Source: Alphaproteobacteria bacterium
GTDB taxonomy: Bacteria; Pseudomonadota; Alphaproteobacteria; Micropepsales; Micropepsaceae
Direction: 5' to 3'
DNA length: 41,668 nt
Assembly: GCA_028292825.1 (NCBI GenBank)
Contig: JAQGLO010000067.1
Location: 1-41,668, forward strand
The notes beneath the pieces are model-generated. The model was not told where the DNA came from. It saw nothing but the letters and a program-made list of their open reading frames with translations, and did not search any database. Positions 1 through 41,668 of this stretch are shown piece after piece (positions within the stretch are counted from its first letter, which is position 1; each line of letters begins with the position of its first letter). The position numbers and the translations under genes were made by a program.

Positions 1-215
1 AAGCCGCCGGCCAGCGTCACCTGCACCTGGATGCCGAAGCTGACCAGCAGCTCGGCCATGGCGCGCACATCGGCCAGGCGCGGCACATTGGTCAGGGTCA
101 GGGGCTCGGCCGTCAGGATCGAGGCCGCCATGAGCTTCAGGGCGGCGTTCTTGGCGCCGCTGATGGGGATTTCCCCCGCAAGGCGGTGGCCGCCCCGGAT
201 GCGAATTCTGTCCAT
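1..215 (-). CDS. murA: UDP-N-acetylglucosamine 1-carboxyvinyltransferase, N-terminal part
   Basis: MurA transfers enolpyruvate from PEP to UDP-GlcNAc in the cytoplasm, the first committed step of peptidoglycan synthesis. Only the first 71 codons lie in the window; the gene runs off the left edge. The translation begins [20 protein letters not shown] and continues with the family hallmark [12 protein letters not shown], which contains the conserved Lys-Asn of the substrate site. The family is about 420 residues, so roughly five sixths is missing because of the window edge, not because of truncation. The ATG at 213-215 matches the usual MurA start. A small conserved gene on the same strand lies 80 bp upstream. 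Confidence 0.93.
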
Positions 216-295
216 TTTATCCTTTGTGGCCCTGGAGGCTGGCGGGGTGTTGTAGCCCGCCCCGCACAGCGGCGGAAGCCGGACAAAAGGCAGGG

Positions 296-454
296 CTAGG
301 CTGACTTTTCGGGGGGCGTTTGCGGGGCCGGTTCCGGCGAATCGGCAGGCGACGGGGGACCGGGCTCAGGCGTCCTGGGGCCAGGGGGCTGCTTCCTGCG
401 CTTCAGGTTGGCGCGCAGCGCCTGGGCCAGCTTTTCGGGGGGGCGTTTGACCAT
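296..454 (-). CDS. Small basic, proline-rich protein upstream of murA
   Basis: A 52-codon frame starts with ATG at 452-454 and ends with TAG at 296-298. The protein has a basic N-terminal half ([15 protein letters not shown]) and a tail rich in Pro, Glu and Ser. Small proteins with a [13 protein letters not shown]-like core are common in alphaproteobacteria and often sit near murA. I know of no established function; nucleic-acid or ribosome contact through the Arg/Lys helix is only a guess. It is on the same strand as murA, 80 bp upstream, so co-transcription is plausible. The gene is short and overlaps a longer open frame on the plus strand, but the recognisable core and the position support it. 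Confidence 0.62.
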
Positions 455-568
455 GGGAAAATCGAAAAGGGGCGCTTTCCTTCGCGGAATCCTTACGTTA
501 TAGCAGCGCTCCCTTGACCCACACGTCAGGTTAAGGGTTCGGCTGTAAGGTCCGGAAATACCACGGTT

Positions 569-643
569 GCCGTAGTAGCGTAGTGGTAGCGCAATCCCTT
601 GGTAAGGGATAGGTCGTGAGTTCGATTCTCACCTACGGCACCA
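569..643 (+). tRNA. tRNA-Thr (anticodon GGT)
   Basis: A complete cloverleaf can be drawn. The 7-bp acceptor stem GCCGTAG/CTACGGC pairs perfectly. The anticodon stem ATCCC/GGGAT encloses the loop TTGGTAA, giving anticodon GGT, which reads ACC/ACU threonine codons. The variable loop is AGGTC, the T stem is GTGAG/CTCAC with loop TTCGATT, the discriminator base is A, and CCA is encoded at 641-643. A long inverted repeat begins at the last base of the CCA. A diverged copy of the 3' half of a similar tRNA lies 0.85 kb downstream (1486-1525), suggesting this locus has served as an integration site. Confidence 0.96.
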
Positions 644-678
644 TTCATAAAGCCCCGCCGAGGCGAGGCTTTATGAAT
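643..678. terminator. Long inverted repeat directly after tRNA-Thr (probable bidirectional terminator)
   Basis: A perfect 12-bp inverted repeat, ATTCATAAAGCC and GGCTTTATGAAT, encloses a short centre that itself pairs CGCC with GGCG. It starts on the last base of the tRNA CCA and lies between tRNA-Thr and the 3' end of the minus-strand oxygenase gene, so it could end transcription from both sides. There is no run of T after the stem on either strand, so it is not a textbook intrinsic terminator. It could instead be a processing signal for the tRNA 3' end or part of an old recombination site. Confidence 0.55.
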
Positions 679-776
679 GACAAGCGGCCCCGCGCGACAG
701 CGCCTTGAGGGCCGCGCGTCAGGCGAAAACGCTGGCTTGGTCCCCCCATAAACAAAACAGCGCGCGCCCAGCCTGG

Positions 777-1394
777 TCAGTCGTCCACGAACTGGATGTT
801 GATCGCGAGCGAAATCCGCTCGTCCGCTCCGTGATGGGGATGCACCATATGGTCGACAAAGGCCGGAAACATCACCAGCATTCCCGGCTCGGGCGCGAAC
901 CGCATGGGATAGGCGCTGAACAGCGTCGCATGGCCGTTGAAGCCGGCCGCCGGCCGGGGATCGCGCAGCTCCAGCACACCGTCGGGCGCGCCCGGGCTGC
1001 CGGGGGGCGGCGCCTTCACATAATAGACCGCCGCCAGATGCTGCTGCGGATGGTTGTGCAGACTGTTGTAGTCGCCGGCCCGGTTCACATTGGCCCAGCC
1101 GGCCCTGCGGATCTTCAGTCTGACGGGGGCAGCCTGTCCGAAGGACACCAACTGCTGGATCGCGCGGTCCAGCTCCGCGGCCAGCTTCGCCACTTCGGGC
1201 TCCTGCCAGTCGAAGAGGTCCGGCTCCGACTGCCAGCCTCCGGTGTTGCTGACCCGAACGCCCGGCCCGGCCGCGGCGCGCGCCCGGACCGCTTTCTCCA
1301 GACCGGCATTGGTGACGGGATCGAGAAACTGCTTTCGCAGAAACAGCTGCGTGCCGAACATCACAGACAGGTCCGCGTCGAGCTTTACCAACAT
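777..1394 (-). CDS. TIGR02466-type 2-oxoglutarate/Fe(II) oxygenase family protein
   Basis: This is a 205-residue cytoplasmic protein resembling the TIGR02466 family of putative 2OG-Fe(II) dioxygenases; the substrate is unknown. Visible signatures are W100-A-N-V-N, then H113-N-H115-P with H119 and AAVYYVKAPP, and a C-terminal block with H182-M-V-H185 followed by ERISLAINIQF, whose Arg193 is the expected 2OG-binding Arg. Some of these His residues probably form the iron site. The open frame extends 18 codons further upstream; I chose the ATG at 1392-1394 because MLVKLDADLSVMFGT resembles family N-termini. The gene lies alone between tRNA-Thr and a tRNA-Thr-like 3' fragment, consistent with acquisition as an inserted segment. 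Confidence 0.8.
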   Translation of the reverse strand: MLVKLDADLSVMFGTQLFLRKQFLDPVTNAGLEKAVRARAAAGPGVRVSNTGGWQSEPDLFDWQEPEVAKLAAELDRAIQQLVSFGQAAPVRLKIRRAGWANVNRAGDYNSLHNHPQQHLAAVYYVKAPPPGSPGAPDGVLELRDPRPAAGFNGHATLFSAYPMRFAPEPGMLVMFPAFVDHMVHPHHGADERISLAINIQFVDD

Positions 1395-1485
1395 TGCCGC
1401 ACATCCCCAAAGCCGCCGCCGATACCATCGGCCAGCAATCCCCTCCAAGGCAACCCACCGTTGGTTCGGCTAGTGTGCGGGGCCC

Positions 1486-1525
1486 GGCAAGGGACAGGTC
1501 GTGGGTTCGTTTCCCACTTGCGGCA
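1486..1525 (+). pseudogene. Stray 3' half of a tRNA-Thr-like gene (candidate attachment-site remnant)
   Basis: Forty bases match the 3' half of the tRNA-Thr at 569-639 at 33 of 40 positions, from the middle of the anticodon loop to the discriminator A. The 3' side of the anticodon stem, the variable loop, and a T arm with compensated pairs (GTGGG/CCCAC) are intact. No matching 5' half, D arm or anticodon 5' strand is found upstream, and the CCA position reads GGC. Homology starting in the anticodon loop is typical of tyrosine-recombinase att sites in tRNA genes. Because the differences keep the stems paired, it probably derives from another tRNA-Thr isoacceptor rather than decayed from the intact neighbour. 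Confidence 0.72.
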
Positions 1526-1542
1526 GGCTTCTCAAAGCCACG

Positions 1543-2355
1543 CTACAACGCCCCCGGACGCACCATCGTCACCGCAGCAATGATCAGCTCCGCGACAATC
1601 AGGATGACGATCAGAAGCTCCAGCCGCGCCGATCGCGCAGTGTCCATCATGTCGGTGAAGGTCTCGGCGGCGCTGCCCAGCACCGTCATCTTGCCGTTCA
1701 GCAGCGTTCCCCGTTCCACGATTTCAAACTCGTCCTCCAGCCGCGCATAGAAGCGTTCCAGCTCGGGGCGCTCCCACAGGATCTCCGGCTTCTCGGCAAA
1801 GGCGATGCGGCCGGACACGCGGTGCTGCGCCAGCAATGCCGACCCGATCAGCTGCAGCAGCGCCTTGCGGTTCCGGGGGATGCGGCCGCTGACCGCCAGC
1901 GTGGTGGCGGCCGGCTCTATGGTGTCGAACACCGAAGCGGTTTCCCGTTCGTAATGCGCCAGCGCCACGCTCTTGGCCAGGATATCGGCCAGCACCAGGA
2001 TATGCGCGGCCGTCAGCTCCCGCACCTGCAGCGCGCCATTCGCCGCCAGGCCCTCTTCCTGGTCGGGCCGGACTTCAATGCCGATCCGCTCTTCTTCCCG
2101 GGGACCAGAATGGGCCTTTTCGGGTGCGATCTCGTCCAGCACCGCGCGCTCCTCGTCGCCGGACAGGCCGGCCAGCACCACCGCGCCATAGCGGAACACG
2201 ACGACATAGCCGTCGCCCTTGCGATAGGCGAAGGGCGCCGTGGAAATGACGCCGGTGTGTCCGGACCGGTCGACGGTCAGCCGGTCGCCCAGCAGGACCG
2301 CGCGGGCGGCGAGTCTTGTCGAGATGCTTGCTGTTTCCGTGGGGAGATTCGGCAT
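1543..2355 (-). CDS. RMD1/DUF155 family membrane-anchored protein
   Basis: A 270-residue protein of the RMD1/Sif2 (DUF155) family, whose members have one C-terminal membrane helix; the mitochondrial relatives affect organelle dynamics or translation, while bacterial roles are not established. Features seen are an N-terminal soluble half with KGDGYVVVFRYGAVVLAGL, the conserved helical region ALAHYERETASVFD, the segment LERFYARLEDEFEI, and a C-terminal hydrophobic helix LELLIVILIVAELIIAAVT. The ATG at 2353-2355 is preceded by AGGTGG at suitable spacing, better than an in-frame upstream start at 2418. The nearest gene upstream, the PQQ dehydrogenase, diverges, leaving a 256-bp intergenic region in which I see no clear operator or hairpin. 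Confidence 0.82.
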   Translation of the reverse strand: MPNLPTETASISTRLAARAVLLGDRLTVDRSGHTGVISTAPFAYRKGDGYVVVFRYGAVVLAGLSGDEERAVLDEIAPEKAHSGPREEERIGIEVRPDQEEGLAANGALQVRELTAAHILVLADILAKSVALAHYERETASVFDTIEPAATTLAVSGRIPRNRKALLQLIGSALLAQHRVSGRIAFAEKPEILWERPELERFYARLEDEFEIVERGTLLNGKMTVLGSAAETFTDMMDTARSARLELLIVILIVAELIIAAVTMVRPGAL

Positions 2356-2611
2356 TCGCCCACCTGACCTGATCGCCGGGCCCAGAGATAGTGTGCAACC
2401 GGCCTGATTTTGTGACAATCCCGGCGCGCGGTACCGCGTGGCCGCCCAGGCACGTCGCCGCCCGTCTGCCGCACCGCAGCGAACACAAAATTCCCTTAAA
2501 CCGCATGCAATGAACGCCGCCTGGGCCGCGACAACCGGTTACAGACACTTGCTTTTGTTCTGTGCTTAGATTGCCGCAAACGCCAACAATGGCCCCAGGG
2601 GAAGTGCGTAG

Positions 2612-4693
2612 ATGAGTTCGATTACCCGCAGAACGATGATGGCCGCCTCGTCGGCAGCCGCGCTTTTGAGCACCGGCCGCGTCTTCGCCCAGACCGCGAC
2701 AAAGCCCGCCGCACCTGCCAATACCGACTGGCTGCATTACGCCAACGACCTCGCCAGCACCCGCTACGCGCCGCTGGACCAGATCAACGCCTCCAATTTC
2801 GACCAGCTGGAAATGGCGTGGCGCTTCTCGACCAATGCACTGGGCCCGCGCCTGGATGCCGACTACCAGTCGACCCCGCTGGTGGTGAAGGGCCGCATCT
2901 ATTGCACCGCCGGCTTCCGCCGCGACGTCGTCTGCCTGGATGCCGCCACCGGCGAACTTTTGTGGATGCACACCCATGACGAAGGCGAGCGCACCGGTTC
3001 GCGCGGCGGCCCCGGCCTGGGCGTCGGCTACTGGACCGACGGCGCCGCCGAGCGCGTGATCTACTGCACCCGCGGTTACAGCATGTTCTCGCTGGACGCC
3101 AAGACCGGCCTGCCCGATCCCGCCTTCGGCACAAATGGCATGGTCGATCTGCGCCAGAACGACGACCAGACCATGGACCCCACGCGCGGCATCATCGGCA
3201 TCCACGCCCCGCCGCTGGTGGTCAACAATGTCATCGTGGTGGGTTCGGCCCCCACCGCCTTTTCCAAGGGCTATGTGCGCGGCTTCGATGTGAAGACCGG
3301 CACGCGCAAATGGATCTTCCACACCGTCCCCCAGAAGGGCGAGTTCGGTTACGACACCTGGACCAAGCCGGGCCAGGCCGAAGCCACCGGCAATACCGGC
3401 GCCTGGGCGCCGATGTCGGCCGATACCGAACTCAATCTCGTCTATCTGCCGGTCGAACTGCCGCCCACCGACATGCTGGGCGTCACCCGCGCCGGCAATG
3501 CGCTGTTCGCCGAAAGCCTGGTGGCGGTGGACATCGATACCGGGGTGCGCAAGTGGCACTATCAGATGATCCATCACGGCCTGTGGGACCGCGACGTTTC
3601 CTGTGCCGGAATCCTGTGCGACATCCCGCAGGGCGGCAAGATCATCAAGGCCATCGCCCAGCCCACGAAGCAGGGCTTTGTCTATGTGCTGGACCGCACC
3701 AACGGCAAGCCGGTCTGGCCGATCCCGGAAAAGCCCGTGAAGATTGGCAAGGTGCCGGGCGAAGCCTATTCGCCGACCCAGCCCTTCCCCTCCAAGCCGC
3801 CGGCGTTCGAGAAGCAGGGCGTCACCGAGGCCGATTTCGTGGACTTCACCCCCGCCATCAAGGCGCGCGCCATGGAGATCGCCAAACATTACACCTGGGG
3901 CGGGCTGTATGAACCGCCGGCGGTGGTCAGCGACACCATCTTCGGCACCCTCAATCTTCCGGGCCTGCAGGGCGGCGCCAATTGGCCGGGCGGCTCCTAC
4001 GATCCGGAGACGCACACCCTCTATATCTATTCCAAGAACCAGTTCGAGATCACCGGCATCTCGGTGGGCGCGGACGGCAAGATCACTCAGCGCGGCGGCC
4101 AGCCGGCGGCGGGCAGCGCCGATCCCAATGGCGGCGCCTTTGGCGGCATCGCCAGCCTGAAGGGCGCCAGCGGCCGTGGCCGCGGCTCGGTGGGTGCGGA
4201 CGGCATGCACGATCCCATCGTTCCGGGCATGATCTCGGTGGAAGGCCTGCCGCTGATGAAGCCGCCCTATGGCAGCATCACCGCCATCGATCTTGCCAAG
4301 GGCGACATCAGCTGGCGCGTCACCCATGGCGAGACCCCGGACGCGATCCGGAACCACCCGCTGCTGAAGGGCGTCACCATTCCCAAGACCGGCCAGGCCG
4401 GCATCCTGGGCACCCTCACCACCAAGGCGCTGGTGATCTGCGGCGATTGCGGCCTTTTCACCGACGAGCATGGCAAGAAGGGCGCGCGCCTGCGCGCCTA
4501 TGACAAGGCCAGCGGCAAGGAAGTGGGCGCGGTGTTCATGGACAAGGTGCAGACCGGCGCCACCATGACCTACATGCATCAGGGCAAGCAGTATCTGGTC
4601 TGCGCCATCGGCAGCAGCTTCGGCGCCGACCTGGTGGCGTTCGCACTGCCGGGCGCAGTGGGCGGCGCCCAGCCGATCCGCGAAGAGCGCTAG
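2612..4693 (+). CDS. Exported PQQ-dependent dehydrogenase, glucose-dehydrogenase (Gcd)-like
   Basis: A 693-residue periplasmic quinoprotein that should oxidise a sugar or alcohol using pyrroloquinoline quinone. It starts with a Tat signal (ITRRTMMAASSAAALL, cleavage near VFA-Q). The rest is an eight-blade propeller with W-motifs such as DAATGELLW and DVKTGTRKW. Family resemblance is to membrane glucose dehydrogenase: HHGLWDRDV around residue 326 matches the E. coli segment holding the catalytic Asp, followed by VLDRTNGKPVWPIPE. Unlike Gcd it lacks the N-terminal five-helix quinone-binding domain, so the electron acceptor must be another protein. AGGGGAAG precedes the ATG. The TAG stop overlaps the stop of the convergent permease gene by 4 bp. 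No pqq synthesis genes are in the window. Confidence 0.9.
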   Translation: MSSITRRTMMAASSAAALLSTGRVFAQTATKPAAPANTDWLHYANDLASTRYAPLDQINASNFDQLEMAWRFSTNALGPRLDADYQSTPLVVKGRIYCTAGFRRDVVCLDAATGELLWMHTHDEGERTGSRGGPGLGVGYWTDGAAERVIYCTRGYSMFSLDAKTGLPDPAFGTNGMVDLRQNDDQTMDPTRGIIGIHAPPLVVNNVIVVGSAPTAFSKGYVRGFDVKTGTRKWIFHTVPQKGEFGYDTWTKPGQAEATGNTGAWAPMSADTELNLVYLPVELPPTDMLGVTRAGNALFAESLVAVDIDTGVRKWHYQMIHHGLWDRDVSCAGILCDIPQGGKIIKAIAQPTKQGFVYVLDRTNGKPVWPIPEKPVKIGKVPGEAYSPTQPFPSKPPAFEKQGVTEADFVDFTPAIKARAMEIAKHYTWGGLYEPPAVVSDTIFGTLNLPGLQGGANWPGGSYDPETHTLYIYSKNQFEITGISVGADGKITQRGGQPAAGSADPNGGAFGGIASLKGASGRGRGSVGADGMHDPIVPGMISVEGLPLMKPPYGSITAIDLAKGDISWRVTHGETPDAIRNHPLLKGVTIPKTGQAGILGTLTTKALVICGDCGLFTDEHGKKGARLRAYDKASGKEVGAVFMDKVQTGATMTYMHQGKQYLVCAIGSSFGADLVAFALPGAVGGAQPIREER

Positions 4694-6174
4694 GTCTCCG
4701 GATCGCCGTCCGTTTCGGCCGCGTGCGTGACGATGTAGGACGGCGCGGCCGGCGCGAAGGGATGCGTGCCTTTCAGCAGGGTCCAGCCGATGCCCAACAA
4801 CAGCGCCAGCACCGGCAGGCCGATCAGGATGGTGTAGGTGCCGGCGGGATAATCCATCGCCATCAGCACGATCACGCCTGCGAGGAATAAAAGGGTCATC
4901 CAGGCCATGATGCGGCCGCCCGGCATGCGGAACGGCACCCGCGCGATCTCGCCCCGGTCCTGCGCGCCGCGCAGCTTCATCTGGCAGATCACGATGAAGG
5001 CCCATGTGGAAACCACGCCCACCGACGAGATGTTCAGCACGATCTCGAACACCTTGTTGGGGACATAATAGTTCAGCACCACGCCACCGGCATAAATGAC
5101 CAGCGTGACGAGGATGCCGCTGTAAGGCACCCCGTCGCGGCTCATTTTGGAAACATACTTCGGCGCCGATCCGCCCATCGCCAGGCTCCGCAGCACCCGC
5201 CCCGTGGAATAAAGCCCGGAGTTCAGGCTGGACAGCGCTGCGGTCAGCACCACGATGTTCATCACACTGCCGATGCCCGGCACGCCCAGCGAACTGAAGA
5301 AGGTGACAAAAGGCGAAGTCCCCGCCTTGTACGCCGTCCAGGGTAACAGCATCACCAGCAGCACCACCGAGCCGACATAGAACAGGCAGATGCGCCAGAT
5401 CACATTGTTGATGGCGCCGGGCAGCACGGCGCGGGGATTTTCCGCTTCCCCCGCCGCGGTGCCCACAATCTCGATCCCGGCATAGGCGAACACCACGCCC
5501 TGGATGATGATGACGGCATTGGTGATGCCATGCGGGAAGAAGCCGCCATTCTCGGTGATCATGTGCAGGCCGGGCACGGCGCCGGCCACCGGATGCCCCA
5601 GGCCAAGGATCAGCGTGCCGATCACCAGGAAGGAGATCAGGGCCGCGACCTTGACCAGCGAGAACCAGAATTCCAGCTCGCCGAAGAATTTCACCGCCAG
5701 CATGTTCATGCCGCCGACAAAGCCCAGCGCGATGGCGGCGAAGATCCACTGCGGCACACCGGCAAAGGCGCCCCAGTAATGCATGTAGAGCGCCACCGCC
5801 GTGATATCGACGATGCCGGCATGGGCCCAGTTGAGAAAGAACATCCAGCCGGTGACGAAGCTGGCCTTCTCCCCCAGGAATTCGCGCGAATAGGACACAA
5901 AGCTGCCCGCCGTGGGGCGGTACATCACCAGCTCGCCCAAGGCGCGCAGGACGAAGAAACTGAAGATGCCGCAGACGCCATAGACCAGCGCCAGCGCCGG
6001 ACCCGCGATCTGCAGCCGCGCGCCCGCCCCCAGGAAAAGCCCGGTGCCGATGGCGCCGCCGATGCCGATCATCTGGATCTGGCGGGGCTTCAGGGCCTGG
6101 TGGTAGCCCGTGTCATGGGATTTCAGCCATTGCTGCTTGGCCTTGCCCGCGTCCGTCGTGTCGTCCAGAGCCAC
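4690..6174 (-). CDS. ansP: Amino-acid permease of the APC/AAT family, L-asparagine permease-like
   Basis: A 494-residue inner-membrane transporter with 12 predicted helices. The N-terminal motif GIGGAIGTGLFLGAGARLQ and later blocks such as NWAHAGIVDITAVALYMHYWG, GVVFAYAGIEIVGTAAGE and LSSLNSGLYSTGRVLRSL are those of proton-coupled AAT permeases, closest in my recollection to AnsP. Substrate assignment within AAT is less certain than the family; D-serine/D-alanine/glycine or GABA permeases are alternatives. The start is GTG (6172-6174) with AAGGTGG just upstream. Its stop shares CTAG with the convergent dehydrogenase stop (4690-4693). Its start diverges from the second PQQ dehydrogenase across only 83 bp, so both promoters must lie there. 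Confidence 0.87.
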   Translation of the reverse strand: MALDDTTDAGKAKQQWLKSHDTGYHQALKPRQIQMIGIGGAIGTGLFLGAGARLQIAGPALALVYGVCGIFSFFVLRALGELVMYRPTAGSFVSYSREFLGEKASFVTGWMFFLNWAHAGIVDITAVALYMHYWGAFAGVPQWIFAAIALGFVGGMNMLAVKFFGELEFWFSLVKVAALISFLVIGTLILGLGHPVAGAVPGLHMITENGGFFPHGITNAVIIIQGVVFAYAGIEIVGTAAGEAENPRAVLPGAINNVIWRICLFYVGSVVLLVMLLPWTAYKAGTSPFVTFFSSLGVPGIGSVMNIVVLTAALSSLNSGLYSTGRVLRSLAMGGSAPKYVSKMSRDGVPYSGILVTLVIYAGGVVLNYYVPNKVFEIVLNISSVGVVSTWAFIVICQMKLRGAQDRGEIARVPFRMPGGRIMAWMTLLFLAGVIVLMAMDYPAGTYTILIGLPVLALLLGIGWTLLKGTHPFAPAAPSYIVTHAAETDGDPET

Positions 6175-6257
6175 AGTCCCACCTTGATGCGCAACGCCAG
6201 AACGATAGAGTATCGGCCATAAAGAACAACAAGCGCGAAACCGCGCGGGTGGGAAAC

Positions 6258-8048
6258 ATGGCGAAAAAGACCTGGCTCTGGCCGGCGATCGCGGCGCTGA
6301 TGGCGCTTGGCAGCGCAGCTTTCGGGCAGGCTGCCCTCAAGGGCGCCACCATCGCGCCGCATCCCCTGGCCGAATACACGCCCGTGACCGATGCCGTGCT
6401 GCGCGCGCCCGATCCCTCGGACTGGATCATGATGCGCGGCAATTACCAGGGCTGGGGATTTTCCACCCTGGACCAGATCAACAAGACCAATGTGAAAGGC
6501 CTGCAGCTGGCCTGGGCCCGCACCATGGAGCCCGGCATCAACGAGGCGGCGCCCATCGTCTACAAGGGCGTCATGTTCCTGGGCAATCCCGGCGATGTGG
6601 TGCAGGCGATCGACGCCAGGACCGGCGACCTGCTCTGGCAATACCGCCGCACGCTCCCGTCGATGACCGCCCTGCACAACAATTACTGGGGCCAGAGGAA
6701 GCGCAGCGTCTTTCTCTATGACGACAAGGTCTACACCCTCACATGGGACAATTTCCTGGTGGCGCTGGATGCCAGGACCGGCAAGGAGGTCTGGGAGACC
6801 GATCGCGGCGGCGACCTGCAGGCCACCAACACCAACGGGCCCATCGTGGTGAACGGCGTGGTGATCGCGGGCGCCAATTGCCAGGAAGCACCGTTCGGCT
6901 GCTATGTCACCGGCCATGACGCCAGGACCGGCAAGGAGCTGTGGCGCAACACTGTCATTCCCAAAAAGGGCGAGAAGGGCGACGAGACCTGGGGCGGCAT
7001 GCCGTTCGAGCAACGCTGGATGACCGGCGTGTGGGGACCCATCACCTATGATCCCGAACTGGACATGGCCTTCTACGGCTCCAGCGGCGTGGGACCGTCC
7101 GCCGATGTGCAGCGCGGCGTTCACGGCGTCGCCACCCTGGCGGGCACCAACACGCGCTATGCCATCGAGCCCAGGACCGGCCGCATCATCTGGCAGCACC
7201 AGGTTTTGCCGCAGGACAATTGGGACCAGGAATGCACCTTCGAGATGATTCCCATCACGACGAAAGTCGCGCCCGATGTGAAGGAGAAAGGCATGATGGC
7301 CATCGGCCGCCGCGCCGCATCCGCCTCCCGCAAGACGTTGACCGGCGTGCCGTGCAAGACCTCCATCCTGTGGAGCTTCGATGCGGCCAAGGGCGATTTC
7401 CTGTGGGCCAAGTCCACGGTGTTCCAGAACCTGGTCAACGGCATTGATGCCAAGGGCAAGGTGACGGTCAATCCCGACCAGCTGATGACCGACCTGCACA
7501 AGACCTATCACCAGTGCCCGACGCATTCGGGCGGCCGCGACTGGCCATTCAGCGCCTACAGCCCGCAGACCAACATGCTGTATGTGCAGCTGCAGAATCT
7601 CTGCACCGACTATGCCGTGCGCGCGGACAATATCCCCTCAAAGCCCAAGGACCAGTACAACACCAGCGGCAAGCCGATGATTGCCGACGGCTCGGTCAAT
7701 ATCGGGCGGCTGGACGCCATCTCGGTGGAAACCGGCAAGACGCTGTGGAGCTGGGAGACGCCGGCCTCGAACTATTCGCCGGTGCTGGCCACGGCGGGCG
7801 GCATCCTGTTCAACGGCGGCATGGACCGTTATTTCCGCGCCTTCGACCAGCAGGGCGGCAAGGTGCTGTGGCAGACCCGGCTGGGATCGCAGGTGTTCGG
7901 CACGCCGGTCACGTTCAGGATTGATGGCCGCCAGTATGTCGCGGTGGCGGCGGGCGGCGGCTACAACACCGTCTCGCCCACCCTGCGCCCCGACATCGAC
8001 CAGGTCAGCGGCGGCAACATGGTCTATGTCTTCGCGCTGCCGCAGTAA
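6258..8048 (+). CDS. Exported PQQ-dependent alcohol dehydrogenase-like quinoprotein
   Basis: A 596-residue quinoprotein of the methanol/ethanol dehydrogenase branch with a Sec signal (KKTWLWPAIAALMALGSAAFG). Several DARTGKELW-type W-motifs mark propeller blades. QDNWDQE around residue 323 is the usual place of the catalytic Asp, and HTSGGRDWPFSAYSP is recognisable as the family's G-xx-W-xx-xAYxP block (there the sequence reads THSGGRDW). The adjacent-Cys ring typical of PQQ alcohol dehydrogenases is absent; instead there is NCQ-x5-GC, two Cys seven residues apart. No haem motif is present, so an external cytochrome is needed. I chose ATG 6258 with GGGTGGGA upstream over an in-frame GTG nine bases earlier. 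Only 9 bp separate its stop from that of the convergent permease-kinase gene. Confidence 0.87.
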   Translation: MAKKTWLWPAIAALMALGSAAFGQAALKGATIAPHPLAEYTPVTDAVLRAPDPSDWIMMRGNYQGWGFSTLDQINKTNVKGLQLAWARTMEPGINEAAPIVYKGVMFLGNPGDVVQAIDARTGDLLWQYRRTLPSMTALHNNYWGQRKRSVFLYDDKVYTLTWDNFLVALDARTGKEVWETDRGGDLQATNTNGPIVVNGVVIAGANCQEAPFGCYVTGHDARTGKELWRNTVIPKKGEKGDETWGGMPFEQRWMTGVWGPITYDPELDMAFYGSSGVGPSADVQRGVHGVATLAGTNTRYAIEPRTGRIIWQHQVLPQDNWDQECTFEMIPITTKVAPDVKEKGMMAIGRRAASASRKTLTGVPCKTSILWSFDAAKGDFLWAKSTVFQNLVNGIDAKGKVTVNPDQLMTDLHKTYHQCPTHSGGRDWPFSAYSPQTNMLYVQLQNLCTDYAVRADNIPSKPKDQYNTSGKPMIADGSVNIGRLDAISVETGKTLWSWETPASNYSPVLATAGGILFNGGMDRYFRAFDQQGGKVLWQTRLGSQVFGTPVTFRIDGRQYVAVAAGGGYNTVSPTLRPDIDQVSGGNMVYVFALPQ

Positions 8049-8057
8049 CAGCCCTGC

Positions 8058-10745
8058 TCAAACGGTCATCTTCGCGGCGTGCGGCAGCCTGCAGGTGCGC
8101 TCGGGGGGAAAAATCGCGGCCACCGTCGTGCCGACACCGACGGCGCTGGTCATTTCCAGCCGGCCGCCATGCAGCTGCATGAAACCATCCGCCAGCGGCA
8201 GGCCCAGCCCGGTGCCTTCGAATTTCCGCGCCAGAGATGAATCGATCTGCCGGAACGGCTGGCGCGCCAGCATGATCTGTTCCGGCGTCATGCCGATGCC
8301 GGTATCGCTGACCGCGATCACCAGCGCGCCATCGTCGCGAAGCTGCGCGACGATCGAGACGGCGCCGGGGCCCGCGGTGAACTTCACGGCATTGGACAGG
8401 AGATTGATCAGCACCTGGCGCACGCGGGTCTCGTCGGCATAAAGCGTGCCCATGTCCGGCCCGACCTCGCAGCGCAGCGCGATACCGGCCGTCTCGGCCT
8501 GCCGGCGCACCATGGCCAGGCATTCCTCCATCACGGCCGCGACATTGATGTAATGGCCCTGCAGCACGAACTCGCCCGAGCCGATCTTGGCCATGTCCAG
8601 CACTTCGTTGATGATTTTCAGCAGATGGAGGCCGGACCTGTGAATGTCGCCGGCATAATCGCCATAGGCGGCCGTGCCCACCGGCCCCAGGGTCTCGCTG
8701 CTGATGATTTCGGAAAAGCCGAGAATGGCGTTGAGCGGGGTGCGCAGTTCGTGGCTCATGCCGGCCAGGAACGAACTCTTGGCGGCGTTGGCGGATTCCG
8801 CCGCCTCCTTGGCTTCGACCAGCTGCAGGTTGCTGATTTCCAGCCGGCTGTTGGTATCGATCAGGGCGGCGCGGGCCCCGCGCAGGCCTTCGCGCGCCGC
8901 ATTCAGGCCCTGTGCCGCTTCGGCGATTTCGCGCTGCAGGATGTTGAAGCTGGCCGCCATCTGGCCGACCTCGTCACGCGAATTGACGGTGACGGGAAAG
9001 AAATCGCCCCTGACATAGGCGCCGCTGAGATCGCCCCTGCCCAGGGACTGCAAGGCGCGCACGAAATCGGCCAGGGGCCCGCGCACCAGCCGGTCGGCCG
9101 CCTGCGACACTTCCACGACCGAATGGGCAATCATCCCCGGCAGCAACAGGCCGACGGCGATTGTCAGGATGGCCACGGCGACGAAGATGTCTTCCAGGCC
9201 GGCCTTCATCGCAAGATTGCCCGGCGCCATGTTGCCCACCGCCAGCAGATAGCCCGCAGCGTCCATCGCCAGCACCGCCAGCATCGCCCCGGTCAGCTTC
9301 AGGTGCAGCGTATTGCCCACCCCCTTGAGCCCGGCGCGGCGGCGGTCGGTGAATTTGCGCCAGGCATACAGCGCGGCGCCGGAATAGGCGAAGCCCAGGC
9401 CTACCAGCACCGTCGGCAGGCCGAATTGCTGGAAGCCCAGGATTGCCGAGAGGCCCCAGACCGATGCCGCCGCCAGTCCCAGCCAGATGGTGCCGCGCGG
9501 CGCGCGGTAAAGCCGCTCCAGTTCGGGGCGGTCGCGCCGCAGCAGCCACACCGCCACCGACGGCAGGCAGATGGAAATCAGATAGGTGAAGTTGGCCGAC
9601 GCGATCAGCCAGACCGGATCGCCCATCAGCAGGAACGCGATCGCCATCGCCGCCGTCAGCAAGGTCGCCACCCAGGGCGCATCGCTGGCCGCGCGGCGCG
9701 CCAGGAATGCGGGCACCAGGCCGTCTTCGGCAAGCTGCGCCAGGGTGCGCGCCGCACCGGCCAGAGGCTGGATGGTGCCGTGGAACATGGTGAACATCAT
9801 GAAGCCTATGGCGGCGGCCTTGCCCGCAGCGCCAAACAGCGGCGCGAATGTCGGCCCCAGCACGATCGCCAATTCACTTCCCAGCTTGTGCGGTCCCAGC
9901 GCGCCCAGCCACACCACCGGCAGGACGACGAAATAGACGATGGCCATCAGCGCGCTGACCAGGACGGCGCGCGGCACTTCGCGCGCCGGATTGACGGTCT
10001 CGCCAACATGGCAGGTCGCCGCTTCAAACGCCGGCGCCGCGAAGCCGATCAGATAAAGACCCGCCATCAGGCTGGTGAGAGAGCCGAACCAGCCGGCAAA
10101 GGGCGTCGTCAGGTGAAAATCCACCGCCTGGCGCCAGTCGACGTTACCGGCCATGACCGGCAGCAGGCCCGACAGCAGCGCCAGCAGCGACGAGGCCGCC
10201 GCGATAGGCACTACCATGCGGCTGACCCATTTGATGCCGCACAGATTGACGCCGGCGAACAGCAGCACCAGGCCGCTGGCCAGCATCGGCACCGGCACAT
10301 GCGGCAGATACCATTGATGGATGGCCGAAGCCGACAGCAAGGCGGTGAGGCCACAGGTCGGCACCCAGCCCCACCAATAGCCCACACCCGCCAGGTTGGC
10401 GAGAATGGGACTGTAGCGGCCAAAGGCCTCCGAGCAGGTGGCGGCGATGCCGCCCACCCGGTTGGGATAGAGCAGCACCAGTTCGGTCCAGCCGGGCGCC
10501 GCCGCGATGCTGAGCAGCAGGCCGAACATCAGCAGCGGCACGGCGGCACTGCCCTGGCCCGGAATGGCGCCCTGGCCGACAAAAAGCGCGGACAGAAGAA
10601 ACAGACTCTGGTTGCTGCCGCCCATGGCAAGCGCCGCCGTGCCGACCCAGGTCAGGCTGCGCGGATGCGGCGACGCAGAGCGATCACCCGGTGTTCTGGC
10701 TACAATTTCGCCATCGGCTGTGCGGGCGCGAAAAGCAGGCCACAT
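8058..10745 (-). CDS. APC-type permease fused to a HAMP histidine kinase
   Basis: This 895-residue protein joins two modules normally encoded apart. Residues ~30-480 form an APC amino-acid/polyamine permease core with about 12 helices (for example VNPAREVPRAVLVSALMAIVY and FHGTIQPLAGAARTLAQLAEDG). Two further helices (~485-545) lead to a HAMP-like segment ending in DEVGQMAASFNILQREI and a coiled coil. HisKA follows with SHELRTPLNAILGFSEI, phospho-acceptor His665. HATPase_c has the N box NLLSNAVKF (~783), G1 DTGIGM (~815) and G2 GTGLGL. There is no receiver domain and no response regulator in the window, so it is an orphan kinase. AGGAG lies 9 bases before the ATG. By analogy with CbrA (transporter of another family plus kinase) it may sense a transported amine or amino acid; that is inference. 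Confidence 0.9.
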   Translation of the reverse strand: MWPAFRARTADGEIVARTPGDRSASPHPRSLTWVGTAALAMGGSNQSLFLLSALFVGQGAIPGQGSAAVPLLMFGLLLSIAAAPGWTELVLLYPNRVGGIAATCSEAFGRYSPILANLAGVGYWWGWVPTCGLTALLSASAIHQWYLPHVPVPMLASGLVLLFAGVNLCGIKWVSRMVVPIAAASSLLALLSGLLPVMAGNVDWRQAVDFHLTTPFAGWFGSLTSLMAGLYLIGFAAPAFEAATCHVGETVNPAREVPRAVLVSALMAIVYFVVLPVVWLGALGPHKLGSELAIVLGPTFAPLFGAAGKAAAIGFMMFTMFHGTIQPLAGAARTLAQLAEDGLVPAFLARRAASDAPWVATLLTAAMAIAFLLMGDPVWLIASANFTYLISICLPSVAVWLLRRDRPELERLYRAPRGTIWLGLAAASVWGLSAILGFQQFGLPTVLVGLGFAYSGAALYAWRKFTDRRRAGLKGVGNTLHLKLTGAMLAVLAMDAAGYLLAVGNMAPGNLAMKAGLEDIFVAVAILTIAVGLLLPGMIAHSVVEVSQAADRLVRGPLADFVRALQSLGRGDLSGAYVRGDFFPVTVNSRDEVGQMAASFNILQREIAEAAQGLNAAREGLRGARAALIDTNSRLEISNLQLVEAKEAAESANAAKSSFLAGMSHELRTPLNAILGFSEIISSETLGPVGTAAYGDYAGDIHRSGLHLLKIINEVLDMAKIGSGEFVLQGHYINVAAVMEECLAMVRRQAETAGIALRCEVGPDMGTLYADETRVRQVLINLLSNAVKFTAGPGAVSIVAQLRDDGALVIAVSDTGIGMTPEQIMLARQPFRQIDSSLARKFEGTGLGLPLADGFMQLHGGRLEMTSAVGVGTTVAAIFPPERTCRLPHAAKMTV

Positions 10746-10946
10746 ACGCTGACGCTCCTATCAACCACCCGCGCCTAGGCGATGCTGCGAGGACTGGCGA
10801 TTGTGGAGATTAGCCAATGCACGTAAATGAATGTTAAACTCGAATACATGAACCTTGGGAACTCGGCCAGGATTCGCGAAGCGCGGGTATAATCCGAAAA
10901 ACGCCGTTTACCTTCCATATCAAGGACAGCCGTCTGTCGCCGCAGC

Positions 10947-11003
10947 AGCGGCGCCAACATGGTTTATGATTTCGCGCTGCCGCCGGGACTAGAGCGCGCC
11001 TGA
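10947..11003 (+). pseudogene. Relic of a PQQ dehydrogenase 3' end
   Basis: The 39 bases from 10947 match the last coding bases of the second PQQ dehydrogenase (8010-8048) at 34 of 39 positions. In frame they read SGANMVYDFALPPGLERA-stop beside SGGNMVYVFALPQ-stop in the intact gene. Upstream of 10947 the similarity fades within about 20 bases and there is no open dehydrogenase frame, so only the extreme 3' end remains. The relic overlaps the last codons of the minus-strand zinc peptidase. Together with the intact copy it makes a direct repeat bracketing the permease-kinase gene. The rest of the 243-bp gap (10746-10988) holds nothing else I can support. Confidence 0.65.
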
Positions 11004-11834
11004 AAAGGTATCGCAGGCATCCATGTCGCCCTGCGCCAGCCCGCGCTGGAACCAACGCATGCGCTGGGCGCTGGTGCCGTGGGTGAAGCTGTCGGGCACG
11101 ACATAGCCTTGGGCTTGCTTCTGCAAGGTATCGTCGCCCACCGCCGAGGCTGCCTTCAGGCCCTCCTCCACATCGCCGGTCTCCAGCATGTGTGACTGCT
11201 GGTTGGCGCGATATGTCCATACGCCCGCATAGCAGTCCGCCTGCAGTTCGGTCCGCACCGAGGCGCCGGTGGCGCCGCGCGCGCTGGCCTCACCCCGCTC
11301 CATCGTGCCCATCAGGTTCTGGATGTGATGGCCATATTCATGGGCAATGACATAGGCGCGGGCAAAATCGCCGGCCGCGCCGAAGCGCTGGCTGAGTTCG
11401 TTGTAGAAAGACAAATCGAGATAGATGTTGGAATCGTCTGGGCAATAGAAAGGCCCGGCCGACGACTGGCCGGTGCCGCAGGCGGTCGGTGTCACCTGGT
11501 CGTAAACCGTCAGGGTCGCGGGCGTGAAACGCACGCCCTTCTGCTCCAACAGCGGCTTCCAGACATCCTCCGCCGAGCCGATGATGTGGCGGGCAAAGGC
11601 GCAGTCGGCATCGGTGCATCCGGTGCCCTGCTGCTGCACACGCTGGACAGGCGCCTGCCCGCCGCCGTTCAGGAGCTGGCTGGGATCGACGCCGAACAGC
11701 AGCGAGATCACCACCACCGCCACCAGGCCCAGCCCGCCGCCGCCCATCGCCAGGCGCGGCCCGAAGCCGCCGCCGCCACCTTCGCCGCGGCGGTCATCCA
11801 CATTGTCGCTCTCGCGCATATCGTCCAGGCGCAT
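10989..11834 (-). CDS. Neutral zinc metallopeptidase (YpfJ family), membrane-anchored
   Basis: A 281-residue member of the putative neutral zinc metallopeptidase family (PF04228, YpfJ-like). After a charged N-terminus (MRLDDMRESDNVDDRRG) and a glycine-rich stretch comes one membrane helix (LGLVAVVVISLLFGV), so the catalytic part faces the periplasm. The zinc site is H165-E-Y-G-H169, followed by the family blocks ELQADCYAGVWTY and GDDTLQKQAQG, then SFTHGTSAQRMRWFQRG. Length and block order are normal. The ATG at 11832-11834 has AAGAGG upstream, better than more distal in-frame starts. It diverges from the TonB receptor gene; its 3' end overlaps a quinoprotein gene relic. Natural substrates of the family are poorly known. 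Confidence 0.9.
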   Translation of the reverse strand: MRLDDMRESDNVDDRRGEGGGGGFGPRLAMGGGGLGLVAVVVISLLFGVDPSQLLNGGGQAPVQRVQQQGTGCTDADCAFARHIIGSAEDVWKPLLEQKGVRFTPATLTVYDQVTPTACGTGQSSAGPFYCPDDSNIYLDLSFYNELSQRFGAAGDFARAYVIAHEYGHHIQNLMGTMERGEASARGATGASVRTELQADCYAGVWTYRANQQSHMLETGDVEEGLKAASAVGDDTLQKQAQGYVVPDSFTHGTSAQRMRWFQRGLAQGDMDACDTFSGAL

Positions 11835-11880
11835 GGCAAAACCTCTTGTAACCGGCAGGGTAGAATGTGGATAAAGCATC

Positions 11881-11942
11881 CGCAACCAATCGGTTGCGTG
11901 ATTGCCTTGGCGGCGGCGCGCGGTTAGCGTGCGCCGCCTTTT
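11881..11942 (+). terminator. Two adjacent hairpins, the second terminator-like, just upstream of the TonB receptor gene
   Basis: Hairpin 1 (11881-11898) pairs CGCAACC with GGTTGCG. Hairpin 2 (11912-11938) is an 11-bp GC stem, GGCGGCGCGCG with CGTGCGCCGCC (one G-T pair) around loop GTTAG, followed by TTTT at 11939-11942. It has the form of an intrinsic terminator read on the plus strand, 13 bp before the ATG of the TonB receptor. No plus-strand gene lies upstream for it to terminate, because the preceding gene is divergent. A role in attenuating the receptor transcript is the simplest reading; none of the usual B12-riboswitch boxes is visible and the leader is short. Confidence 0.55.
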
Positions 11943-11955
11943 GTGAGCCCCCTGC

Positions 11956-13824
11956 ATGCGCGTTGCCTTTGCCGGATTTGCCGGCCTGTTGTCCTTGTGC
12001 GTGACCGCCGCCGCACAGCCGGCCGAAACCGTCATCGTCACCGCCACGCGGCTGGAAGCCACGGCCGGCGCCAATGTCAGCGTGCTGGACGCCGCCACCA
12101 TCGCCAGCCGCAATCCGGGCAGCATCGTCGACCTGCTGCGCGACCTGCCCGATGTCTATGTGCAGCAGTCGGGCGGCAGCGTGGTGTCGCTGTTCACCCG
12201 CGGCGCCAAACCCAACTTCACGCTGGTGCTGCTGGACGGGGTGAAGGCCAACGATCCCACCAACACCCGCGGCGGATCGTATGATTTCTCGACCCTGGAC
12301 CTGAACGATATCGAACGGATCGAGTTCGTGCGCGGCCCGGCGTCCGCCATCTATGGCTCCGATGCCGTGGGCGGGGTGATCAACATCATTTCGCGGCGCG
12401 GCGGGCCGGTGTTCGATGCGGGGGCGAATGTCGAAGGCGGCTCGTTCGGTTACGTCCGCACTTCCGGCCATGTCGGTGGGCCGCTGTCTTTTCTGGGCGA
12501 CGGCGCGACCGCCAATCTCGGCATTGCCTATACCGACAATGGCATGCCGGTGGCGGGCAGCACATCGCGCGGCCTCAGCCTGGATGGATCGCTGGCGCTG
12601 CCGCAAATCGCGGGCGTGGCGCTTTCGCTGAACGGCCGCTTCGGCAGCAGCGTGGCGGGCGCGTTCCCGGACTCCAGCGGCGGCCCCCGGCTGGCGGTGC
12701 TGCGCAGCCTCGATCACCGCGACATCGACGAAAGCGTGCTGGGCGCCCATGCCCGGCGCGCGGTGCTGGAAGGCTGGGACATGGCGCTGGACTATGGCTA
12801 TTACGGCCGCCAGTCCGACGCCGTCTCGCCCGGCGTCGCGCCCAGTCCCCAGACGCCCACCGGCATTCCGGACAGCGGTGACAAGGCGCGCTTCAACCGC
12901 CATCAGGTCACCTGGACCAATCATCTGTCCTTCGGCGCGGTCGAAGCGGCCATTGGCGTCGACATGCAGGCCGAGCATGGCGTGGATGACGGCTTCCTGG
13001 ATTTCGGCTTCCACATTCCCACCCACTTCGCCTTGAACCGCACGCTGTGGGCCGGCTTCGGCGAAGCACGCTGGCGGCTGGACGAGAAGCTCAGCCTGTC
13101 GGCCAGCGGACGCTATGACAGCGCCGGCGGAGAGACCCATTTCAGCCCGCAGTTGCGGGCCGATTATGCGCTGTTCGAAGACACGGCGCTGCAGGTCTCG
13201 TGGGGCCGCGCCTACAAGCTTCCCAGCTTCTATGCCCTGGGCAATCCGATCGTGGGCGATCCCAGCCTGAAGCCGGAAGACGCCGAGACCTTCGAAGGCG
13301 GCGTCACGCAGAAATTGGGCGACTTCGGCACCTGGAAAGTGGAAGCCTTCGCCACCGATTATTCCGACCTGATCGATTTCCAGCCCGGCGCAGTGCCGAA
13401 ACTGGTGAACCTGTCGCGGGTGCATGTGCGCGGCATCGAGACGTCGATGGAGCTGCACTGGGGGGCGCTGACCGCGACGCCGCGCCTGTCCTATACCAAC
13501 GCCCGCAACCAGGCGACCAATGCGGCGCTGCGTGATGTGCCCAGCTGGCTGGCGGGCGCGACCCTGCTGTGGCGGCCCAGCACCGACTGGGATGTGAGCT
13601 TCGACCTCAGCCATGTCGGCGCCCTGGTGGATAATGCCGTGCCCACCGGCGATGTGCCCCTGCCCGGTCATGTCCGTGCCGACCTGGCGGCCAGCTATGC
13701 CCTGACGCAAAATATCAAGCTGCACCTGGGCATCGATAACCTGTTCGATGCGCATTACGAGGAGGTGGTCGGCTTTCCCGCACCGGGCGTGGTGATGCGC
13801 GGCGGCATCAGCGCGGCGCTTTGA
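11956..13824 (+). CDS. TonB-dependent outer-membrane receptor, BtuB-like
   Basis: A 622-residue outer-membrane receptor that should import a scarce ligand using TonB energy. There is a Sec signal (VAFAGFAGLLSLCVTAAA), a TonB box (E24-TVIVTATR), a plug domain (~35-150) with LLRDLPDVYVQQSGG and IERIEFVRGPASAIYGSDAVGGVINI, then a beta-barrel ending DNLFDAHYEEVVGFPAPGV. Length and plug sequence fit the cobalamin-type BtuB branch, but no cob genes or recognisable cobalamin riboswitch are present, so the ligand is open. The C-terminal residue is Leu rather than the usual aromatic. Terminator-like hairpins lie just upstream. The last 17 bp overlap the convergent ABC permease gene. Confidence 0.87.
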   Translation: MRVAFAGFAGLLSLCVTAAAQPAETVIVTATRLEATAGANVSVLDAATIASRNPGSIVDLLRDLPDVYVQQSGGSVVSLFTRGAKPNFTLVLLDGVKANDPTNTRGGSYDFSTLDLNDIERIEFVRGPASAIYGSDAVGGVINIISRRGGPVFDAGANVEGGSFGYVRTSGHVGGPLSFLGDGATANLGIAYTDNGMPVAGSTSRGLSLDGSLALPQIAGVALSLNGRFGSSVAGAFPDSSGGPRLAVLRSLDHRDIDESVLGAHARRAVLEGWDMALDYGYYGRQSDAVSPGVAPSPQTPTGIPDSGDKARFNRHQVTWTNHLSFGAVEAAIGVDMQAEHGVDDGFLDFGFHIPTHFALNRTLWAGFGEARWRLDEKLSLSASGRYDSAGGETHFSPQLRADYALFEDTALQVSWGRAYKLPSFYALGNPIVGDPSLKPEDAETFEGGVTQKLGDFGTWKVEAFATDYSDLIDFQPGAVPKLVNLSRVHVRGIETSMELHWGALTATPRLSYTNARNQATNAALRDVPSWLAGATLLWRPSTDWDVSFDLSHVGALVDNAVPTGDVPLPGHVRADLAASYALTQNIKLHLGIDNLFDAHYEEVVGFPAPGVVMRGGISAAL

Positions 13825-15175
13825 TGTTTCCCGTCAATCGCCCCAGCAGCTTGAACGCGTAAAGCATCTCGCGGCCGTGAAACGGCGTGGCGGGGCCGGT
13901 GGGATCGGGCAAGCCGAACGCCTGAAGCGTGTGAATTGCCGCATCGCCGCCGTCATCGGGATGCATGGCGATCCAGCAGAGAATTTTCGGCAGGTCGCGC
14001 GGCGGGATCACTGTCTGCAGGCGCGCGAATACCAGACGCGGCACAAAGCGCTCCACCTGCTCCATCTGCATCAGGTCCGGCACGGCCGCCAGCAGCAGCA
14101 GGTTGCGGGCCCGTTGCACCGGATCGGCCACATTGCCGGGCGCCCAGCCCGGCAGCGCCGCCTGGATTCTTTCCAGCTGCGGCGCCAGCACCGGATCAGG
14201 CTCTTCATCCGGCCGCGCCACCGGCGAGACGATGCCTTCATCGGGCGGCAGCCGGTCGAAGGCAATGCGCGCGATGTCGGCATCGGTGACGTCGCGCCAG
14301 GTCCGCGCCACTGCCGGCGCGGCATAGGTCTGCGGTGTGCCGGCCTCTTTCGTATCCTTCACGGGCTGCGCGACGGCGACCGGGCGCGCCTGGTTCCACA
14401 CCCCGATCGCCACCCACATCCCCAGCGCCACCGCGACCCAGGCGCGGTTGGGCGTGAACTGCCTGTCCCAGCGGAAAAGCCCGGCAGCGGCAATGCCCGC
14501 GGCAAGCGCGATCAGCAACAAGGCCAGAAGTTCGAACGGCGCGCGTCCCGATCCCGTGGCCGCCGATTGCAGCGCCGCCACCGCATAGCGGCCGGGAAAG
14601 AATGCGCTCGCCGTCTGCGCCCAGGTAGGCAGGCTTTCCAGCCGCACCGCCACACCGCCGATGATCAGCATGGGCAGGAAGATGCACTGCCCCAGCGCCT
14701 GCACCGCCGGCACATTGTCCACCAGCATGGCAATCACCAGCCCGATGGCCATGAAAGCGATGGCGGTTACGGTGAAGGCGATAAAGAACACCAGCGGATG
14801 CGCGGGCAGCGGCATCCCGAAGGCCAGCGCCAGCGCGATCTGCAACAGCGCCGCCGTCAGCAGCAGGACATAACGCGCGATCAGGATGCTGGCGACGAAC
14901 AGCCAGCGCGGCGCGGGCGCCAGCGCATAGCGCCGCCACACCCCGCGTTCGCGCTCGCTGACGATGGTGGTCGGCAAGCCGAAACAGGCCCCGCCCAGCA
15001 CCGTGATGGTCACCAGCTGCCCCAGATGCAGCGCCAGCGGCACCGGGTCGTTGCGATACAGCGCCCAGAAGGCGACCAGGAAGATCAGCGGAAACAGATA
15101 GCCATAGAGAATGGCCATGCGATTGCGGAAGTTCAGCTTCAGGCTGAGCAGGATCAAGGTCGCCAGTGCGCTCAT
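13808..15175 (-). CDS. ABC-2 type permease with a ~190-residue soluble C-terminal extension
   Basis: A 455-residue membrane subunit of an ABC-2 exporter. The first ~260 residues hold six hydrophobic segments with ABC-2 hallmarks (FPLIFLVAFWALYRNDP, TIVSERERGVWRRYALAPAPRWLF, LPMLIIGGVAVRLESLP, FFPGRYAVAALQ). After the last helix the protein continues with an uncharacterised hydrophilic part, including TWRDVTDADIARIAFDRLPP, DLMQMEQVERFVPRLVFARL and ILCWIAMHPDDGGDA. Typical ABC-2 permeases of this kind end near 250-280 residues, so the tail is unusual. The ATG overlaps the ATPase stop as ATGA (15172-15175), implying translational coupling. Its 3' end lies inside the TonB receptor gene (17-bp convergent overlap). 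Confidence 0.85.
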   Translation of the reverse strand: MSALATLILLSLKLNFRNRMAILYGYLFPLIFLVAFWALYRNDPVPLALHLGQLVTITVLGGACFGLPTTIVSERERGVWRRYALAPAPRWLFVASILIARYVLLLTAALLQIALALAFGMPLPAHPLVFFIAFTVTAIAFMAIGLVIAMLVDNVPAVQALGQCIFLPMLIIGGVAVRLESLPTWAQTASAFFPGRYAVAALQSAATGSGRAPFELLALLLIALAAGIAAAGLFRWDRQFTPNRAWVAVALGMWVAIGVWNQARPVAVAQPVKDTKEAGTPQTYAAPAVARTWRDVTDADIARIAFDRLPPDEGIVSPVARPDEEPDPVLAPQLERIQAALPGWAPGNVADPVQRARNLLLLAAVPDLMQMEQVERFVPRLVFARLQTVIPPRDLPKILCWIAMHPDDGGDAAIHTLQAFGLPDPTGPATPFHGREMLYAFKLLGRLTGNIKAPR

Positions 15176-15855
15176 CGCATCAGGTCCGCGATGCTGTCTT
15201 CCAGCGCCCCGCCCGCCGCCAGCGCATCGGGCGTGCCGATGGCGACGATGCGGCCCTTTGCGATCACCGCGATGCGGTCGCACAGGGCCTGTGCCTCGGC
15301 CATGTCGTGGGTGGTGAGCAGCACGGCGCGGCCTTCGGCCCTGGCAACGCGGATATCGTCGTGCAGGCTGCGGCGGGCCTGGATGTCGAGGCCGGCGGTG
15401 GGTTCGTCCAGCACCAGCAGCTGCGGATCGCCGATGAAGGCCAGCGCCAGCGCCAGCCGCTGCTGCTGGCCGCCGGAGAGGGTGTCGTAAGGGGCATCGG
15501 CTTTTTCGGTGAGGCCGAAGCGTTCAAGAAGGAAGTTGGATTCCCGCTTTCGCGGGAATGACAGGTGAGAGAAGGCGTTCAAAGCCTCGCGCGGCGTGAT
15601 CTTGGCGGGCAATCCCGTCGCTTGCAGCACGGCACCGAATTTCGCGCGGGCATCGCGCGGCGCCAGCCCGTCAATGGTCACGCTGCCCGCATCCGGCGTC
15701 AGCAGTCCCAGGATGCAGTCCACCGTCGTGGTCTTGCCGGCGCCGTTGGCGCCCAGCAGGCCCAACACCTCGCCGGCACCGACTTGGAACGACACAGCGT
15801 CCACCGCCGTCACGGCGCCGAAGCGTTTGGCCAGGCCGGCGACGCGCAGCACCAT
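15172..15855 (-). CDS. ABC transporter ATP-binding protein
   Basis: A 227-residue cytoplasmic ATPase partner of the adjacent ABC-2 permease. Walker A is GANGAGKTT (35-43), the Q-loop Gln is near 78, the signature LSGGQ at 126-130, Walker B LLVLDEP near 146-152, and the switch His is in LLTTHD. It is close to the multidrug/antibiotic exporter group (CcmA-like). An oddity is the segment SFPRKRESNF (99-108) between the Q-loop and signature: it is encoded by a palindromic dispersed repeat at 15540-15559 and still reads in frame. The ATG shares a base with the stop of the upstream cytochrome gene (TGATG), and the stop overlaps the permease start (ATGA). Confidence 0.92.
   Translation of the reverse strand: MVLRVAGLAKRFGAVTAVDAVSFQVGAGEVLGLLGANGAGKTTTVDCILGLLTPDAGSVTIDGLAPRDARAKFGAVLQATGLPAKITPREALNAFSHLSFPRKRESNFLLERFGLTEKADAPYDTLSGGQQQRLALALAFIGDPQLLVLDEPTAGLDIQARRSLHDDIRVARAEGRAVLLTTHDMAEAQALCDRIAVIAKGRIVAIGTPDALAAGGALEDSIADLMR
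15540..15559. repeat. Palindromic dispersed repeat inserted in an ABC ATPase gene
   Basis: The 8-bp arms ATTCCCGC and GCGGGAAT flank the loop TTTC. This is the core of a widespread proteobacterial small repeat whose translation, SFPRKRES, appears in many annotated proteins; the Neisseria dRS3 element has the same ATTCCC-N8-GGGAAT plan. Here it lies inside the coding frame of the ABC ATPase and adds about ten residues without breaking it. I found only this copy in the window. Confidence 0.8.
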
Positions 15856-18473
15856 CAGCGCGGCTGCTTTTGCAGCTCCGTATCGGTCCAGGGCTTCTTG
15901 CGGAAGGCGTAGAGCTGGCGGAATTCCTTGGCCAGCGCCGGATGGATCGGTGTCGCGGTGTTGCCGAAGCTGCCGCGGATATAGGTCAGAACGCCCGCCA
16001 GCTGATTGTCGCTCAGCGACTGGCCCAGGGGCGGCATCTCGCCGATCTTGCCATCCTTGCCGTTCAGCAGCACGCGCAGCGCCATGTCGGGACGCCCATT
16101 CACGATCTGCGATCCCGCCAGAGCGGCGGCGGTGTGGGCCTGGCCTTCGCCATGCGCCTGGTGGCAGCCGGTACAGTTGGTCTCGTAAGCCACCCGGCCT
16201 ACGGCGAACAGCTTGTCCTCTTCCGGCGTGCGGGTGTTCTTGGGCGCCGGCGGCACCGGCTTGCCGGGCCAGGTGAGATCGTCCACCACCGTCTTCGCCA
16301 CGGTCGCCAGCTCGCCCGAACCGCCCGTCAGCGCGATCAGCGCCACCGGTTCGGCCGGCAGCGCCAAGGGCTTCACCTGCGGCCTGGCGCGGGCGAATTC
16401 ATCGACGATGCCGCCGCCGGCCTTGCCGCCCGCGACATTGCTGCCGAAGCGGCGCGCATCGATGCCGATCAGGCCGGTATTGACGCCGTTCAGCATCGCC
16501 AGCCGCAGCGGCGCGGGCTGCTTCTCATCGACCGCGAAGCCGATCACTTGATTCACCTGCGCCACGTTGCGGCTCTTGCCCGCCGCGCCCGCCAGCATCT
16601 CCACCGGATCGGCATTGGCGCCGGGCTGGGCGATCAGCTGTGCCAGGGCGTCGGCTTCCATGCCCTTCAGGCCGCTGACGGCGGCATCCACCGCGATGGC
16701 GTCATCGCCATGACGGCGCAGCAGGTCCACCACCGGCGCCAGGCGTGCCGCCGGCGGCAGCTCGCCCAGCGAGGCGGCCACCTGGTGGCGCACCACGGCA
16801 TTGGCATCGCCTGCCCGTTTCAGCACCGCGTCCAGCATCTGGCCTTTCGCCAGGAAGGTTTCGGCGCCGCGCACGCCCGCCAGCCGCACATCGGCGCTGG
16901 CGTCATCCAGCGCATGGCTGACGGTCTGGGCATCCAGCGCATTCATGCCGGACAGGGTCCAGATCGCCTGGGTCCGCGTGCGCGCGTCGGGCGCGCTGGT
17001 GGCCAGCGCGTTCAGCGCCGGCACCACCGACTTGTCATTCCTCTGCACCAGCAGCTGCTGCGCCGTGTCGCGCCACCAGCCATTGGCGTCCGACAGATGC
17101 GCCACAAGCTGGGCTGGCGTCTCATCGATCATGGCGGGCTTGGCGCGCGCCGGCTTCATGCCCTTATAGACGATGCGCCAGATGCGGCCGTTGTGGATGC
17201 CTTCCCACAGCCGGTGCTGCATGATGTAGTTCTTCAGGTAATCGGTCTGGATCGGCTCGTCCTGCGACACCCCGCGATACATGTCCACGACCAGAATGCT
17301 GCCGTCCCAGTGCGGCGTCATCATCACCGGGCGGAAGCGCTCGTCCGTCGAAGCCAGGAACTCACCCTTGGCCCAATAATCCGTCGCCGTGATCAGACCT
17401 CCCGCATCGGTGTTGACCTTCAGCAGATGGACAAGATTGGTGGGGCTGTCGACCACCAGCGCGTTGCCGTACAGCTCCATCGGCAGCGCATCGCCGCGAT
17501 AGAGCAAGGGCGACGACACGCCCTGATAGTAATAGGCGCTGCCATCCGGCCGCGGCACTTCGGGGCGATAGCCGCGATTGACGCCCAGCGTCGGGCGCAC
17601 CGGCCACACCGCTGACTTTTCCTGGTCCACCAGGTTTTCGTACAGGCCGCGCGTGCGCGTCACATCGGGATTGCGGGTGAAATATTTGGCCGGGATGTAA
17701 TCGACGAACAGCGGGTCGGTGTTGACGTCGCGGAAAATCAGTCCCGCATCATTCTGGGTGATGCCCCACTGGCCGCGCACCAGGTTGGGCACGATCTCGA
17801 TACCGCCGCCGTCTTTCGGCACGGCATTATAATTGTGCTCGGAGATGTTGATGGTGTTGTCCATCCCCCAGAACAGCCCGTTGGCGGCATGCTCGATATT
17901 GCCGACGCGGCCGAAGCCGTCCTTGATGACTTCCTTGGTGTCGGCCACCAGGTCGCCATTGGTGTCGCACGATTTCACCAGGTTGGGCGGTTCGCCGATC
18001 AGGGCGCAATTGTGATCCAGTATCTTCAGCGCCCGCGGCAGCACCAGCTTGTCCTGGAACACGGTGCGCTTGTCGAAGATGCCGTCGCCATCGGTGTCTT
18101 CCAAAATGGCGATGTCGCCGACCGGCTCGGTCATGTTGACCATGGGCTTGCCGACGGCATAGCCCTGCATCTCCACCACCCACAGCCGCCCATTGCCGTC
18201 GAACTCGGCAAAGACCGGGTCCACCACCAGCGGCTCTGCCGCCACCAGTTCCACCTGATAGCCGGGCGGCATGTGGAATGTCCTGGCTTCCTGTTCCGGC
18301 GACAAGGCGGGCGGGAATTTGGGCTGCTTCTTCTGCACCTTCGCCGGCCAGGGCAGGTTCAGCGCCGACATGACCGGACCTTTGGCCTTGGGCTCGGGCT
18401 TGGTGGCGGAATAGGCAATCGCGGCCGACACGGCCAGCGCAACACCGGCGAGAGTTAAGGTCCTGATACGCAT
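15855..18473 (-). CDS. Secreted propeller (TIGR02604-like) + HEAT + cytochrome c fusion protein
   Basis: An 872-residue exported protein with a signal peptide (IRTLTLAGVALAVSAAIAYS). Residues ~60-440 resemble the putative membrane-bound dehydrogenase domain TIGR02604: MPPGYQVELVAAEPLVVDPVF, RLWVVEMQGYAVG, EDTDGDGIFDKRTVF, DGSILVVDMYRGVSQ and HNGRIWRIV. Next come alpha-helical HEAT-like repeats (~450-640; ADVRLAGVRGAETFLAKG, ANAVVRHQVAASLGELP). A C-terminal cytochrome c domain carries C767-T-G-C770-H771 and GEMPPLGQSLSDNQLAGVLTYIRG with the likely Met ligand. It is probably a sugar- or alcohol-oxidising periplasmic protein passing electrons through its own haem; the substrate is unknown. ATG at 18471-18473 follows GGGGATCAC. 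Its stop overlaps the ABC ATPase start by one base. Confidence 0.86.
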   Translation of the reverse strand: MRIRTLTLAGVALAVSAAIAYSATKPEPKAKGPVMSALNLPWPAKVQKKQPKFPPALSPEQEARTFHMPPGYQVELVAAEPLVVDPVFAEFDGNGRLWVVEMQGYAVGKPMVNMTEPVGDIAILEDTDGDGIFDKRTVFQDKLVLPRALKILDHNCALIGEPPNLVKSCDTNGDLVADTKEVIKDGFGRVGNIEHAANGLFWGMDNTINISEHNYNAVPKDGGGIEIVPNLVRGQWGITQNDAGLIFRDVNTDPLFVDYIPAKYFTRNPDVTRTRGLYENLVDQEKSAVWPVRPTLGVNRGYRPEVPRPDGSAYYYQGVSSPLLYRGDALPMELYGNALVVDSPTNLVHLLKVNTDAGGLITATDYWAKGEFLASTDERFRPVMMTPHWDGSILVVDMYRGVSQDEPIQTDYLKNYIMQHRLWEGIHNGRIWRIVYKGMKPARAKPAMIDETPAQLVAHLSDANGWWRDTAQQLLVQRNDKSVVPALNALATSAPDARTRTQAIWTLSGMNALDAQTVSHALDDASADVRLAGVRGAETFLAKGQMLDAVLKRAGDANAVVRHQVAASLGELPPAARLAPVVDLLRRHGDDAIAVDAAVSGLKGMEADALAQLIAQPGANADPVEMLAGAAGKSRNVAQVNQVIGFAVDEKQPAPLRLAMLNGVNTGLIGIDARRFGSNVAGGKAGGGIVDEFARARPQVKPLALPAEPVALIALTGGSGELATVAKTVVDDLTWPGKPVPPAPKNTRTPEEDKLFAVGRVAYETNCTGCHQAHGEGQAHTAAALAGSQIVNGRPDMALRVLLNGKDGKIGEMPPLGQSLSDNQLAGVLTYIRGSFGNTATPIHPALAKEFRQLYAFRKKPWTDTELQKQPR

Positions 18474-18559
18474 GTGATCCCCGGGGCGCTTGTTTTGCGG
18501 CGGATCATAAACAGGGGATGGGGCGGGTAAAGCCCAAAGGTTGCGGCGGTTTGGCGAGA

Positions 18560-19702
18560 TTACGCCACCGTTACCCGTTTTGCCCCCAGCTGCGCCCGGA
18601 TCGACAGTTCCGCCGCCAGCAGGCATTGCGCCTGGTCCTGGGCAGTGTGGGTGCGATTGACAATGTCCGAGACAAATTGCGGCCCGAACGGCAGCGGCCC
18701 ATTGTTGCAGTCGATGTAGCGGGCGCTGTCGCCATTGACCAGGAACAGGTTGTTGCCCTGTTTCGACACGGCGACGTTGGCGTATTTGCGCACTTCGATA
18801 TAGCCGTCGGTGCCCAGCACGAACAGGCGGCCGTCGCCCCAGGTGCCCAGACCTTTGGGCGTGAACCAGTCCAGCCGGACATAACCGAAGCCTTTGTCGC
18901 CCCGCAGCATCATGTCGCCGAAATCCTGGAAGTGCGGATAATCGGGATGGCGCACATTGGCGACCTGTGACGCCACCACTTCGGCGCTGGTCGAGCCGGT
19001 GTAATAGAGAAACTGGTCGATCTGGTGCGAGCCGATATCGCACAGGATGCCGCCGAACTGGCGCTCCTGCCAGAACCAGTCGGGCCGCCCGAAGCCGCCG
19101 CCCGCCAGCCCGCCATTCTGCGCCACCTGGTGCGGCGCGATGTTGATGGTCTGGATCACCTTGCCGATGGCGCCCTGCTTGATGAGTACGCCGGCATGGA
19201 CGGCCGCCTTCACCTCCAGCCGTTCGGAATACATGATCCCATAGATCCGCCCGGTCTCGGCCACCGTGCGGCGCACCGAAGCCAGGTCTTCCAGGGTGGT
19301 GATGCCGGGCTTGTCGGCCAGGAAATCCTTGCCCGCCTTCATGGCGCGGACGCCGATCCCGGCCCGCTCATTGGCGATGTGCGAGGACAGGATCAGTTGC
19401 ACGTCCGAATGGAGGATCTCGTCCTGGGTGGCGGCGATCTTCACGTCCGGATAGCGCTGGCGGAACACCGCCAGCTTGTCAGGCTCCAGCCCCCAGCCCG
19501 CCACCAGCTCGCCGCCGCCGCGCTGGATGGCGCCGATCATGCCATGGACATGGTCATGGCTGATGCCGCAGACGGCGAAGCGGATATGGTTCCTGGGCTT
19601 TTCTTCCGGCAGCGGCGGCAGGGTCTCCGCCTTCACAGTCCCCGGGACAAGGGCAAAAGCGCCAACACCTGCCGCCAGAAGAAAATCGCGCCGATCGGTC
19701 AT
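18560..19702 (-). CDS. Tat-exported Gfo/Idh/MocA family oxidoreductase
   Basis: A 380-residue NAD(P)-dependent oxidoreductase-like protein. It begins with a Tat signal, TDRRDFLLAAGVGAFALVPG, meaning it is exported folded, perhaps with its cofactor. The Rossmann part starts IRFAVCGISHDHVHGMIG; DKPGITTLEDL holds the usual Lys-Pro pair, and the C-terminal half has DIGSHQIDQFLYYTG, the D-G-H-D pattern of the active site. The sugar substrate is unknown. A perfect 12-bp LacI-type operator lies 26 bp upstream of the ATG, and the cytochrome fusion gene follows 86 bp downstream on the same strand. This suggests a sugar-responsive unit continuing into the cytochrome and ABC genes. Confidence 0.88.
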   Translation of the reverse strand: MTDRRDFLLAAGVGAFALVPGTVKAETLPPLPEEKPRNHIRFAVCGISHDHVHGMIGAIQRGGGELVAGWGLEPDKLAVFRQRYPDVKIAATQDEILHSDVQLILSSHIANERAGIGVRAMKAGKDFLADKPGITTLEDLASVRRTVAETGRIYGIMYSERLEVKAAVHAGVLIKQGAIGKVIQTINIAPHQVAQNGGLAGGGFGRPDWFWQERQFGGILCDIGSHQIDQFLYYTGSTSAEVVASQVANVRHPDYPHFQDFGDMMLRGDKGFGYVRLDWFTPKGLGTWGDGRLFVLGTDGYIEVRKYANVAVSKQGNNLFLVNGDSARYIDCNNGPLPFGPQFVSDIVNRTHTAQDQAQCLLAAELSIRAQLGAKRVTVA

Positions 19703-19727
19703 GTCCTCACCCGTATTTTGTTGTCTT

Positions 19728-19739
19728 GTTAGCGCTAAC
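19728..19739. promoter_or_regulatory. LacI-family-type operator upstream of the Gfo/Idh gene
   Basis: GTTAGCGCTAAC is a perfect 12-bp palindrome with the central CG typical of LacI/GalR operators. A partial second half-site (CGCTAA) follows at 19739-19744. It lies 26 bp before the start codon of the minus-strand Gfo/Idh gene, where a bound repressor would block transcription. No LacI-family gene is in the window, so the regulator must be elsewhere. The other side faces a small lipoprotein gene about 90 bp away. Confidence 0.65.
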
Positions 19740-19830
19740 GCTAATCTCCTCCGGGGCGGCCCGCAAGATCATCCTCAATCTGGCCCCGCCATTGCAAGGA
19801 TGGGTGAGACCATTTCACGGATGTACCAAG

Positions 19831-20028
19831 ATGAGATTGCTTCCCCTGGTTCTGCTCGCCGCCATGATCCCGCTGGCCGGCTGCGCCAACTATCCCGGCT
19901 TCAGCGCCGGCGCCTATAACGGCTATGACGGCGCCTTCGACTCCGGGTATCAGGGCTATCAGCGCCCCATAATCTACGACAACTATAATCACGGCCCGAC
20001 CTGGTACGGACCCTACGGTCCTTATTAG
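19831..20028 (+). CDS. Small Tyr/Gly-rich lipoprotein
   Basis: A 65-residue protein with a lipoprotein signal: RLLPLVLLAAMIPLAGC, lipobox LAGC with Cys18. The mature part is short and rich in Tyr, Gly, Asn and Pro (NGYDGAFDSGYQGYQRP, ending YGPYGPY), a composition seen in small envelope lipoproteins of unknown role. I chose ATG 19831 because the signal begins there; the frame is open further upstream to 19726. The ribosome-binding site is weak. The TAG stop overlaps the stop of the convergent gene by 4 bp. I do not recognise a family. Confidence 0.75.
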   Translation: MRLLPLVLLAAMIPLAGCANYPGFSAGAYNGYDGAFDSGYQGYQRPIIYDNYNHGPTWYGPYGPY

Positions 20029-20579
20029 CGCTTCGTGACGCGGTAGACGACGCCCGGCTGGCTCTTCACCTTCAGGGCGTAGCTGTCGCCGGTGCTGTTG
20101 TTGATCGTCACAAGATAGGACGCGGGCGGCTTCTTCCAGGTGGCGAACGCCGAGTCGCTGTCCGTCTGTTGCCAGACCGAGCCGTCCTGCAAGGTCACCG
20201 TGAAGGTGCGGTCGCGGGCGAACTTGTACCCCGCCATCGGCATGTTGCTGACCACCGGCCTGGTGGAGCCCAGCAGCGCCTCAAAGAATCCCCCGGAATG
20301 TTCCGGCGGCGGCGCAACCGCGCGCGCCACGGGCCGCACCGGAACGGCGCCGGCCGGCGGCACCAGCTTCACCTGGCTGGCGGGCGCCGGTGGCAGGCCG
20401 AGCAGGCCGCGCATCGGCTGGGCCGAGCCATAGAAACAGTCCAGCCAGAGGCGGTTTTCGGCAATGCCGTTGCAGCGTTCCGCCCCCGCCATCACGTCGT
20501 CGCGGGTGGGTTCGGCCCAACCTTCGGTAACAAAGGCAGGCGATACCGCCATCAGCACGATCAGCAAAATCTTGCGCAT
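20025..20579 (-). CDS. Secreted protein of unknown function
   Basis: A 184-residue protein with a Sec signal (RKILLIVLMAVSPAFVTEGWA). The mature N-terminus has ERCNGIAENRLWLDCFYGSAQPMRG, in which two Cys may pair, a pattern seen in several short alphaproteobacterial periplasmic proteins. A proline/alanine linker (~70-95) follows. The C-terminal half has FTVTLQDGSVWQQTDSD and YALKVKSQPGVVYRVTKR and looks like a small beta-barrel. I do not recognise a named family. It starts 5 bp after the amidohydrolase-like gene on the same strand, so the two are likely co-transcribed. The stop overlaps that of the convergent lipoprotein gene. Confidence 0.78.
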   Translation of the reverse strand: MRKILLIVLMAVSPAFVTEGWAEPTRDDVMAGAERCNGIAENRLWLDCFYGSAQPMRGLLGLPPAPASQVKLVPPAGAVPVRPVARAVAPPPEHSGGFFEALLGSTRPVVSNMPMAGYKFARDRTFTVTLQDGSVWQQTDSDSAFATWKKPPASYLVTINNSTGDSYALKVKSQPGVVYRVTKR

Positions 20580-20584
20580 GGTCC

Positions 20585-21472
20585 TCACCAGTTCAGCAGT
20601 CGCTGCAGGTTGCCGCCCTTGACCTTGGCGATGTCGGCGGCCGGATAGCCCTTCATGTGCACGTCGGCGATTTTTGTCACCCCGCCGCTCCACACCACGC
20701 GGTCCACGCCATATTCCTTGATGATGCGGCTGGTGAAGGGCAGCAGGCTTTCATAGGTGGGCCCATCGGTGGCGATGTAATCCATGCCCGAAATCTTCAT
20801 ATAGACATTGGGGTACTTCGCCAGGTCCAGCACATCGGCGAATTCCCACGCCGTGCCGCTCTTGGGATTGGCCATATGGTCGATCAGCACCTTGCAGCCC
20901 GGGAAGGCGGCAATGGCGGCTCCCGCATCGCGCGCCACATCAGGGCCGATATCCAGTTCGACCACCAGGCCCAGATCCACCGCCTTGGCCCACAAGGCGC
21001 GCACGCCGGGATCGGTGAAGCTGGTGAAATAGGCGGTGTTGCCGCGATGCAGATGGAAGCGGGTGGAAGCGATGCGCGGCTGCTTCTTCACCAGCGCCGC
21101 CAGCCTGGCGGGCGCGTCCGCGTCATGGGGAAAGAACATGCTGGTGCCCTTGAACTGGCTGGGCGGGGTGCGCGCCAGGCAATCCAGCACCAGGGTATGA
21201 TCGTCGCCATAGGGTTCGGGATGCACGAACATGGCCTTGTCGATGCCGAACTCGTTCAGGTGGCCGACATAGGAGATCACCGGATCGACCAGCAGCCGCG
21301 ACGCATCGGGCTTGTAGGTGCCGCGCGGGCTGAAAGGGAATTTCTGCACATTGCTGGAGAACATGTGCGCGTTCCATTCGATCACCGGTGTCGCAGTGGC
21401 GGCATGCGCCGCGCCGGCTGTCAGCACGGCGGCGCTCGCCAGGGTCCCGGTGAGAAGTTCGCGGCGGTCCAT
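20585..21472 (-). CDS. Exported amidohydrolase-like TIM-barrel protein with an atypical metal site
   Basis: A 295-residue protein related to the amidohydrolase-2 family (2-pyrone-4,6-dicarboxylate lactonase-like). It has a Tat-like signal (DRRELLTGTLASAAVLTAGAAHA), so it acts outside the cytoplasm. Recognisable blocks are VIEWNAHMFSSN, VHPEPYGDDHTLVLDCLA, STRFHLHRGN, VLIDHMANPKSG, VYMKISGMDY, and a C-terminal KVKGGNLQRLLNW. The usual first D-x-H-x-H metal motif reads EWNAH, and the usual GSDWP near the end reads WSGGVT, so standard metal ligands appear absent. Either the subfamily uses another site or it is not a hydrolase. ATG at 21470-21472 begins the signal. A secreted protein of unknown function follows after 5 bp. 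Confidence 0.82.
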   Translation of the reverse strand: MDRRELLTGTLASAAVLTAGAAHAATATPVIEWNAHMFSSNVQKFPFSPRGTYKPDASRLLVDPVISYVGHLNEFGIDKAMFVHPEPYGDDHTLVLDCLARTPPSQFKGTSMFFPHDADAPARLAALVKKQPRIASTRFHLHRGNTAYFTSFTDPGVRALWAKAVDLGLVVELDIGPDVARDAGAAIAAFPGCKVLIDHMANPKSGTAWEFADVLDLAKYPNVYMKISGMDYIATDGPTYESLLPFTSRIIKEYGVDRVVWSGGVTKIADVHMKGYPAADIAKVKGGNLQRLLNW

Positions 21473-21535
21473 GTCCTGTCCCCATTGCTTTTCGGTATGG
21501 GCCCAGAGATACCATGACCCGCGGAGCGGCGGAAC

Positions 21536-24500
21536 ATGAATAGCAAAACCCTGGTCGAACAGGCCCTGGCGCTGCACCGCAGCGGGAAGCTGGCGGACGC
21601 CGAGGCGCTGTATGTCCGCGCCGCGCAAGCCGATGCCGGCGATGCCGCCGTCCGCAATTCGCTGGGCGTGGTCCTGGCCCAGCAGGGGCGCGGCGCCGAG
21701 GCGCTGAATGCGCTGGACGCGGCGCTGGCGCTGCGGCCTGATGATGGCGAGATCATCCTCAACCGCGCCAATGTGCTGCAGATGCTGGGGCGCCCAGCCG
21801 AGGCGCTGCCCGGCTTCGATCATGCGCTCAACGCAAGGCCCGACTCGCCGCAGTTGCTGAACAATCGCGGCAGCGCGCTGGCGGACCTGGGACGCACCGC
21901 CGAGGCGCTGGAAAGTTATGACCGGGCCGTGGCGCTGGCGCCGACCTTCACCCCGGCGCGGAACAACCGGGGCGGGCTGTTGCTGGCGCAACAACGCTTT
22001 GCCGAGGCGCTGGCGGATTTCGACAGCGCGCTGCAGGCCAAGCCGGACGATCCCGTGCTGCTGAACAATCGCGGCAACGCCTTGCAAGGCTTGCTGCGCT
22101 ACGACGATGCGGTGACGGCCTATACCGACGCCATCGCGCGCGCACCGAAGATCGCGGAGACCTTCAACAACCGCGCCACCGCTTTGCAGCAGATGAAGCG
22201 CCACGGCGCGGCGCTGGCGGATTTCGAGACGGCGCTGGCGCTGGACCCGGCACAGCCGCATGCCTTTGGCGGCGCGGCCATGGCGGCGCTGAACCTGTGC
22301 GACTGGGAGCGGGTGGCGCGATTCACGGACGAGATGCCCGCGCGCATCGGTGAAGTCCCGCCCTGGGTGCTGCTGGGCTATAGCGGCGACGAAGCCTTGC
22401 AGCTGGCATGCGCCCGCGCCGCGATCGGCAAACGCTTTGCCAATTTGCCGCCGCCGCTGGCGACCGGCGGCTACAAGCATGACCGCATCCGGTTGGCCTA
22501 TGTCTCGTCGGATTTCCGCCATCATCCGGTGGCGGCGCAGATCGCGCGGGTGATCGAGCGACATGACCGCAGGCGTTTCGAGGTGATCGGCATTTCCACC
22601 GGTCCCGACGATGGCAGCCCGCAGCGGCGGCGGCTGATGGCGGCGTTCGACAGCTTCCACGACATGCGCGGCCGCGGCCCTGCCCAGATCGCGTACGCCT
22701 TGCGCGCGATGGAAGTGGATGTGCTGGTCGACCTGAACGGCCATACCGACGGCGACAATTTCAACATCCTGGCGCACCGCCCGGCGCCGGTGCAGGCGAC
22801 CTGGCTGGGCTATGCCGGCACCACCGCCGCGCCGTTCATCGACTGGCTGGTCGCCGATGCCGTAGTGGCGCCGGACGCTGCCGCCTTTTCGGAAAAACTG
22901 CTGCGGTTGCCGGGCTGCTTTTTTCCGGTGGATGACAGCCTCGCCCCCGGCATCGCGCCAATGCGCGCCGACCAGGGCCTGCCGCCGGATGGCTTTGTCT
23001 TCTGCTGCTTCAACAACAACTGGAAATTCACCGCCCCGGTCTTCGCCATCTGGATGCGGCTGTTGCAGGCCGTGCCCGGCAGTGTGCTGTGGCTTAAGCA
23101 AGCCGGCGAAGCGCTTCCCAATCTGCGCCGCGCCGCGCAGGACGCCGGCATCGATCCCGACCGGCTGGTGTTCGCCAAGGGCGCAGCCCTGGATGTGCAT
23201 CTGGCCCGCCACGCTTTGGCCGACCTGTTCCTCGACACCCTGCCCTACAACGCCCACGCCACGGCCTGCGACGCGCTGGCGGCGGGGCTGCCGGTGCTGA
23301 CCTGTCGTGGCACCGCGTTCGCCGGACGGGTGGCGGCCAGCATGCTGACGGCCAGCGGCGTGCCCGAGCTGATCGCCGAAACGCCGGAAGAATACGAAGC
23401 CATGGCGCTGGCATTGGCGCGCGATCCGGCGTGGCTGAAAGCCTTGCGCCAAAAGCTGGCCGCCAACCGCGCGCTGTTCGACACGGCGCGCTTCACGCGC
23501 GATCTGGAAACCGCCATCGAAGACATCTGCCGCCCGCCCGGTGCCGGCGCGCTGGTCGCGCAAGGTCTCACTGCCCTGGACCATGGCCATGGCGAAGCGG
23601 CGCTGGCGCTGTTCGATCGCGCCATCGCCGCCGATCCCATGCGGGCAGCGGCGCACCAGGGCCGCGGCCGCGTGCTGGCGCTGGAAAAGCGCAATGCCGA
23701 AGCGCTGCAGAGTTTCGAGCGGGCCCTGGCGCTGGACCCTTCGTCGCCGGAGGCCTTTGACGGCGTGGCGCTGACGGCGCTGCATCTGTGCGACTGGCCG
23801 CGCGTGGCGCAAATCGGGCTTGAGCTCGCAAGCCGCATCGCCGCCGGCCAGGAGGTGTCGCCCTGGACCCTGCTGGGCTATAGCGGCGACGCGGCGTTGC
23901 AGCGGCGCGCGGCGCAGCGCGACATCGCCGCCCGCATCCCGCCTTTCGCGCCCTTGTGGCGCGGCGAGCGCCATGGCCATGGCCGCATCCGGCTGGCTTA
24001 TATCTCGTCGGACCTGCGCCGGCATGTGGTGGGCGGCCAGATCGTGGAGCTGATCGCGCGCCACGATCGCAGCCGCTTCGAAGTGCTGGGCATCGCCACC
24101 ACGCCGGATGACGGCAGCGCCCTGCGCGCCCAACTGGTGGGGGCCTTCGACCAGTTCCATGACGTCAGCGGGCAAAATCCCCTGGAGATTGCGCGGCTGC
24201 TGCGGGCGCTGGAAGTGGATGTGCTGGTCGACCTGAACGGCCACACCCAAAGCGAGAATTTCGCCGTGCTGGCGCAGCGCCCCGCGCCGGTGCAGGCGAG
24301 CTGGCTGGGCTATGCCGGCACCACGGGCACCGATTTCCTGCACCAGATTGTCGATGATGTGGTCGCGCCCGATGTGGCGGAATTTTCCGAAAAGCTGCTG
24401 CGGCTGCCCCACAGTTTCTTTGTCAGCGACACCAGCCGCGTCCTCGGCGCGTGCCCCAGCCGCGCGCAACAGGGGTTGCCGGAAGACCGCTTGGTGTTCT

Positions 24501-25045
24501 GCTCCTTCAACAACAACTGGAAGATCACCGCGCCCGTCTTCGCCCTCTGGATGCGGCTGCTGGATGCGGTGCCCGGCAGCGTGCTGTGGCTGCGCCAGTC
24601 GGGCGGCGGCGCCGACGCCAACCTGCGCCGCGCCGCCAAGGCCCATGGCGTCGCGCCGGAGCGGCTGGTTTTCGCCGCGCGCGAGGAGGATATCGGCGTG
24701 CATCTCGCCCGCCATGCGCTGGCCGACCTGTTCCTCGATACCCTGCCCTACAATGCCCATGCCACCGCTTGCGACGCGCTGTATGCGGGCCTGCCGGTGC
24801 TCACCTGCCGGGGCACGGCCTTTGCCGGGCGGGTCGCCGCCAGCCTGCTGACGGCAATCGAAATGCCCGAACTGATCGCGGAATCGCCTGAAGATTATGA
24901 AGCGCTGGCCCTGGCCCTGGCGCGCGAGCCGGCGCGACTGGGAGAGTTGCGCGCAAAGCTCGCCGCCAACCGTGCCACCGCGCCGCTGTTCGACACGACG
25001 CGCTTCGCCCGCGACCTGGAAGCGGCGCTTATTTCTCTGCTCTGA
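21536..25045 (+). CDS. TPR protein with two tandem O-GlcNAc-transferase (GT41) domains
   Basis: A 1169-residue cytoplasmic protein with the order TPR - GT41 - short TPR - GT41. Residues ~1-245 are about seven TPR units (for example RPDSPQLLNNRGSALADLGR). GT41 copy 1 (~315-655) begins IRLAYVSSDFRHHPVAAQI with likely catalytic His330 and has FNNNWKFTAPVF with Lys497 at the donor site. About two TPR units (~665-745) lead to copy 2 (~817-1165), with His830 in SSDLRRHVVGGQI and Lys996 in FNNNWKITAPVF. The copies are offset by 500 codons and share near-identical blocks such as LPYNAHATACDAL. Related bacterial enzymes glycosylate proteins, including flagellins; the target here is unknown. Its last 17 bp overlap the convergent cytochrome gene. 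Confidence 0.92.
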   Translation: MNSKTLVEQALALHRSGKLADAEALYVRAAQADAGDAAVRNSLGVVLAQQGRGAEALNALDAALALRPDDGEIILNRANVLQMLGRPAEALPGFDHALNARPDSPQLLNNRGSALADLGRTAEALESYDRAVALAPTFTPARNNRGGLLLAQQRFAEALADFDSALQAKPDDPVLLNNRGNALQGLLRYDDAVTAYTDAIARAPKIAETFNNRATALQQMKRHGAALADFETALALDPAQPHAFGGAAMAALNLCDWERVARFTDEMPARIGEVPPWVLLGYSGDEALQLACARAAIGKRFANLPPPLATGGYKHDRIRLAYVSSDFRHHPVAAQIARVIERHDRRRFEVIGISTGPDDGSPQRRRLMAAFDSFHDMRGRGPAQIAYALRAMEVDVLVDLNGHTDGDNFNILAHRPAPVQATWLGYAGTTAAPFIDWLVADAVVAPDAAAFSEKLLRLPGCFFPVDDSLAPGIAPMRADQGLPPDGFVFCCFNNNWKFTAPVFAIWMRLLQAVPGSVLWLKQAGEALPNLRRAAQDAGIDPDRLVFAKGAALDVHLARHALADLFLDTLPYNAHATACDALAAGLPVLTCRGTAFAGRVAASMLTASGVPELIAETPEEYEAMALALARDPAWLKALRQKLAANRALFDTARFTRDLETAIEDICRPPGAGALVAQGLTALDHGHGEAALALFDRAIAADPMRAAAHQGRGRVLALEKRNAEALQSFERALALDPSSPEAFDGVALTALHLCDWPRVAQIGLELASRIAAGQEVSPWTLLGYSGDAALQRRAAQRDIAARIPPFAPLWRGERHGHGRIRLAYISSDLRRHVVGGQIVELIARHDRSRFEVLGIATTPDDGSALRAQLVGAFDQFHDVSGQNPLEIARLLRALEVDVLVDLNGHTQSENFAVLAQRPAPVQASWLGYAGTTGTDFLHQIVDDVVAPDVAEFSEKLLRLPHSFFVSDTSRVLGACPSRAQQGLPEDRLVFCSFNNNWKITAPVFALWMRLLDAVPGSVLWLRQSGGGADANLRRAAKAHGVAPERLVFAAREEDIGVHLARHALADLFLDTLPYNAHATACDALYAGLPVLTCRGTAFAGRVAASLLTAIEMPELIAESPEDYEALALALAREPARLGELRAKLAANRATAPLFDTTRFARDLEAALISLL

Positions 25046-26234
25046 CGCGTTCCACGACGGCCGCTTCCACCGCAGGCGCACTGTTGCCCCAGTTGTTGCG
25101 GATATAGGTCAGCACATTGGCGACCTGGGCATCGTCCAGCTTCCAGGCAAAGCTGGGCATGGCCGGACCGGTGGGGGCGGCGGGCGTCGCCACCGCCTTG
25201 GATCCCGCCACCACCATGCGCGCGGCGGTGTCGGCCAGCGCCTGGGTGACATTGGCGTTGCCGGCCAGCGGCGGGAAGATCGCGCTGCCCTTGCCGTCCA
25301 GCCCATGACAGGCAGCACAGTTCATCCGATAGACCCGCGCACCCGCCTGCAGCTGCATGTCGCGCCTGTCGACGCCGCCGCCGGGCCCGCCGGATGGCGG
25401 CAGGTCCGCCAGATAGGTGGCAATGGCGACCAGGTCGCCGCCCGCCATATTCATGGTGGAATTCTCCACCACGTCCGCCATGGGACCGGAGGCGATGGAA
25501 TGCGCGTTCCGTCCGGTCTTCAGGTAATCGACGATGTCATCACCGCTCCAATTGCCGATGCCGGAGACCTTGTTGCCGGTCAGGTCGGGCGCGTACCAGC
25601 CCTGCAGCAAGCCGCCCGTCAGCACCGGCTTGTCGGCGCCCAGGAAATTCTTGGGCGCATGGCAGGCGCCGCAATGGGCCGCGCCTTCGACCAGATAGCG
25701 CCCGCGATTCCACACGGCGCTTTTTGCGCTGTCCGGCGCCAGGGCCGTGGGCTGGAAATAAAGCAGGTTCCAGCCATGCATCGCGAAACGGATATTGAAG
25801 GGAAAGCGCAGCTGGTTGACGTTCTGCGCCTGCTTCACCGGCTTGACGGACCTGATGTAGGACCACAGCACCGCGATATCGCCATCGCGCATGCGGGCAT
25901 AATAGGGATAGGGCATGGCGGGGTAGAGCAGCTTGCCGCCCGGCCCCACGCCCTGCGTCATCGCCTTGCGGAAATCCTCCAAACTGTAAGTGCCGATCCC
26001 GGTTTCACGATCCGGCGTGATGTTGGGCGTCACCAGCTTGCCGAACGGCGTTTCCAGCGCCACGCCGCCTGCCAGGTTCTTGCCGTGACAGCCTTCGCAG
26101 TCACCCAGCACTGCCTGGTACTTGCCGGCGTTGCTGGCCGCAAAAGCGGGCGACGCCGTCAACAGCGCGACCGTGGCGAACGCCATCAGCGAGCGCAGGC
26201 GCGAGCCGGAGCGAGAAATCAAAGAAGAACTCAT
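25029..26234 (-). CDS. Triheme cytochrome c subunit of a gluconate 2-dehydrogenase-type complex
   Basis: A 401-residue exported cytochrome with three haem motifs: CEGCH (46-50), CGACH and CAACH. The spacing over three cytochrome c domains is that of the cytochrome subunit of membrane-bound gluconate, sorbitol and 2-ketogluconate dehydrogenases, which carry electrons to ubiquinone. The signal is SLMAFATVALLTASPAFA. The preceding residues ISRSGSRLRS are encoded by a short dispersed repeat (26197-26213), so the true start could be the Met at residue 17. The given ATG overlaps the GMC gene stop as ATGA (26231-26234). Gene order subunit 3 - GMC - cytochrome supports one complex. The stop lies inside the convergent OGT gene. 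Confidence 0.9.
   Translation of the reverse strand: MSSSLISRSGSRLRSLMAFATVALLTASPAFAASNAGKYQAVLGDCEGCHGKNLAGGVALETPFGKLVTPNITPDRETGIGTYSLEDFRKAMTQGVGPGGKLLYPAMPYPYYARMRDGDIAVLWSYIRSVKPVKQAQNVNQLRFPFNIRFAMHGWNLLYFQPTALAPDSAKSAVWNRGRYLVEGAAHCGACHAPKNFLGADKPVLTGGLLQGWYAPDLTGNKVSGIGNWSGDDIVDYLKTGRNAHSIASGPMADVVENSTMNMAGGDLVAIATYLADLPPSGGPGGGVDRRDMQLQAGARVYRMNCAACHGLDGKGSAIFPPLAGNANVTQALADTAARMVVAGSKAVATPAAPTGPAMPSFAWKLDDAQVANVLTYIRNNWGNSAPAVEAAVVERVRAEK
26197..26213 (+). repeat. 17-bp dispersed repeat, copy 1 (inside the cytochrome c signal region)
   Basis: AGGCGCGAGCCGGAGCG occurs here and again exactly at 30370-30386. Both copies are followed within about ten bases by an A-rich run ending in ATCA. 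Here it lies in the 5' coding part of the triheme cytochrome gene and, read on the minus strand, encodes Arg/Ser-rich residues before the signal peptide. Confidence 0.6.
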
Positions 26235-27994
26235 GTGTGCACCAGCGCGCCGGGCGACTTGATGTACTGTTTGGTGATCGCGTCCGCCGTCCAGAAGGCC
26301 AGCGCCCCGACCGTGCCGGTGGGGTTCATGCCGGCATTGTGGGCGAAGGCCGATGCCCCGACCACGAAGACATTGGGCACGTCCCAGCTCTGCAGATACT
26401 TGTTCACCGCGCTGGTCGTGGGATCGCTGCCCATCACCGCACCGCCGGTATTGTGCGTCGATTGATAGGGCACCGAATCCCAGCCCTTCTTGATGCGCGA
26501 TACGGTGGTGACCTTGGCGCCAAAGGGCTTGGCGATCTTTTCCATCTGGTCGGAGAGATAATGCGACATGCGCAGGTCGTTTTCCGGAAAGTCAAACGTG
26601 ACGCGCAGCAGCGGCCGGCCGTGCCGGTCGGTATAGGTGGGATCCAGGTCGAGATAATTCTCCCGCACCGGATAGGACGAGCCCTGCGACGAGAAGCCCA
26701 TCGAGGAATTGTAGCCGTCCACCGTGGCCTGCTTCCACTTGGCGCCCCAGCGCGGCGTGCCCGGCGGCGTCGGCCGGTTGCCGATGGGACGGCCATTGGT
26801 GACGACACAATTGATGCCCGCGCCGCCCACGAAATCCAGGGCGCTGTGATCGAAGGCGTCACCGTTGAAGTCGTCCATGGTCTGGCCCAGCGTCCCCGAG
26901 CCGATGAACGGATTGAAATGCTTGCCGTCAAAGAACATGCGGGCGGCGCTTGAGGTCTGGTAGCAGTAGTTGCGCCCGATCGTGCCCTTGCCGCTGACCG
27001 GGTCATAGGGCTGCCCGATCTTCGACAGGAGCAGCATGCGCACATTCATCAGGCCGTAAGCGCAGACCAGCACGATATCGCCGGGCTGCTCATATTCGAT
27101 GCCATCGTCACCGATGTAAGTGACGCTCTTCGCCATCTTGCCGTCGGAGTGCAGGTTGATCTTCAGCACTTCGCTTTCGGTGCGCAGTTCGAAGTTCGGC
27201 TTCTTCATCAGCACCGGCAGGATGGTGGTCTGGGCGCTGGCCTTGGAATAGTTGCCGCAGGCGAACCGTTCGCAGAAGCCGCAATAGGTGCACTGCCCCA
27301 TGCGCACGCCCAGCGGGTTCACATAGGAGGTCGACAGGTTGGCCGACGGCGTGGGGAAGGGATGGAAACCCTGCTGCGCCACCGTCTGGGCGAACAAAGT
27401 CGGGGCATAGCTCATCTTCATGGGCGGGGTGGGATATTCGCGGCTGCGGGCGCTTTCGAACGGATTGCCGCCGGGCTGGACCTGGCCGCCCAGATTGCCC
27501 GCCTTGCCGGAGATGCCGCAAAGATATTCGAACTTGTCGAAGCTCTTCTCGATTTCGTTCCAGGTCACGCCCCAGTCCTGCAAGGTCAGGCCCTGCAGCT
27601 TTTTGGCGCCATAGCGCTGGGTGAGATGGCTTTTGATCGAGAAGTCGCTGTCCCAGAAGCGCCAGGTATGGCCGTTCCAGTGCACACCGGCGCCGCCCAC
27701 CCCGTCGCCCGGCAGGAAGCTGCCATAGTCGCGCATCGGCAGCGCCGTCTGGTCCATGGCGTTGCGCATGGTCATGGCTTCGACCGACGGCTTCAGGAAC
27801 AGGTCCTTGCGGATGGCGTAGCGCAGTTCGTCCTGCATGTAGGCGATGTTGAAATCGGTGGCGGTATCGCGCCACGGCCCGCGCTCCAGCGCCACCACAT
27901 TCAGCCCCGCATCGGTCAGCTGCTGCGCCAGGATCGAGCCGGTCCAGCCCAGTCCGATGATCACCGCGTCGCGCTTGGGAAGAAGCTTGGCCAT
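26231..27994 (-). CDS. GMC-family FAD dehydrogenase, gluconate 2-dehydrogenase-type large subunit
   Basis: A 587-residue flavoprotein that should oxidise a sugar acid, polyol or related alcohol in the periplasm. The FAD-binding motif is AVIIGLGWTGSILAQQL near the N-terminus with VVALERG after it. HWNGHTWRFW, YCGFCERFACGNYSKASAQTT and the C-terminal STHNTGGAVMGSDP ... GASAFAHNAGMNPTGTVGALAF, with the active-site His/Asn pair, fit the gluconate 2-dehydrogenase alpha group. The CxxCxxxxC-like cluster near 240 is common in this branch. It has no signal of its own and is presumably exported as a passenger with the Tat-bearing subunit 3. There is 1 bp between the subunit 3 stop and this ATG; the stop overlaps the cytochrome start by 4 bp. 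Confidence 0.9.
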   Translation of the reverse strand: MAKLLPKRDAVIIGLGWTGSILAQQLTDAGLNVVALERGPWRDTATDFNIAYMQDELRYAIRKDLFLKPSVEAMTMRNAMDQTALPMRDYGSFLPGDGVGGAGVHWNGHTWRFWDSDFSIKSHLTQRYGAKKLQGLTLQDWGVTWNEIEKSFDKFEYLCGISGKAGNLGGQVQPGGNPFESARSREYPTPPMKMSYAPTLFAQTVAQQGFHPFPTPSANLSTSYVNPLGVRMGQCTYCGFCERFACGNYSKASAQTTILPVLMKKPNFELRTESEVLKINLHSDGKMAKSVTYIGDDGIEYEQPGDIVLVCAYGLMNVRMLLLSKIGQPYDPVSGKGTIGRNYCYQTSSAARMFFDGKHFNPFIGSGTLGQTMDDFNGDAFDHSALDFVGGAGINCVVTNGRPIGNRPTPPGTPRWGAKWKQATVDGYNSSMGFSSQGSSYPVRENYLDLDPTYTDRHGRPLLRVTFDFPENDLRMSHYLSDQMEKIAKPFGAKVTTVSRIKKGWDSVPYQSTHNTGGAVMGSDPTTSAVNKYLQSWDVPNVFVVGASAFAHNAGMNPTGTVGALAFWTADAITKQYIKSPGALVHT

Positions 27995-27995
27995 C

Positions 27996-28727
27996 TCAGC
28001 CCTCCGCCGAATAGATCGAGACCGGGCCGCGCGGATACGGCACGTTATGCTTGTCGATGTGATCGCGGTAATCGTAGCGCGCGCCCGGAAAGCCGATCAT
28101 CTTCCAGCTCGCCATGTTCTTGTTGCCGCCATAGAGCGGGTCGGCGAAGAAGCCTTCCATCGTGCCTTGAAGCACCAGCTCGAAGAATTCCTTGGTCGAG
28201 AAACCGGGCTTCAGCTTCAAGATGATGGCGCCACCATCCAGCCCCGCCAGCACGACGTCCTGCTGCGCCGGGGTCAGCGCCACGAAATCCTTCTTGTAAG
28301 TGGCGTGGGTGTAATCGGCCAAGGCCCGCAGCCCCAGCCGGTAGCGCCCCGCCGGCGTCAGGTCACCCTGGTAGCCCTGGGTCGACAGACCCTTCGCAAA
28401 CGGCCCCTTGGTATAAAGCCTGCTCGCCTGCCCGAAGCTGCCGGCCAGCTGGCGGTCGATATAGACGGCGCAGCCGCTGTCCTTGCCGCCGGGCGACAGG
28501 TGGTCGGCGGGGATCAGCCGGTCGGCAATGGCTTCCACCGTGGCAGCCTCGCCGGGAGTGAAGAAGTACCAGCCCAGCGGGTTCACCGGCTTGGGCGGAT
28601 CGCCGGCAAAGGGCGACCAGGGCAGATTGCCGGAAATATTGCGACCGTCCGCCGTGGTGGCGAGGATCGCCAGTGCCGCGGCGCTGGCCAGGAGGCTGCG
28701 GCGGCTCACGGTCCGTGATGGATGCAT
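27996..28727 (-). CDS. Gluconate 2-dehydrogenase subunit 3 family protein (Tat-exported)
   Basis: A 243-residue small subunit of the GMC dehydrogenase complex. The Tat signal SRRSLLASAAALAILATTA is the only one in the operon and probably carries the large subunit across too. After it come the family blocks FFTPGEAATVEAIADRLIPAD, GCAVYIDRQLAGSFG and FFELVLQGTMEGFFADPLYGGN, and the end MIGFPGARYDYRDHI. Size is normal for subunit 3. ATG at 28725-28727 follows GGGGAAG. It is first in the operon, with a 217-bp gap upstream to a divergent small stress-type gene. Confidence 0.9.
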   Translation of the reverse strand: MHPSRTVSRRSLLASAAALAILATTADGRNISGNLPWSPFAGDPPKPVNPLGWYFFTPGEAATVEAIADRLIPADHLSPGGKDSGCAVYIDRQLAGSFGQASRLYTKGPFAKGLSTQGYQGDLTPAGRYRLGLRALADYTHATYKKDFVALTPAQQDVVLAGLDGGAIILKLKPGFSTKEFFELVLQGTMEGFFADPLYGGNKNMASWKMIGFPGARYDYRDHIDKHNVPYPRGPVSIYSAEG

Positions 28728-28877
28728 CTGTCTTCCCCAGCCGGCGATTCTGTTTTTGTTGGCGCGATCCTAGCGCGGTGTTCCGGGCGATCAAACCGGG
28801 ACGCCAAGGAACCGGGCAGGATGAAAAATGGTGCGTCCGGCCGCACCATGAAACCTTTGGAACTGCTGGTTTTTTCC

Positions 28878-28902
28878 GGAACGCCGCTGCCGCCCAGGGG
28901 TT
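28878..28902 (+). promoter_or_regulatory. Candidate EcfG (general stress sigma factor) promoter
   Basis: GGAAC at 28878-28882 is followed after 17 bases by GTT at 28900-28902, matching the GGAAC-N16/17-cGTT consensus of alphaproteobacterial EcfG promoters except for the C before GTT. Transcription would begin about 35 bp before the TTG start of the Q/N-rich small protein, leaving room for the GGAGGA Shine-Dalgarno. A second GGAAC lies 19 bp upstream (28859-28863) without a matching -10. Confidence 0.5.
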
Positions 28903-28944
28903 CTCTCATCAGGCTGGGACAAACCTTCCTTGGAGGACAATATC

Positions 28945-29112
28945 TTGACCAACAACAACCAGGACAATGACCGCAACAAGCCGCAGAACCAGCCGCAGTC
29001 CGGCCAACAGGCCGGCCAGCAGCAGAAGCAGGGCGGCCAGCAGGACCAGGACAAGAACAACCAGAACAAGCCCGGCAATCCGCCCGGAAACGACCAGAAC
29101 AAGCAGCGCTAA
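28945..29112 (+). CDS. Small Gln/Asn-rich hydrophilic protein
   Basis: A 55-residue protein made almost entirely of Gln, Asn, Lys, Asp, Gly and Pro (for example QNQPQSGQQAGQQQKQGGQQ), with no hydrophobic core and so probably disordered. The start is TTG at 28945-28947, chosen because a strong GGAGGA lies seven bases upstream; an earlier in-frame TTG at 28930 lies before that site. A clear intrinsic terminator follows 19 bp after the stop and a candidate EcfG promoter precedes it, so this is a single-gene unit. Low-complexity hydrophilic proteins are often stress- or desiccation-induced; a role here is inference. The DNA composition (rich in CAG/AAC) differs from its neighbours. Confidence 0.78.
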   Translation: MTNNNQDNDRNKPQNQPQSGQQAGQQQKQGGQQDQDKNNQNKPGNPPGNDQNKQR

Positions 29113-29130
29113 GGCGCCTTGACGAAAAGG

Positions 29131-29161
29131 GAGCCCGGCCCACCAGTCGGGCTCTTTTTTT
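29131..29161 (+). terminator. Intrinsic terminator after the Q/N-rich gene
   Basis: The 7-bp stem GAGCCCG/CGGGCTC with a 10-base loop is followed by seven T (29155-29161). It ends the Q/N-rich small-protein transcript and separates it from alanine dehydrogenase downstream. Confidence 0.85.
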
Positions 29162-29274
29162 CGTTTCGAGGGGCGTGGCTGTTCTTTTATGGCGCGAACG
29201 CCGCCCGGCACGCAGCCACATTTCCCAAACTGCGCGTTAGAATGAGTCCGTTTCCCCCAAACGAGGCTTCCTTC

Positions 29275-30363
29275 ATGCGCATCGGTACCGTCCGCGAAAT
29301 CAAGACCCTGGAATTCCGCGTCGGCATCACGCCGGAAGGCGCTGCCGAGCTGGTGGCCCATGGCCATCAGGTCTTCGTGGAAACCGGCGCGGGCGCCGGT
29401 ATCGGCCTGGGAGATGACGCCTATGCGAGCGTGGGCGCGACGGTGCTGCCCGATGCCAAATCAGTGTTCGACAAGTCCGAGATGATCGTGAAGGTGAAGG
29501 AGCCGCAGGCAGTCGAAATCGCCATGCTGCGCCCCGATCACACCCTGTTCACCTATCTCCATCTGGCTGCCGACCGCGACCAGACCCTGGGCCTGATGAA
29601 GTCCGGCGCCACCTGTATCGCCTATGAAACCATCACCGACAATTACGGCCGCCTGCCCCTGCTGGCGCCGATGAGCCAGGTGGCGGGCCGCATGGCCACC
29701 ATGGTGGCGTCGCAATACATGATGAAGCCGTATGGTGGGCGCGGGCTGTTGATGTCGGGCGTTCCCGGCGTGCCGGGCGCCAAGGTCGGCATCCTGGGCG
29801 CAGGCGTGTCGGGCATGCATGCCGCCGAAATCGCGCTGGGCATGCGCGCCGACGTCACCATGTTCGACATCTCGGCCGAGCGGCTGGCGGCGGTGGACGC
29901 CCAGTTCGGCGGCGCCGTGAAAGGCGTGCATTCCTCCAAGAAGGTGCTGCAGGATTACCTGCCGGTCGCCGATGCCATCATCGGCTGCGTGCTGGTGACC
30001 GGCGCCGCCGCGCCCAAGCTGATCCGGCGCGAGGACCTGAAGAAGATGAAGCCCGGCGCGGTGCTGGTGGACGTCGCCATCGACCAGGGCGGCTGTTTTG
30101 AGACCAGCAAGGCGACCACCCACGAACATCCCACCTTCGTGGTGGACGGCATCATCCATTACTGCGTCGCCAACATGCCCGGCGCCGCGCCACTGACCTC
30201 CACCTATGCCCTGACCGCCGTCACCCTGCCCTTCGTGCTGCGCATGGCGGAGAAGGGCGTGGCCGGCGCGCTGGCCGCCGATCCGCATCTGAAGAATGGC
30301 CTGAACGTGCAGGCCGGCAAGATCACCCATCCGGCGGTGCAGGCGGTGATGGACGCGGCGTAA
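29275..30363 (+). CDS. ald: Alanine dehydrogenase
   Basis: A 362-residue cytoplasmic enzyme that interconverts L-alanine and pyruvate plus ammonia with NAD. The key residues are in place: Arg15 (EFRVGITP), Lys75 (VKVKEP), His96 (TYLHLAAD) and the Rossmann motif GILGAGVSGMHAAEIA near 170-185; VDVAIDQGG holds the expected Asp near 270. Length is normal. I chose ATG 29275, with GAGG ten bases upstream, because homologues start M-R-I/V-G; the open frame runs 52 codons further up without family similarity. It is a single gene behind a terminator. It could feed ammonia or pyruvate from alanine taken up by permeases in the window. Confidence 0.95.
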   Translation: MRIGTVREIKTLEFRVGITPEGAAELVAHGHQVFVETGAGAGIGLGDDAYASVGATVLPDAKSVFDKSEMIVKVKEPQAVEIAMLRPDHTLFTYLHLAADRDQTLGLMKSGATCIAYETITDNYGRLPLLAPMSQVAGRMATMVASQYMMKPYGGRGLLMSGVPGVPGAKVGILGAGVSGMHAAEIALGMRADVTMFDISAERLAAVDAQFGGAVKGVHSSKKVLQDYLPVADAIIGCVLVTGAAAPKLIRREDLKKMKPGAVLVDVAIDQGGCFETSKATTHEHPTFVVDGIIHYCVANMPGAAPLTSTYALTAVTLPFVLRMAEKGVAGALAADPHLKNGLNVQAGKITHPAVQAVMDAA

Positions 30364-30369
30364 ACGCGT

Positions 30370-30386
30370 AGGCGCGAGCCGGAGCG
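30370..30386 (+). repeat. 17-bp dispersed repeat, copy 2 (between ald and the diflavin reductase gene)
   Basis: Exact second copy of AGGCGCGAGCCGGAGCG, seven bases after the ald stop codon and eight before the stop of the convergent reductase gene. The A-rich tail that follows contains that gene's stop codon. Its presence here in an intergenic gap, and in the start of a coding gene at 26197, suggests a small mobile or recurrent element. Confidence 0.6.
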
Positions 30387-30393
30387 CCAAAAA

Positions 30394-31803
30394 TCAGTAG
30401 ATATCCCGGCGGTAGAGCCCGTCCTGGGTCATCTGGTCCAGTTTCTCCTGGCCGCAGATCGTCACCAATGCGTCTTGCACGCCGGCCGCCATCTCCAGCC
30501 CGCCGCACACCATCAGCGACGTGCCGCGGTCCAGCCAGGCACAGATCTCGACGCCCTGCTCCGCCACCAGATGCTGCACGTAGCGCTTCGGTTCGGAATC
30601 GCGTGAAAAGACCAGGTCGGTCTTTTCCAATGTGCCGTCGGCCTGCCACGCCTTGATGTCATCGGCATAATAAAGATCGTGCGCCGCGCTGCGCTCGCCC
30701 AGCAGCAGCCAGGCGCCGCCGATCTTCTTCCGCGCACGATGCAGAAGGTGCGCCCGCAATCCCGCCATGCCGGTGCCTGCACCGATCAGGATCATCGGGC
30801 CATCATTCGGCGGCTGGAAATTGGGATTGGGCCGCAACCGCAGCTTCACGACGCCGCCGACCTCCGCCACCTGGGTCAGCCAGCCCGAGCCCAGCCCGAT
30901 GCTGCCGTCATTTTTGACAGCCTTGCGCACCAGCAATTCCATGCGCGGCGGCAAAGACGCGATGGAATATTCGCGCGGCACAAACGCTTCCAGCCGCTGC
31001 ACCAGCCATTCCAGCGCCACGCCTTCGACCTCGTGGTCGTTCGGCAGGCGGCTATGGGCGATGATATCGCGCAGGAAGGTCCAGTGGCCGTGCCACTTGA
31101 AGCTGAGCTCGCCATTCAACCTGTGGCGTTCCAGGAACGCATCCACTGAGTCCTGCGCATTGCGTGGCCACACCTCGGCGATGTCGCCGGCGATCCATGT
31201 CGCGTCATCCCTCGGCGTCAGCGCCACATGCCAGGCCTCGCCTCCCGGACTTCCAGCATTCAGCAGGCGGCGTTCCACCAGCGTCCAGTCGCGCGGCGCG
31301 CCGGGCATCAGCGCCGCGCCGCTGGTCGCCGCGCCCAGCTGGTTCAGCTGCCCGGCCCATCGGCCCATCGCGGCGTCATCGTCATCGCCATTGACGCAGA
31401 CGATCTCGAACAGCCGCTTCGCCTTGCCCTTTGCCAGCCAGCGGTCCAGTTCGCGCCCGAAGCCGCAAAAGGTGGCGTCATACTTGCGATCGCCCAGCGC
31501 CAGCACGGCATAGTCCAGGCCCTTGAAGGACGCCGCCAGCGCCATCTGCTTGCGCGCAAAGGCCCGCGCCGTATCCGGCGCCTCGCCTGCGCCATAGGTG
31601 CTGGTCACCACCAGCAGGGTGCCCGCCTGCGCCAGTTCCGCCGCCGTCAGGCCGCCCAAGGCCGTGACCTTCACCGGCCGTGCCCCCGCCAGCGCATTGG
31701 CCGTCAGCCAGGCGATTCGCTCGGCCGCACCGGTCTGGCTGGCGAACGCCACCAAGATCTTGCCCGCCTTCCGGGGCCCGCTGCGAAACAGGGAAAACAC
31801 CAT
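30394..31803 (-). CDS. CysJ-like diflavin reductase (flavodoxin + FAD/NADPH domains)
   Basis: A 469-residue cytoplasmic electron-transfer flavoprotein. Residues ~15-150 are a flavodoxin domain (ILVAFASQTGAAERIAWLTANAL, VVTSTYGAGEAPDTARAF). The FAD domain carries PREYSIASLP, the R-x-Y-S FAD motif. The NADPH part has GAGTGMAGLRAHLLHR and ends QDGLYRRDIY, typical of CysJ and P450 reductases. CysJ is about 600 residues; this one has a shorter connecting domain, similar to compact diflavin reductases. No sulfite reductase haemoprotein or P450 is near, so its partner is unknown. ATG at 31801-31803. The gene ends just after the 17-bp repeat and is convergent with ald. Confidence 0.85.
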   Translation of the reverse strand: MVFSLFRSGPRKAGKILVAFASQTGAAERIAWLTANALAGARPVKVTALGGLTAAELAQAGTLLVVTSTYGAGEAPDTARAFARKQMALAASFKGLDYAVLALGDRKYDATFCGFGRELDRWLAKGKAKRLFEIVCVNGDDDDAAMGRWAGQLNQLGAATSGAALMPGAPRDWTLVERRLLNAGSPGGEAWHVALTPRDDATWIAGDIAEVWPRNAQDSVDAFLERHRLNGELSFKWHGHWTFLRDIIAHSRLPNDHEVEGVALEWLVQRLEAFVPREYSIASLPPRMELLVRKAVKNDGSIGLGSGWLTQVAEVGGVVKLRLRPNPNFQPPNDGPMILIGAGTGMAGLRAHLLHRARKKIGGAWLLLGERSAAHDLYYADDIKAWQADGTLEKTDLVFSRDSEPKRYVQHLVAEQGVEICAWLDRGTSLMVCGGLEMAAGVQDALVTICGQEKLDQMTQDGLYRRDIY

Positions 31804-31942
31804 GGTCAGGCCCTAACATGCGAAATTTCCGGCGGCAAACCCGCGCTTTGCCTCACTTTTTGCAGGTCACGGAACTTTCATTGCCACCCGGAACCCGTCT
31901 CGCGCGTTCTAAGAGCCAGACCCCAACCGGCCGGAGAGCCCC

Positions 31943-32101
31943 ATGCATCTCGACATCATCATGATTCAACCCCTGGTCGCGCTTCTGTTCGGCGTGCTCA
32001 TCCTGATCCTGCCGCGCCTGCTGAATTACCTGATCGCGATCTACCTGATCTTCATCGGGCTGACCGGCCTGTTCCCGCACATGTTCACCACCGTCACCTG
32101 A
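31943..32101 (+). CDS. DUF3096 small membrane protein
   Basis: A 52-residue protein that is almost entirely two hydrophobic helices: IQPLVALLFGVLILILPRLLNYLIAIYLIFIGLTGLF. This is the DUF3096 pattern (PLVALxxGxLILxxPRLLNYxVAIYLI), known from many alphaproteobacteria but without an assigned role. ATG 31943 follows GGAGAG. The next gene starts 11 bp after the stop, so they probably form one transcript. The upstream 139-bp gap contains two GGAAC elements 19 bp apart (31871, 31890), as upstream of the Q/N-rich gene, but no correctly spaced GTT, so I do not call a promoter. Confidence 0.85.
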   Translation: MHLDIIMIQPLVALLFGVLILILPRLLNYLIAIYLIFIGLTGLFPHMFTTVT

Positions 32102-32112
32102 AGGAGCGAACC

Positions 32113-32379
32113 ATGACCGCCCAGAAAGAAACCCCGCTGCCGAAAATGCCGGAGCATCATTCCACCGACAAGGCGCGCCCGACCAAGGAAGACAAGATCG
32201 ACGCGCAGATGGAAGACAGTTTCCCGGCCTCCGATCCGCCGTCCTTCTCGGGCGGCAACCACACCATCGGCGCGCCCACCGGACGTGAAAGCGAATCTCC
32301 CAAGGCGGATTCGCCCGCCGTGCTGGATGCGGAGAAAAAAGTGAAGGACGGCAAGGCGCCGGAACCCAAGACCTACTGA
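32113..32379 (+). CDS. Small hydrophilic protein with the ESFPASDPPS-type motif
   Basis: An 88-residue, highly charged protein with no membrane segment. The central DAQMEDSFPASDPPSFSGG matches a motif common in short alphaproteobacterial proteins of unknown function (usually D-E-S-F-P-A-S-D-P-P). The flanks are Lys/Pro/Glu-rich and likely disordered. ATG 32113 has a perfect AAGGAG. It sits 11 bp behind the DUF3096 gene and ends before a strong terminator at 32406, so the two form a two-gene unit. Such genes often belong to the general stress response; that is inference. Confidence 0.82.
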   Translation: MTAQKETPLPKMPEHHSTDKARPTKEDKIDAQMEDSFPASDPPSFSGGNHTIGAPTGRESESPKADSPAVLDAEKKVKDGKAPEPKTY

Positions 32380-32405
32380 TCGTCTAGGTACAAAGCCGTA
32401 CAGGA

Positions 32406-32441
32406 AAAGCCGGGGTTCCGTTTGGAACCCCGGCTTTTTTT
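32406..32441. terminator. Strong intrinsic terminator
   Basis: A perfect 14-bp stem, AAAGCCGGGGTTCC with GGAACCCCGGCTTT, encloses the loop GTTT and runs into T bases up to 32441. It closes the DUF3096 two-gene transcript and insulates sciP. The A-run on the 5' side would let it work in both directions. Confidence 0.92.
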
Positions 32442-32504
32442 GTCATTGCGTTTACCGTGGCGACCCTAGCCTTGCGCTGCTGGGGGCGGTCACAGGAGCC
32501 GCTC

Positions 32505-32792
32505 ATGAAATACACTGCCAAATACAGCAGCCATGTCATCGGACCGGATGGCGATGTGCTGACCTTGAACAACCTCCCGCCGCCGGATCTCAAGCGCTGG
32601 GTCGCCCGCCGAAAAGCTGAAGTGATCACTGCCGTGAATGGTGGACTTCTCACCATGCCCGAGGCCTGTGCCCGCTACAGCATCTCGTTGGAGGAACTGC
32701 TGGAATGGCAGCGTCACTACGAGGCCGAAGGGCTGGAAGGCCTGCGCGCGTCGAACCGGCATGACGGTCACATGCCCGACAGCCTGCACTAG
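32505..32792 (+). CDS. sciP: DUF1153 protein, SciP-like cell-cycle regulator
   Basis: A 95-residue DNA-binding-type protein homologous to SciP of Caulobacter, which restrains CtrA-dependent transcription. The conserved core is nearly complete: VIGPDGDVLTLNNLPPPDLKRWVARRKAEVI, then GGLLTMPEACARYSISLEELLEWQ, a helix-turn-helix. The C-terminal tail differs from Caulobacter (RASNRHDGHMPDSLH). ATG 32505 has AGGAG six bases upstream; a more upstream in-frame ATG at 32457 lacks family similarity. The gene stands alone after a strong terminator; 9 bp separate its stop from the convergent dsbD gene. Its presence places the organism among alphaproteobacteria with the CtrA pathway, though no ctrA is in the window. 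Confidence 0.9.
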   Translation: MKYTAKYSSHVIGPDGDVLTLNNLPPPDLKRWVARRKAEVITAVNGGLLTMPEACARYSISLEELLEWQRHYEAEGLEGLRASNRHDGHMPDSLH

Positions 32793-32801
32793 CCGCCCGC
32801 A

Positions 32802-34829
32802 TCAACCGCCAAGCGCCGCCGTCACATTCGCATCGGTGAGAATCTGCGGCAGGATCTGCGGCTTCTGCGCCCCCGGCGCATAATAGAGATACATCGGCAC
32901 GCCCGAGCGGCCATTCTCCTTCAGCAGCGCGGTGATCTCGGAGTTCTGGTTGGTCCAGTCCGCTACCATGTAGACGACATTCTTCGCTGCGAACGCATTC
33001 CTAATATTGGGCTGCGACAGCACCGCTTCCTCATTCACCAGGCAGGTGATGCACCAGGCCGCGGTGGCATCCACGAAAACCGGACGGCCCGCGGCACGAT
33101 AGGATGCCAGTTTGGCGGGCGTGTAAGCCTCGCCCCTGGTCGTCGCCTGCGGCGCCACCGCCGCCTGGCCATGCAGCAGGCTGATGGCATACAGCGCACC
33201 GGCCAGCACCAGCAGCGCGGCCACAGCGCCGATGCCGCGTTTGCGGCCCGAAAGATCGCGCGTCACGCCCCACAGCCACGCCGCCAGCGCCAGTGCGATC
33301 ATCGCCGCCAGCGCCAGGATGACCCCGCGCGGCCCCGCTTCCTGCGCCAGCACCCACACCAGCCAGGCCGCCGCCGCATACATCGGGAAGGCGAGGAATT
33401 GCTTGAGCGTCAGCATCCAGGCGCCCGGTTTGGGCAGGAAGGACAGCGCCCGGGGCCAGATGCCCAACAGGATGAAGGGCAGCGCGAAGCCGAGACCCAG
33501 CGACACAAACACCAGCAGGGCCAGCGCCGCGCCCTGCGTCAGGGCAAAGCCCAAAGCCGCCGCCATGAAGGGCGCCGTGCAGGGCGCCGCCACCGCCACC
33601 GCCAGCACGCCCGTGAAGAAGGCGCCGGTGAAGCCGCCCTTCTGGGTGAGGTTCTCGCCCGCGGTGATGGAGCCGACCTCGAACAGGCCCGAAAGATTGA
33701 GCGCCACCGCGAAGACCAGCAGCGCGAAGCCCGCCACCGCGATCGGCGATTGCAGCTGGAAGCCCCAGCCCACGCTTTCGCCGCCGGCGCGCAAACCGAC
33801 AATCGCCAGTCCCAGCACGGCAAAGCTGACCACCGCGCCCAGCGCATAGGAGAAGCTTTCGCCGCGACCTTCATCGCCATGCCGCGCCACGGCCACCGCC
33901 TTCATGGCGAGGATGGGCAGCACGCAAGGCATCACGTTCAGGATCAGGCCGCCGACAAAGGCGAACAGCATCGCCGCCCATAGCGACAGTTCATCGCCGC
34001 CGCCCGCAGGCGCAGTGAATTCCGCCGCCGGCACCGGACCCGGCGGCGCACTGACCTCCAGCGCCTGCACCGAACCGTCCGTTCCGGTCAGCACCAGCAG
34101 GCCTTCCAGCAAGCCGCTGACCTTGGCGCCCGGCGTCAGCCGCAGCACCAGGCCGTCTTTGGCGTAGCCCACCAGCTGCGGCGCGGCATTCTTGATCAGG
34201 CCGGTCTTGCCGGGAAAGAAATCGGCGGTTGTCGGATGCGCCTGCGCCAGCACGGGCGCGGCCACGAACAGGTCCAGCGTGCTCCCCAGCGCATAATTTA
34301 TTTTCCATGGCGAGGTCACCGGCAGCAGCGACCGCGCCGCCGCGAAATCCCTGGCCACCGCCGCATCAGCCGTCGCCGCGCCCACCGGCAGCGTGACGGT
34401 CAGCACCGTGTCTTCGGGAATGCAGATATTCTTGCAGACCAGCCAGCTCACCGCCGCCTTGATGACCTGAGGCCCTTTTGCATCGGCGGGCGCGGTCAGC
34501 CTGGTCAGCAGCCACAGCTTGCCTTCATAGCCATAATCCATCAGCGGCCCGACCGGCACCCGTTTGGGGCGCGGCCATTGGATGGCGTCGGCTTTCCAAC
34601 CGGCGGGAAGTGTCCAGGTGATCTCGGTCGGCGCGCCGGCATCGCCGGGATTTTTCCAATAGGTGTGCCACTCCGGCGCGATCTTTTCTTCCAGCGCGAT
34701 TGTGACAGTGCCGCCCGGCGCCACCGCCGTCTGTTCGGCCACCAGCCGGGCATGAACTTTTGGCGCGTCATTGTCTTGCGCCAGGGCGGGCGATACCAGC
34801 AGGATCAGGGCGGCGAGAAGATGCTTCAT
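32802..34829 (-). CDS. Thiol:disulfide interchange protein, DsbD/ScsB type
   Basis: A 675-residue inner-membrane protein that passes electrons from cytoplasmic thioredoxin to periplasmic thiols. It has a signal peptide (KHLLAALILLVSPALA), an N-terminal periplasmic domain of the ScsB kind (EWHTYWKNPGDAGAPTEITW, SWLVCKNICIPED), then an eight-helix CcdA-like core with the paired Cys segments LNVMPCVLPILAMKA and AVAAPCTAPFMAAALG. The C-terminal thioredoxin domain has C593-I-T-C596 in DATAAWCITCLVNEE. The domain order is complete. ATG at 34827-34829; rsmD diverges from it across a gap of 47-74 bp depending on the rsmD start. Confidence 0.9.
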   Translation of the reverse strand: MKHLLAALILLVSPALAQDNDAPKVHARLVAEQTAVAPGGTVTIALEEKIAPEWHTYWKNPGDAGAPTEITWTLPAGWKADAIQWPRPKRVPVGPLMDYGYEGKLWLLTRLTAPADAKGPQVIKAAVSWLVCKNICIPEDTVLTVTLPVGAATADAAVARDFAAARSLLPVTSPWKINYALGSTLDLFVAAPVLAQAHPTTADFFPGKTGLIKNAAPQLVGYAKDGLVLRLTPGAKVSGLLEGLLVLTGTDGSVQALEVSAPPGPVPAAEFTAPAGGGDELSLWAAMLFAFVGGLILNVMPCVLPILAMKAVAVARHGDEGRGESFSYALGAVVSFAVLGLAIVGLRAGGESVGWGFQLQSPIAVAGFALLVFAVALNLSGLFEVGSITAGENLTQKGGFTGAFFTGVLAVAVAAPCTAPFMAAALGFALTQGAALALLVFVSLGLGFALPFILLGIWPRALSFLPKPGAWMLTLKQFLAFPMYAAAAWLVWVLAQEAGPRGVILALAAMIALALAAWLWGVTRDLSGRKRGIGAVAALLVLAGALYAISLLHGQAAVAPQATTRGEAYTPAKLASYRAAGRPVFVDATAAWCITCLVNEEAVLSQPNIRNAFAAKNVVYMVADWTNQNSEITALLKENGRSGVPMYLYYAPGAQKPQILPQILTDANVTAALGG

Positions 34830-34903
34830 GGGACTGCCCTATAGCGCGGTCCCATGCTAATCGCCAGTTATGAGGGATGCTTATAGGTCATGAGAGTCCG
34901 GTC

Positions 34904-35470
34904 TTGAGAGTTACAGGGGGCACATTTCGCGGGCGGCTGCTGGCCACGCCCAAGGACATGCGGGTGCGCCCCACCAGCGACCGCACCCGCCAGGCCATCT
35001 TCAACATGCTGCAGCACAAGGATTTCGGCATCGGCTTTGCGCTGGACGGCGCGGCGGTGGCCGATCTTTTCGCCGGCACCGGGGCGCTGGGGATCGAGGC
35101 GCTGAGCCATGGCGCGCGCTGGTGCCTGATGGTGGATGACGACGCCGACAGCCGCGCCCTCCAGCGCGAGAATATCGAGGCGCTGAACCTGACCGGCGCC
35201 ACCCGCATCTGGCGCCGTGACGCCACGGACCTGGGACCCATCGGTCCTGCCGCGGGCGGGCCTTTCAATCTGGTGTTCCTCGACCCGCCCTATCGCAAAA
35301 GCCTGGTGCCCCGGGCGCTGTTGAGCCTCAAGGATGGCGGCTGGCTTGCGGATGGCGCGCTGATCGTGGCGGAGACCGAAGCGATGGAGCCGCTGGACGC
35401 GCCGGGCTTCCGCCTGGTCGATGACCGCGACTATGGCGATACAAGGGTGCGGTTTCTTACCAACGCCTGA
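34904..35470 (+). CDS. rsmD: 16S rRNA (guanine966-N2)-methyltransferase
   Basis: A roughly 188-residue S-adenosylmethionine-dependent enzyme that methylates G966 of 16S rRNA. The family start R-V-T-G-G-T-F-R-G-R is followed by VRPTSDRTRQAIFNML, the SAM-binding ADLFAGTGALGIEALSHGA and the N-methyltransferase motif VFLDPPYRKS. I place the start at TTG 34904 because it aligns with the usual Met before RIVGG. An in-frame ATG at 34877 would add nine residues, but its GAGGG abuts the start codon. A 15-bp near-exact tandem duplication spans the stop codon (35460-35489). Confidence 0.9.
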   Translation: MRVTGGTFRGRLLATPKDMRVRPTSDRTRQAIFNMLQHKDFGIGFALDGAAVADLFAGTGALGIEALSHGARWCLMVDDDADSRALQRENIEALNLTGATRIWRRDATDLGPIGPAAGGPFNLVFLDPPYRKSLVPRALLSLKDGGWLADGALIVAETEAMEPLDAPGFRLVDDRDYGDTRVRFLTNA

Positions 35471-35485
35471 TTGGCCAACGCCTGA

Positions 35486-36034
35486 TCAGGCCGCCGCAAG
35501 GTCCTGCGCCAGCGAAAACCAGTATTCCTTTTCGGCGATCAGCTCGATGGGCGCATAGCCCGGATTGGGCGTGGCATATTCATAATCCGAGGCCCCGATC
35601 AGGCCGTCGCCATGCAGGCCGTCGCCGGCCAGCGGCAGGACGATGCGCTCGCCCATCGCGACGCGGTCGCCTTGCCGGAACAGCCGGCCGCTGGTGCGGT
35701 ACAGAGCAGGCTCCGTCACACCGCGCGTCATCATCTCCTGGACGCGCGGCAGCGTGGCCGGCGGATGGACATCTTCCAGCCGGATGCCACGGAAATTCTT
35801 GCCGAAATATTGGGCGATGCGGTCGCCCGCCAGCCGTCCGATGAAGGTGCCGGTCTCGCGGTCATATTTGTAAACCCAGATGATCGGCAGATAGGGCGCG
35901 ATCTGGGAGGGTCGCAGCTGCTGCCAGGACGGCATGACGCGGTTGTCGCGCGCCACGGCCCAGTGCGCGGCGACGGCGCGCAGGGCGGGCGAGGTGATGG
36001 CGCTGAGAAAATTCTCGAAGTTCATGGCTGGCAT
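35486..36034 (-). CDS. PAS_5 domain protein
   Basis: A 182-residue single-domain protein of the PAS_5 type found in many alphaproteobacteria. Characteristic blocks are RDNRVMPSWQQLRPSQIAPYLPIIWVYKYDRETGTFIGRLAGDRI, then LYRTSGRLFRQGDRVAMGERIVLPLAGDG and IGASDYEY. No output domain is attached, so it is a stand-alone sensor or adaptor; the ligand is unknown. The start is ATG 36034 or nine bases later at 36025, both without a strong Shine-Dalgarno. Upstream, GTAAATTTAC (36069-36078) is a perfect 10-bp palindrome and ATCCAAA/TTTGGAT (36123-36140) an inverted repeat, either of which could be regulatory. It follows mutL on the same strand. Confidence 0.8.
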   Translation of the reverse strand: MPAMNFENFLSAITSPALRAVAAHWAVARDNRVMPSWQQLRPSQIAPYLPIIWVYKYDRETGTFIGRLAGDRIAQYFGKNFRGIRLEDVHPPATLPRVQEMMTRGVTEPALYRTSGRLFRQGDRVAMGERIVLPLAGDGLHGDGLIGASDYEYATPNPGYAPIELIAEKEYWFSLAQDLAAA

Positions 36035-36172
36035 ATCGGTTCGACGGGCGAATGGTGCGCCGACGAATGTAAATTTACGGTGATGCTGGCGATAAAAAAT
36101 CGTGCGACGCTTGCCTGTCTCAATCCAAAACACTTTGGATCGGAATTTTCCAGGCTTTGCGGGGCGTTGGCC

Positions 36173-37966
36173 TCAGCGCCGCCCGAACAGCTTTTCGATG
36201 TCGGCCAGCTGGAGTTTAACATATGTTGGTCGGCCATGATTGCACTGGCCGCTGTGCGGTGTCGCTTCCATCTCGCGCAGCAACGCGTTCATCTCCTCGC
36301 CCGTCAGGCGGCGCCCGGCGCGCACGCTCATGTGACAGGCGAGCGTGCCGGTGATTTCCTCCAGCCGTTCCTTCAGCGACAGCGCATTGCCGGTCTCCGC
36401 GATGTCATCGGCGAGGTCGCGCACCAGCGCCTTGACGTCCAGCTTGCCCAGCATGGCGGGGGTTTCGCGCACCACCACGGCATCGGGGCCGAATTCCTCC
36501 AGCACCAGGCCCAGCTCGGCCAGTTCGGCGGCGCGGCCGACCACGCGCACCACTTCGGACGGATCGAGATCGACCACTTCGGGGATCAGCAGCGGCTGGC
36601 GCATCACCCCGCCATTGGCCAGCGCCTTTTTCATGCGCTCATAGACCAGCCGCTCATGGGCGGCATGCTGGTCAACGATGACGATGCCGTCCGCGGTCTG
36701 GGCCACGACATAGGTTTCGTGCAACTGGGCCCGCGCAACACCGAGCGGCGTATCGGTCACCGTTTCCAGCGCCTGCTCTTCCATCCGCACCGACATCGGC
36801 ACCGCGCCGGCATAGGACGGCACAGCTTCGCGCACCGCATACGTGGTTTCGGCAGCGGAAAAGATGTTGGGCGACTGGAAGTGCGACGGCGCGTGGCGCT
36901 GGAACGATGCCAGCGCATCCGCCGCCACCGTGGTCGAGGCCCGGTGCCCCGCCTCGCTCAGGGCGTGTTTCAGGGCTCCCACAATGAGTCCCCGCACCAG
37001 CCCGGCATCGCGGAAGCGCACTTCGGTCTTGGCGGGATGGACATTCACATCCACGAAACCGGGATCGCATTCCAGGAACAGCGCCAGTGCCGCATGGCGG
37101 TCGCGCGCCAGGAAATCGGCATAGGCGCCGCGCACCGCCCCGATAAGAAGTTTGTCCTTCACCGGGCGGCCATTGACGAACAGGAACTGCATCGCCGCAT
37201 TGGCGCGGTTGTAGGTCGGCAGCCCGGCATAACCCGACAGCTGCACGCCCTCGCGCACCGCGTCCACCCGGGCGGCATTGTCGCCAAAATCGCGTCCCAT
37301 GATGCGCGCCAGGCGCGGCAGCCGCCCGTCCATCAGGTCAGGCTCCGACGCCAGGTCCAGGGCGCGGCGGCCGTCCAGAGTGAGCGTGAAGCCGATATCG
37401 GGCCGCGACATGGCCAGCCGCTTGACGATGTCGATGATCGCCAGGTCTTCCGAGCGTGACGATTTCAAAAACTTCAGCCGCGCCGGGGTGGCATAGAACA
37501 GTTCGCGCACCTCGGCCCGGGTGCCGTGCTGGCCGCCCGCGCGAAAGGCGGCCGGCATCGGTCCGGTGATCCGGCCGCCATCGACCTTGATTTCCGCCGC
37601 CTCGCTGTCGGCCCTGCGACTGGTCAGCGACAACCGCGCCACCGCCCCGATCGAAGGCAGCGCCTCGCCGCGAAAGCCCATGGTGACGATGTGGGACAGG
37701 TCATCCTCGCCGCCCGACACCGGCAGCTTCGAGGTGGCGTGGCGCGCGATGGCCAATGTCAGGTCGGCGCCTGACATGCCGATGCCATCATCCTCCACCA
37801 GCAGCAAATCGGCGCCGCCATTGGTGGCGGCGATGTCGATGCGCGTCGCCCCGGCATCGATGGCGTTTTCCACCAGCTCCTTGATGGCGGCGGCGGGGCG
37901 TTCGACCACCTCGCCCGCCGCGATGCGGTTGACGGTGCCTTCGGACAATTGGCGGATTCGGCTCAT
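36173..37966 (-). CDS. mutL: DNA mismatch repair protein MutL
   Basis: A 597-residue mismatch-repair ATPase that links MutS recognition to strand incision. The N-terminal GHKL motifs are complete: [20 protein letters not shown] and [13 protein letters not shown]. The C-terminal domain has [12 protein letters not shown] from Asp432, the DQHA-x2-E-x4-E endonuclease motif, so this MutL should nick DNA itself, as in bacteria lacking MutH. The end reads [23 protein letters not shown], also typical. Length is normal. It lies 60 bp downstream of the M16 peptidase pair on the same strand and may be read through from that operon. Confidence 0.96.
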
Positions 37967-38026
37967 GTCCTCAGTCTAGCAGACCGGGACGGCCGCCAGC
38001 CAAAAGCGGCGCGCCATCAACAGGCT

Positions 38027-39481
38027 TCAGGGCGTTCCGGGCGTGGGGGCCGGGGTGGTGACGGGGCCTGCCAGCGGCTTTTCCAGTGACCGGGGCGGCG
38101 GCGCATTGGCCAGGGCCCGCTGGCCCTGCGCGGGACGGGCCGGCGGCACCGGGGCGCCGGGCGGCAGGGGTCTTTCAGGGCGCTGGGGCCGGTTGTCAGC
38201 CGGGCTGCCGCCGATCACCACCGTCAGGCGGGCCGGATCGAACAGGCGCTTGGACACCCGCTTCACGTCCGCCAGGGTCACGGCCTGGATCAGACCATTG
38301 CGTCGGGTGACATAGCCGATGTCCAGGTTCTGGCGCTGGAAGGCCCCCAGCTGGGCTGCCGTGCCACTGTTGGAGGCAAAGGCCAGCGGGAAGGACCCCG
38401 TCAGATAGGTCTTGGCGTCGTCCAGCTCGGCCTGGGTGGGGCCCGTGTCGGCGAAGGTCTGCATGGTGTCTTTCACCACCTGCACCGTCTGGCGGATGGC
38501 GTCGGCGCGCGTCGCCACCGAACCGACCCAGATGCTGGCCCGGTTCATCGAGCTCAGCGAGGTGGAGACGCCATAGGTGAGACCGCGCTTGACGCGGATC
38601 TCGTCGGTAAGGCGCGAGGAGAAGCCGCCGCCGCCCAGGATATAGTTGGCGACATAGCCGGGAATGAAATCGGGATCGTTCCGCATGATGCCCGGAAGAC
38701 CAAAGGTGGCGGTGGGCTGCGGCACGGCCAGCGGTATCACATGCACGCCCGGCTGGCCCAGCCGTCCGACCGGCGGCAAGGGCGGCGGCACATGGTTTGA
38801 AACGGGCGTGAAGGTGGTGCCCAGCAGCTTCTGCAGCACCGGCGCCGTGATGTCGCCCGCCACCGCGACCTTCAGGCCATGGCTGACCCAATGGGTCCTG
38901 GCAAAGCCGCGCAGGTCGGCGGCGGTGATGGACGAGATGGTGGCGATTTCGCCATTGGTGGGATGGGCATAGGCATGGCCGCCGAAAAATGCCCGCATGA
39001 AGACGCGGCTGGAGACACGCGGCGGCTCGGCCTCGTCCTGCTGCAGCGACTGGACGATCTGGGTGCGCACCCGCGCCAGCGGCTCGGCGTCGAAATGGGG
39101 ATGGGTCAGCGCCAGCTGCAGCAGGTGCAGCGCCTCGGGCGCATTTTCCTTGAGCGTCGAAATCGAGATCACCAGGTAATCGCGGTCGACACGCGCCGAA
39201 AAGCCGATGGCCTTGTCGCCCAGCGCCTGGTGGAAGCCCTTGGAATCCAGCGGACCGGCGCCCTCGTCCATCATGGCGCCGGCAAAGGCGGCAAGCCCCG
39301 CCTTGCCCGCCGGGTCATAGGCCGAGCCCGCCGGCAGCGCGATGCTGAAGGCGACGATGGGAACGGTGTGATCTTCGGTGAACCAGACCTCGGCGTTCTT
39401 GCCGAGATCAATATTCTGGATGGTCGCGGCCTGCGCGGGGACGGCGAACAGCACGGCTATAGCGAAAAGAAAGCGCTTCAT
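38027..39481 (-). CDS. M16 family peptidase-like protein lacking the zinc motif (partner subunit)
   Basis: A 484-residue secreted protein (signal KRFLFAIAVLFAVPAQA) with the two-lobed M16 fold: PAGSAYDPAGKAGLAAFAGAMMDEG occupies the position of HxxEH but lacks its His and Glu, so it should not bind zinc. The C-terminal lobe has ILGGGGFSSRLTDEIRVKRGLTYGVS, the conserved R/Y block. Such inactive subunits pair with an active M16, here the gene just upstream (ATGA overlap, 39478-39481). The last ~60 residues are a Pro/Ala-rich tail (RPLPPGAPVPPARPAQG), longer than usual. ATG at 39479-39481 has GGGAG upstream. Confidence 0.9.
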   Translation of the reverse strand: MKRFLFAIAVLFAVPAQAATIQNIDLGKNAEVWFTEDHTVPIVAFSIALPAGSAYDPAGKAGLAAFAGAMMDEGAGPLDSKGFHQALGDKAIGFSARVDRDYLVISISTLKENAPEALHLLQLALTHPHFDAEPLARVRTQIVQSLQQDEAEPPRVSSRVFMRAFFGGHAYAHPTNGEIATISSITAADLRGFARTHWVSHGLKVAVAGDITAPVLQKLLGTTFTPVSNHVPPPLPPVGRLGQPGVHVIPLAVPQPTATFGLPGIMRNDPDFIPGYVANYILGGGGFSSRLTDEIRVKRGLTYGVSTSLSSMNRASIWVGSVATRADAIRQTVQVVKDTMQTFADTGPTQAELDDAKTYLTGSFPLAFASNSGTAAQLGAFQRQNLDIGYVTRRNGLIQAVTLADVKRVSKRLFDPARLTVVIGGSPADNRPQRPERPLPPGAPVPPARPAQGQRALANAPPPRSLEKPLAGPVTTPAPTPGTP

Positions 39482-40863
39482 TTCGCGGCTCCCGGCACCA
39501 GCCATGCGGTGACCGCTTCCTTGCGCGACAGGCTTTGTGCCGCCTTCTGCACGCCCTGCGCCGTCACGGCGCGGATTCGGGCGGGCCATTCATTCACATC
39601 GTCCACCGTCAATCCGATGGTCAGCGCCTGGCCATAGGCGCTCGCCAGCGCGAACTGGCTGTCGCGGCGATAGGTGACGCTGGCGACCAGCCCGGTCTTG
39701 GCGCGGGCGAGATCGGCAGCGGCGGGGGGATTGGCGGCGGTGGCGGCCAGCACCTGGTCCATCGCCTTTTCCAGCGCTTCCAAGCTCACGCCCGGGCGCG
39801 GCACCGCATAGACGGAAAACTCTCCCGCATCGCGGTTATAGCCGTCATAACCGGCGCCCACATCGCTGGCGAGTTTCTTCTGCTCTACCAGCACACGGTA
39901 CAAGGTCGAGGTCTGGTCCCCGCCCATTTGCTGGGCATAGACCTCCAGCGCCTCGGCGATGCCGGGACGGGCGGTGGAATAGGACGGCACGCGATAGAGC
40001 CGGTTGACCAGCGGCACCCGCGCATCGGCGCGGGTGATGGTCATGCGCGTTTCGGCAAGGCGCGGCGGTTCGGCCGGTTCGCTGCGCGGCTGCAATTCGC
40101 GCGACGGCACCTTGCCATAGGCGTCCTGCGCCATCTTGCGCACTTCGTCCGGGGTCACATCGCCCGCGATCACCAGGGTGGCGTTGTTGGGGGCGTAATG
40201 ATGGTCGTAGAAATCCTGCGCCGAGACGCGGTCGATGCGGCGCACTTCCTCGGCCCAGCCGATCACCGGGCGGCCATAGGGATGGGACAGATGCAGCGCG
40301 GCGCGCATCTGCTCGCCCATCAGCGACTGGGGATCATTGTCCACCCGCATGCGGCGCTCTTCCAGCACCACGTCGCGCTCGGGGCCGACATGGGCGTCCG
40401 ACAGATCGAGATTCTGCAGCCGGTCCGCTTCCAGCTTCATCGCCAGCGGCAGGCGGTCCTTGGCGATCTGCTCGTAGAAGGCGGTGTAGTCATGATCGGT
40501 GAAGGCGTTGGTGTCGCCGCCATTCTTGGCAATGGTCTGGGAGAAAGTGTCGTTGGGGTTCGCCTTGGTGCCGCGGAACATCATATGTTCGAAGAAATGC
40601 GCCAGGCCGGAAATGCCGGCCGGATCGTCGACGCCGCCGACCTTGAACCACAGCATCTGGGTGGCGACGGGGGCGCGGTGATCGGGGATCACCAGCACCT
40701 GCAGGCCGTTGGCCAGCGCGAACTGGAACGTGTTGTTGCCGGTCTGGCGGGCATTGAGCGGCGCGGGGGCCGACAGCCTGCTGCGGTCCTTGACCTGCGC
40801 TGCCGCAGGCAGCGCCGTCATCAAACAGGAAAGCGAAAAAGCCGCGAACCTAGAACCAGTCAA
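39478..40863 (-). CDS. M16 family zinc peptidase (active subunit)
   Basis: A 461-residue periplasmic peptidase. The inverted zinc motif H89-F-F-E92-H93 lies in GLAHFFEHMMFRGT, with the downstream Glu block PERDVVLEERRMRVDNDPQ. It is the catalytic partner of the following M16-like gene. The start is uncertain: TTG at 40861-40863 gives a proper signal peptide (SRFAAFSLSCLMTALPAAA) and overlaps the end of the upstream lipoprotein gene by 14 bp; the next ATG (40821) would leave too short a signal, and an upstream ATG (40941) gives an implausible Arg/Pro-rich N-terminus. Its stop overlaps the next gene by 4 bp. Confidence 0.9.
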   Translation of the reverse strand: MTGSRFAAFSLSCLMTALPAAAQVKDRSRLSAPAPLNARQTGNNTFQFALANGLQVLVIPDHRAPVATQMLWFKVGGVDDPAGISGLAHFFEHMMFRGTKANPNDTFSQTIAKNGGDTNAFTDHDYTAFYEQIAKDRLPLAMKLEADRLQNLDLSDAHVGPERDVVLEERRMRVDNDPQSLMGEQMRAALHLSHPYGRPVIGWAEEVRRIDRVSAQDFYDHHYAPNNATLVIAGDVTPDEVRKMAQDAYGKVPSRELQPRSEPAEPPRLAETRMTITRADARVPLVNRLYRVPSYSTARPGIAEALEVYAQQMGGDQTSTLYRVLVEQKKLASDVGAGYDGYNRDAGEFSVYAVPRPGVSLEALEKAMDQVLAATAANPPAAADLARAKTGLVASVTYRRDSQFALASAYGQALTIGLTVDDVNEWPARIRAVTAQGVQKAAQSLSRKEAVTAWLVPGAAK

Positions 40864-41383
40864 ACCAGCCGCCGCTTTCTTCCTTCTTGGCCGGCGCGGC
40901 CTTCTTGGCGGCGGTGCGCTTGCCGATTTCGCCATCGGCATTCACCGGCTTGCCGGTATCGGGCGTGGCAGGCGTGCCCAGAATCTTGTCGGTAAAGCTG
41001 CGATTGGCGTTCTGCACCGAACGGCTGTCGGCGGTCAGCTTGCTGCGGACGGCGGGATCGGCGTTCTGCACCCCCGCATGGGCCAGCAGCAGCTTCTCCG
41101 ACATGGAGTAGTTGCCGCGCATGCCGTTGGCCACGGTCTGGGGATCGGAATTGTTGAACAGCGCCTGTTCCGCCGTGGCGGTGGGGTCGAGTTGGTTGGT
41201 GGGCGGCGCGCCGGGGAGCGGCGGACGCAGGTTGAAATCGGGCGGGATCACCAGCGGCGCCTTGGTGGTGACGGCGAATTCGTCGGGCGACTTCTTCTGC
41301 AGGCCCGCCATGTCGCGCAGGCTGGAGCAGCCGGCCAGGGCCAGCCCGCTCAGGGCGATGATCGCAATACCATTCCTACGCAT
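40850..41383 (-). CDS. DUF3035 lipoprotein
   Basis: A 177-residue outer- or inner-membrane lipoprotein: signal RRNGIAIIALSGLALAGC with lipobox LAGC. The mature part has SPDEFAVTTKAPLVIPPDFNLRPP, the DUF3035 hallmark (PDEFxVxxxAPLxxPPdf-LP-P), and SEKLLLAHAGVQNADPAVRSKL. The C-terminus is Lys/Ala-rich and ends GGWFDWF. Function is unknown. It follows lspA, the lipoprotein signal peptidase that should process it, after 1 bp, and precedes the M16 pair, an arrangement frequent in alphaproteobacteria. ATG at 41381-41383 has GAGG six bases upstream. Confidence 0.9.
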   Translation of the reverse strand: MRRNGIAIIALSGLALAGCSSLRDMAGLQKKSPDEFAVTTKAPLVIPPDFNLRPPLPGAPPTNQLDPTATAEQALFNNSDPQTVANGMRGNYSMSEKLLLAHAGVQNADPAVRSKLTADSRSVQNANRSFTDKILGTPATPDTGKPVNADGEIGKRTAAKKAAPAKKEESGGWFDWF

Positions 41384-41384
41384 T

Positions 41385-41668
41385 CTAAACCTCATGCCCC
41401 GCATCGGGCGTCGCTTCCGGCTTCAGCACATCATAGATGATGGCAATCGCGCCCAGGGTGATCGCCAGGTCGGCTATGTTGAAGACATACCAGTCATAAC
41501 CGAAGCCGTAAAAGTGGAAAAAATCCGCCACTTTGCCGTAAAGCAGGCGGTCAATCAGATTGTTCCCGATCGCCCCGCCAATCACCAGCCCATAGCCGAT
41601 GGCCAGGGACTGGCTGGTGGTACGCCACAAAAGCCAGCCCAGCACGGCAATCGCCGCCAGGGCCACCA
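41385..41668 (-). CDS. lspA: Lipoprotein signal peptidase (signal peptidase II), C-terminal part
   Basis: The last ~94 residues of an inner-membrane aspartyl protease that cleaves prolipoproteins. The two catalytic Asp lie in [21 protein letters not shown] and [14 protein letters not shown], the family active-site blocks. The 5' part lies beyond the right edge of the window; the family is ~160 residues. It ends with TAG at 41385-41387, 1 bp before the DUF3035 lipoprotein start, so it heads the lspA - lipoprotein - M16 - M16 operon. Confidence 0.95.

Follow-up and report, generated by a model that had tools for sequence, protein, structure and literature searches.

A candidate membrane receptor made of an APC-type permease module fused to a histidine kinase, and the spread of its input module

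The gene at 8058–10745 of the window (the whole 41,668-nucleotide stretch analysed here, contig JAQGLO010000067.1 of a Micropepsaceae genome, GCA_028292825.1) is a real fusion of an APC-type permease part with a signalling kinase. We consider it probable (roughly 70%) that it encodes a membrane receptor derived from an APC-fold permease, in which a solute causes the core to rock and the movement reaches the kinase through two extra helices (TM13–14) and a HAMP domain, the input part being a portable module. It is proposed that 1) a small solute common to the whole family would bind the central site formed by helices 1, 3, 6, 8 and 10, 2) rocking of the APC core would be passed, via the dedicated TM13–14 and HAMP, to a presumed histidine kinase dimer, 3) the dimer would then shift its autophosphorylation or phosphatase state, 4) the window kinase, putatively of the PdhS/DivJ/PleC type, would act most likely on unlinked DivK and PleD, and 5) the same portable input module may elsewhere serve hybrid kinases, HisKA_2 or HisKA_3 kinases, or GGDEF-EAL enzymes.

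The gene is a single uninterrupted 895-codon ORF running from 10745 down to 8058, with an ATG start preceded by AGGAG, by consensus a possible ribosome-binding site. Its parts are:

8058..10745, minus strand: APC-permease/HAMP/histidine kinase fusion gene, 895 aa (one open frame and Pfam)
10755..10759, minus strand: possible ribosome-binding site AGGAG, nine bases before the ATG (sequence)
9321..10670, minus strand: APC core of 12 helices, aa 26–475 (Pfam AA_permease, structure model, and fold match of model residues 1–450)
9096..9308, minus strand: TM13 and TM14, two extra conserved transmembrane helices, aa 480–550 (model and family conservation)
8925..9092, minus strand: HAMP domain, aa 552–607 (Pfam, 32.9 bits, cut-off 25)
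8574..8783, minus strand: HisKA with His665 (Pfam)
8103..8435, minus strand: HATPase_c, aa 771–881 (Pfam, 84.5 bits; N, G1 and G2 boxes present)

In the Pfam search, AA_permease (E 2.6e-15; 56.5 bits, cut-off 24.6), HAMP (E 8.3e-8), HisKA (E 6.3e-17) and HATPase_c (E 8.8e-24) follow one another in this order, each over its gathering score, and the kinase boxes are complete (phosphoacceptor His665, N box at 781, G1 at 814 and G2 at 844). The GC content of the gene (67.0%) is like that of the window (65.8%). A preliminary description of this DNA had read the gene as an unbroken 895-codon frame holding a 12-helix APC core, two extra helices, a HAMP-like linker, HisKA with His665 and an HATPase. 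The frame stood, as did the layout (by Pfam and the structure model), the domain search placing the N-terminal part in AA_permease above the cut-off, with an APC fold.

The structure predicted for aa 26–622 with 78 family sequences (mean pLDDT 89, pTM 0.85) consists of the APC core (aa 26–475), two more helices and a long helical tail holding the HAMP region. By both model and fold match, the core has the 12-helix APC fold. The 50 fold matches listed are APC and related cation-chloride carriers (Z 29.3–38.1 over 379–425 residues), with AdiC, BasC, ApcT and LAT1 among the APC matches; the nearest solved fold among those listed, for model residues 1–450, is y+LAT1 (Z 38.1, 425 residues, rmsd 3.3, 16% identity).

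Substrate is bound by helices 1, 3, 6, 8 and 10 in APC carriers. Conservation was measured on the 78 module sequences, with pocket residues assigned by helix and not from model coordinates. Mean entropies were 0.70 (TM1), 0.56 (TM3), 0.59 (TM6), 0.74 (TM8) and 0.58 bits (TM10), with TM2 likewise low at 0.71, compared with 1.09–1.61 for TM4, 5, 7, 9, 11 and 12; the values for TM13, TM14 and HAMP were 0.88, 1.08 and 1.49. By this helix assignment, the low-entropy helices are those where APC carriers bind substrate, and the near-invariance of TM1, 3, 6, 8 and 10 points to one ligand common to the whole family. Fourteen residues (G42, G43, Y123, W124, W125, G126, W127, P129, G234, F235, A237, P238, A239 and E241) are invariant in all 78 sequences, and fall in three motifs:

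10605..10622, minus strand: TM1 motif GGSNQS, aa 42–47 (G42 and G43 in 78/78, N45 and Q46 in 77/78, S44 in 60/78, S47 in 72/78)
10359..10379, minus strand: TM3 motif YWWGWVP, aa 123–129 (78/78 save V128, 73/78; W..W.P common to three TmoP sequences)
10023..10046, minus strand: TM6 motif GFAAPAFE, aa 234–241 (six of eight positions in 78/78; A236 in 65, F240 in 75)

TM13–14 have motifs of their own (KLTGAM..VL.LDG.GY..A and L.DIFVAVA.LTI.VGLVLPGM) and are likely the mechanical link from the core to HAMP.

The fusion is no one-off. One genome for each of 84,980 species was scanned by contig for relatives of the input module, using an alignment of three modules as the query and drawing candidates via two peptide patterns from the fused proteins, which favours close relatives. 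The scan gave 94 relatives, and the best 80 of these, on which the analysis was done, match 533–597 module residues at 50–74% identity (best segment). The 78 modules (window included, three broken-frame loci left out) fall into eight phyla: Pseudomonadota (34), Verrucomicrobiota (26), Actinomycetota (13), and Myxococcota, Chloroflexota, Omnitrophota, Dormiibacterota and Vulcanimicrobiota (one each). Named strains that have the module include Verrucomicrobia bacterium IMCC26134 (complete genome), Glaciimonas immobilis, Paraburkholderia kururiensis, Roseiarcus fermentans and Actinoplanes palleronii; the remainder are mostly metagenome-assembled genomes.

Close to home the module is rare. Of 146 other relatives surveyed, a single one gave a close homologue (69% identity; it belongs to a different genus of the family). 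Among further genomes sampled, the class gave one in 384 (73% identity) and the phylum none in 397. In the class and phylum surveys, in which at most 3 and 4 candidates, respectively, were scored per genome, all other matches had 25–32% identity over parts of the query, bar one that is another piece of the gene from the class member with the 73% homologue. Nothing fell between these identities and those of the close homologues, no unfused permease exceeded 32% identity to the module, and neither a kinase match nor GGDEF was found behind the unfused permease in any of the 21 loci checked. Six stretches of viral contigs fitted a pattern, none of them a relative. Among plasmids (best 5000 records), one match, from Paraburkholderia sp. 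PREW-6R, covers at least 80% of the query (97% covered, 56.8% identity); the other 14 plasmid matches listed begin at aa 454 or later. As a separate observation, two contigs of one draft genome (L016, 1–2057, and L017, 1–1310) have 649 bases in common at 96.6% identity inside the fusion gene, and stops interrupt the copy that lies at the L016 contig end, which may be a strain variant or a contig-end error (L016 is the same locus as L021, and L015 the same as L027).

The C-terminus was readable (at least 200 residues) in 74 of the best 80 loci, and every one of the 74 has a signalling output, HATPase_c in 55 and GGDEF in 19, with which the motif assignment agrees (the GGDEF motif of L056 reads AGDEF). 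Other domains in these loci are HisKA (44), Response_reg (32), EAL (18), Hpt (7), HisKA_2 (5), HisKA_3 (3) and HD_5 (1), with up to 18 loci for PAS families; the output class of each locus was assigned from motifs and Pfam, HisKA being the default for L057 and L078. Outside this count are L040 and L051, which run off the contig end, L021, with stops near the contig end, L081 and L086, with broken frames, and L038, with a stop 78 codons past the module. By tblastn, L040 and L021 continue into kinase-like sequence, L081 matches the HisKA_2-like relative L030 and, in a different frame, L086 matches the GGDEF region of L034; no output was found by tblastn behind the module in L051 or L038, and L038 is possibly the one exception to the rule that the module comes with an output. 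The preliminary description had suggested a receptor, and the joining of the module to signalling outputs, c-di-GMP enzymes included, in all readable relatives supports that reading.

A quick maximum-likelihood tree of the modules, without bootstrap, was rooted on three TmoP sequences (long rows: L094, L095, L097 and L077). The fused modules form one group, in which the output class (five classes) changes at least 16 times and kinase and GGDEF switch at least 8 times (75 labelled rows), and phylum requires at least 10 changes (78 rows). These changes fit a sensor that has moved among lineages and been coupled anew to local outputs. The window gene itself illustrates this: between it and the IMCC26134 fusion, identity is 73% in the module and only 40% in the kinase. 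Against verrucomicrobial members among the 25 best, the window kinase has 36–43% identity; it is 57% identical to the kinase of L017, the fusion of the class member, while a paralogue encoded in the window's genome has 53% identity to it and the receiver-kinase gene downstream of the fusion in L015 has 52%. In L015, from a member of the same bacterial family (8078–12875), the fusion is a 1193-aa permease-HAMP-kinase-receiver-HPt protein, the receiver and HPt being read from the sequence, and its end overlaps a second gene for a 407-aa receiver-kinase. The verrucomicrobial assembly CAIJNQ01 (bin-1889) holds the module twice, fused in L036 to a HisKA kinase and in L060 to a HisKA_2 kinase, the L060 copy having an overlapping receiver gene downstream.

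SLC5 and APC carriers belong to the same wide fold class. The closest functional parallels are the SLC5/STAC histidine kinases (CbrA, CrbS and RpuS), in which a carrier is likewise fused to a histidine kinase in nutrient signalling, according to the available parts of PMC9100948, PMC7096432 and PMC13022988. They differ from the present family in that i) the window protein has AA_permease and no SSF match at E up to 1 (Pfam), ii) CbrA has STAC and PAS where the APC fusion has TM13–14 and HAMP (by Pfam and model), and iii) the APC module family also has GGDEF-EAL outputs. Ks-Amt5 is similar in that a transporter fold was turned into the sensor of a fused kinase, transport having been lost and ammonium controlling the kinase (PMC5764959, in the portion available), but it is an ammonium-transporter trimer without HAMP, with another fold and another ligand.

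The CbrA case also frames the main alternative, a working carrier with a loosely attached kinase, whose APC part imports substrate and only tunes kinase kinetics. The available text of PMC7096432 describes a carrier part that transports L-histidine and an SLC5 domain that modulates kinase activity without being needed for it; because L-histidine had no significant effect on the CbrA kinase activities, fusion does not by itself prove that a permease gates its kinase. The window protein also keeps the whole 12-helix carrier core. We nevertheless regard this alternative as unlikely and favour a receptor, because the outputs are exchangeable, several output types with one module fitting a sensor better, and because close unfused carriers are absent from the genomes searched. 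In addition, Lys and Arg are absent from module positions 155–173 of TM5 in all 78 sequences, which we take to be where proton-coupled ApcT has Lys158 (an ApcT K158A entry is among the fold matches listed); this counts against one kind of coupling only, as exchangers too can be without the TM5 Lys.

It is considerably less probable again that the two helices with HAMP, or the cytosolic domains, are the true sensor and the permease a passenger. Such an arrangement is suggested by the conservation of TM13–14 in their own right and by permease-less kinase genes on Azospirillum plasmids (e.g. NZ_CP059451.1, 640929–642035) that match TM13–14, HAMP and the kinase part, aligned from about aa 456 to 873–888 at 34–35% identity, and which are a possible hint to the origin of the fusion. 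However, a passenger would be expected to decay, and the permease helices TM1, 3, 6, 8 and 10 are more conserved (0.56–0.74 bits) than TM13, TM14 and HAMP. As the 80 loci were picked by permease patterns, the frequency of the tail without a permease is not readable from them. Finally, the prospect that a chimeric assembly or a frameshift joined two genes, for which one could cite the draft state of the source genome (219 contigs) and the stops near a contig end in one relative, is negligible and is contradicted by the identical order in the complete genome of IMCC26134, in isolate assemblies and in the Paraburkholderia plasmid match spanning 97% of the query.

The kinase gene is an orphan on its contig. 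The preliminary description had noted no response regulator nearby, and indeed none of the 44 receiver (PF00072) places of the genome (82% complete) lies on the window's contig, whose one HisKA place (of 39 in the genome) is the fusion gene itself. In the family at large, 32 of the 74 readable loci have a built-in receiver, and in 16 of the best 80 loci a receiver-bearing gene (receivers read from the sequences) begins within 70 bp downstream on the same strand. Either a change to a DivK-type kinase or a loss could account for the partner missing beside the window gene. PdhS (193 bits, cut-off 2000) and DivJ (190 bits, cut-off 1000) are among the best matches of the kinase domain, both far under their cut-offs, with TorS scoring slightly above them; PdhS/DivJ/PleC-type kinases resemble the window protein in the kinase domain and differ in the input domain. 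The genome encodes 11 paralogues of the window kinase (42–53% identity) and a protein with a DivK-like sequence motif followed directly by a frame with two receivers, an order known from divK-pleD. On grounds of similarity, DivK/PleD would be our first guess for the partner of the window kinase, with about even chances of being correct.

The ligand could not be approached through the neighbouring genes, which in the window are:

2612–4693 and 6249–8048, plus strand: two different PQQ beta-propeller dehydrogenases (quinoproteins)
4690–6174, opposite strand to both quinoproteins and between them: AnsP-like amino acid permease

From these neighbours, sensing of amino acids or amines had been guessed at the outset; the guess found no support, as these neighbours are not shared. 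In a tblastn search with five adjacent window genes, only the two quinoproteins matched, both in one locus (L053) at 27–30% identity, and the AnsP-like permease had no match at E 1e-10 across the 81 loci. Pfam analysis covered the 137 nearest neighbours, at most one ORF per side and from 73 of the 80 loci; the ORFs were chosen on length, with no gene finder, and those above 900 aa were left out. Response_reg occurred in 19 of these neighbours and each metabolic family in two at most. Clustering of ORFs from 84 loci (the window, L015, L016, L017 and the best 80 of 94 relatives) yielded no more than three clusters with at least 4 loci: receivers/kinases (25 loci), ABC ATPases (13) and one of 4. 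As neither analysis gave a lead, assignment of a ligand from gene context was dropped.

The permease core itself gives a weak indication. For the window protein and two other members, the nearest named permease model is TmoP (NF053774; 119, 127 and 120 bits, cut-off 690), followed by TIGR00909 (54–74 bits in the three). TmoP is the trimethylamine N-oxide permease of Methylocella silvestris (PMC5520151, in the part available). It has W..W.P in TM3 and FE in TM6 in common with the module, but it is an unfused carrier with 26–30% identity to the module (two sequences measured), and the 690-bit cut-off is reached by none of the three; proteins scoring 831–897 on the TmoP model are present in three genomes of the class. 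Amino acid carriers have a GxG-type carboxylate site in TM1, which does not extend to the APC superfamily as a whole. The window module has NQS (N and Q in 77/78 sequences) where, placed by sequence, the AnsP-like permease of the window has GTG, and TmoP likewise lacks GTG in TM1. With NQS in place of GTG, and with a TMAO permease as the nearest named family, the case for an ordinary alpha-amino acid as the ligand is weakened. Quaternary-amine carriers have aromatic cages, which the aromatic TM3 residues of the module recall. These features are no more than leads towards a methylated or quaternary amine, a ligand that we would call possible rather than probable.

Transporter-kinase fusions are already known, and the APC module family appears to be new. 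Searches of the open-access literature, with subscription journals mostly outside their reach, brought up no APC permease with a fused kinase or GGDEF domain, and the available parts of PMC8846402, PMC1183210, PMC6978683, PMC1592074, PMC10333796, PMC9756655 and PMC11109136 contain no such fusion; Na+/proline symporters fused to kinases are mentioned in PMC1592074. This agrees with the preliminary description, which knew of fusions with SSS-type transporters and of no established, characterised one with an APC permease. The accessible portion of the 2026 structure preprint on CbrA describes this protein as a "rare example" of a transceptor. We think it an evenly balanced question whether the broader picture also holds, namely that an APC carrier fold has become a dedicated portable receptor whose single conserved ligand site may accommodate a methylated or quaternary amine, and that this receptor, present in at least eight phyla, has been installed in phosphorelays as well as in c-di-GMP enzymes through horizontal transfer and the swapping of domains. 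With at least 80 loci, one very conserved pocket region and exchangeable outputs, the module family lets one ask how the conformational cycle of a carrier drives a kinase or a diguanylate cyclase; the module is also a ready part for building biosensors, and the family is testable in isolates (Roseiarcus fermentans, Actinoplanes palleronii and Glaciimonas immobilis).

Elsewhere in the window, positions 21536–25045 (plus strand) encode a 1169-aa protein with many TPR repeats and a glycosyl transferase family 41 domain (O-GlcNAc-transferase type) by Pfam, and a tRNA-Thr (GGT) gene is located at 569–643.
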